From Geminicoccaceae bacterium (GTDB lineage: Bacteria > Pseudomonadota > Alphaproteobacteria > Geminicoccales > Geminicoccaceae), in NCBI GenBank assembly GCA_020445645.1, contig JAGRGG010000030.1:1-36816 (forward strand): DNA of 36,816 nt. The letters are read 5' to 3'. The notes below the pieces were generated by a model, which had not been told where the DNA came from, made no database searches, and saw only the letters and a list, made by a program, of their open reading frames with translations. Of the stretch, positions 1-36,816 are shown in pieces (positions within the stretch are counted from its first letter, which is position 1; every line of letters starts with the position of its first letter). Position numbers and translations under genes: made by a program.

Positions 1-327
1 GCCGCCGCCCCGGCCACCGCCGCCGAAGCCGCCACCGCCGCCGCCGAAGCCGCCGCCGCCACCCCCGCCGCCGGGACCGCGACGGTCCTCGGCCGTGCGC
101 ACGGCGAGCGGCCGGCCGCCCATGTCGTAGCCGTTCAGGCCGCTGATCGCGGCGTCGGCCTCCTCGTCGCTGCCCATCTCGACGAAGCCGAAGCCGCGCG
201 AACGGCCCGTCTCGCGGTCGGTGGCGATCTTGGCGGAGACGACCTCGCCATGACGCGAGAAGATGTCGGTCAGGTCCTCGACGGTGGTGTTGAAGGGGAA
301 GTTGGCGACAAAGATCTTATTGCCCAT
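1..327 (-). CDS. RRM-domain RNA-binding protein, glycine-rich tail (3' end cut by window)
   Basis: The first 109 codons of a small single-RRM protein are visible; the stop lies outside the window. RNP2 reads IFVANF near residues 5-10 and RNP1 reads RGFGFVEM near residues 44-51, the two aromatic RNA-contact strands of the fold. After about residue 83 the protein becomes almost pure glycine with scattered Phe and Arg, the Gly-rich tail typical of bacterial cold- or stress-induced RRM proteins. The ATG has GGGAG about nine bases upstream. Expected role is cytoplasmic RNA binding or chaperoning; the target is unknown. A long structured leader lies upstream of it. The family call is secure from the two RNP motifs; a cold-shock role is inference. 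Confidence 0.9.
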   Translation of the reverse strand, partial: MGNKIFVANFPFNTTVEDLTDIFSRHGEVVSAKIATDRETGRSRGFGFVEMGSDEEADAAISGLNGYDMGGRPLAVRTAEDRRGPGGGGGGGGFGGGGGGFGGGGRGGG

Positions 328-420
328 ACCGGACAGCTCCCAAAGCACGCGGACACGCCGTCATACCAGGAGGTGCGACACCGAGGGTTGACCGCCACCA
401 TCCGAACAGGGAGCCGCGAG

Positions 421-443
421 GGCGATCGAGGCCATCGATCGCC
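421..443. repeat. Perfect 9-bp inverted repeat (loop 5) in RRM leader
   Basis: GGCGATCGA pairs exactly with TCGATCGCC around the loop GGCCA. It has no downstream T tract on either strand, so it is unlikely to be an intrinsic terminator. It lies about 95 bases upstream of the RRM start codon, inside the probable mRNA leader. Confidence 0.6.
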
Positions 444-475
444 GCCGGAAACCACGGGCTGCAAGGCATGGGCGC

Positions 476-494
476 AACGATCCTTCGGATCGTT
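476..494. repeat. Perfect 8-bp inverted repeat (loop 3) in RRM leader
   Basis: AACGATCC pairs exactly with GGATCGTT around TTC. It is not followed by a T run. Together with the neighbouring 9-bp stem-loop it makes the leader strongly foldable. Confidence 0.6.
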
Positions 495-593
495 CGGGGG
501 AGGCGGGCTGGATGAGGCGACGACCCATAAGCTATGAACGACACGCGGCATCATACAGCGCGCCTCGATTGAAGGCGAGTGCGAAATGCGGCG

Positions 594-1895
594 TCAGCCG
601 AGGCCGTACTCGATCTTCGGCGCCGGTATTTCCGGCCTGTCCACGTCCCGCCCCGCCTCCATCGCCCGTTCCTGGGCGAAGGCCGTGACGACGGTGGAGG
701 CCGACAGCGCGGGCGTCGGGACGTTGAGGTGCTGGCCCTGCCGTTCCAGGGGCGGTGCGGTGCGGCGGGTCATGCGGTAGAGGGCGAACGCGCCGATGCC
801 GGCGTGGACGACCCCCAGATAGACCGGAAAGACGAACGCCCCGCCCGCCTGCATCGCCGCCGAGGCGAAGATCGGGCCGCCCACCGAGCCGGCGGCGTAG
901 ACGAAGGCGAGCGTGCCGCTGGCGCTGATGCGCTGGTCGTCGCTCAGGTGGTCGTTGGCGTGGGCGAGGCAGAGCGCGTAGAGCGGCATGGCGAGCCCGC
1001 CGTAGACGAAGAAGGCGAGGGTGATGGCGATGGTGCCGAAGGGAAGGCCGAGGACCGCCAGCGCCATCGTTCCGGCGGCGAGGACGTTGACGCCCGTGAG
1101 CACCCGGCGGCGGTCGAAGCGGTCGGAGAGGCGGCCGATCGGCCACTGCATCACGACGCCGCCGAGATAGCCCAGCGCCATGAAGGTCGACACGCCGGCG
1201 ACCGACAGGCCGCTCAGGTCGGCGAAGACGGCGCCCACGCCGAGGAAGGCCGCCTGGGTGAGCCCGACGCCGGTCATGCCGACGAAGCTCAAGGGGGAGA
1301 CCCTGTAGAGGTCGCGGAAGCCGAACCGTTTCGGCGCCTGGATGATCGGCGCCGGCACCGACGAGAGCAGGAGCGGCACCGTCGCCACCGAGAGGAGGAC
1401 CGAAGCGAGGATGAAGAGGAGGGTGGTCGCGGGGCTGCCCAGGTTCAGGAGGATCTGGCCGCCCGCGAAGCAGCCGGAAACCACGATCATGTAAAGGGAG
1501 AGCAGGCGGCCCCGGTCGGCGTTCGAGGCGGCGGCGTTGAGCCAGGACTCGGCGACCATGTAGATCCCGGCCATGGAAAGGCCGGTGAGGACGCGCAGGG
1601 CGAACCAGGAGAAGGGGTCGAGGATCACCGCGTGGACGACGATCGCGGCCGAGGCCAGCGCCGAGGCGGCGGCGAAGACGCGCACGTGCCCGACGCGGAC
1701 CAGGAGGCGCTCCACCCAAAGCGCGCCGAGGAGGTAGCCCAGCGAGTAGCCGGCCATGACGATGCCGGTGACGGCGGTCGGGAAGCCCTGGATGTTGGCG
1801 CGGACGCCGAGCAGGGTGCCCTGGAGCCCGTGCCCCAGCATGAACACGCCGATGCCGAGCAGCAGCGCCCAGTTGGAGGCGATCGTTCGAAGCAT
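594..1895 (-). CDS. MFS transporter, YcaD-like family
   Basis: A 433-residue inner-membrane protein with about twelve hydrophobic segments and the two-half layout of the major facilitator superfamily. The segment AESWLNAAASNADRGRLLSL near residue 117, followed by a GGQILLNLGS stretch, matches the conserved ESWL/RGRLL block of the YcaD group of putative exporters. A second cytoplasmic-loop signature, GRLSDRFDRRRVL, sits in the C-terminal half. The C-terminus has a cytoplasmic tail of roughly 50 residues. The ATG has GGCAGGCGAC upstream. It is transcribed away from the divergent hydantoinase-type gene and may share a transcript with the RRM gene. The substrate cannot be read from sequence. Confidence 0.85.
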   Translation of the reverse strand: MLRTIASNWALLLGIGVFMLGHGLQGTLLGVRANIQGFPTAVTGIVMAGYSLGYLLGALWVERLLVRVGHVRVFAAASALASAAIVVHAVILDPFSWFALRVLTGLSMAGIYMVAESWLNAAASNADRGRLLSLYMIVVSGCFAGGQILLNLGSPATTLLFILASVLLSVATVPLLLSSVPAPIIQAPKRFGFRDLYRVSPLSFVGMTGVGLTQAAFLGVGAVFADLSGLSVAGVSTFMALGYLGGVVMQWPIGRLSDRFDRRRVLTGVNVLAAGTMALAVLGLPFGTIAITLAFFVYGGLAMPLYALCLAHANDHLSDDQRISASGTLAFVYAAGSVGGPIFASAAMQAGGAFVFPVYLGVVHAGIGAFALYRMTRRTAPPLERQGQHLNVPTPALSASTVVTAFAQERAMEAGRDVDRPEIPAPKIEYGLG

Positions 1896-2047
1896 GAAGT
1901 GTCGCCTGCCGTCGTTGTCGGCCCTCTTCTAGGCCGCCGCCGCCGCCGCCTCCTGCCGGCAAGCGTCGCCCCTGTCGCGCTGAGGCAAGCGCGCGCCGCT
2001 TCGCCGGCGCAGAGTCCCCGTCGGACCTGCGGCAGGGAGGGGCGGCC

Positions 2048-4015
2048 TTGGGGCTGCGCTTGGGCATCGACACAGGGGGCACCTTCACGGACGCCGTGCT
2101 TCTGGACAAGACGGGCGCCGTGCTGGCGGCGGCGAAGGCCGAGACGACCCGGGACGACCTGATCGTCGGCATCGACCGCGCCGTCGCCGCCGTGCTCGAC
2201 GGCCAGGACGGGCCGATCGACCTCGTCGGCCTGTCGACGACGCTGGCGACCAACGCCGTCGTCGAAGGGCGGGGCGGCAAGGCGGGCCTCGTCCTCATGG
2301 GGTTCGAGCCCGAGGTGCTCGATCGAGGGGGGCTGAGCGCGGCCCTGCGGGGTGCCCCGGTCGCCCACCTGAAGGGCGGCCACGACGCGAACGGGCACCC
2401 GCTCGCCCCCTTCGACCCGAACGTCCTGCGCGCGGCCGTTCAGGACATGGGAAAAGGCGTCGAGGCGCTCGCCGTCTGCGGCCAGTTCGCCGTCCGCAAC
2501 CCCGCCCACGAACTGGCCGCCGCCGGGGTCGCGGCGGAACTCGGCCTGCCCTGCACCCTGTCCTCGTCCCTTTCCGCCCGGCTCGACGCGCCGCGCCGGG
2601 CGCTCACGGCCCTCCTCAACGCGCGCCTCCTCCCCTTCATCGCCGGGCTCCTCGACGCGGTCGAAGGCCTCCTTCGCCGGCGCGGCATCGTCGCCCCCCT
2701 CATGGTGGTGCGCGGCGACGGCTCGTTCATGCGGGCCGAGGCGGCGCGGCTCCGCCCGATCGAGACCGTGCTCTCCGGCCCGGCCGCGAGCGTCGTCGGC
2801 GCCGGCCACCTCACCGGCCTCCCCGATGCCGTCGTCAGCGACGTGGGCGGCACGACGACCGACGTGGCCGTGCTGCGCGGCGGCCGCCCAAGGCTCTCCA
2901 AGGAAGGGGCCAGCGTCGGCGGCTGGCGGACGATGGTGGAAGCCATCGACATGGCGACGGTGGGGCTCGGCGGCGACAGCGCGCTCAGGCGGGACCGGGA
3001 CGGCGGCCTCGCGCTTGGCCCCGAGCGTGCCGTGCCCCTGAGCCTGCTCGCCGCCCTCCATCCGGGCGCGCTGGCGGAGCTGGAGGCGGAGCTTGCCAAG
3101 CCGGGATCGAACGTCCTCGACGCCCGCTTCGCCCTCGCCCAGGTGCCGGCCTCCGCCGACCCCGGCCTGTTCACGAGGAGCCAGCGCGGGCTGCTCGACC
3201 GTCTCGCCGAAGGGCCGCGCAGCCTCGCTACCATCGTCGAGCGCGACCACCTGGAGATCCCGCTTCGCCGCCTCGTCGAGCGGGGAATCGTCCTCCTCGC
3301 CGGCTTCACCCCCTCCGACGCCGCGCACGTGCTGGGCCTCCAGACCCTTTGGAGCCGCCCCGCCGCCGCGATCGGCGCCGCCCTGGAGGCGCGCAAGGGC
3401 TGGCCCGGCCTCGATCCCGGCGACGGCGAAGGGCTCGCCCGCCACGTCCTTGCCGAGGCGAGGCGGCGCAGCGCCGCCGTCCTCGTGGAGGCCGTCCTGC
3501 CCGAGGACGAACCCCTGCTCCCCCTCCTGCGCCCGCCTTTGCGCGGCCTCGTCCGCGCGGCGCTGGACGGGGGGCCGGGGGGCATGGCGCTCCGCCTCGA
3601 CCTGCCCATCGTCGCCGTGGGCGGCCCCGCCAAGCTCTTCTACCCGGCGGCCGCGGCGGCGCTCGACGCCCGCCTCGTCGTGCCGGAGTACTACGCCGTC
3701 TGCAACGCCATCGGCGCCGTCGCCGGCGAGGTGGTGCAGACGGCGACCCTCGTCGCCACGGGACGGGGCGAGGACAGCCTCACGCTCCACCTCCCCGACG
3801 GACCCGTCGAGGCCGCGAACCCCGACGAGGCCCGCCGCCGCCTCGAAGACGCCGCCGTCGTCCTCGCCCGCCGCCGCGCCGCCGAGGCCGGCGCCGCCGA
3901 GGTCGCTGTCGAAACCAGCGTCGAAGTGGCGCGCGCGACCCTCGACGGCAACCGCGAGATCGTCATGGAGATCCGGGTCACGGCGACGGCGCGGGGGCGG
4001 CCGGCGATAGGGTAG
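2048..4015 (+). CDS. Hydantoinase/oxoprolinase family protein, A-subunit type
   Basis: A 655-residue HyuA/oxoprolinase-family protein of the actin/hexokinase-like ATPase fold. The first phosphate loop reads GIDTGGTFTDAVLL at residues 6-19 and the second reads VSDVGGTTTDVAVL near residue 262, the two DxGGT motifs of the family; a GGPAKLFYP loop follows near residue 525. Such proteins couple ATP hydrolysis to opening of hydantoins, 5-oxoproline or related cyclic amides, or carboxylate ketones, normally with a B subunit. No B-subunit gene is present here, so the reaction is unassigned. The TTG start is chosen because GGGAGGGG lies just upstream and the DxGGT motif follows at once. Its stop is followed by a minimal ACGC-GAA-GCGT repeat. 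Confidence 0.88.
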   Translation: MGLRLGIDTGGTFTDAVLLDKTGAVLAAAKAETTRDDLIVGIDRAVAAVLDGQDGPIDLVGLSTTLATNAVVEGRGGKAGLVLMGFEPEVLDRGGLSAALRGAPVAHLKGGHDANGHPLAPFDPNVLRAAVQDMGKGVEALAVCGQFAVRNPAHELAAAGVAAELGLPCTLSSSLSARLDAPRRALTALLNARLLPFIAGLLDAVEGLLRRRGIVAPLMVVRGDGSFMRAEAARLRPIETVLSGPAASVVGAGHLTGLPDAVVSDVGGTTTDVAVLRGGRPRLSKEGASVGGWRTMVEAIDMATVGLGGDSALRRDRDGGLALGPERAVPLSLLAALHPGALAELEAELAKPGSNVLDARFALAQVPASADPGLFTRSQRGLLDRLAEGPRSLATIVERDHLEIPLRRLVERGIVLLAGFTPSDAAHVLGLQTLWSRPAAAIGAALEARKGWPGLDPGDGEGLARHVLAEARRRSAAVLVEAVLPEDEPLLPLLRPPLRGLVRAALDGGPGGMALRLDLPIVAVGGPAKLFYPAAAAALDARLVVPEYYAVCNAIGAVAGEVVQTATLVATGRGEDSLTLHLPDGPVEAANPDEARRRLEDAAVVLARRRAAEAGAAEVAVETSVEVARATLDGNREIVMEIRVTATARGRPAIG

Positions 4016-4016
4016 G

Positions 4017-4027
4017 ACGCGAAGCGT
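4017..4027 (+). repeat. Minimal ACGC...GCGT repeat (copy A)
   Basis: The 11-nt core ACGCGAAGCGT, extended to a 5-bp stem by flanking G and C, fills the 14-base gap between two convergent stop codons. It is the shortest form of a family whose longer members lie at 6688-6827, 22782-22809 and 27023-27050. Confidence 0.6.
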
Positions 4028-4029
4028 CA

Positions 4030-4665
4030 TCAAACCGACGTAATGAGCCGCAGTCCCAGCCCCGCCAGCACGACGCCCAGCGCGCCTTCGATCCAGCGCC
4101 GCAGCCGGAGGTAGGCCCTGGTCGCGGCACCGCCCGAGAAGGCGAGGGCCAGGGTGACGTGCCAGGAGAGCGACATGGCGACGGCGCCCAGGACGGCGGC
4201 GAGGCCGACCCATAAGGGGGCGTTCGCGCCGAGGATCAGGCTGGTCAGCGACAGCCAGAACACGCCCGCCTTGCCGTTGAGGAGCATGAGGCCGAGGCCG
4301 CGCATCACGCCGCGCGCCGTGCCGCGATCGGGGGGTGCCGCGGCGGGCGGGGGTTCCGCCGGGCGGAAGGCGGAGCGCAGGGCGTTCAGCCCGAGCCAGG
4401 CAAGGTAGGCGCCGCCCAGGACGCGCAGGACGGTGCCGAGCGCCGGGTGGGCGGCGATGAGCGCGGCGACGCCGAAGACGGCGGCACCCCCCCAGACCGC
4501 CTCGCCGATGCCGAACCCCGCCGCGACGCGCAGCGCCTGGGCGCGCCCCTCGCGCAGCCCCGTCGCCAGCATGACCGCGAAGTTCGGGCCGGGGCTGGCA
4601 AGCGCGAGGCCGAACGCGCCCCAGAAGGCGAGGAGCGACCAGACGGGGGAGGCGAGGGCGGGCAA
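4030..4665 (-). CDS. LysE/RhtB family translocator
   Basis: A 211-residue inner-membrane exporter with about six hydrophobic helices. The N-terminal segment ASPGPNFAVMLATGLREGRA near residues 23-42 is the family's conserved PGPN block, followed by AAGFGIGEAVWGG. LysE/RhtB proteins export amino acids such as lysine, homoserine or threonine; the substrate here is unknown. The start is a TTG, supported by AGGAGA seven bases upstream. The gene is divergent from the molybdoenzyme gene and convergent with the hydantoinase-type gene. Confidence 0.9.
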   Translation of the reverse strand: MPALASPVWSLLAFWGAFGLALASPGPNFAVMLATGLREGRAQALRVAAGFGIGEAVWGGAAVFGVAALIAAHPALGTVLRVLGGAYLAWLGLNALRSAFRPAEPPPAAAPPDRGTARGVMRGLGLMLLNGKAGVFWLSLTSLILGANAPLWVGLAAVLGAVAMSLSWHVTLALAFSGGAATRAYLRLRRWIEGALGVVLAGLGLRLITSV

Positions 4666-4779
4666 GGGGGCGTCTCCTGGAAGAGGGACCGCGAAGCTAG
4701 CGCACCGCCGGCCGGCTTGTCAGGGCGGATTCCGCCCGCATTTCACGGCCTCCGCCCACCCCTGCCGGAAGCCGACCCC

Positions 4780-5388
4780 TTGGACCAGCCGAGAAAGCCC
4801 AGCACGCTCACGACCGACGCGCCCGAGGGCCGGCTGCCGCCGCGTCAGGTGCTGACCCGACGCTTCCCCGTCCTCTCGGCGGGGGCGGTCCCCGCGATCG
4901 ACCTCGAGACCTGGAGCTTCACCGTCTGGAACGGGCCGAGGCCGCTCGCCCGCTGGGATTGGGCCGGCTTCAACGCCCTGCCGCGCACGCGCTGGACGAA
5001 GGACATCCACTGCGTCACCCGCTGGTCGAAGCTCGACGTGGCCTGGGAAGGCGTCCTCGTCGGCGATCTGATGGAAGCCGCGGGCCTCGCCGCGCCGACG
5101 CCCTTCACGCTCGCGCTCTGCTTCGGCGACTACAGCACCAACCTCCCCTACGCCGACCTCGCCGACGGCAGGGCGATGGTCGCCACCCACGCCGAGGGCG
5201 AACCCCTCACCCCCGAGCACGGCGGCCCCGCCCGCCTCGTCGTCCCGCACCTCTACTTCTGGAAGAGCGCCAAATGGGTCCGCGGCCTGCGCTTCACCCG
5301 CCGCGACGAAGCAGGCTTCTGGGAGCTGCGCGGCTACCACATGCGGGGCGATCCGTGGAAGAACGAGCGCTACGACGTGGGCAAGTAG
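4780..5388 (+). CDS. Sulfite oxidase-like molybdopterin-binding oxidoreductase
   Basis: A soluble protein of about 202 residues carrying one sulfite-oxidase-type molybdopterin domain. The block DIHCVTRWSKLDVAWEGV near residues 71-88 contains the conserved cysteine expected to ligate molybdenum, and PHLYFWKSAKWVRGL followed by a terminal GYHMRGDPW.ERY closes the domain, as in small stand-alone members of the family. No heme domain, membrane anchor or Tat signal is visible, so it is probably cytoplasmic; partner and substrate are unknown. The start is taken as TTG at 4780 with GGAAG eight bases upstream; a CTG at 4762 is an alternative. The end is followed directly by a minimal repeat. Confidence 0.82.
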   Translation: MDQPRKPSTLTTDAPEGRLPPRQVLTRRFPVLSAGAVPAIDLETWSFTVWNGPRPLARWDWAGFNALPRTRWTKDIHCVTRWSKLDVAWEGVLVGDLMEAAGLAAPTPFTLALCFGDYSTNLPYADLADGRAMVATHAEGEPLTPEHGGPARLVVPHLYFWKSAKWVRGLRFTRRDEAGFWELRGYHMRGDPWKNERYDVGK

Positions 5389-5399
5389 ACGCGAAGCGT
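5389..5399 (+). repeat. Minimal ACGC...GCGT repeat (copy B)
   Basis: The same 11-nt core ACGCGAAGCGT as copy A begins the base after the TAG of the molybdoenzyme gene and ends five bases before the convergent Uma2 stop. Position relative to stop codons matches the other copies. Confidence 0.6.
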
Positions 5400-5403
5400 A
5401 ATC

Positions 5404-5958
5404 CTACGCCCCCAGCACGGCCGCGACGTTGAGGCCGATCCCCGGCGGGTCGAGCCGGAGCGTGCCGCCCTTGTGGATGCGGGTCCTGATGTCGCCGCCC
5501 TCTTCGCGGGCGTGGTGGATCAGGGCGCCGCGCCCGCCGTCGACGATGAGGTAGTGGCGCAGGCTCGGCACCTGGAAGTAGCCGTTCAGCTTCGCGCCCG
5601 TGTCGACGCCGCGCGAGCTTGGCGAGATCACCTCGACGACGACGAGGGGTTCGGGCGCCTCGACGGCGTCGCCCGGCAGGTCGGGGCCGCAATGGACCAG
5701 CGCGTCCGGCTCAAAGCTCGTCCGCTCGTCGATCCGCACGGCGACGCCGTCGCCCAGCGCCTCGCAGGCAAGGCCGGCGTCGCGGATCGCGTCGGTGAGC
5801 AGCCGCCATAGGCGCTGCTTCAGGCGCACGTGCGCCACCCGCTCCGGCGACATCGCCACGACTTCGCCGGCGTAGAGTTCGTAGCGCCCGCCCGGCTGGC
5901 GCTCGCACCAGTCGTAGAACTCGTCCACGGTCATCGACCGCTTGGCAGCGAGGTTCAT
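5404..5958 (-). CDS. Uma2 family endonuclease-fold protein (DUF820)
   Basis: A 184-residue Uma2-family protein with the PD-(D/E)XK nuclease-like core. FEPDALVHCG supplies the acidic D, and PLVVVEVISPSSRGVDTGAKL supplies the E and the distal K, followed by the conserved Y...HYLIVD strand. The start MNLAAKRSMTVDEF is preferred because GGAGAAGGGC precedes it; an upstream in-frame ATG at 5985 would add nine residues without its own good ribosome site. Function of Uma2 proteins is poorly defined; many lie in mobile or accessory regions. It is convergent with the molybdoenzyme gene and upstream of nothing on its own strand but the gap to that gene. Confidence 0.82.
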   Translation of the reverse strand: MNLAAKRSMTVDEFYDWCERQPGGRYELYAGEVVAMSPERVAHVRLKQRLWRLLTDAIRDAGLACEALGDGVAVRIDERTSFEPDALVHCGPDLPGDAVEAPEPLVVVEVISPSSRGVDTGAKLNGYFQVPSLRHYLIVDGGRGALIHHAREEGGDIRTRIHKGGTLRLDPPGIGLNVAAVLGA

Positions 5959-6010
5959 GCCCTTCTCCGTCCCGCCCTGTCTCATAAATGAGGCGCAAAA
6001 CGGGTGACGG

Positions 6011-6658
6011 CTAGGGCGACGTTCCCGCCAGCCCCGCCGCCGCCCTCGCCAGGCGCTCGACCTCGTCCCAGGCCCCCTCCTTCACGGCCTTCGCCGGCGC
6101 CACCCACGAGCCGCCAACGCAGAGCACGTTCGGCAAGGCGAGGTAGTCCTTCGCGTTCGCGGCGTCGATCCCGCCCGTGGGGCAGAAGCGGGCCTGCGGC
6201 AGGGGCGAGGCGAGCGACTTCAGGTAGGGCACGCCCCCCGCCGGCCCGGCCGGGAAGAACTTCAGGTAGCGGTAGCCCTGGTCCAGGAGGAGCATGATCT
6301 CGGAGGCGGTGGCCGCGCCCGGCAGGAGGGGCATCTCGCCGCCCCGCGCCGCCTCCATCAGGCCCGGCGTGGCGCCGGGGCTGACGGCGAACGCGCAGCC
6401 GAGCCCCTGAACGGCGTCGAACTGGTCGGGCATCCGCACCGTGCCCGCGCCGACGATGGCGCCCTCGACCTCGGCAATGATCCGCCCGATCGCCTCCGGC
6501 GCCGCCGCCGTCCGCAGGGTGATCTCCAGGACCCGCAAGCCGCCCTTGACCAGGGCGCGGGCGAGCGGCACCGCCGTCGCCACGTCGTCGATGACCATGA
6601 CGGGAACGACGGGGGCGGACCGCAGGATGGCCTCGATGTTCGGCTGAACGTCCCGCAT
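6011..6658 (-). CDS. eda: 2-keto-3-deoxy-6-phosphogluconate aldolase
   Basis: A 215-residue class I aldolase cleaving KDPG to pyruvate and glyceraldehyde 3-phosphate, the last Entner-Doudoroff step; family members also cleave 4-hydroxy-2-oxoglutarate. Counting from the ATG, the general-base glutamate of LEITLRT is residue 45 and the Schiff-base lysine of YLKFFPA is residue 133, the same numbering as the E. coli enzyme. GAGTV at 70-74 and CPTGGI are also present. GGGAG precedes the ATG. It is the last gene of the sugar unit but is separated from edd by a 140-nt palindromic element, so its expression may depend on readthrough or RNA processing there. Confidence 0.96.
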
Positions 6659-6687
6659 GGTTTTTCTCCCTTAGGGCTGTGCCAGTT

Positions 6688-6827
6688 ACGCTTCGCGTCC
6701 GCTGGCGCGGGGCCTTTTTTCCTCTTTTTTCGCCTGTTGACCGTGCTTGGCTCGAATGTCTGAACCAAGCACGGTCAACAGGCGAAAAAAGAGGAAAAAA
6801 GGCCCCGCGCCAGCGGACGCGAAGCGT
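6688..6827. repeat. 140-nt palindromic element: perfect 63-bp inverted repeat, 14-nt loop
   Basis: The arms 6688-6750 and 6765-6827 are exact reverse complements over all 63 positions, separated by CTCGAATGTCTGAA. The arms begin ACGC, end GCGT, and contain two T6 tracts on one side (A6 on the other) next to a GGCGCGGGGCC block. The outer 26-27 nt of each arm recur almost exactly at 22782-22809 and 27023-27050. The element lies 29 bases upstream of the eda ATG and eight bases after the edd TAG. There are no target duplications I can recognise and no coding capacity. In RNA it would form a long perfect duplex. Confidence 0.95.
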
Positions 6828-6835
6828 GGTTCCCT

Positions 6836-8671
6836 CTACGCCGCCTCCCCGAGCGGCAACGTGCAGGCGCCTTCGTCCGCCGGCCCGACGAGCCGGCGGA
6901 AGCCGCCGAACAGTTCGCGGCCGAGGCCGACGTGGTGGTGCGACAGGTCGGCCGTGACCGGCTCGCGCGCCGCCCACTCCCCCGCGTCGACCAGCGCCTG
7001 GATCGTCCCGTTCACGGCGTCGACCCGGATCGGGTCGCCGTCCCTGACGCGGGCGATCGGGCCGCCGTCCGCCGCCTCCGGCGTGAGGTGGATCGCGGCC
7101 GGGACCTTGCCGGACGCCCCCGACATCCGCCCGTCGGTGACGAGGGCCACCTTGAGGCCCCGGTCCTGGAGCACGGCGAGGCTCGGCGTCAGTTTGTGGA
7201 GTTCCGGCATCCCGTTCGCCTTCGGCCCCTGGAAGCGGACCACGGCGACCGTGTCCGAGACGATCTCGTTGTTGTCGAACGCCGCCTGAAGCTCGTTCTG
7301 GTCGTGGAAGACGCGGGCCGGGGCCTCGATCACGTGGCGGTCGGGCCTGACGGCCGAGACCTTGATGACGGCGCGGCCGAGGTTGCCCTTGAGCAGCTTC
7401 AGGCCCCCGGTCGGGCTGAAGGGCCTCGCCGCCGTCGCCAGGATCGCGCCGTTGCCGCTTGCTGCGGCGCCGTCGCGCCAGACGAGGCGGCCGTCCTTCA
7501 AGAAGGGCTCGGCCGTGTAGCGCCCGAGCCCGCCGTCGCCGGCCACCGTCCGCACGTCGGGGTGGAGGAGCCCGGCGCCCAGAAGCTCGCGGATCAGGCA
7601 GCCCATGCCGCCCGCCGCGTGGAAGTGGTTCACGTCGGCGAGCCCGTTCGGGTAGATGCGGCAGAGGAGCGGCACGGTCTCGGCCAAGTCGGCGAGGTCG
7701 TCCCAGGTGAGGCGGATGCCGGCGGCGCGGGCCATCGCCACGAGGTGCAGCGTGTGGTTGGTCGAGCCCCCGGTCGCGTGCAGCCCGACGACGCCGTTGA
7801 CGACCGCCCGCTCGTCGACCAGTTCGCCGATCGGCAGGAAGTCGTTGCCGGATGCCGTGATCTCCAGGACGCGCCTCGCCGCCGCCTTCGTCAGCTCGTC
7901 GCGCAACGCCATCTGCGGGTTGACGAAGGACGAACCCGGCAGGTGCAGCCCCATGATCTCCATGAGCATCTGGTTCGTGTTCGCCGTGCCGTAGAAGGTG
8001 CAGGTGCCGGGGCTGTGGTACGAGGCGGCTTCCGCTTCGAGCAGCCGGTCGCGCCCCACCTTGCCCTCGGCGTAGAGCTGGCGGACCTTCGCCTTCTCGT
8101 CGTTGGGCAGGCCGGACGGCATCGGCCCCGCCGGGACGAAGACCGCGGGGACGTGGCCGAAGCTGAGGGCGGCCATCAGGAGCCCCGGCACAATCTTGTC
8201 GCAGACGCCCAAGTAGAGCGCGCCGTCGAACATGTCGTGGCTCATGGCGACGGCGGTGGCGAGCGCGATCACGTCGCGGGAGAAGAGGGACAGTTCCATC
8301 CCGTCCTGCCCCTGCGTGACCCCGTCGCACATGGCGGGGACTCCGCCCGCCACCTGCGCGACCCCGCCCGCCTCGCGCACGGCCTCCTTGATGATCGGGG
8401 GAAAGCGGCCGTAGGGCTGGTGCGCCGAGAGCATGTCGTTGTAGGCGGTGACGATGGCGATGTTGGGCTTCGCGTCCCCCATCAGCCCCGCCTTGTCGTC
8501 GGGTCCGCAGGCGGCGAAGCCGTGGGCGAGGTTGCCGCAGGACAGGCCCCGGCGCTTCGGCCCCCTGGATACGGCTTGCCGCACGCGCTCCAGGTAGGGC
8601 TCTCGCGTGTCCCGCGAGCGGCGGACGAGGCGCTCGGTGATCTCGCCGATGCGGGCGTTCAGCGTTGCCAT
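6836..8671 (-). CDS. edd: 6-phosphogluconate dehydratase
   Basis: A 611-residue IlvD/Edd-family dehydratase that converts 6-phosphogluconate to KDPG in the cytoplasm. The three cysteines expected to bind the labile Fe-S cluster are visible: [10 protein letters not shown] (C115), GVCDKIVPG (C157) and [13 protein letters not shown] (C224). Length equals the usual Edd length. GGAGG lies five bases before the ATG, and the gap to the upstream zwf stop is 22 bases, so the two are cotranscribed. The TAG stop lies eight bases from the 140-nt palindrome. IlvD is excluded because of context and the typical Edd N-terminus. Confidence 0.96.
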
Positions 8672-8693
8672 GCATGCCTCCGTGCGTGAGCCC

Positions 8694-10175
8694 TCACGCC
8701 GCGTCCTCGTGCCACGTCCTGCCGTCGCGCTCGATGAGGGCGATGGCCGCCGACGGCCCCCACGAGCCGGCGACGTAGGTGCGGGGCGGCTCGGCGCGCG
8801 CTTCCCAGCCCTCCAGGATCGGCTCGATCCAGCCCCACGCCGCCTCGACCTCGTCTTTTCGCATGAAGAGCGCCGGGTTGCCCCGCACCACGTCCATGAG
8901 CAGGCGCTCGTAGGCGTCGGGGTAGCGGTCCTGGAAGGTCTCGGAATAGGCGAGGTTCAAGGGCACGTTCTTGAGGCGCATCCCGCCGGGGCCGGGGTCC
9001 TTCGACATGAGGAACAGCTTCACCGCCTCGTCCGGCTGCAAGCGCACGACGAGGCGGTTGGCGACGATCTGGCGCGAGGCGTCCCCGAAGATCGAGTGCG
9101 GCACCGCCTTGAACTGGATGACGACCTCGGAAACCCGCTCGGGCAGGCGCTTGCCGGTGCGAAGGTAGAAGGGCACGCCGGCCCAGCGCCAGTTGTCGAC
9201 CTCGGCCTTCAGCACGCAGAAGGTCTCGGTCTGGCTCGCGTTGCGCTTGATCTCGTCGAGGTAGCCCGGCACCGCCTGCCCATTCGCGGCGCCGGCCGTG
9301 TACTGGCCGCGCACGGTCTTCGCGGCGACGTCGGCCTCGCGGCGGATCGGGTTGAGCGCCTTTAGGACCTTCAGCTTCTCGTCGCGCAGGCTGTCGGCGC
9401 CGAGTTCTTGGGGGGGCTCCATCGCCACGAGGCACAGGAGCTGGAGGATGTGGTTCTGCACCATGTCGCGGAGCGCGCCGGAGCGGTCGTAGTACCCGCC
9501 CCGTCCCTCCACGCCCAGGTTCTCGGCGACGGTGATCTGGACGTGGTCGATGTGGTGCGCGTTCCACAAGGGTTCGAAGAGCGAGTTGGCGAAGCGCAGC
9601 GCCAGGAGGTTCTGCACCGACTCCTTGCCCAGATAATGGTCGATGCGGAAGATCTGCTCCTCCTCGAAGACGTGCCCCACCGCCTCGTTGATGCGCCGCG
9701 CGGATTCCAGGTCGCGGCCGATCGGCTTCTCGATGACGACGCGGGCCTTGGGCGTCACCATGCCGAAGGTCTGGAGGCGATCGCAGACGGGGCCGAACAG
9801 GTCGGGCGAGGTGGCGAGGTAGAACACCCGGACCTCGTTCGGCGTGCGCTCGATCGCCGCCCGCAACTGGTCCCAGCCGGCGTCGCCCTCGATGTCGAGG
9901 GCGACGTGGTCGAGGCGGCGCAGGAACCGCTCGACGGCCTCGGGCTCGCGCTCCTTCGCCGGGACGTGGGCCTCGAGGGCGGCCCGCACCTCGTCGAGGT
10001 AGGCGCCGCGGCCGATCTCGTGGCGCGAGACGGCGATGATCCGGGACGTGCCCGGGATCTGGCGGTCCTGGTCGCGGTGGTAGAGGCCGGGCAGCAGCTT
10101 GCGCCGGGCGAGGTCGCCCGTGCCGCCGAAGACGACGAGGTCGAAGGGCTCGACCGGGATGATGCGCGCGCTCAA
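8694..10175 (-). CDS. zwf: Glucose-6-phosphate 1-dehydrogenase
   Basis: A 493-residue NAD(P)-dependent dehydrogenase that oxidises glucose 6-phosphate to 6-phosphogluconolactone. The dinucleotide site reads [17 protein letters not shown] near residues 14-30, [11 protein letters not shown] follows, and the catalytic RIDHYLGKE block is intact. The TTG start is preferred over a longer frame because AAAGGAG lies five to six bases before it and the resulting length matches the family. The stop of the fructokinase gene is 19 bases upstream, so these genes form one unit. No 6-phosphogluconolactonase gene is adjacent, unlike many zwf-pgl-edd operons. Confidence 0.96.
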
Positions 10176-10194
10176 GCTCGCTCCTTTGGGGGGG

Positions 10195-11145
10195 TCAGGC
10201 GAGCAGGCGTTCGACCTGCTCCCGCCGGGGCAGGGAGGGGATCGCCCCCCGCCCCGTGGTGGTGATGGCGCCAACGACGTTGGCGAACCGGGCGATGTCT
10301 CGAAGCGCTCCCTGATCGTCGAGGGACTCGGGCCGGTCGAGCAGGCCCTTCAAGAGGCCGGCGACGAAGCCGTCCCCGGCGCCCGTCGTGTCGACCGGCG
10401 CGACCTCAATGCTCGGCACGTGCGCCGTGCCGTTGGGCGAGACCAGGGTGCAGCCCTGCCCGCCTTGGGTGATGACGACGAGCCTCAACCCCTCGTGCCA
10501 AAGCTCGCCGACGAGGGCCGAAGGGTCGCCCTCGGTGAGGAAGCCCAGTTCCTCCTCGCTCATCTTGACGACGTCGGCGTGGCCGAACGCCCGTTTGACG
10601 ACGGCGCGGGCGCCCGCCTCGTCGCCCTCCCAAAGGGGCAGGCGCAGGTTCACGTCGAAGCTGAGGGTGAGCCCCGCCCCCTTCGCCGCCTCGATCGCGG
10701 CGAACGCCGTCGCGCGCGGGAAGGGCTTGATCATCGTCAGCGCGTCGTAGTGGAAGATCCGGGCCGCCTCGATGGCGCCCCGGTCGATCTCGTCCGGCGC
10801 GAAGAAGTGGTCGGCCGAGGGGTGCTTGTAGAACATGAAGTCGCGCTCGCCGTCGGCGCGCAGCGACACGAAGGCAAGCGGGGTGCGGGCCCTGGTCTCG
10901 AAGCGGAGCGGCGCCACGTCGACGCCCTCCTTTTCCAGCACGTCCGCGAGGTAATGGCCGAACGGGTCGTCGCCGACCTTGCCCATGAAGGCGCTCGACG
11001 CGCCGAGCCGGGCGAGGCCGACGGCGACGTTCGCCGCCGCCCCGCCGGGCGCGCGCGCGAACGCCGCGACCTCGCCGAGCGGCAGGCCGCTTTCCAGCGG
11101 CACGAAGTCGATCAGCAGGTCGCCAAAGCAGACCACGTCGGCCAT
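10195..11145 (-). CDS. frcK: PfkB-family fructokinase
   Basis: A 316-residue ribokinase-family carbohydrate kinase. The N-terminal VVCFGDLLIDF, the glycine-rich GGAAANVAVGLARLG near residues 33-47 and the C-terminal DTTGAGDGFVAGLL, holding the catalytic Asp of GAGD, are all intact. Sitting directly after a fructose-type binding protein and before zwf, it most likely phosphorylates fructose to fructose 6-phosphate. The ATG is chosen because the conserved fold begins there; an upstream GTG at 11202 would add 19 poorly conserved residues. The symbol follows the rhizobial frcBCAK naming by context; substrate specificity is inference. Confidence 0.85.
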   Translation of the reverse strand: MADVVCFGDLLIDFVPLESGLPLGEVAAFARAPGGAAANVAVGLARLGASSAFMGKVGDDPFGHYLADVLEKEGVDVAPLRFETRARTPLAFVSLRADGERDFMFYKHPSADHFFAPDEIDRGAIEAARIFHYDALTMIKPFPRATAFAAIEAAKGAGLTLSFDVNLRLPLWEGDEAGARAVVKRAFGHADVVKMSEEELGFLTEGDPSALVGELWHEGLRLVVITQGGQGCTLVSPNGTAHVPSIEVAPVDTTGAGDGFVAGLLKGLLDRPESLDDQGALRDIARFANVVGAITTTGRGAIPSLPRREQVERLLA

Positions 11146-11169
11146 CGGGCGGTCCCATCCAACGGCGGA

Positions 11170-11195
11170 CCCGGGGGCCGGCATGGGCCCCCGGG
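11170..11195. repeat. 10-bp GC hairpin between binding protein and kinase genes
   Basis: CCCGGGGGCC pairs perfectly with GGCCCCCGGG around a 6-nt loop. No T tract follows on the minus strand. A stem-loop just 3' of a periplasmic binding-protein gene commonly protects that part of a polycistronic mRNA, giving excess binding protein over the other components; that role here is inference. Confidence 0.6.
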
Positions 11196-11237
11196 CCGAC
11201 ACTACTACGCCCTGCCGTCAGGGCAAGGGGCTCGACC

Positions 11238-12170
11238 CTACTTCGAGGTCCAGCCCTTGTACTCGTCCACGTTGTCGCGGGTGATGAGTTCCGGCGGGAT
11301 GAGGATCGTCGTCTCGTCGACCTTCTCGCCGTTCATCAGCTTGTAGCCGGTCTCCAGCGCCGTTTGCGCCATCTTGTAGGGATCCTGGCTCGCCGACGCC
11401 TGGATGAGGGTGTCGGACTTGAGCGCCTGCTCGATGTCGGGGGCGCCGTCGACCGAGGTGATGACGATGCCGCTGCGGTTCAGCTGCTTCGCCGCCAAGT
11501 CCGAACCCACCGCCTGCGGGTCGTTGATGGCGAAGACGCCGGCGATGTCGTCGTAGCGGGTGAGGTAGCCCTGCATGACGTTGAGCCCGCCGTCGCGCGA
11601 GCCCTGCGCGTTCTGGTCCTTGGAGAGGACCTTGATGTCGCCGCTCTTCGACAGGGCTTCCTCGCAGCCCTTGACCCGGTCGATCACCGAGGAGACCTGC
11701 GGGCCGTTCTCGATGATGACGTTGCCCTTGTCGCCGATCTTCTCGGCGAGGTACTGGCAGGCGATCTCGCCCGCCTTGACGTTGTCGGTCATCACGGTGG
11801 CGTCGGCGCCCGCCGCCGCCACGTCGACGGCGACGACGGTGATGCCGGCGTCCTGCGCCCGCTTCACCGCCGGCAGGATCGCCTGCGGGTCGGCGGCGTT
11901 GAGCAGGATGATCTGCACGCCCGACGCGATGAAGTTGTCGATCTGGGTGAACTGCTTGTTCAGGTCGTAATCGGCCGAGGCGGCGATCAGGTTGGCGTCC
12001 GGGTTGATCTCCTTCAGCTTGTCGGCCGCCCCTTTTTGCATGGCGACGAAGAAGGGGTTGCCGAGCGAGCCCACGGTGAGCCCGACCGAGGTGAGTTCCT
12101 TGTCCTGCGCGCTCGCGGCGAGCGGGAAGACGGCCAGCGCGGCGCCGGCGAAGAGCATCTGCTTCAGCAC
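11238..12170 (-). CDS. frcB: Sugar ABC transporter periplasmic binding protein (fructose type)
   Basis: A 310-residue type I periplasmic binding protein of the ribose/fructose group. The N-terminus MLKQMLFAGAALAVFPLAAS followed by AQ is a clear Sec signal peptide with cleavage after SAQ or ASA. The mature part opens VGLTVGSLGNPFFVAMQKGA and later shows QIILLNAADPQA, FAINDPQAVGSDLAAKQL and TSVDGAPDIEQALKS, typical of the FrcB/RbsB family. A GTG start is chosen with GGAGG nine bases upstream. Two hairpins flank the gene on the mRNA. It delivers sugar to the neighbouring permease and ATPase; fructose is inferred from the adjacent fructokinase. Confidence 0.88.
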   Translation of the reverse strand: MLKQMLFAGAALAVFPLAASAQDKELTSVGLTVGSLGNPFFVAMQKGAADKLKEINPDANLIAASADYDLNKQFTQIDNFIASGVQIILLNAADPQAILPAVKRAQDAGITVVAVDVAAAGADATVMTDNVKAGEIACQYLAEKIGDKGNVIIENGPQVSSVIDRVKGCEEALSKSGDIKVLSKDQNAQGSRDGGLNVMQGYLTRYDDIAGVFAINDPQAVGSDLAAKQLNRSGIVITSVDGAPDIEQALKSDTLIQASASQDPYKMAQTALETGYKLMNGEKVDETTILIPPELITRDNVDEYKGWTSK

Positions 12171-12240
12171 GTCGAGAAACCTCCCAGGTCCGTTCACGCG
12201 GAGGGCGCGGCGGCGGACCCGACCCGCCGGCCCCGATCGG

Positions 12241-12263
12241 CCGCCGCCCAGGAGGGGCGGCGG
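12241..12263. repeat. 9-bp hairpin between permease and binding-protein genes
   Basis: CCGCCGCCC pairs perfectly with GGGCGGCGG around AGGAG. It lies 3' of the permease stop and about 70 bases before the binding-protein start on the minus-strand mRNA. No T run follows, so a partial terminator or a 3' stabiliser is more likely than full termination. Confidence 0.55.
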
Positions 12264-12277
12264 TCCGACGAAAGGGA

Positions 12278-13324
12278 TCAGGTGCGCGCGCCGCCCTTGA
12301 GGCGGTAGCGGTCGAGGGTGACGGCGCCGATGATGACGAGGCCCTTGATGATGAACTGCCAGATGTCCGACACGCCCACCAGGATGAGGCCGTTCGTGAG
12401 GGCCGCGATGATGAGGGCGCCGACGAGCGTGCCCCAGATCGAGCCGATGCCGCCGACGAAGCTGGTGCCGCCCAGGATCACGGCGGCGATGGCGTCGAGT
12501 TCGTAGGCCTGCCCCAGCTGGAGGCCGTTCGCGGCGTAGAGGCGGGCGGCCGACATGACGCCGCCCAGGCCCGCCAGCAGCCCCGAGGTCGCGTAGACGA
12601 AGAGGAGGACGGCCCAGACCTTGATGCCGGACAGGCGCGCCGCCGCCGGGTTGCCGCCGACCGCGTAGATGTGGGTGCCGAGCACGGTGCGGCGGAGCAC
12701 GAACCAGGACGCGAGGACGACGAGGAAGGCGATCACGGCGAGCCAGGGCAGGTCGAAGACGCCGAGCGGGATCTCGCCGTTGCCGATGAAGGCGAAGGGC
12801 AGGTCGGCGTTGAACACCGTGGTGTCGTTGCCGATCAGCCTGGCCATGCCGCGCACGGCGGTGAGCGCGCCCAAGGTCACGATGAACGGCGGCAGCCCGA
12901 CGAAGGCGATGAGGGCGCCGTTGATCAGGCCGAAGCCTAGGCCGGTGAGCAAGGCGATCGGGATGCCGAGGAAGCCCAGCACCGGGCCGAAGGTCGAGCC
13001 GATGACCCCGGTCATCGCCGCCGCCGCCAGGATCGAGCCGACCGAGAGGTCGATGCCGCCCGTCAGGATGACGAAGGTCATCCCCGCCGCGAGCACGATG
13101 TTGATCGAGGCCTGCTGGGCGACGATCGAGACGTTCTGCTCGGTGAAGAACCGCCCGCCCGAGAGGTAGTGGAAGCCGATGGCGAGGATGATCAGGACCG
13201 GCAACATGCCGAGCGTCTGGATCAGGCTGGAGGCCATCGCCCGGCGCCTGCCCTTCTCGGCCGCCGGCCCCGCCTGCGCCGGCACGTCCGGCAGGCGCGC
13301 CTCGTTGCTGGTTGCGTCCGCCAT
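12278..13324 (-). CDS. frcC: Sugar ABC transporter permease
   Basis: A 348-residue RbsC/FrcC-family inner-membrane permease with eight to ten hydrophobic segments. The family landmarks ILTGGIDLSVGSILAAAAM near residue 85 and the cytoplasmic-loop motif GGNPAAARLSGIKV near residue 225, which docks with the ATPase, are both present. The N-terminal 35 residues are polar and variable. The gene follows the ATPase gene by 24 bases and precedes the binding-protein gene, so it is part of the same transcript. Confidence 0.9.
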   Translation of the reverse strand: MADATSNEARLPDVPAQAGPAAEKGRRRAMASSLIQTLGMLPVLIILAIGFHYLSGGRFFTEQNVSIVAQQASINIVLAAGMTFVILTGGIDLSVGSILAAAAMTGVIGSTFGPVLGFLGIPIALLTGLGFGLINGALIAFVGLPPFIVTLGALTAVRGMARLIGNDTTVFNADLPFAFIGNGEIPLGVFDLPWLAVIAFLVVLASWFVLRRTVLGTHIYAVGGNPAAARLSGIKVWAVLLFVYATSGLLAGLGGVMSAARLYAANGLQLGQAYELDAIAAVILGGTSFVGGIGSIWGTLVGALIIAALTNGLILVGVSDIWQFIIKGLVIIGAVTLDRYRLKGGART

Positions 13325-13348
13325 GGTCCGTTTTCCCCCTTCTCGGCC

Positions 13349-14923
13349 TCAGGCCGCTTCGAGCGCCACGCCGGCCGCGAGCGCCATGATGTTCTCTTGC
13401 GTGATGGCCTTGCCGGAGGTGCCCCCGACCTCGCCCTCGATATGCCCTTCCCGCATGACGAGGATGCGGTCGGCGATGCCCATCACCTCCGGCATCTCGC
13501 TGGAGATGACGAGGATGGCGACTCCCTGCTGCGCCAGCTTGTCGATGATCCGGTAGATCTCCTGCTTGGCGCCCACGTCGACGCCGCGCGTCGGCTCGTC
13601 CAGGATGAGCACGGCCGGGTTCGTTTCGAGCAGGCGCGAGAGCAGCACCTTCTGCTGGTTGCCGCCGGAGAGCGAGCCCACGTTGACGTCCGGGCCGGCG
13701 ACGCGGATCGCCAGCGCCTTGATCGCGGCCTTCGCCCGCTCGCGCGCCCGCTTCAGGTCGAGGACCCCGCCCCGCCCCGCGTCGCGGTCGATGACGCCGA
13801 GGTTGATGTTCTCCTGCACCGTCATGTCGAGGAACAGCCCCTGCGCCTTTCGGTCCTCGGTGAGGTAGGCGATCCCGGCGTCGAGCGCGTCCTTCGGCGT
13901 CTTGAAGTGCCGTTCCTGCCCCTTGAGGACCACGCGCCCGCCGGTCATGGGATCGGCGGCGTAGACGAGGCGGGCGAGTTCGGTGCGCCCCGAGCCGACG
14001 AGCCCCGCGAGCCCCAGCACCTCGCCCGCGTGGAGCGTGAACGAGGCGGGCTTGACCATCCGCCCGCCGTCGGTCAGCCCTTCGACCTGGAGCACGGGCT
14101 CGCCCCTGATCGCGGCGCTCTTGTCGTGGTCGTGCTTGTAGAAGCTGGTGACGTCGCGGCCGACCATCATCCTGACCAAGGCGTCGGCGCTGATCTCGTC
14201 GCCGACCAGCGTGCCGACGTAGGCGCCGTCGCGCAGCACCGAGACCCGGTCGGAAAGCTCGTAGATCTCGGCCATGCGGTGGCTGATGTAGATGATGGCG
14301 ATCCCCTCGGCGCGCAGCCGCTTGACGAGGTGGAACAGCTTCTCGGTCTCGCGCGAGGAGAGCGCCGTCGTCGGCTCGTCCATGACGAGGATCTTGGCGT
14401 TCGCGTGCAGCGCGCGCGCGATCTCGACCAATTGCTGGTTGGCGATCGAGAGCGAGCCCACGACCGTGCTGGGGCCGAAGGGCGCGCCCAGGCGCTCCAG
14501 GGCGCCCTTCGAGTTCTCGATCATCCCCGCCCGGTCGACGAAGGCCCCCTTCCGCAGCTCGTCGCCCAGATGGATGTTCTCGGCGACGGTGAGGTTCGGG
14601 GCGAGGCTCAGCTCCTGGTAGATGATGGCGATGCCGTTGCGCTTGGCCGCGATCGGGTCGCCCGCCTGCACCGGCTTGCCGTCGATCAGGATCTCGCCGC
14701 CGGGGTCGGCCTGATACGCGCCCGACAGGATCTTCATCAGCGTCGACTTGCCGGCGCCGTTCTCGCCCATGAGCGCCAGCACCTCGCCGGCGTAGGCCTT
14801 GACCTGGACCCCGTTCAGCGCCTTGACGCCGGGGAAGGTCTTCGAGATGCCCCGCATCTCCAGGGTCGGGGCCTTCTCCCCACCCGTCCGGTCGCTCGTC
14901 TCGTCGTAGACCTGGGCGCTCAT
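13349..14923 (-). CDS. frcA: Sugar ABC transporter ATP-binding protein (two ABC domains)
   Basis: A 524-residue fused ATPase of the RbsA/FrcA/XylG type. The first domain has an intact Walker [10 protein letters not shown], at residues 53-61, a degenerate signature [15 protein letters not shown] and Walker [13 protein letters not shown]. The second domain has a degenerate Walker [11 protein letters not shown], but an intact signature [16 protein letters not shown] and Walker [11 protein letters not shown]. This asymmetry is normal in the family. The ATG overlaps the TGA of the upstream ROK regulator gene by four bases (ATGA), with GAGGAG eight bases before it, so translation is probably coupled. 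Confidence 0.92.
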
Positions 14924-16161
14924 GCAGCGTTCTCCTCGATCCGGTTGACCTCGGCAGCCGCGAGGGGTGCCGCGCCGGGGCGAAAGTTGAGGTGCAGGGG
15001 CAGGATGGCGGCGCCGAGCGCGCCGGCGTCGCGGCCGAGCGTGCCCTGGACGATGGGGGGCGGCTCGCGCGCCTCGGGCGAGGCGAGGGCGAGCGCTTCG
15101 CCCAGAGCCTCGATCAGCCGGGCGAGCGCCGGGCGGGGCAGGTCGCCGTCGACGACGACCGGCAGGTCGAGGAGCCGGGCCGCCGTGAGGACGGGCACGA
15201 CGAGCGCGTCGACGGCGTCGGCCCGCCACTCGGCGAAGGCCGGCACCCCCTCCAGCGCCAGACGGTCGAGCGCGTCCCGGTCGGGTACTTCGTGGCCCGC
15301 CGCCCGCAGGTGGCGGAGAAGAGCCACGATCGAGGCGCGGGCGAGGAGGATGTCGTGCCCCCCCCTGGGCTTCGGCGCCGAGGCGAGCCCCGACGGCGGC
15401 ACCGGCGCGAGGCCGATGTCGCCGGCGTTGCCGGACGGCCCCCGGTAGTAGTCGGTGTCCAGGACGACCCCGCCCCCGGTCGCGGCGCCGATGAAGACGT
15501 AGACGAAGCCCGCCATCGTCCGGCCCCGCCCCATGAACAGTTCGGCCAGCGCCGCCGCCGTGCCGTCGTTCTCGTGCCAGACCGGCAAGGCGGTCCGGTG
15601 GCGCACCGCGTCCAGGACGTCGAAGCCGTTCCAGGCGGCGTGGACCGGGGCCGGCATCCCAAGCTCCCGCTGCCAAGCGCCCAGGTTGTAGGGGGTGGCG
15701 ATGCCGAGCCCGGCGATCCGCCCGGCCGGCACCCCCTGGCCGAGGGCTTCGAGGGCTTCGTCGACGAAGGCGAGGGCGGCACCCGGCAGGGGAAAATCGG
15801 CCTCCGCGCGTCGCCGGTCGACGGTCCGGCCCTTGAAGTCGACGAGGAGGGCGTCGAGCGAGCGCCGCCCGACCTTGACGCCGATCCCGTAGGCACCCTC
15901 CGCGTCGAGGGTCAGCATCGTGGGCGGCTGGCCGCGCCTCCCGGCACGCTTCGCGCCCGCCCGGACGAGGCGTTGGCGCTCCAGCTCGCGGACGATCTGC
16001 CCGGCGGCGTTCTGGGTGAGGCGGGCGTGGCGGGCGAGGTCGGCCTTCGACGCCTGCCCGACGCGCCGCAGCGTCGCCAGGATCACCCGCTCGTTGAAGA
16101 GCCGGATCGAGGTGGCGTTGCTGCCGTGGCCGCTGCCGTGATCATCGCGCGTGGCCGTCAA
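14920..16161 (-). CDS. frcR: ROK-family transcriptional repressor
   Basis: A 413-residue ROK protein with an N-terminal winged helix-turn-helix. The block [20 protein letters not shown] near residues 17-36, then [19 protein letters not shown], is the DNA-binding region; a kinase-like sugar-binding domain follows. The usual ROK zinc motif (CxCGxxGC) is not recognisable, which is common in regulators that have drifted from the kinase fold. The TTG start is chosen because GGAGG lies nine bases upstream. It is the first gene of the sugar unit and probably represses its own promoter through the TGACAGC dyad. The gene name rests on context with FrcABC; the effector is likely fructose or a phosphate ester. 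Confidence 0.85.
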
Positions 16162-16214
16162 GCCGCGTCGCCTCCCCCAAAGGCCGCGCAGGCGGCCGCC
16201 CTTCGTTGCGGCGC

Positions 16215-16242
16215 ATTGTGACAGCGGCGGCGTTGCTGTCAA
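16215..16242 (-). promoter_or_regulatory. Sigma-70-type promoter of the frc/Entner-Doudoroff unit
   Basis: On the minus strand a perfect -35 TTGACA (16242-16237) is followed after 16 bases by CACAAT (16220-16215), four of six matches to the -10 consensus. Initiation near 16208 would give a leader of about 47 nt before the ROK-gene TTG. The -35 and the -10 edges are embedded in the operator dyad. Confidence 0.6.
16219..16241. promoter_or_regulatory. Operator dyad TGACAGC-N9-GCTGTCA
   Basis: A perfect 7-bp inverted repeat with a 9-base spacer, centre-to-centre about 16 bp. It exactly spans the -35 to -10 interval of the promoter for the sugar unit. The adjacent first gene encodes a ROK-family regulator, so this is its most likely binding site and gives autoregulated repression. 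No experimental support is available from sequence alone. Confidence 0.6.
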
Positions 16243-16254
16243 TAACTCATTTTA

Positions 16255-16266
16255 GATTAATTAATC
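16255..16266. promoter_or_regulatory. AT-rich 12-bp palindrome GATTAATTAATC
   Basis: A perfect palindrome in the only strongly AT-rich stretch of the divergent frcR-mtnK interval. It may be an UP-like element for the sugar promoter, part of the mtnK promoter, or a second regulator site; no choice can be made from sequence. Confidence 0.35.
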
Positions 16267-16334
16267 GGGTCTGGCCTCGCCGCCCGTCCTTGTGCCATTC
16301 GTTCGCTCTCTTGCGATTGGGAAGGAGGCCGACG

Positions 16335-17612
16335 ATGGCGCTCGAGACCCCGCCCGGCTACCGGGCCTTCGACGAGGCGAGCCTGCCCGGCCACTTGGCC
16401 GGCATCGAGGCGGCGCGCGCCGTACTCGGCGGCGACCCGTCCGGCTGGCGCGCCTTCGAGGTCGGCGACGGCAACCTCAACCTCGTCTTCATCGTCGAGG
16501 GGCCGGACGGCGACCTCTGCGTCAAGCAGGCGCTGCCCTACGTGCGCCTCGTCGGCGAATCCTGGCCCCTTCCCCTCAGCCGCGCCTTCTTCGAGCACGA
16601 GGCGGCCTCCATTCAGGCCCGGCACGCGCCGGCCTACGTGCCCCGCCTCCACCACTACGATCCGACCCACTTCCTCATCGTCATGGAGCGCCTCCGCCCG
16701 CACGTCATCGTGCGCCAGGGCATGATCGCGGGCCGCGTCTACCCGGACTTCGCCCGCCACATGGCCGACTACGCCGCCCGCACCCTCTTCTTCACCTCCG
16801 ACCTCGCCATGAGGGCGGAGGAGAAGAAGGCGATGACCGCCACCTTCTGCGGCAATTCGGCCCTGTGCCGGATCACCGAGGACCTGATCTTCACCGACCC
16901 CTACACGGTCTCCGAGCGCAACCGCTGGACCAGCCCGCAGCTCGACGCCCGCGCCGCGCAAATTCGGGACGACGACGCGCTCAAGGCGGCCGCGTCCCGC
17001 CTCAAGCTCGCCTTCCTCGCCGAGGCGCAGGCCCTCCTCCACGGCGACCTGCACACAGGGTCGATCATGGCGACGGAGGACGAGACCAGGGTGATCGACC
17101 CCGAGTTCGCCTTCGTGGGGCCGATCGGCTTCGACGTGGGCAAGCTGATCGGCAACCTGCTCTTGAGCCACTTCGCCCAGGCCGGGCACGAGGCGGAGCC
17201 TCGCGGGCGCGACGGCTACCGCGCCTGGATCCTGGAGACGGTCGAAGCCTTCTGGAACGGCTTCAGCGAGACCTTCCGCGGGTTGTGGCGCGAGAACCGC
17301 ACGGGCGACGCGTTCCCGCCGTCCCTCCTCCAGGGCCAGGCGTTCGAGGCGGCGCAGGGGGCCTACATGGCGCGGCTGTTCGCGGAATCCCTCGGCTTCG
17401 CCGGCTGCTCGATGATCCGCCGCACGCTGGGCCTCGCCCACAACGCCGACCTGGAACGGATCGAGGACCCAAACCTGCGCGCGGCGTGCGAGGGGCGGGT
17501 CCTCGACCTCGCCGTGGCGCTCGTCAAGAACGCGCACGCGCTCGGCGCGATCGAGGAGGTGACGGCGCGCGCCCGCGCGATCGAGGCTCAAGGCCGCGAC
17601 CGGGCGGCCTGA
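16335..17612 (+). CDS. mtnK: S-methyl-5-thioribose kinase
   Basis: A 425-residue methionine-salvage kinase that phosphorylates 5-methylthioribose. The phosphotransferase Brenner motif reads LLHGDLHTGSIM with the catalytic Asp at residue 238, and DPEFAFVGPIGFD near residue 255 supplies the metal-binding Asp, as in MtnK. The N-lobe GDGNLNLVFIVEG is the nucleotide loop. The start ATG has GAAGGAGG six bases upstream. It is divergent from the sugar unit; its last 25 bases overlap the 3' end of the opposed lysozyme-like gene. Its product feeds MtnA, encoded about 0.9 kb downstream on the same strand. Confidence 0.94.
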   Translation: MALETPPGYRAFDEASLPGHLAGIEAARAVLGGDPSGWRAFEVGDGNLNLVFIVEGPDGDLCVKQALPYVRLVGESWPLPLSRAFFEHEAASIQARHAPAYVPRLHHYDPTHFLIVMERLRPHVIVRQGMIAGRVYPDFARHMADYAARTLFFTSDLAMRAEEKKAMTATFCGNSALCRITEDLIFTDPYTVSERNRWTSPQLDARAAQIRDDDALKAAASRLKLAFLAEAQALLHGDLHTGSIMATEDETRVIDPEFAFVGPIGFDVGKLIGNLLLSHFAQAGHEAEPRGRDGYRAWILETVEAFWNGFSETFRGLWRENRTGDAFPPSLLQGQAFEAAQGAYMARLFAESLGFAGCSMIRRTLGLAHNADLERIEDPNLRAACEGRVLDLAVALVKNAHALGAIEEVTARARAIEAQGRDRAA

Positions 17613-18430
17613 GAGGCCGGGCGCTCCCTGGCCCGCAATTCGCGCTCGCCGAGGCGATAGGCGTCCCTGAACCGCCCGATCCCGTGCCCGCCGCCGTTGA
17701 CGGTGCGGCGCGCGCCGCCGAGGTCGCCCGCGAGCAAGGCGAGCTTGATCGGCCGCTCGCGCTCGGCGAGGTACGCCGCCAGGATGCGCCCGGCGAGCGC
17801 GGGCTCGCAGGCCCGCTCCGGCTCGGCCGCGAGCGCGTCGCCCAGCCCCAGCCGTTCGCCCGCACGCCGGTAGTTGGCGCGGCCCGTGAGCTGGACGAAG
17901 CCCCGCCCCCGGTAGCGCGCCCCGTCCGGCCGCCCCCCGTTGCCCAGGTCCCGCCTGCGGTCGTAGAGGTCGAAGGGGTGCCCGAAGGGCGAGGTGTTGA
18001 AGCGCGACGGCCGCTCCGCCACGGGCTCGAACCCTTCCGTCTCGGCGCGGATGGTGGCGAGCGCCATCAGCGCCATCGGCCCGTCGACGAGCCCCGCCTC
18101 GCGCAGCCCGGCGACGACGTGCGGCAGGTGGACCCGGATCGCGCCGAGCGGCGTCGAGGGGAACATGACGGCGGCGAGGTCCACGTCGACGAGACCGAGC
18201 GCGTCCCCCGCAAGCGCCTTCGCCTCCGGGTCGAGCGCGGCCCAGCTGCGCGGCCCCGCGACCCCGTCCGGCAGCAGGCCCTCCGCCTGCTGGAAGGCCA
18301 TCAGCGCCGCCTCGGTCGCCGGGCCGAACGCGCCGTCGATCCGGCCGGGGTCGAAGCCCGCCACCTTCAGCCGCGCCTGAAGGTGGCGCACGGCCCCGCC
18401 CTTCATCCCTCGCTTCAGCATGGGGAGCAT
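17588..18430 (-). CDS. Peptidoglycan-binding GH19-type lysozyme/chitinase-like protein
   Basis: A 280-residue protein with an N-terminal PG_binding_1 domain (LQARLKVAGFDPGRIDGAFG, then AALMAFQQAEGL, residues 17-65) and a C-terminal GH19-like domain. The latter shows a candidate catalytic glutamate in RAETEGFEPVAE (E130) and the family signature YRGRGFVQLTGRANY (residues 173-187). It probably cleaves peptidoglycan; such proteins occur both as phage endolysins and as chromosomal hydrolases. No Sec signal or membrane anchor is visible, and no phage genes surround it. GGAGA lies seven bases before the ATG. It runs opposite to, and overlaps, mtnK and splits the mtnK-mtnA pair. Confidence 0.82.
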   Translation of the reverse strand: MLPMLKRGMKGGAVRHLQARLKVAGFDPGRIDGAFGPATEAALMAFQQAEGLLPDGVAGPRSWAALDPEAKALAGDALGLVDVDLAAVMFPSTPLGAIRVHLPHVVAGLREAGLVDGPMALMALATIRAETEGFEPVAERPSRFNTSPFGHPFDLYDRRRDLGNGGRPDGARYRGRGFVQLTGRANYRRAGERLGLGDALAAEPERACEPALAGRILAAYLAERERPIKLALLAGDLGGARRTVNGGGHGIGRFRDAYRLGERELRARERPASQAARSRP

Positions 18431-18462
18431 GTGGGGGTCTCCGAACGTTGTAAGATTATTTT

Positions 18463-18491
18463 CCTATAACCTGGAACCGCCGCCACTTCAA
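18463..18491 (-). promoter_or_regulatory. Predicted promoter of the lysozyme-like gene
   Basis: On the minus strand TTGAAG (18491-18486) and TATAGG (18468-18463) are separated by 17 bases, each four of six matches to the sigma-70 hexamers. It is placed about 30 bases upstream of the ATG, in the AT-rich part of the divergent interval with mtnA. Confidence 0.4.
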
Positions 18492-18515
18492 GACGATGCT
18501 CGCGGTTGCTAGGAT
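18487..18515 (+). promoter_or_regulatory. Predicted promoter of mtnA
   Basis: TTCAAG and TAGGAT are separated by 17 bases on the plus strand, with initiation expected about 24 bases before the mtnA ATG. The -35 is weak. It overlaps the -35 of the opposed promoter, so the two could compete. I saw no SAM-riboswitch-like fold in the short leader. Confidence 0.35.
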
Positions 18516-18545
18516 CGAGCGAGGACACCCAGAAGGGAGAGCGTC

Positions 18546-19646
18546 ATGCTGATCGAGGGCAGGCACCACCGGACCATCTGGCCGCTGGGCGAGGGCGGCC
18601 AGGGGCCCGTGCGGATCATCGACCAGACCCGCCTGCCGCACGACCTCGCCTTCGTCGACCTGGAAGGGCTGGAGGACGCCGCCGTCGCCATCGAGACGAT
18701 GCAGGTGCGCGGCGCCCCCCTCATCGGCGCCACCGCCGCCTACGGCGTGGCGCTGGCGGTGCGGGCGGATCCCTCGGACGCCGCGCTGGAAGCGGCGCTT
18801 GCCCGCCTCCTCCGCACCCGCCCCACCGCCGTCAACCTGCGCTGGGCCTTGGAGCGCGTCGGCAACGCGCTCCGCCCGCTGCCGCCCGAACGTCGCGGCG
18901 CCCGCGCCTTCGCGCTCGCGGCGGCGGTCTGCGACGAGGACGTGGCCATCTGCCGCGCCATCGGCGACCACGGCCTCGCCCTCATCGCCGCCATCGCGGC
19001 GGAAAAGCCGAAGGGGGAACCCGTCAACGTCCTCACCCACTGCAACGCCGGCTGGCTCGCCACGATCGACTGGGGCACGGCGACGGCGCCGGTCTACCGG
19101 GCGCAGGAGGCCGGCATCCCCGTCCACGTCTGGGTCGACGAGACCCGCCCCCGCAGCCAGGGTGCGGCGCTCACCGCCTACGAACTCGCCGAGCAGGGGG
19201 TGCCGCACACCGTGATCGTCGACAACCTGGGCGGGCACCTGATGCAGCACGGGCGGGTGGATCTCTGCATCGTCGGCACCGACCGCACGACGCGCACGGG
19301 CGACGTGTGCAACAAGATCGGCACCTATCTCAAGGCGCTGGCCGCACACGACAACGGCGTGCCCTTCTACGTGGCGCTGCCCTCCACGACGATCGACTGG
19401 CGGATCGGCGACGGCGTCCGGGAGATCCCGATCGAGGAGCGCTCGGGCGACGAAGTGTCGTGGGTCGCCGGGCGCACCGACGACGGGCGGATCGAGCGGG
19501 TGCGGGTGACGCCGGCCACGAGCCCGGCCCTCAACTACGGCTTCGACGTGACCCCGGCCCGCCTCGTCACCGGGCTCGTCACCGAGCGCGGCGTCGCCCC
19601 CGCCTCCGCCGAGGGGCTGGCGGGGCTCTTCCCGGAAGCGGCGTGA
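18546..19646 (+). CDS. mtnA: S-methyl-5-thioribose-1-phosphate isomerase
   Basis: A 366-residue eIF-2B-related isomerase that converts methylthioribose 1-phosphate to methylthioribulose 1-phosphate, the step after MtnK. Catalytic residues are visible: the cysteine in [11 protein letters not shown] (C166) and the aspartate in [18 protein letters not shown] (D246). [16 protein letters not shown] near residue 50 and [10 protein letters not shown] near residue 199 are standard MtnA blocks. GGGAG lies six bases before the ATG. It lies 164 bases upstream of rpoH on the same strand, but rpoH appears to have its own promoter. Confidence 0.95.
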
Positions 19647-19730
19647 ACCGGGGGTGAAATTCCCTCCATCTTGCCATTTCCCCGCCCCTTTTCGCCGATT
19701 CCGACCGTATCTCTAGGGTGAGAACAAAGA

Positions 19731-19755
19731 GGAACAAGCATGAGCGGGCGACGTT
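19731..19755 (+). promoter_or_regulatory. EcfG-type (general stress response) promoter of rpoH
   Basis: GGAAC, 16 bases, then CGTT matches the established alphaproteobacterial EcfG consensus GGAAC-N16/17-CGTT exactly. Initiation near 19762 would give a leader of about 50 nt ending with GGAGG seven bases from the rpoH ATG. EcfG control of rpoH2 is established in Sinorhizobium meliloti (RpoE2). The match is visible; control in this organism is inference. Confidence 0.65.
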
Positions 19756-19810
19756 TTGTGCAGGTGCAAGGGAGTGGAACCTGCGCCGGGCTCCCGCTGG
19801 AGGCATAGGC

Positions 19811-20707
19811 ATGGCGAACGAGACCGCAAGCACCGAACTGGCCAACCGCCGGATGATCCGCGAATCGATGGCGGCGGCCCTCCTGTCGCGCGAGCGCGAG
19901 CTGCAGCTGGCGACGGCGTGGCGGGACCACCGTGACCAGGCCTCGCTCGACGAGCTCGTGAAAGCCTACATGCGCCTCGTCATCAGCGCGGCAAGCCGCT
20001 TCAAGAACTACGGCCTGCCGATGAGCGACCTCATCCAGGAGGGCGTCGTCGGCCTGATGCAGGCGGCGGCCCGCTTCGAGCCCGAGCGCGACGTGCGCTT
20101 CTCCACCTACGCCGCGTGGTGGATCCGCTCGGCGATGCAGGACTACATCCTGCGCAACTGGTCGGTCGTCCGCACCGGCACGACGGCGGCGCAGAAGTCG
20201 CTCTTCTTCAACATGCGCCGCCTGCGCGCCCGCCTCGACGACGGCCTGAAGGCCTCGCTCGGCGACGAGAGCCGGGGGATCATCGCGGAAGAGCTTCGGG
20301 TCGCCGTCCACGAGGTCGAGGCGATGGAGATGCGCCTCATGGGCGGCGACCAGTCGCTCAACGCCACCCTCTCCCCCACCGGCGAGGACGTGTGGCAGGA
20401 CTTCCTCGCCGACGATCGCCCCAACCCCGAAGACATCGTCGGCGACCGCCACGACACGAAGGCCAGGAGCACGTGGCTCCGCCATTCGCTCGCCGAGCTG
20501 AACGAGCGCGAGCGCACGATCATCAAGGAGCGGCGCCTCCAGGAGGAGGGGCGGACCCTGGAGGAGCTTGGCCGCGTGCTGGGCATCTCGAAGGAGCGCG
20601 TCCGCCAGATCGAGCACCGGGCCTTGCAGAAGCTGAAGGCGTCGCTCCTGAAGCGGGTCAAGGACCCCGCCGACGAGATGCTCTTGACGACCTCGCCCGC
20701 CCTCTAG
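19811..20707 (+). CDS. rpoH: RNA polymerase sigma factor RpoH, group II type
   Basis: A 298-residue sigma-32 family factor. Region 2 reads AYMRLVISAASRF, DLIQEGVVGLMQAAARFEP and FSTYAAWWIRSAMQDYILRNWS; the RpoH-specific box is QKSLFFNMRR (128-137); region 4.2 is TLEELGRVLGISKERVRQIE. The N-terminal block MIRESMAAALLSREREL and the AWRDHRD stretch resemble RpoHII proteins of alphaproteobacteria, which serve oxidative and general stress, rather than RpoHI. The ATG has GGAGG seven bases upstream. An EcfG-type promoter precedes it. The monooxygenase gene starts two bases after the stop, so the two are cotranscribed. Confidence 0.94.
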   Translation: MANETASTELANRRMIRESMAAALLSRERELQLATAWRDHRDQASLDELVKAYMRLVISAASRFKNYGLPMSDLIQEGVVGLMQAAARFEPERDVRFSTYAAWWIRSAMQDYILRNWSVVRTGTTAAQKSLFFNMRRLRARLDDGLKASLGDESRGIIAEELRVAVHEVEAMEMRLMGGDQSLNATLSPTGEDVWQDFLADDRPNPEDIVGDRHDTKARSTWLRHSLAELNERERTIIKERRLQEEGRTLEELGRVLGISKERVRQIEHRALQKLKASLLKRVKDPADEMLLTTSPAL

Positions 20708-20708
20708 C

Positions 20709-21884
20709 ATGGGGACGGTGCCGCCGGACCCCGGCCTCCTCGTCGTCGGCGGCGGTCACGCCGGGCTGCTCCTGGCGCTCGCCGCCGAGCGCGCCGGCGT
20801 CGACGTCGCCGTCCTCGACCCCTTTTCCCTGGACGCCGACGCCCCCGCCGACGGCCGCTGCCTCGCCCTCCTCGCCGGCAGCCGCGCCGCCATCGAAGGG
20901 CTCGGCGTCTGGTGGGCGCTCGAAGGGGGTGGGGTTCCCGTCCGCGCCATGATCGTCGCGGGCGGATCGGACAGGCCCGTCGCCTACCGCGCCGCCGACC
21001 TCGACGGCCGCGACTTCGCCCACGGCTTCGAGTCCGCCGCCCTGCGCAACCGCCTCGCCGCCGCCGTCCGCGCGCGCCCCCGCATCCGCCGCCATCGGGG
21101 CCGCCTCGCGGGGCTCGCCCGCGATCCCGGCGGCATCGAGGCCCGGCTCGACGACGGCACCGCCCTGCGCGCCCGCCTCGTCGTCGGCGCCGACGGGCGG
21201 GGATCCCAGGTCCGGCGCCTCGCCGGGATCGGCGTCGAGTCCCGCGCCTACGGCCAGTCGGCTCTGTGCTTCTCGGTCGCCCACGCCCGCGACCACCGGC
21301 GGCGCGGCTACGAGTGGCTCCGGCCCGACGGCCCGCTCGCCCTCCTGCCCGTCGCCGAAGGCCGCACGGGCGTCACCTGGGTCGAGCCCGAGGCGAAGGC
21401 CGGGGGTCTCGCGGCCCTGCCTGAGAACGAACTTCTCGAACGCCTCGACGCCGAGACCGGGGGCGTACTCGGCGCCGCACGGATCGACACCCCCGTCGCC
21501 GTCTTCCCCCTGGGGGTCCAGCACGCGAGGCGCTACGCCGCGCCGCGCATCGCGCTCGTCGGCGACGCCGCGCACGGCGTCCACCCGGTCCACGCCCAGG
21601 GCTTCAACATGGGGGTCGGCGACGTGGCCGCCCTCGTCGCCCTGCTGCGCGGGCGGCCGGGCGACCCCGGCGCCGCCGACCTGCTGAAGCGCTACGAGCG
21701 GGAGCGGTGGCGGGCCAACGCCGGCCGCATCCTCATGACCGACGGCCTCGTCCGCGTCTTCACGGGCGCGCCGCCCTTGCGCCTCGCCGGCCGCGCGGCG
21801 CTCGGCCTCGTCGGCGCCGTCCCGCCCTTGAAGCGCCTCGCCATCGCCCACGGGATGCAGCTCGGACGGGGTGCGTCTGGCTAG
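20709..21884 (+). CDS. FAD-dependent monooxygenase, UbiH/Coq6 family
   Basis: A 391-residue class A flavoprotein hydroxylase. The N-terminal Rossmann motif is LLVVGGGHAGLLLALAAERA, the DG motif is VGADGRGSQVRRLAG, and the GD motif is IALVGDAAHGVHPVHAQGFN, the signature of the UbiH/UbiF/VisC group that hydroxylates ubiquinone precursors. The usual GQG of the last motif is AQG, which occurs in some alphaproteobacterial members. No good ribosome site precedes the ATG, which is one base after the rpoH stop, so translation is probably coupled. The hydroxylated position, and whether the substrate is a quinone at all, cannot be decided here. Confidence 0.85.
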   Translation: MGTVPPDPGLLVVGGGHAGLLLALAAERAGVDVAVLDPFSLDADAPADGRCLALLAGSRAAIEGLGVWWALEGGGVPVRAMIVAGGSDRPVAYRAADLDGRDFAHGFESAALRNRLAAAVRARPRIRRHRGRLAGLARDPGGIEARLDDGTALRARLVVGADGRGSQVRRLAGIGVESRAYGQSALCFSVAHARDHRRRGYEWLRPDGPLALLPVAEGRTGVTWVEPEAKAGGLAALPENELLERLDAETGGVLGAARIDTPVAVFPLGVQHARRYAAPRIALVGDAAHGVHPVHAQGFNMGVGDVAALVALLRGRPGDPGAADLLKRYERERWRANAGRILMTDGLVRVFTGAPPLRLAGRAALGLVGAVPPLKRLAIAHGMQLGRGASG

Positions 21885-21936
21885 CGGGCGCGGGTCCCGC
21901 TATGGTTCGAACGAACGCGGTTGCGGAGGCCAAACC

Positions 21937-22776
21937 ATGCTCAAGCGAATCCTGGTGGGCGTCACGGGCACCCCCGCCCTGGAGGCGAAAGTCACCTACA
22001 CGGTCGACCTCGCGTGGCGGCACGGCGCCGCCGTCGAGCTCGTCGACATCGTCGACGTCGACCGCTTGAGCGAGGTGGGATCCGTGCCGATCGGCGCCGG
22101 ACACTTCTACGACCGGATGGTCAAGCGCCGCGTCCAGGAGAGCCACGAGGCCAGCGACAAGTCGGTGGCGCTCTTCAGGCAGCGCTGCGAGGGCGCCAAG
22201 GTCGACGTCACCGTCATCCGCCGCGAGGGCGACCCGATCACCCTCCTCGCCTCCTTGTGGCGCTACGCCGACCTCCTCGTCATCGACGCCCGCGGCTGGT
22301 TCGACCACGGCGTTCTTCCCGACCCGGAAGGGGCGCTGGGCCAGCTCGTCGTCAACGGCGTCCGCCCGATCCTCGCCGTGCCCGAGGAGACCACCGAGGG
22401 CGTCAGCCGCGTCGTCGTCGCCTACAACGGCACGATGGAGGCGGCCAAGGCGATGAAGCAGTTCGCCCAGCTGGCCCTCTACCCCGAGGCCGAGGTCGAG
22501 ATCGTGCTCGCGGGCAACGCCAAGACCGAGGAAGACCCCCAGGACCTCCTCGACGACGCCATGCTTTACCTAAAGGCGCACGGCTACCGCTGCACCACCC
22601 GCCGCCTCGACGGCGGCGACCGCGCCGGCGTCCTCCTCGATCACTGCAAGGCGGGCGGCGTCGACCTCATCGTCATGGGCGGCAGCATGCACCGCATCCT
22701 GCTTTCCAAGCGTTTCGGCCGCATGACGATGGACATGCTGCGGCGGTCGCAGATTCCCCTGTTCATCTCGCATTAG
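21937..22776 (+). CDS. Universal stress protein, two tandem Usp domains
   Basis: A 279-residue cytoplasmic protein made of two Usp folds. The first opens MLKRILVGVTGTPALEAKV and the second VSRVVVAYNGTMEAAKAMK near residue 155; the tail VDLIVMGGSMHRILLSKRFG is the C-terminal nucleotide loop. The second glycine of the usual G-2x-G-9x-G-S/T motif is not where expected (GGSMHR), so ATP binding may be altered. GGAGG lies seven bases before the ATG. It follows rpoH and the monooxygenase gene on the same strand by 52 bases, so it may be part of that stress-linked cluster. A 28-nt ACGC...GCGT repeat follows the stop. Confidence 0.85.
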   Translation: MLKRILVGVTGTPALEAKVTYTVDLAWRHGAAVELVDIVDVDRLSEVGSVPIGAGHFYDRMVKRRVQESHEASDKSVALFRQRCEGAKVDVTVIRREGDPITLLASLWRYADLLVIDARGWFDHGVLPDPEGALGQLVVNGVRPILAVPEETTEGVSRVVVAYNGTMEAAKAMKQFAQLALYPEAEVEIVLAGNAKTEEDPQDLLDDAMLYLKAHGYRCTTRRLDGGDRAGVLLDHCKAGGVDLIVMGGSMHRILLSKRFGRMTMDMLRRSQIPLFISH

Positions 22777-22781
22777 AGACG

Positions 22782-22809
22782 ACGCCCCGCGCCGGCGGAC
22801 GCGAAGCGT
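22782..22809 (+). repeat. 28-nt ACGC...GCGT repeat (copy E)
   Basis: This copy starts ACGCCCCGCGCC, has G instead of A at position 13, and ends GCGGACGCGAAGCGT. It fills the 32-base gap between two convergent stop codons; its final T is the first base of the antisense stop of the DUF2628 gene. It matches copy F at 27 of 28 positions and the ends of the 140-nt palindrome. Confidence 0.8.
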
Positions 22810-23288
22810 CAGAATATCACCGGCCGCACCACGAGAACGCCGAGGCAAAGCCCCGCCGTCACGACGAGGAGCGGGTTCGTCCCGCCTTGGGCCGCGAGTT
22901 CCGCCTCGTGCGCGGCCGGGGCGAGCCTCGCGCGCTCGATCCGGCGGTTGACGCGGGCGAAGTGGCGCAGGTAGAGCGCGTTGCCGAAGCCGCCCTGGAG
23001 GGTCATCGCGCCCAGCACCAGAAAGGCCAGGACGGGCGGCGGCGTGCCGCGCCACGCGAGGGGTTCGAGCAGCGACAGAAAGGCGAGGTAGGCAAGCGCC
23101 GGCAGGTGCATCCGCCGCCACGCGAGCCACAAGGGGCCGAAGAGGAACGCGGCCCCGTTCCAGCGCCAGCGCCGCCCCCGCCACGCCATGACCCGCCACG
23201 CCTCGTCGTAATAGCCGGCGTCGGGGCCGAGGAAGGCGCGGCCGGCGTCGACCGGGCGATCGAGGGTCGGCGAAACCTGGACGGTCAA
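22809..23288 (-). CDS. DUF2628-type membrane protein
   Basis: A 159-residue protein with about three hydrophobic helices. The segment YYDEAWRVMAWRGRRWRWN followed by GAAFLFGPLWLAWRRMHLPAL (around residues 30-68) matches the DUF2628 pattern of an aromatic cap before the first helix. A polar C-terminal half is followed by a last helix, PLLVVTAGLCLGVLVVRPVIF. The TTG start is supported by GAGGAG eight bases upstream; a GTG three codons earlier is too close to the same site. Function is unknown; members are small inner-membrane proteins. Confidence 0.72.
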   Translation of the reverse strand: MTVQVSPTLDRPVDAGRAFLGPDAGYYDEAWRVMAWRGRRWRWNGAAFLFGPLWLAWRRMHLPALAYLAFLSLLEPLAWRGTPPPVLAFLVLGAMTLQGGFGNALYLRHFARVNRRIERARLAPAAHEAELAAQGGTNPLLVVTAGLCLGVLVVRPVIF

Positions 23289-23398
23289 GGGGCGCACTCC
23301 TCGCAAGCCTGGGTGGAGCTTCCTTCTACCGCCTCGAACCCCTCGTCCGGCACCCCTGCGCGCCCTTCCCGGCACGCCGATGCGCCCGGTCGTAAAGG

Positions 23399-25447
23399 CT
23401 ACGCGCGCTCGACCCAGACCGACGTGTCGTGGACCGCGGCCCCGCCGTTCGGCGGCGAGGATTCCGCCGAGAGGAGTTGGTTCAGCCCCAGGCCCCGCCG
23501 CCAGTGCCGGTTCGGCCAGATGCTCTCGACGACGACGGTGAAGGGGTGCTGCCCCTCCGCCGCCTTGGCCGGAAGCTCGACCGCCCCCCGTTCGTTGCCG
23601 ATCCGCACCCGTCCCCCGTCGGCGACGCCGAGCCTTGCCAGCGCGTCCGGGTGGAGGAGCGCCGTGGGCTCCCCCTCGCGTTGCCGCGACCCCGCCGTCT
23701 CGGTGAAGGTGGTGTTGAGGAACTGCCGGGCCGGGGCGGCGACAAGGCGGTAGGGCCGTTCCGCCGTCGCCTCGTCGGTGACGGCGAGGTGGTCGGGCAA
23801 GGGCGCCATCCTGCCGCCGTCCCGGCCGAACGACCGCCAGTCGGGACGGAAGCGGAAGCGCCCCGTCGTCGTCGGAAAGCCGTTCCGGTAGTGCGCCGTG
23901 TCCGCGTCCGGCATCACGTCGTGCCCGCCCGAGGCCGCGACCTCCTCGAAGCCGGGCCGTCCCGAACGGCGCAGGAGGTCGTCGGCAAGCTCGCGCTCGC
24001 TCATCGAAAAGCCCGGGTGCTCCGCCCCCAGCCGCTTCGCCAGCCCGCAGACGACCTCGTGGTTCGAGCGCGCCTCGGCATAAGGCGGGAACAGCCGCCG
24101 CCCGACCTGGACGAAGCTGTGCCCCGACGCCTGATAGACGTCGTCGTGCTCCAGGAACTGCGTCGCCGGCAGCACGATGTCGGCCATCTTCGCCGTCTCG
24201 GTCATGAACTGCTCGTGGACGGCGACGAACAGGTCGTCGCGGGCGAACCCCGCCGCCACCTTGCCCAGTTCGGGGGCGACGCACATCGGGTTCGTGCTCT
24301 GCACCAGCAGCGCCGTGACGGGCGGCCCGTCGCCCAGGTCGCGGCGGTCGCCCGTGAGGACCGGGCCGATCCGGGACTGGTCCAATTCGCGCACGGCGGG
24401 GTCGATCACGTCCTCCCCCTCGATGAGCGTCTTGTCCCAGCGGTAGAAGTCGCCCTGGTTGTAGAGGGCGCCCCCCCCATCGATCTGCCACGCCCCCGTC
24501 AGGATCGGCAGGCACGACGCCGCGTGCATCTGCTGCGCCCCGTTGCGCGAGCGGGTGAAGCCGAAGCCGAGCCGCATCCAGGCGGGCTTCGCCTCGCCCC
24601 ACATCCGGGCGAAGCGGCGGATGAGGCCCGGGTCGAGCCCCGTGATCGGCGCCGCCCACTCGGGCGTCCGCGACCGCAGATGCGCCTCGACGCCTTCGTC
24701 CCAGTCGGTGAACCGTGCCAGATAGTCCCCGTCCTCCAGCCCCATTTCCAGGATCGCGCACATGGCGGCGCAGGCGAGCGCCCCGTCGGTGCCGGGGCGG
24801 ACGGGCAGGTGCAGGTCGGCCGCCTTCGCCGTGCCGCTCAGGTAGGGGTCGACGACGACGAGCGGCGCCCCCCGCTTCCTCGCCCGCGCCGCGTGGGTCA
24901 TCAGGTTGACGTGGGTCGAGACGGGGTTGCAGCCCCAGACGACGATCAGGTTCGCGTGCGCCCCGGCCTCCTCCGCCGGCACGCCCCACCTCTTGCCGTA
25001 GCCCGCCTTCCAGCCGACGTTGGAAAGCTCCACGCAGATCGTGCTCTTGAAGCGCGAGTAGCCCTTGGCGTGGGTGAGCCGGTTGATGCCGTCGCGGTTC
25101 ACGAGCCCCATCGTGCCCGCGTACCAGTAGGGCCAGACCGCCTCGGCGCCATGCCGCTGCTCGGCCTTGAGAAATGCCTCCGCGACCTCGTCCAGCGCCT
25201 CGTTCCAGCCGATCCGGACGAAGTCGCCGTCCCCCTTGGCGCCCCGGCGGCGCAGGGGGTGGGCGAGGCGCTCCGCGTGGTGGAAGCGCTCGGCGTAGCG
25301 GGCCACCTTGGCGCAGACCACCCCCGCCGTGTAGGGGTTGCGCCGACCGCCCCGCACCCCGGCCAGCCGCCCGTCCTCGATCTCGACCTCGAGCGCGCAG
25401 GTGCTCGGGCAGTCGTGCGGGCAGACGGTGGTTTCGACGCTGCGCAT
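23399..25447 (-). CDS. Molybdopterin-dependent oxidoreductase with N-terminal 4Fe-4S site
   Basis: A 682-residue BisC/FdhF-type enzyme of the DMSO-reductase superfamily. The N-terminal cysteines C9, C13, C17 and C45 (CPHDCPSTC, then VVCAK) form the 4Fe-4S site. WYAGTMGLVNRD, WGCNPVSTHVNL, LLVQSTNPMCVAPEL and DIVLPATQFLEHDD are the usual pterin-binding and domain blocks; the C-terminal molydop_binding domain spans roughly residues 560-675. No Tat signal is visible, so the enzyme is probably cytoplasmic. AGGAAAG precedes the ATG. No beta or gamma subunit genes are adjacent. The substrate cannot be assigned. Confidence 0.88.
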   Translation of the reverse strand: MRSVETTVCPHDCPSTCALEVEIEDGRLAGVRGGRRNPYTAGVVCAKVARYAERFHHAERLAHPLRRRGAKGDGDFVRIGWNEALDEVAEAFLKAEQRHGAEAVWPYWYAGTMGLVNRDGINRLTHAKGYSRFKSTICVELSNVGWKAGYGKRWGVPAEEAGAHANLIVVWGCNPVSTHVNLMTHAARARKRGAPLVVVDPYLSGTAKAADLHLPVRPGTDGALACAAMCAILEMGLEDGDYLARFTDWDEGVEAHLRSRTPEWAAPITGLDPGLIRRFARMWGEAKPAWMRLGFGFTRSRNGAQQMHAASCLPILTGAWQIDGGGALYNQGDFYRWDKTLIEGEDVIDPAVRELDQSRIGPVLTGDRRDLGDGPPVTALLVQSTNPMCVAPELGKVAAGFARDDLFVAVHEQFMTETAKMADIVLPATQFLEHDDVYQASGHSFVQVGRRLFPPYAEARSNHEVVCGLAKRLGAEHPGFSMSERELADDLLRRSGRPGFEEVAASGGHDVMPDADTAHYRNGFPTTTGRFRFRPDWRSFGRDGGRMAPLPDHLAVTDEATAERPYRLVAAPARQFLNTTFTETAGSRQREGEPTALLHPDALARLGVADGGRVRIGNERGAVELPAKAAEGQHPFTVVVESIWPNRHWRRGLGLNQLLSAESSPPNGGAAVHDTSVWVERA

Positions 25448-25614
25448 GGAACGGTCTTTCCTGGTCGTGCCGGTTGGCGGGCGAGGTTAGCCCGTCTCCC
25501 CCGCGCGGCAAGGGCCAGTTTCGGGCGGGCCATGAGAACCTGCCGCCGCGCGGGTTGCCAGTCCAGGCGTCCTGGCGCATGAACCCCCTCCAACGAACCG
25601 GAAACCGCCTCCTT

Positions 25615-26583
25615 ATGCCGCTGCAAAGCCAGATCCTCGCCGTTCTGCGCCGGGCGGGCCTGCTCGACCTCGGCCCGGCCCCGCCCTGCCGCCCGATCGG
25701 CGGCGGGGGGAGGGGCCGCCTGTGGCGGGTCGACCTCGACGCCGGCCCCGTGGTCGTCAAGCTCGGGGATCCCGTCCAAAACGGCGCACCCCCCGCGGTC
25801 GGGGGCGGCGAGGCCGGCTTTCTCGCCTTGCTCGGCGCGATCCGCCCGGAAGCGGCCCCCCGCCTCCTCCACGTCGACCCGCAGAGCGGCGCCTTCGTCA
25901 TGGCCGGCCTGCCCGAGGAAGACCATCCGAGCCTGCTGGCGCTCGCCAGGGACCGCCGCCTCGGCGCCCGGCACGGGCAGGCGCTCGGCGACCTCCTCGC
26001 CGCCCTGCACCGCGCCGGCTGGGAGCGCCCGGAGCGCATCGGCGCCTTTCGCGCCGACGCCCGCTTCCACGTCCTCAGGATCGAGCCCCTCCTCCTCGTC
26101 CCGGCCGAGGCGCACAAGGACGCCGCCGGCCCCTTGAAGCGCATCGCCCGCCGCCTCGCCACGACCCACCGGGGCGTGATCCACGGCGAGGCGGCGCCGG
26201 AAAACGTGCTCTTCGGCCCGCGCGGCCCCGTCCTCCTCGACGCCGACGCCGCCCACGGCGGCGACCCCGCCTTCGACGCGGCCTTCCTCCTCGCCGACCT
26301 CGCCATCCTCGCCCAGGCGTGGCCGGGCCCGGCCGCCGCCGAGGCGATGCGGGCCTTCGCCCGGGTCTGGCTCGGCCGCGGCCCGGCGCCGGAAGCCCTC
26401 GAGGCCCCGGCGGCGGAACTCCTGCCGGCGCTCGTCCTCGGCCGTCTCGCCGGGCGCCTGCCGCTCGCGGCCGTCCCGCCCCGCCTCGCCGAGGGGCTGA
26501 TCCTGCGCGCCAAGGCCCTCCTCCACGTCCCCCGCCAGGGCCTCCTGCCCACCCTCGGGGCGCTGCGGGGGGAGGGGGCCTGA
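25615..26583 (+). CDS. Phosphotransferase (aminoglycoside/choline kinase-like fold)
   Basis: A 322-residue protein of the APH/fructosamine-kinase superfamily. An N-lobe nucleotide loop region (PIGGGGRGRLWRVDL, then VVVKLG) is followed by the C-lobe GVIHGEAAPENVLFGPRG near residues 192-209 and LLDADAAHGGDPAFD near 212-226. The usual catalytic HGD is HGE, which may change or weaken the activity. The start is uncertain: ATG at 25615 is used, but an in-frame ATG at 25579 is equally possible and neither has a strong ribosome site. The gene is divergent from the molybdenum oxidoreductase and 41 bases upstream of the DUF1232 gene. Substrate unknown. Confidence 0.7.
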   Translation: MPLQSQILAVLRRAGLLDLGPAPPCRPIGGGGRGRLWRVDLDAGPVVVKLGDPVQNGAPPAVGGGEAGFLALLGAIRPEAAPRLLHVDPQSGAFVMAGLPEEDHPSLLALARDRRLGARHGQALGDLLAALHRAGWERPERIGAFRADARFHVLRIEPLLLVPAEAHKDAAGPLKRIARRLATTHRGVIHGEAAPENVLFGPRGPVLLDADAAHGGDPAFDAAFLLADLAILAQAWPGPAAAEAMRAFARVWLGRGPAPEALEAPAAELLPALVLGRLAGRLPLAAVPPRLAEGLILRAKALLHVPRQGLLPTLGALRGEGA

Positions 26584-26623
26584 GCCCTTGCGGCCGTCCC
26601 CCCGCAGGCCTATCTTTTCCCGC

Positions 26624-27019
26624 ATGAGCGACACCGACGCCCTCCGGCCGATCCCCTACGAGGTGCCCGACGAGCGCACCTTCTGGAACAAGCTCGGCCG
26701 GGTCCTGGCCTCCGTCCCCTTCGCCGACCGGCTCGCCGCCGCCTGGTACTGCGCGGTCGACGCCGATACCCCCACCTACGTGCGCGCCGTCCTGCTCGGC
26801 GCCGTCGCCTACTTCATCCTGCCCACCGACGCGATCCCCGACTTCCTCGTCGGCATCGGCTTCACCGACGACGCCACCGTCCTCGCCACCGCCATCGCCG
26901 CCGTCAGCGGCCACATCAAGGACAGCCACCGCGAGAAGGCGCGCGCGAAGCTGGCCGCCCTGAAGACGGCCGGGCGCCGGCGGTTGCCGGAGGACGATGG
27001 GCCGCTGATCGAGGGGTAG
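26624..27019 (+). CDS. DUF1232 (YkvA-type) membrane protein
   Basis: A 131-residue protein whose central block AVAYFILPTDAIPDFLVGIG followed by FTDDATVLATAI is the DUF1232 signature, a hydrophobic segment with the conserved D-IPD and TDD acidic residues. The N-terminus is polar and the C-terminus basic (HREKARAKLAALK). The ATG has no strong ribosome site; a TTG at 26588 is less likely. Function is unknown. The TAG stop is followed three bases later by a 28-nt ACGC...GCGT repeat. Confidence 0.85.
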   Translation: MSDTDALRPIPYEVPDERTFWNKLGRVLASVPFADRLAAAWYCAVDADTPTYVRAVLLGAVAYFILPTDAIPDFLVGIGFTDDATVLATAIAAVSGHIKDSHREKARAKLAALKTAGRRRLPEDDGPLIEG

Positions 27020-27022
27020 GTT

Positions 27023-27050
27023 ACGCCCCGCGCCAGCGGACGCGAAGCGT
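27023..27050 (+). repeat. 28-nt ACGC...GCGT repeat (copy F)
   Basis: It begins ACGCCCCGCGCCAGCGG and ends ACGCGAAGCGT. Its last 26 bases are identical to the right end of the 140-nt palindrome (6802-6827). It sits just after the DUF1232 stop and before the TRAP binding-protein leader, with both genes on the plus strand, so it is not limited to convergent gaps. Confidence 0.8.
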
Positions 27051-27059
27051 AGACCCTTG

Positions 27060-27088
27060 TTGCCGCTTCCCCCGCCGCCCGCTACCCT
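27060..27088 (+). promoter_or_regulatory. Weak predicted promoter of the TRAP genes
   Basis: TTGCCG and TACCCT are separated by 17 bases, ending 32 bases before the dctP-like ATG. The -10 is poor; it is offered only because it is the best-spaced pair in the 70-base gap after the repeat. Confidence 0.25.
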
Positions 27089-27120
27089 TCACCGCAATCG
27101 GAGCGGAAAAGGGGAGCGTC

Positions 27121-28095
27121 ATGCGGTACTCGGTAGGTCTGGCCGTTCTTGCCTTCGGCGTTGCGGGCGCCGCCCATGCCGAGACGTGGGACATGCCGAT
27201 GGCGTATCCCGACAGCAATTTCCACAGCGAGAACGGCAAGGCGTTCGCCGCGTGCGTCGGCAAGGGCACGGGCGGCGACCTTGAGATCACCGTCCACGCC
27301 GGGGGCTCGCTCTACAAGGGCGACGAGATCAAGCGCGCGATCCAGACGGGGCAGGTGCCGATCGGCGAGCGGCTCTTGTCCGCGCACCAGAACGAGAACC
27401 CCGTCTTCGGCTTCGACAGCGTGCCGTTCCTCGCCACTTCCTACGACGCCTCGGCGACGCTCTACGAGGAGGCGAAGCCCACGCTGGAGAAGATCCTGGC
27501 CAACCAGAACCTCGTCCTCCTCTATTCGGTGCCCTGGCCGCCGCAGGGGCTCTACACGAAGAAGGACGTGGAGAGCGCCGCCGACATGAAGGGGGTCAAG
27601 TTCCGCTCCTACAACACGACGACGGCGCGGCTCGCCGAACTCATGGGCGCCGTGCCCGTGCAGATCGAGGCGGCCGAGCTGTCGCAGGCGCTCGCCACCG
27701 GCGTCGCCGAGAGCTTCATCTCGTCGGGCTCGACCGGCTACGACAGCAAGGTCTGGGAGCAGCTCGACCACTTCTACGACATCCAGGCGTGGCTGCCCCG
27801 CAACTACGTCATGGCGAACAAGGGGGCGTGGGAAGGGCTCGACGAGAAGACGCGGAACGCCGTCCTCGCCTGCGCCGACGAGGCGGCGAAGCGGGGCACG
27901 GCGCGCTCGCAGGAGCTGAACGACTACTACAAGGAGGAGCTGGCAAAGAACGGCATGACCGTCGCCGCACCCTCCGACCAGCTCACCGCCGACCTCCTCA
28001 AGTTCGGCCAGACGCTCACCGAGGAGTGGCTGCGATCGGCCGGCACCGACGGGCAGGCGATCGTCGACGCCTACCAAGCGAAGACGGGCGGCTGA
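27121..28095 (+). CDS. TRAP transporter substrate-binding protein (DctP family)
   Basis: A 324-residue periplasmic binding protein. MRYSVGLAVLAFGVAGAAHA is a Sec signal peptide, cleaved before ETW. The mature protein shows the DctP features HSENGKAFAACV, AGGSLYKGDEIKRAIQTGQV and the block VKFRSYNTTTARLAELMGAV near residue 160, whose arginine normally binds the carboxylate of the ligand, so an organic acid is the likely substrate. GGGGAG precedes the ATG. The small permease gene follows after five bases, but no large DctM permease gene is present. Confidence 0.9.
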   Translation: MRYSVGLAVLAFGVAGAAHAETWDMPMAYPDSNFHSENGKAFAACVGKGTGGDLEITVHAGGSLYKGDEIKRAIQTGQVPIGERLLSAHQNENPVFGFDSVPFLATSYDASATLYEEAKPTLEKILANQNLVLLYSVPWPPQGLYTKKDVESAADMKGVKFRSYNTTTARLAELMGAVPVQIEAAELSQALATGVAESFISSGSTGYDSKVWEQLDHFYDIQAWLPRNYVMANKGAWEGLDEKTRNAVLACADEAAKRGTARSQELNDYYKEELAKNGMTVAAPSDQLTADLLKFGQTLTEEWLRSAGTDGQAIVDAYQAKTGG

Positions 28096-28100
28096 GGCCG

Positions 28101-28604
28101 TTGCGGCGGGTCCTGGATGGCCTCTACGACCTCGCGGGCGCGCTGGCGGCGGTCTTCCTCGTCGCCCTCCTCGTCGTGGTGTCCTTCCAGGTCCTGCTGC
28201 GCTGGCTCGCCGTCCCCTTTCCCGGCGCCACCGCCTACGCCGGCTACTGCATGGCCGCCTCGTCCTTCCTGGCGCTGCCCTACGCGCTCAACGCCGGCGC
28301 CCACATCCGCGTCTCGATCCTCCTCGCCCGCCTGACCGGCACGGGCCGGCGCGTCGCCGAACTCTGGTGCCTCCTCGTCGCCTCATCCCTCGCTTGGTAC
28401 TTCGCGTGGTACGCGATCAAGGCCGTGCGGATCTCCCATCTCATCAACGACGTGAGCCAGGGCCAGGACGCGACGCCCTTGTGGATCCCGCAACTGGCGA
28501 TGGCGGCGGGCACGGTGCTCCTGGGCATCGCGTTCACCGACCACCTGCTCAGGGTGGCGCTCGGCAAGGAAACCGCCGTGCCCGACGCGGGCGCGGTGGA
28601 GTAG
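28101..28604 (+). CDS. TRAP transporter small permease (DctQ family)
   Basis: A 167-residue inner-membrane protein with four hydrophobic helices. The first helix AAVFLVALLVVVSFQVLLRW is followed by the small-residue-rich loop with FPGATAYAGYC and by ALPYALNAGAHIRVSIL, the conserved DctQ middle segment. A TTG start five bases after the dctP-like stop is used; GAGG is present but unusually close. DctQ acts only with DctM; here the next gene is convergent, two bases beyond the stop, so the large permease must be elsewhere or absent. Confidence 0.82.
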   Translation: MRRVLDGLYDLAGALAAVFLVALLVVVSFQVLLRWLAVPFPGATAYAGYCMAASSFLALPYALNAGAHIRVSILLARLTGTGRRVAELWCLLVASSLAWYFAWYAIKAVRISHLINDVSQGQDATPLWIPQLAMAAGTVLLGIAFTDHLLRVALGKETAVPDAGAVE

Positions 28605-28606
28605 GC

Positions 28607-29014
28607 TCAGGCCGTCGCCGGCACGGGGAAGGCCAGCATCCGCAGCAGGTTGACGAGGAAGGCGAGCGCGCCGCCGAACCAGAGCAGCGAGGCGGCGATG
28701 GCGAGCGCCGGCTGCTCCTGGGTGATGGCGAGGTAGATCCCCAAGGGGAAGAGCACCGCCGTCGGCGCCGCGAGGCCGAAATGGACGAGCGCCAGCCGGC
28801 TCCGGACGAGGTCCGGGTAGACCCGGTAGACGAGCCCGAACAAGGCGAGCGAGGCCCAGCCCAGCAGGTTGACGTGGGCGTGGACCGGCACGAGTTCGAA
28901 ATCGTGGGCGATCCCCATCCCGATGCCGAGGCCCGTGCCGCCGATCAGGCACGTCGCCGCCAGCACGAGAAACCAAGCGTCGATCCGGCCGCCGCCGTTC
29001 GAAGGAGCGCGCAT
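28607..29014 (-). CDS. Small heme-copper oxidase subunit I-like membrane protein
   Basis: A 135-residue protein with four hydrophobic helices. The segment DFELVPVHAHVNLLGWASLA (residues 39-58) carries a His-Ala-His pair (H45, H47) and a conserved NLLGW, as in helices of cbb3-type or nitric-oxide-reductase-like subunit I proteins. At a quarter of that length it cannot be a full oxidase, since most ligand helices are missing. It may bind heme or a metal, or only be related in fold. GGGGA precedes the ATG. Function unknown. Confidence 0.6.
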   Translation of the reverse strand: MRAPSNGGGRIDAWFLVLAATCLIGGTGLGIGMGIAHDFELVPVHAHVNLLGWASLALFGLVYRVYPDLVRSRLALVHFGLAAPTAVLFPLGIYLAITQEQPALAIAASLLWFGGALAFLVNLLRMLAFPVPATA

Positions 29015-29401
29015 TTCCGTTTCCCCGTTTCTTCGCCGCCGCGATCCCGGCGGCGAGCGGCTTCTAGCGGGGCGTTCGGCCGGAGGCAGTGGCGAAAGTC
29101 ACAAAACGCATCGTCGCCCGCGCCGCCCGTTCTGGACGCTGCGGGGCGCTTGGTATAGGATTATATGCTTTGCCTTCACGTGGCCCGAAGACGGAGCGCG
29201 TGCGGGTGGCGAACTTGCCAAACGAACCCGAGGGCAGGATCGAGAGGCTACGGAATGCGGCACGAACGAACCCAAGGACGCGAGCCGGATGGCCTCGGAC
29301 GGCTCCGGGGAATCGGCACGAACGAACCCAAGAACATTGGTCAGACGGCCTTCGGGCGAAGCTTAGGGGAATGGCACGAACGAACCCGAGCGGCGAAACG
29401 C
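29015..29401. other. Non-coding stretch between the small membrane protein and hicB
   Basis: No credible gene is present in these 387 bases. The part near 29150-29170 is AT-rich and includes a perfect TATAAT on the minus strand (29165-29160) with no matching -35. The rest, 29218-29390, is a direct-repeat array described separately. Frames through the array give low-complexity peptides rich in GFVRA or ARTNP, which reflect the repeat rather than a protein. Confidence 0.6.
29218..29390. repeat. Direct-repeat array with GGCACGAACGAACCCAAG units
   Basis: Three near-perfect 18-base units start at 29259, 29315 and 29373 (periods 56 and 58); a fourth, diverged unit lacking the GGCACG part lies at 29218-29232. 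The bases before each unit are also similar (GGGGAAT or CGGAAT), so the true period is a module of about 56 bp. Two of the intervening segments contain a short stem such as CTTCG-GG-CGAAG. The array lies 3' of hicB on the minus strand. Confidence 0.75.
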
Positions 29402-29815
29402 CTAGCCGTTCTGCATCCACTTGCGCGCGGCGTCGCTGAGGGCACCCGAGCGCGAGAGGCCGCGCACCGAGGCGACGCGGTCGAGCCGCGCCAGCAGGCC
29501 TTCTTCCATCGTGATGTTGACCCGCATCACCGTGCCGCCGATCTCGATCGGTACGAGGATGCGGACGGCATCCTTGAGATCGTCCTGGTCAAGCCAATCC
29601 GGCAGTGGCGCATTGATGGGCGATGGTTCCGGCAACGCTTCCCCATCCTCGATCATGCCCTCGACGTGCAGGCACAGGGCCTCGATCGCGTTCGCCTGCG
29701 TCTCCTCGATCGTGTCGCCGACGCTGACGCAGCCGGGAAAATCGGGGAATACGACGCCGTAGCCGCCGCCTTCGCTCGGCCCTATCACCGCCATGTAGTA
29801 GCGTACATCCATCAT
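29402..29815 (-). CDS. hicB: HicB-family antitoxin
   Basis: A 137-residue antitoxin. The N-terminal partial RNase-H-like fold shows YYMAVIGPSEGGGYGVVFPD followed by FPGCVSVGDTIEETQANAIEAL, the HicB hallmark. The C-terminal region VNITMEEGLLARLDRVASVRG then LSRSGALSDAARKWM is a ribbon-helix-helix DNA-binding domain, so it can also repress its own operon. The ATG overlaps the hicA TGA by four bases (ATGA) in ATGATG, with GGGAG just upstream. The frame is intact even though the toxin gene has a stop. Base composition is less GC-rich than neighbours, suggesting acquisition. Confidence 0.88.
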   Translation of the reverse strand: MMDVRYYMAVIGPSEGGGYGVVFPDFPGCVSVGDTIEETQANAIEALCLHVEGMIEDGEALPEPSPINAPLPDWLDQDDLKDAVRILVPIEIGGTVMRVNITMEEGLLARLDRVASVRGLSRSGALSDAARKWMQNG

Positions 29816-30027
29816 GCTTCTCCCAACGTCCACCGGCGGAGCGGAAGGCCGCTCTGGCGCTCGATAGACTTCAACGTCTTGATGTCGAGGTCTTTCTTTG
29901 GATCAGGGACGGTAACACGGCCGGGCCGGTCAGGATGCTTGAACTGCCGATGGCTTCCCTTGCCCTTGACTTGGCGCTACCCCGCACGTTCGAGCATCGC
30001 GATCACCTCACGGCTGCTGATCGTCAT
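29812..30027 (-). pseudogene. hicA: HicA toxin gene interrupted by an amber codon
   Basis: Read from ATG at 30027, the frame gives MTISSREVIAMLERAG, then TAG at codon 17 (29979-29977), then RQVKGKGSHRQFKHPDRPG, RVTVPDPKKDLDIKTLKSIE and RQSGL to a TGA overlapping hicB. HicA toxins have AGW at exactly this place, so TGG has most simply become TAG by one G-to-A change. Everything else of the double-stranded-RNA-binding-like fold is intact, including the catalytic histidine of the GSH motif. No alternative start lies shortly after the stop. Without amber suppression the toxin cannot be made. Confidence 0.85.
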
Positions 30028-30042
30028 CCTGCTTCCCCTGAT

Positions 30043-30054
30043 ATATGCATATGC
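30043..30054. promoter_or_regulatory. Palindromic operator candidate of hicAB
   Basis: ATATGCATAT and the overlapping GCATATGC are both perfect palindromes. They lie just downstream of, and touch, the -10 of the hicAB promoter, the expected location for a HicB ribbon-helix-helix operator. Confidence 0.5.
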
Positions 30055-30082
30055 TATACACACTTCAACGGGAGGGTGTCAA
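30053..30082 (-). promoter_or_regulatory. Sigma-70 promoter of hicAB
   Basis: On the minus strand a perfect TTGACA (30082-30077) is followed after 18 bases by TATAGC (30058-30053), or after 17 by GTATAG. Initiation would fall within the AT-rich palindrome about 20 bases before hicA. A GGGGAAGCAGG ribosome site precedes the hicA ATG. The promoter looks functional although hicA is broken. Confidence 0.65.
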
Positions 30083-30130
30083 GGCACTATGCGCATCTAA
30101 TACACATAAAAAGTGCTGTAGGCAGGCCCT

Positions 30131-30820
30131 CTAACCCTCCACCGGCGGCGTCGGCAGCACCGTCAGTTCGTGCAGGTCGACGTGCGGCGGCTGCTGAAGC
30201 GCGAAGACGACGCTCCGCGCCACGTCCTCGGGCTTCAGCGCGTCCGGCTTCGCCTCGTCGAAGAAGGGCGTATCCACCATGCCGGGCTCGATGAGCGTGA
30301 CCCGCACCCCGCTGCCGCGCAGCTCTTCGCGCAGGTTGTAGCCGATCGCCGTCACCGCCCACTTCGAGGCGCCGTACATCGACCCCGCGATCGTCCGCCG
30401 TCCGGCGACCGACCCCGTGAGGACGACGTGCCCCCGCCGCTCCCGGATCGCCGGCAGCGCCGCCTGCAAGGTGTGCGCGACGCCCAGCACGTTGACCAGG
30501 AGGAGCTTCTTCCAGCTCTCCGGGTCGGCGCCCGAGAACCCGCCGGGGCCGCCGCCCGTGCCGGCGTTGGCGAAGACGGCGTCCAGCCCGCCGAAGCGTT
30601 CCGTCGCCGCCGCCACCGCCCGCCTCGCGTCGGCGGCGTCGGTCACGTCGCAGCCGACGGCGAGCGCCCGATCCTCGCCGAGTTCGGCGGCCAGATCCTC
30701 CAGCTTCTCCCTGCGCCTCGCGGCGAGCGCCACCCTGAAGCCCGCCTCCGCCGCCAGCCGCGCCGTCGCGGCGCCGATGCCGCTGGAAGCGCCCGTGATG
30801 AAGAGCACCCTGTCCGTCAT
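30131..30820 (-). CDS. SDR-family NAD(P)-dependent oxidoreductase
   Basis: A 229-residue classical short-chain dehydrogenase. The cofactor motif is TGASSGIGAATARL near residues 9-22, with ARRREKL at the end of strand two suggesting NADP preference; NAG appears near residue 82, and the catalytic set is S in LTGSVAGRR with YGASK near residue 145. It resembles the YdfG-like group that oxidises 3-hydroxy acids or serine, but the substrate is not determinable. GGAG lies six bases before the ATG. It is divergent from the ABC exporter gene with a 139-base gap in which I saw no convincing promoter pair. Confidence 0.88.
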   Translation of the reverse strand: MTDRVLFITGASSGIGAATARLAAEAGFRVALAARRREKLEDLAAELGEDRALAVGCDVTDAADARRAVAAATERFGGLDAVFANAGTGGGPGGFSGADPESWKKLLLVNVLGVAHTLQAALPAIRERRGHVVLTGSVAGRRTIAGSMYGASKWAVTAIGYNLREELRGSGVRVTLIEPGMVDTPFFDEAKPDALKPEDVARSVVFALQQPPHVDLHELTVLPTPPVEG

Positions 30821-30959
30821 GATCGTCTCCCCCGCTGGACCCTCGTTGCGGCACAGGTCGTCCGCGAGCGGCCCGTGTCCAGTGCCGGGGCTGTACGAAC
30901 CGCCCTCAAGGCTCCATTTATGGTCGCGGGCGCCGCGCCCGCATTCTTCAAGGACAGCC

Positions 30960-32795
30960 ATGTACCGCCAGTTCGAGCGCCTCCTCGACCCGCTCGCCCC
31001 CGCCCCCGTCGAGCAGCCGCCCGCCGCTACCGGCGGCTTCTTCCGCTACTTCCTCGACCCCCTGCGCGGCCTCGTCCTGGCGACGCTCGCGGCGTCCGGG
31101 GTCGCCGCGATCTCCGAACTGCTGCTCTACGCCTTCCTCGGCGTCATCGTCGACTGGATGGCCGACACGCCGCGCGGCGCGTTCCTGTCCGAGCACGGCT
31201 GGGCGCTGTTCGGCATGTTCGTGATCACCATCCTGATCCGCCCGCTCGCCACCTTCGGCGCGCGCGGCCTCGTCACGCTGACGCTGACGCCCGGCCTCAC
31301 CAACTTGGTGCGCTGGCGCTCGCACCGCTACGTGCTGCGCCAGTCCCTTGGCTTCTTCCAGAACGACTTCGCGGGCCGCGTGGCGCAGAAGGTGATGCAG
31401 TCGGGGCAGGCGTTGCGTGAAGCCGTGCTCAACGTCATCGACGGCGTCTGGTTCATGGTGATCTACCTCGTCGGCACCATCGCCATTTTCCTCACGCTCG
31501 ACACGTGGCTGATCCTGCCGATGCTCGTCTGGATCGCCGCCTACGGGGTCGTCGTCTGGCGGATGGTCCCCCCCGTCCGCGACCGCTCGCGCGCCGTGTC
31601 CGAGGCCAACTCCGCGCTCTCGGGCCGCATCGTCGACGGCTACACGAACATCCACGTCGTCAAGCTCTTCGCCCACGCCGAGCGCGAGGACCTGTTCGGG
31701 CGCGAGGGGATGCAGCGCCATTTGGACGCCTTCCGCCGCCTGATGCGCAGCATCTTCACCATGACGGTGACGCTCACCGCCCTCAACGCCCTCCTCATCT
31801 TCGCCATGGCGGCGCTCTCGATCGGCCTTTGGCTGCAAGGGTCGGTGAGCGTCGGCAGCATCGCCATCGCCAACGGCCTCGTCGTCCGCCTCACCCAGAT
31901 GTCGGGCTGGATCCTGCGCACCGTGACCTCCCTGTTCGAGAGCTGGGGCACGGTCGAGAACGCGGTCGAGACCATCGCCCGGCCCAACGCCGTCGCCGAC
32001 CGCCCGGACGCCCAGGACCTCGAGGTGCCCAAGGGCGAGGTCCGCTTCGAGCGGGTGAGCTTCGGCTACGGCCGCGACGTGGCCGTCGTCGACGACCTCA
32101 CCCTGCGCGTCCGCCCCGGCGAGAAGGTCGGGCTCGTCGGCCGCTCCGGCGCCGGCAAGTCGACCCTCGTCAACCTGCTCCTGCGCTTTTACGACCTGGA
32201 AAGCGGGCGGATCCTCATCGACGGCCGGGACGTCGCCTCCGTCACCCAGGAGTCCCTGCGCGCCCGGATCGGCGTCGTCACCCAGGAGCCTTCGCTCCTC
32301 CACCGCTCGATCCGGGACAACATCGCCTACGGCCGCCCCGACGCCACCGAGGCCCAGCTCCGCCGCGCGGCCGACCTCGCCGCCGCCCTCGACTTCATCC
32401 CGAGCCTGCGCGACCCGCAAGGCCTGGGGGGCTTCGACGCCCACGTCGGCGAGCGCGGCGTCAAGCTGTCGGGCGGGCAGCGCCAGCGGATCGCCATCGC
32501 CCGCGTCATCCTGAAGGACGCGCCGATCCTCATCCTCGACGAGGCGACCTCGGCCCTCGACAGCGAGGTCGAGGCGGCGATCCAAGAGCAGCTCCGCCAC
32601 CTGATGGCCGGCAAAACGGTGCTCGCCATCGCCCACCGCCTCTCGACCATCGCCACCCTCGACCGGCTCGTCGTCATGGACGAGGGGCGGATCGTCGAGG
32701 AGGGGAGCCACAGGGACCTCGTCCGCAAGGGCGGGCTCTACGCCCGCCTCTGGGAGCGGCAGAGCGGCGGTTTTCTGGACGCCGTCGATGCCTGA
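30960..32795 (+). CDS. MsbA-type ABC exporter (fused TM and ATPase domains)
   Basis: A 611-residue half-transporter expected to dimerise in the inner membrane. Six hydrophobic helices occupy roughly residues 40-330. The nucleotide-binding domain has Walker A GRSGAGKST (394-402), Q-loop VTQEPSLLHRSI, signature VKLSGGQRQRIAIAR, Walker B ILILDEATSALD and H-loop IAHRLSTIA, all intact. Members export lipids, peptides or drugs; the substrate is unknown. AAGGA lies five bases before the ATG. A strong hairpin lies shortly after its stop, but the T run on that hairpin favours termination from the opposite strand. Confidence 0.92.
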   Translation: MYRQFERLLDPLAPAPVEQPPAATGGFFRYFLDPLRGLVLATLAASGVAAISELLLYAFLGVIVDWMADTPRGAFLSEHGWALFGMFVITILIRPLATFGARGLVTLTLTPGLTNLVRWRSHRYVLRQSLGFFQNDFAGRVAQKVMQSGQALREAVLNVIDGVWFMVIYLVGTIAIFLTLDTWLILPMLVWIAAYGVVVWRMVPPVRDRSRAVSEANSALSGRIVDGYTNIHVVKLFAHAEREDLFGREGMQRHLDAFRRLMRSIFTMTVTLTALNALLIFAMAALSIGLWLQGSVSVGSIAIANGLVVRLTQMSGWILRTVTSLFESWGTVENAVETIARPNAVADRPDAQDLEVPKGEVRFERVSFGYGRDVAVVDDLTLRVRPGEKVGLVGRSGAGKSTLVNLLLRFYDLESGRILIDGRDVASVTQESLRARIGVVTQEPSLLHRSIRDNIAYGRPDATEAQLRRAADLAAALDFIPSLRDPQGLGGFDAHVGERGVKLSGGQRQRIAIARVILKDAPILILDEATSALDSEVEAAIQEQLRHLMAGKTVLAIAHRLSTIATLDRLVVMDEGRIVEEGSHRDLVRKGGLYARLWERQSGGFLDAVDA

Positions 32796-32815
32796 CCGAA
32801 AGGGTCGGGGCGACG

Positions 32816-32850
32816 AAAAAGGCCCCGGCGGCATCGCTGCCGCCGGGGCC
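32816..32850 (-). terminator. Rho-independent terminator of the first phasin gene
   Basis: A perfect 13-bp stem GGCCCCGGCGGCA / TGCCGCCGGGGCC with a 4-base loop is followed on the minus strand by five Ts (32820-32816). It lies about 60 bases beyond the phasin stop. From the plus strand the same stem could slow transcription from the exporter gene but lacks a T run. Confidence 0.85.
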
Positions 32851-32908
32851 CGCTCATCGGCGAAAGGTCCGGTCCTTCCCACGCAGGTCCGATACGTCGG
32901 TACCGGGC

Positions 32909-33247
32909 TCAGGCCGTGAGCATCTGCATCTCGTCGACGCCGGCCTGCACCCGCTTCGTGACGAGGTCGGCGATGGCCCGCTGGGCGTGCAGCCCGAGGC
33001 CCGCCTGCTCCTTCGACACGAGCACGGCGCGCTCGGCCGCCGCCTTGGCCTCGCTCGCGTACATGCCGGGCTCGGCCTTCGTCGTCAGGAGCCGCTCGGC
33101 GTGCCGCAGGTTCTCCTCGAACAGGGCGTAGCCCAGCCGCGCCATCGCCTGGGTCGTGTCGAAGAGCACGCCTTGCGCCTGGAGAAGGGTGTTGAAGTTG
33201 GCCTTGTGCAGGGCAACGAGGACGTTGACGTCGAAGGGCTTTCGCAT
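32909..33247 (-). CDS. Phasin family protein
   Basis: A 112-residue helical protein of the short alphaproteobacterial phasin group, which coats polyhydroxyalkanoate granules. The N-terminus VNVLVALHKANFNTLLQAQG and the C-terminal AERAVLVSKEQAGLGLHAQR then AIADLVTKRVQAGVDEM match the second phasin here in layout (VAMQKANIDALVEAR; TERAMAVGKEQTDLGFKAQQ). AGGAGG lies seven bases before the ATG. Its own terminator follows. The two phasins are about 35-40% similar by eye, so they are an old tandem duplication. Confidence 0.85.
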   Translation of the reverse strand: MRKPFDVNVLVALHKANFNTLLQAQGVLFDTTQAMARLGYALFEENLRHAERLLTTKAEPGMYASEAKAAAERAVLVSKEQAGLGLHAQRAIADLVTKRVQAGVDEMQMLTA

Positions 33248-33313
33248 GGAGCGGCCTCCTGGCGGCTTGGCGCTTCCGTCGTGACGGCCGACGGATTTCC
33301 TACAAGAGCGCAA

Positions 33314-33344
33314 GGTCCCGCCGCTTTATCGGGGCATCGGGACC
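33314..33344. repeat. Inverted repeat between the two phasin genes
   Basis: GGTCCCG and CGGGACC form a perfect 7-bp stem around 17 bases, about 70 bases upstream of the first phasin gene. It could be an operator or part of the transcript leader; no promoter hexamers were convincing beside it. Confidence 0.35.
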
Positions 33345-33360
33345 TCGGCGCCGGGCGTCG

Positions 33361-33376
33361 GGCCGGCGGACCGGCC
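33361..33376. terminator. GC hairpin after the second phasin stop
   Basis: GGCCGG-CGGA-CCGGCC, a perfect 6-bp stem with a tetraloop, lies 12 bases beyond the stop of the second phasin gene. It lacks a T run, so it is at best a weak terminator, and the two phasins may be partly cotranscribed. Confidence 0.35.
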
Positions 33377-33388
33377 GCGGGCGCCGTG

Positions 33389-33754
33389 TCAGGCGGCGAC
33401 CGTCTTCGCGTTCTCGAGGGTCTTCTGGACGCGCTTGGTCACGATCTCGGCGACCTGCTGCTGCGCCTTGAAGCCGAGGTCGGTCTGCTCCTTGCCGACC
33501 GCCATCGCCCGCTCGGTGACGGCCTTCACCTCGGCGAAGAAGTCCTCGGGCTTGTTCTTGGCGGCGTCGCCCTTGGCGAGGGTCTGCATGTGCTTGAGGC
33601 TCTGCTCGTACCAGCCAAGCTGGAGCTTGGCGATCGCCTGGGTGGCGCCCATGAGGACGTTGCGCGCCTCGACGAGCGCGTCGATGTTGGCCTTCTGCAT
33701 GGCCACGAGCGCGTCGAGGTTGATCTTCGGGGTGTCGAGCTTCTGGGCGTTCAT
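33389..33754 (-). CDS. Phasin family protein with PhaR-like operator region
   Basis: A 121-residue phasin. LVAMQKANIDALVEARNVLM near residues 16-35 and AVGKEQTDLGFKAQQQVAEI near 90-109 are the conserved granule-binding helices; the protein is amphipathic helical throughout with no signal or membrane segment. Expected to coat polyhydroxybutyrate granules in the cytoplasm. GAGGAG precedes the ATG. A good promoter and two 19-bp direct repeats lie upstream, suggesting repression by a PhaR-type granule sensor. No PHA synthase or depolymerase gene is in the window. Confidence 0.88.
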   Translation of the reverse strand: MNAQKLDTPKINLDALVAMQKANIDALVEARNVLMGATQAIAKLQLGWYEQSLKHMQTLAKGDAAKNKPEDFFAEVKAVTERAMAVGKEQTDLGFKAQQQVAEIVTKRVQKTLENAKTVAA

Positions 33755-33791
33755 CGCGGTCTCCTCGGGGTCTGATCCATCAGCAGTGGTC

Positions 33792-33810
33792 TTTGCTGCG
33801 CTGCACAAAA
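33792..33810 (-). promoter_or_regulatory. PhaR-like operator repeat, promoter-proximal
   Basis: Plus-strand sequence TTTGCTGCGCTGCACAAAA. It matches the distal repeat at 17 of 19 positions and overlaps the -10 and start region of the phasin promoter, a repressing position. The TGC-rich pattern is that expected for PhaR-type regulators. Confidence 0.6.
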
Positions 33811-33837
33811 CATAGGCGAGGGCCGGGGAGAATGCAA
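33809..33837 (-). promoter_or_regulatory. Promoter of the second phasin gene
   Basis: On the minus strand TTGCAT (33837-33832) and TATGTT (33814-33809) are separated by 17 bases, each four of six matches. The pair lies exactly between the two 19-bp repeats, which supports the assignment. Confidence 0.6.
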
Positions 33838-33842
33838 GGTCT

Positions 33843-33861
33843 TTTGCTGCATTGCACAAAA
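33843..33861 (-). promoter_or_regulatory. PhaR-like operator repeat, promoter-distal
   Basis: Plus-strand sequence TTTGCTGCATTGCACAAAA, five bases upstream of the -35. Centre-to-centre distance to the proximal repeat is 51 bp, close to five helical turns, so one regulator could bind both on the same DNA face. Confidence 0.6.
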
Positions 33862-33914
33862 TTTTTGGCGACGCACATGCCAAGCAAACGGAAGGGAAGG
33901 CGTGGACCGACCAC

Positions 33915-33955
33915 CCCCCCCCGCGCCCCGGACTTGATCCGGGGCGCGGGGGGGG
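33915..33955. repeat. 18-bp perfect GC inverted repeat with GGACTTGATCC centre
   Basis: Eight Cs then GCGCCCCGGA pair exactly with TCCGGGGCGC then eight Gs around CTTGA. Elements with this CCCCGGACTTGATCCGGGG centre are widespread palindromic intergenic repeats in alphaproteobacterial genomes. It lies 25 bases past the lpd stop and may help end that transcript, although no T run follows. Confidence 0.75.
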
Positions 33956-33979
33956 ATCGTACTTGCAAGAGGGCCGGGC

Positions 33980-35383
33980 CTAGATGTGGATCGGCTTGAA
34001 GTACGCCGCGAGCGCCGCCTCCTTGACGGCCTCCTCCAGCGTCGGATGCGCGTGGCAGGTGCGGGCGATGTCCTCGGCCGAGGCGCCGTACTCCATCGCC
34101 AGCGCCACCTCCGCGATCAGCACCCCGGCCTCGGGGCCGATGATGTGCGCCCCCAGCACCCGGTCGGTCTTCGCGTCGCAGAGCAGCTTCACGAAGCCGT
34201 CGCTGTCGCCCGTCGAGCGGGCGCGGGAGTTGGCGCTGAAGGGGAACTTGCCGACCTTGTAGCCGACCCCCGCCTCCTTCAACTGCTCCTCGGTCTTGCC
34301 GATCGCCGCCACCTCGGGCGCCGTGTAGACGACCCCCGGGATGATGTCGTAGTCGAGGTGCGGCTTCTGCCCCGCGAGGTACTCGGCGAGGTTCGACCCT
34401 TCCTCCTCGGCCTTGTGCGCCAGCATCGGCCCGCGGATCACGTCGCCGATGGCGTAGACCCCCTCGACGCTGGTGGCAAAACGCTCGTCCACCTCGACCC
34501 GGCCGCGCTCGTCGAGCTTCACGCCCGCGTTCTCCAGCCCGAGCCCTTGGGTATAGGCCCGGCGGCCGATGGCGAGCAGCACGACGTCGGCCTCGATCGT
34601 CCCGGCATCGCCGCCCTTCGCCGGCTCGACGCCCACCTTCAGCCGCTCCCCCGAAGCGTCGACGCCCGTGACCTTGGTGCCGAGCCGGAACGTCATGCCC
34701 TGCTTTTGCAGGATGCGCTGGAACTGCTTCGAGACTTCGAGGTCCATCCCCGGCGTGATGCGCTCCAGGAACTCGACCACCGTGACCTTGGCGCCGAGCC
34801 GCAGCCACACCGTGCCCATCTCGAGCCCGATGTAGCCGCCGCCGATGACGACGAGGTGTTCCGGCACCTTCTCCAGGTCGAGGATGCCGGTGGAACTGAC
34901 GACCCGCTTCTCGTCCACCTCGACGCCCTTCAAGGGCATGCTCTCCGAGCCCGTGGCGATGACGATGGCCTTCGCCTTCAGCGTCCGGCTCCCGCCCGCC
35001 GTGAGCGCCGCCTCGACCTCGCCCTTGCCCTTGATCGTGCCGGTCCCCTCGACGTACTCGACCTTGTTCTTCTTGAAGAGGAACTTGATCCCGTCGGTCA
35101 GGCTCTTGACGACGCCGTCCTTGCGCGCCCGCATCTTCGCCACGTCGACCGTGACCCCGCCCGCGTTCAGCCCGTGCTCGGCGAACTTGTGCGCCGCCGT
35201 CTCGTAGAGGTGCGAGGAGTGGAGGAGCGCCTTGGACGGGATGCAGCCGACGTTCAGGCAGGTGCCGCCCAGCGTCTCGCGCGCCTCGACGCAGGCGGTC
35301 TTCAGGCCCAGCTGCGCGCAGCGGATCGCGCAGACATAGCCGCCGGGGCCGGCGCCGATGATGATCACGTCGTAACTTGCCAT
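33980..35383 (-). CDS. lpd: Dihydrolipoyl dehydrogenase (E3)
   Basis: A 467-residue FAD enzyme that reoxidises the dihydrolipoyl groups of 2-oxoacid dehydrogenase complexes. FAD motif [19 protein letters not shown], redox-active disulfide GGTCLNVGC (C42, C47), NAD motif [20 protein letters not shown] and the C-terminal HAHPTLEEA with the catalytic His446-Glu451 pair are all intact. GAGGA lies seven bases before the ATG. It follows odhB and four small genes on the same strand, so it most likely serves the 2-oxoglutarate dehydrogenase complex. Confidence 0.96.
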
Positions 35384-35404
35384 GGGTCAGATCCTCTGTT
35401 TGGC

Positions 35405-35475
35405 CCGGGAAGGGGGGCGCTGCCCCCCGCCGCCCTGCGGGCGACTCCCCCCGGAGATATTTGGAAAGAGAAGAA
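35405..35475. repeat. Multi-hairpin intergenic element ahead of lpd
   Basis: The block holds GGGGGGC-GCT-GCCCCCC (35412-35428) and CGCCC-TGC-GGGCG (35431-35443), then CTCCCCCCGGAGATATTTGG and AAAGAGAAGAAG. From memory this composite is a common intergenic repeat in Rhodobacterales. It occupies the leader between the MAPEG stop and the lpd start, so it would be transcribed with both. Confidence 0.55.
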
Positions 35476-35478
35476 GCA

Positions 35479-35868
35479 TCAGGTCAGGGCCGCCAGCAAC
35501 ATCAGCACGCTCGCGCCCAGGCCCAGGCTCCAGATCAGCGACCGCCAGGGGGTCAGCGCGAACAGATAGGCCGGAACGTAGGCGAGGCGGGCGGCGAGGT
35601 AAACCCAGGCGCAGGCGGCGGTGAAGGCGGTGGACTGGTTGCCGAGGCTGACCACGACAACCGCCAGGGTGAACAGGATCAGCCCCTCGAAGTGGTTGTT
35701 CAGCGCCCGCTGGGCGCGGCCCGCCAGGCCGGTCAGCTGGCGCGGCTCGTCGCGGGGGCCAAGCGCATAGCGCGGGCCGACCTCGCGGTTGGCGAGCACC
35801 GAGTAGAGCAGGAACTGGAGGAATTGCAGCAGCCCGGCGAGGGCGAGGGCGGTCAGTTCGGGGGTCAT
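35479..35868 (-). CDS. MAPEG family membrane protein
   Basis: A 129-residue protein with four hydrophobic helices in the layout of the MAPEG superfamily (glutathione- and eicosanoid-metabolism-like). The segment LTGLAGRAQRALNNHFEGLI near residues 44-63, with the conserved RAxRAxxNxxE pattern, is diagnostic. GGAAAG precedes the ATG, which overlaps the TGA of the upstream gene by four bases. The reaction, if any, is unknown. A MAPEG gene between odhB and lpd is, to my knowledge, a common arrangement in Rhodobacterales. Confidence 0.85.
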   Translation of the reverse strand: MTPELTALALAGLLQFLQFLLYSVLANREVGPRYALGPRDEPRQLTGLAGRAQRALNNHFEGLILFTLAVVVVSLGNQSTAFTAACAWVYLAARLAYVPAYLFALTPWRSLIWSLGLGASVLMLLAALT

Positions 35869-36233
35869 GCGGGTCTTTCCTTTCGAAACGCCCACCAGGC
35901 GAAGGCGGCAAAGCAGGCGGCGAAAAGCGTCAGGATCTCGCGCACGCCGACCAGGGCCAGCGGCGAGGCCGGGGTACCGATCGGCAACAGCCAGAGCCGC
36001 AGCGCCAGCGCCAGCGTCAACGCGGCGAGGGCCGCCGCCGGGACGCCCGCGCGATGGCCGCCGCGCAGGGTGTCCAGCGCGATGGCGGTCGCAAGCCAGA
36101 GGCAGGCAAGCGCGAGACAGAAGGGCCAGATCCAGGATTCCGGCACCGTGAGGATCCCCGGCATCAGCGGCAGGTTGATCGCCGCCGCCCAGACGATCCA
36201 GCCCGACAGCAAGAGAATCAGCGCCCGCGCCAT
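35865..36233 (-). CDS. Hypothetical four-helix membrane protein
   Basis: A 122-residue protein with four predicted hydrophobic helices, opening MARALILLLSGWIVWAAAIN and ending AACFAAFAWWAFRKERPA. I do not recognise a family. Its ATG shares one base with the TGA of the upstream gene (TGATG) and its stop overlaps the MAPEG ATG (ATGA), so the three genes are tightly coupled. Confidence 0.72.
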   Translation of the reverse strand: MARALILLLSGWIVWAAAINLPLMPGILTVPESWIWPFCLALACLWLATAIALDTLRGGHRAGVPAAALAALTLALALRLWLLPIGTPASPLALVGVREILTLFAACFAAFAWWAFRKERPA

Positions 36234-36472
36234 CAGGCTGTCGTCAGGAACCGGGCGACGCCGGGACGACCCAGCGCCGCGGAGGTGTCCAGCCAGGCCT
36301 GCGCACGGTCGCGGTTGGCCACCTCGAACAGGCATGTGACGGCGCCGACGTCATCCGCGCCGCGCCACATCTGGAGCAGGGTCAGCCCTGCATTGGCGCG
36401 GTTTTCGGCATCCGCGTCGAAGGCGGCATTCCAGGCGGCGTCGGTGGCGGGGAAGTCCATCAGGAGTTGCAT
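36233..36472 (-). CDS. Small hypothetical protein, possibly dimeric alpha/beta-barrel fold
   Basis: A 79-residue soluble protein (MQLLMDFPATDAAWNAAFDA at the start, FEVANRDRAQAWLDTSAALG near the end). The order strand, helix, strand, helix with a charged middle resembles short dimeric alpha/beta-barrel proteins, but no motif proves it. GAGG lies eight bases before the ATG; the stop overlaps the next start. Confidence 0.65.
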   Translation of the reverse strand: MQLLMDFPATDAAWNAAFDADAENRANAGLTLLQMWRGADDVGAVTCLFEVANRDRAQAWLDTSAALGRPGVARFLTTA

Positions 36473-36482
36473 GGGATTGGCC

Positions 36483-36653
36483 TCACAAGTTGACGCGCTT
36501 GCGGACAGGCAGCGACGGCAGCACGACGTTCAGTGCCGCCAGCCGCCGTTCCCGGCCGCCGGCCGCCGCGCATCGGGCGCGGGACGCCACCGGAGTCACG
36601 CCCGGCGGCGGCGCGAAGTGACCCACTTGCAGGATCACGGCAAACCAGCGCAT
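36483..36653 (-). CDS. Small hypothetical basic protein
   Basis: A 56-residue frame starting MRWFAVILQVGHFAPPPG and ending LPSLPVRKRVNL. GGAGG six bases upstream of the ATG, tight spacing (10 bases) to the next gene and position in the odhB-lpd row support translation. No family is recognised; the N-terminal dozen residues are hydrophobic but too short for a clear helix. Confidence 0.5.
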   Translation of the reverse strand: MRWFAVILQVGHFAPPPGVTPVASRARCAAAGGRERRLAALNVVLPSLPVRKRVNL

Positions 36654-36723
36654 CCCCTTCCTCCTGCGTAGGGCGGGGTTCACCCCGCCGCCCTGTCGCC
36701 ATCCGTCGGATGGCCGCCGCCCC

Positions 36724-36816
36724 TCAAAGATCCATCAGCAACCGCCGCGGATCCTCCAGCGCCTCTTTCACCCGCACCAGGAATGTCACCGCGCCCTTGC
36801 CGTCGACGATGCGGTG
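36724..36816 (-). CDS. odhB: Dihydrolipoyl succinyltransferase (E2 of 2-oxoglutarate dehydrogenase), C-terminus only
   Basis: The last 30 codons enter from the window edge: [20 protein letters not shown] then [10 protein letters not shown]. HRxVDG is the acyltransferase active-site motif, and the EDPxRLLxDL ending is typical of OdhB/SucB rather than the pyruvate enzyme. The 5' part lies outside. It is the head of the row leading to lpd. After the TGA, 70 bases run to the next small gene. Confidence 0.85.

Follow-up and report, generated by a model that had tools for sequence, protein, structure and literature searches.

Why should two adjacent and co-directional genes, edd and eda, be separated by a long and perfect palindrome, and what kind of element is it? 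The question arises from a window of 36,816 nucleotides (the whole stretch of DNA analysed here), which belongs to a draft genome of a Geminicoccaceae bacterium comprising 3.78 Mb in 291 contigs. The reading that we prefer, with a probability of about 65%, is that the feature represents one doublet of a high-copy, lineage-specific REPIN-like (REP-doublet) family, which is mobile and terminator-like and whose arms are kept identical. This reading starts from direct observations, namely the copy number, the doublet structure, the covarying arms, the location 3' of stop codons and the related genera that lack the insert. The locus is composed as follows:

6836..8671, minus strand: edd, phosphogluconate dehydratase (TIGR01196, 1025.6 bits), with 8 nt between its stop codon and the element
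6688..6827, no strand assigned: the 140-bp doublet copy of the palindromic element family, defined by its complementary arms and by the family in the own genome
6765..6827, minus strand: right arm, equal to the left-arm sequence read on the minus strand (63/63 complementarity)
6751..6764, no strand assigned: 14-nt loop CTCGAATGTCTGAA, partly self-complementary as in other copies (arm comparison)
6688..6750, plus strand: left arm (63/63 complementarity)
6011..6658, minus strand: eda, KDPG/KHG aldolase (TIGR01182, 242.3 bits), with its ATG 29 nt after the element

The gap between the two genes therefore holds the 140-bp element, with 8 nt on its edd side and 29 nt on its eda side. Comparison of the arms within the window (6688-6750 against 6765-6827) finds all 63 of 63 positions complementary on either side of the 14-nt loop; this recomputation confirms the perfect inverted repeat described in the original prediction. 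When one mismatch is allowed, the pairing grows to 65 of 66 positions, taking in three more positions inside the loop and leaving a gap of 8 nt. Outwards, it ends exactly at 6688 and 6827, with T/G, T/G and G/T immediately outside. The RNA hairpin of the 140-bp element is predicted at -138.9 kcal/mol on the plus strand and -142.7 kcal/mol on the minus strand. The named Edd relatives retained share 64-72% identity, the best being that of Inquilinus limosus (72%), and a second, weaker aldolase-family match occurs elsewhere in the genome (contig C160).

The arm sequence is widely dispersed. Its 63 nt have 62 matches in the own genome, many of them as inverted pairs, and its outer 21 bases have 338 matches at up to two mismatches, compared with none for the reversed control. 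Because of these counts a chance origin of the 63-bp inverted repeat is excluded, and the feature is seen to be a dispersed small palindromic element, as had been supposed from its sequence. In the ~422 kb sampled, no 12-mers are more over-represented than fragments of the 21-bp end, the outer 27 bases are near-identical at hundreds of sites, and many of the draft contigs end inside element copies. An Rfam search of the window gave no match.

The copies fall into size classes, comprising single hairpins of 28, 34 and 43 bp and inverted doublets of about 118-143 bp, the window copy being one of the latter. The 28-bp hairpins account for 24 of the 68 complete elements gathered, a collection guided by matches to the window arm and end, whose class ratio is not the genomic ratio. 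The unit of the family is the 28-bp hairpin, of the form ACGCTTCGCG-TCCGCTGG-CGCGRRGCGT. The long form is built of two such units in inverted orientation, with T-tracts and a likewise palindromic inner arm to link them, and the family elements end in ACGCTTCGCGTCCGC. Four further copies lie in the window:

27023..27050, minus strand: 28-bp single-hairpin family copy (L057)
22782..22809, minus strand: 28-bp single-hairpin family copy (L056)
5385..5399, minus strand: minimal copy, ACGCTTCGCGT hairpin, flanked by a convergent pair of stop codons (12-mer and gap analyses)
4013..4027, minus strand: minimal copy, GACGCTTCGCGTC, flanked by a convergent pair of stop codons (12-mer and gap analyses)

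Three matches that fall within genes, at 8465, 15946 and 32100, were attributed to chance. Directly downstream of eda, a gene for a Uma2-family putative endonuclease (5404-5985, minus strand) has a minimal element copy at its 3' end. Elsewhere in the own genome, a long copy in contig C203 is seemingly interrupted, with its halves about 2 kb apart (L052:200-350 and L049:200-345) and junctions GGGGGTGTCTGC.../...GCGGACACCCCC, the picture expected if an insertion sequence had jumped into it.

The placement of the copies relative to genes is far from even. Among 153 distinct end copies, 86 follow the stop codon of a long ORF at a distance of 0-14 nt, where about 11 would be expected (p ~3e-57), a statistic which, like the others on placement, rests on ~422 kb and selected loci. 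Within the 422 kb, 17 sites fall to 47 convergent gaps, 21 to 251 co-directional gaps and 2 to 46 divergent gaps, the gap types being taken from our own simple codon-model gene calls, trained on codon-position G+C, and not from curated annotation. The copies are thus located mostly in convergent or co-directional gaps and rarely in divergent ones.

Examination of the arms for transcription signals reveals one 10-pair hairpin per arm, the two facing opposite ways and each with CTTTTTT behind it (terminator scan):

6792..6825, minus strand: terminator-like hairpin and T-tract first met on leaving edd, with the hairpin at 6825-6802 and the tail CTTTTTTCCT (scan and growing-transcript folds)
6690..6723, plus strand: terminator-like hairpin and T-tract in the opposite direction (scan)

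Each arm had been likened to half a terminator; instead, each contains a whole terminator-like hairpin with its T-tract, one for each direction. At the T-tract position, 51 of 58 long-form arms retain five or more T within eight bases, and the 28-bp singles have no T-tract. In folds of the growing transcript, the small hairpin appears first and the long duplex only once the second arm has been made. Since a complete terminator-like hairpin with T-tract is present in each arm, whichever the direction, transcription of edd probably ends mostly in the first arm, before the 63-bp RNA duplex forms, and the copies probably represent two-way transcription stop and mRNA-end signals. The 28-bp singles may serve only for 3' end protection, or they may act on translation, by analogy with the E. 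coli REPs located up to 15 nt from stop codons, which are reported to do so (PMC12306157).

These folds bear directly on the proposal that the element is an RNase III site or attenuator, in which the full 63-bp duplex of an edd-eda transcript is cut and the two messages are separated. The very stable predicted fold, the adjacent and co-directional position of edd and eda and the precedent of the comparable Neisseria NEMIS transcripts, which are RNase III substrates (PMC2229807), would all suit such a role. The terminator-like hairpin with its T-tract is, however, met before the second arm is transcribed, and 17 of the 40 classified sites lie between convergent genes, where there is no common message to split. 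We regard this role as unlikely; RNase III would be expected to act on read-through RNA only.

No promoter-like site was found in 6500-7000. Were most edd transcripts to stop in the first arm, eda would have to rely on read-through or on an unrecognised promoter. In the mechanism that we propose, RNA polymerase leaving edd would meet the first REP-like hairpin and then U6 and would mostly stop, as it would on arrival from the other side. The element would thereby give edd a defined and protected 3' end and lower the expression of eda, while any RNA that reads through would fold into the 63-bp duplex and could be attacked by RNase III.

The same locus was compared in five related genomes in which eda directly follows edd. 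In these the gap ranges from a few to about 40 nt, or the genes overlap, and no palindrome lies between them. The 140-bp element splits edd from eda here and is absent from the same spot in related genera, as the original prediction had anticipated. Being made between genera, this empty-site comparison shows that the element was gained in this lineage, without defining precisely where it ends.

Searches of other genomes agree with a narrow distribution. In 60 relatives, only three stray matches were obtained at up to two mismatches, spread over two other genomes, and in about 384 other genomes drawn from the class, a single match in one genome was obtained at up to one mismatch. An exact 26-mer had no match in the GTDB 220 contigs, a set that may omit the own genome or near relatives, and no other genomes of the same genus turned up in the sampled set. 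At the available sampling, the sequence matches place the element family in this lineage alone.

Other palindromes were seen in these genomes. Genus g10 of the same bacterial family has its own unrelated 78-bp palindromes (CGAGCCACCCGCACACCCCGCCC...; L134:7050-7130 and L136:14300-14380 in genome G009, and also in G019), which match some tens of times per genome, on either strand; Y1 transposases had no match in G009 or G019. In genome G020 (L165:10589-10670), a hairpin of about 20 bp is built on TGTCGCGTATAA/TTATACGCGACA and is unrelated to the element family.

The two arms of a doublet vary together. In 25 doublets, the mismatch between arms of the same copy is 0.070, compared with 0.118 +/- 0.0066 when the right arms are shuffled among copies, and the observed value was never reached by shuffling (0/20,000). 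Five copies, the edd-eda copy included, show zero arm mismatch, and one copy is a perfect 138-bp palindrome without any loop. The inner arm past the first T-tract also covaries, which is more than a pure terminator would need. Such covariation fits selection for the hairpin no better than it fits repair of one arm on the model of its partner, which template switching is known to perform (PMC8794818). Recent arrival and selection, the two options originally offered for the survival of the palindrome, are thus joined by a third, since copying of one arm from the other also preserves identity.

The premise that such palindromes are unstable through SbcCD cleavage is likewise weakened. A model of SbcC had no match in the own genome and found the protein in 11 of 14 control genomes, and that of SbcD matched over its first 90 positions only, scoring 53 bits, below the cut-off of 77.65. 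Because the draft is ~96% complete, the absence of SbcC is likely but not certain. Its lack can explain the survival of long palindromes; since most of the bacterial family is also without SbcC, the absence of the nuclease is permissive but not sufficient.

A candidate enzyme for moving the family was sought among Y1 transposases, of which two were found in the own genome. The longer one, a RAYT in contig C78, was rejected as the cognate enzyme on the grounds that it is flanked by different, GGGGACAC repeats, and the second, which is IS200-like, has no family copy nearby. Neither is thus a cognate RAYT flanked by family repeats, although one could have been missed in a draft broken at many copies. 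The C78 gene (L060:2300-3500) has several direct GGGGACACGATACAAAATT-type repeats upstream and related repeats downstream; these surroundings resemble the TIRYT type (PMC3733652) and do not match the element family.

The family could alternatively have descended, as a MITE, from a DDE-type insertion sequence; its arms would then be the terminal repeats, and its gene-end placement only a residue of purifying selection. Its size, inverted repeats and dispersal match those of MITEs (PMC2229807), but no direct target-site duplication is visible in the listed flanks of copies, which tend instead to a symmetric GRWY...RWYC, and the abundant single 28-bp hairpins suit REPs better; we consider this origin quite unlikely. 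Covariation in the flanks beyond the ends, at most ~2-2.5 SD above shuffles, was treated as a common GRWY consensus. A non-mobile origin, whereby structural 3'-end hairpins under RNA-level selection spread by rare copying and compensatory changes, would agree with the location after stop codons and with the arm covariation, yet it is very improbable in view of the near-identity of the outer 27 bases across so many sites and the absence of the sequence from other genera of the bacterial family. That a short-read assembler made the mirrored arm is scarcely credible: the fragmented draft, with its contig ends inside copies, and the central runs of N in two retrieved copies (L032 and L038) might suggest it, but many doublets are palindromic despite differing arms, centres and unrelated flanks, and edd and eda flank the element on its two sides, as in relatives.

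In the REPIN-like reading, the element would have arrived at edd-eda as a non-autonomous mobile element moved by another enzyme. Its arms would be held identical by recent copying and/or template-switch repair from the opposite arm, and the palindromes would be tolerated because no SbcCD nuclease is detectable. More tentatively, and with considerable doubt, the family may represent a REPIN-like element, each half of which is a complete terminator, that has spread without a RAYT in a lineage that lost SbcCD, with perfect palindromes maintained via template switching and with unrelated sequences having evolved independently across genera of the bacterial family, the 78-bp palindromes of genus g10 being the case in point. 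If this were true, head-to-head REP doublets could turn into perfect palindromes once SbcCD was lost. Palindromes that are both long and perfect, the longest being the loop-free one of 138 bp, are kept at many sites in a genome without detectable SbcC, and the suggestion that SbcCD restricts REP homodimers (PMC3733652) becomes testable by comparison. The edd-eda copy would also provide a case of a REP-like mobile doublet that ends transcription both ways and could split an operon.

Among known systems, REPINs, which are inverted REP doublets (Bertels and Rainey 2011, PMC3116915), come closest. As in REPINs, two inverted conserved ends enclose a spacer, single and doublet forms share a common end (here the 28-bp singles and the doublets), extragenic copies are many, and the whole unit folds as one hairpin with compensatory changes between its sides. 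Unlike REPINs, the family has no cognate RAYT found, its sequence is unrelated, its arms are complementary over 63 bp including the spacer, and the T-tract makes each half terminator-like.

The GTAG/CGTC REPs are high-copy repeats 3' of genes, near stop codons, in convergent and co-directional gaps, and form head-head dimers (PMC3733652); those of the CGTC type come mostly from alphaproteobacteria and have no transposase of their own (Di Nocera et al. 2013, PMC3733652). Copy number, head-head dimers and location 3' of genes in the same two gap types were all found here too. A GTAG or CGTC tag is not at the unit end in most copies, where the flank consensus is GRWY, and a GACG flank (the complement of CGTC) is a minority at most, with C at -2 in 25 and G at -1 in 26 of the 153 copies. 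The stem of the 28-bp unit has 10-12 pairs, compared with 8-9 in these REPs, whose first two pairs are A-T, and the family forms perfect homodimers, which have been suggested to be disfavoured where SbcCD acts (PMC3733652). Because the GTAG/CGTC tag and a cognate RAYT were both sought and not found, the family is labelled REPIN-like, after its architecture and covariation, and placed outside the described REP families.

Like YPAL of Yersinia and NEMIS of Neisseria, the elements are repeats in the 100-170-bp range whose transcripts form long hairpins (PMC2229807). Their sequence is unrelated to either, and neither the 3-26-bp target duplications of YPAL nor the TA ends with duplications of NEMIS (PMC2229807) were recognised here. 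Finally, as in bidirectional intrinsic terminators, a GC-rich hairpin is directly followed by a T-tract each way in the doublets, though not in the 28-bp singles, and the copies are enriched between convergent genes. In contrast to those terminators, the element has two separate hairpins across a long inner palindrome rather than one common hairpin, and its unit is dispersed as a repeat family.
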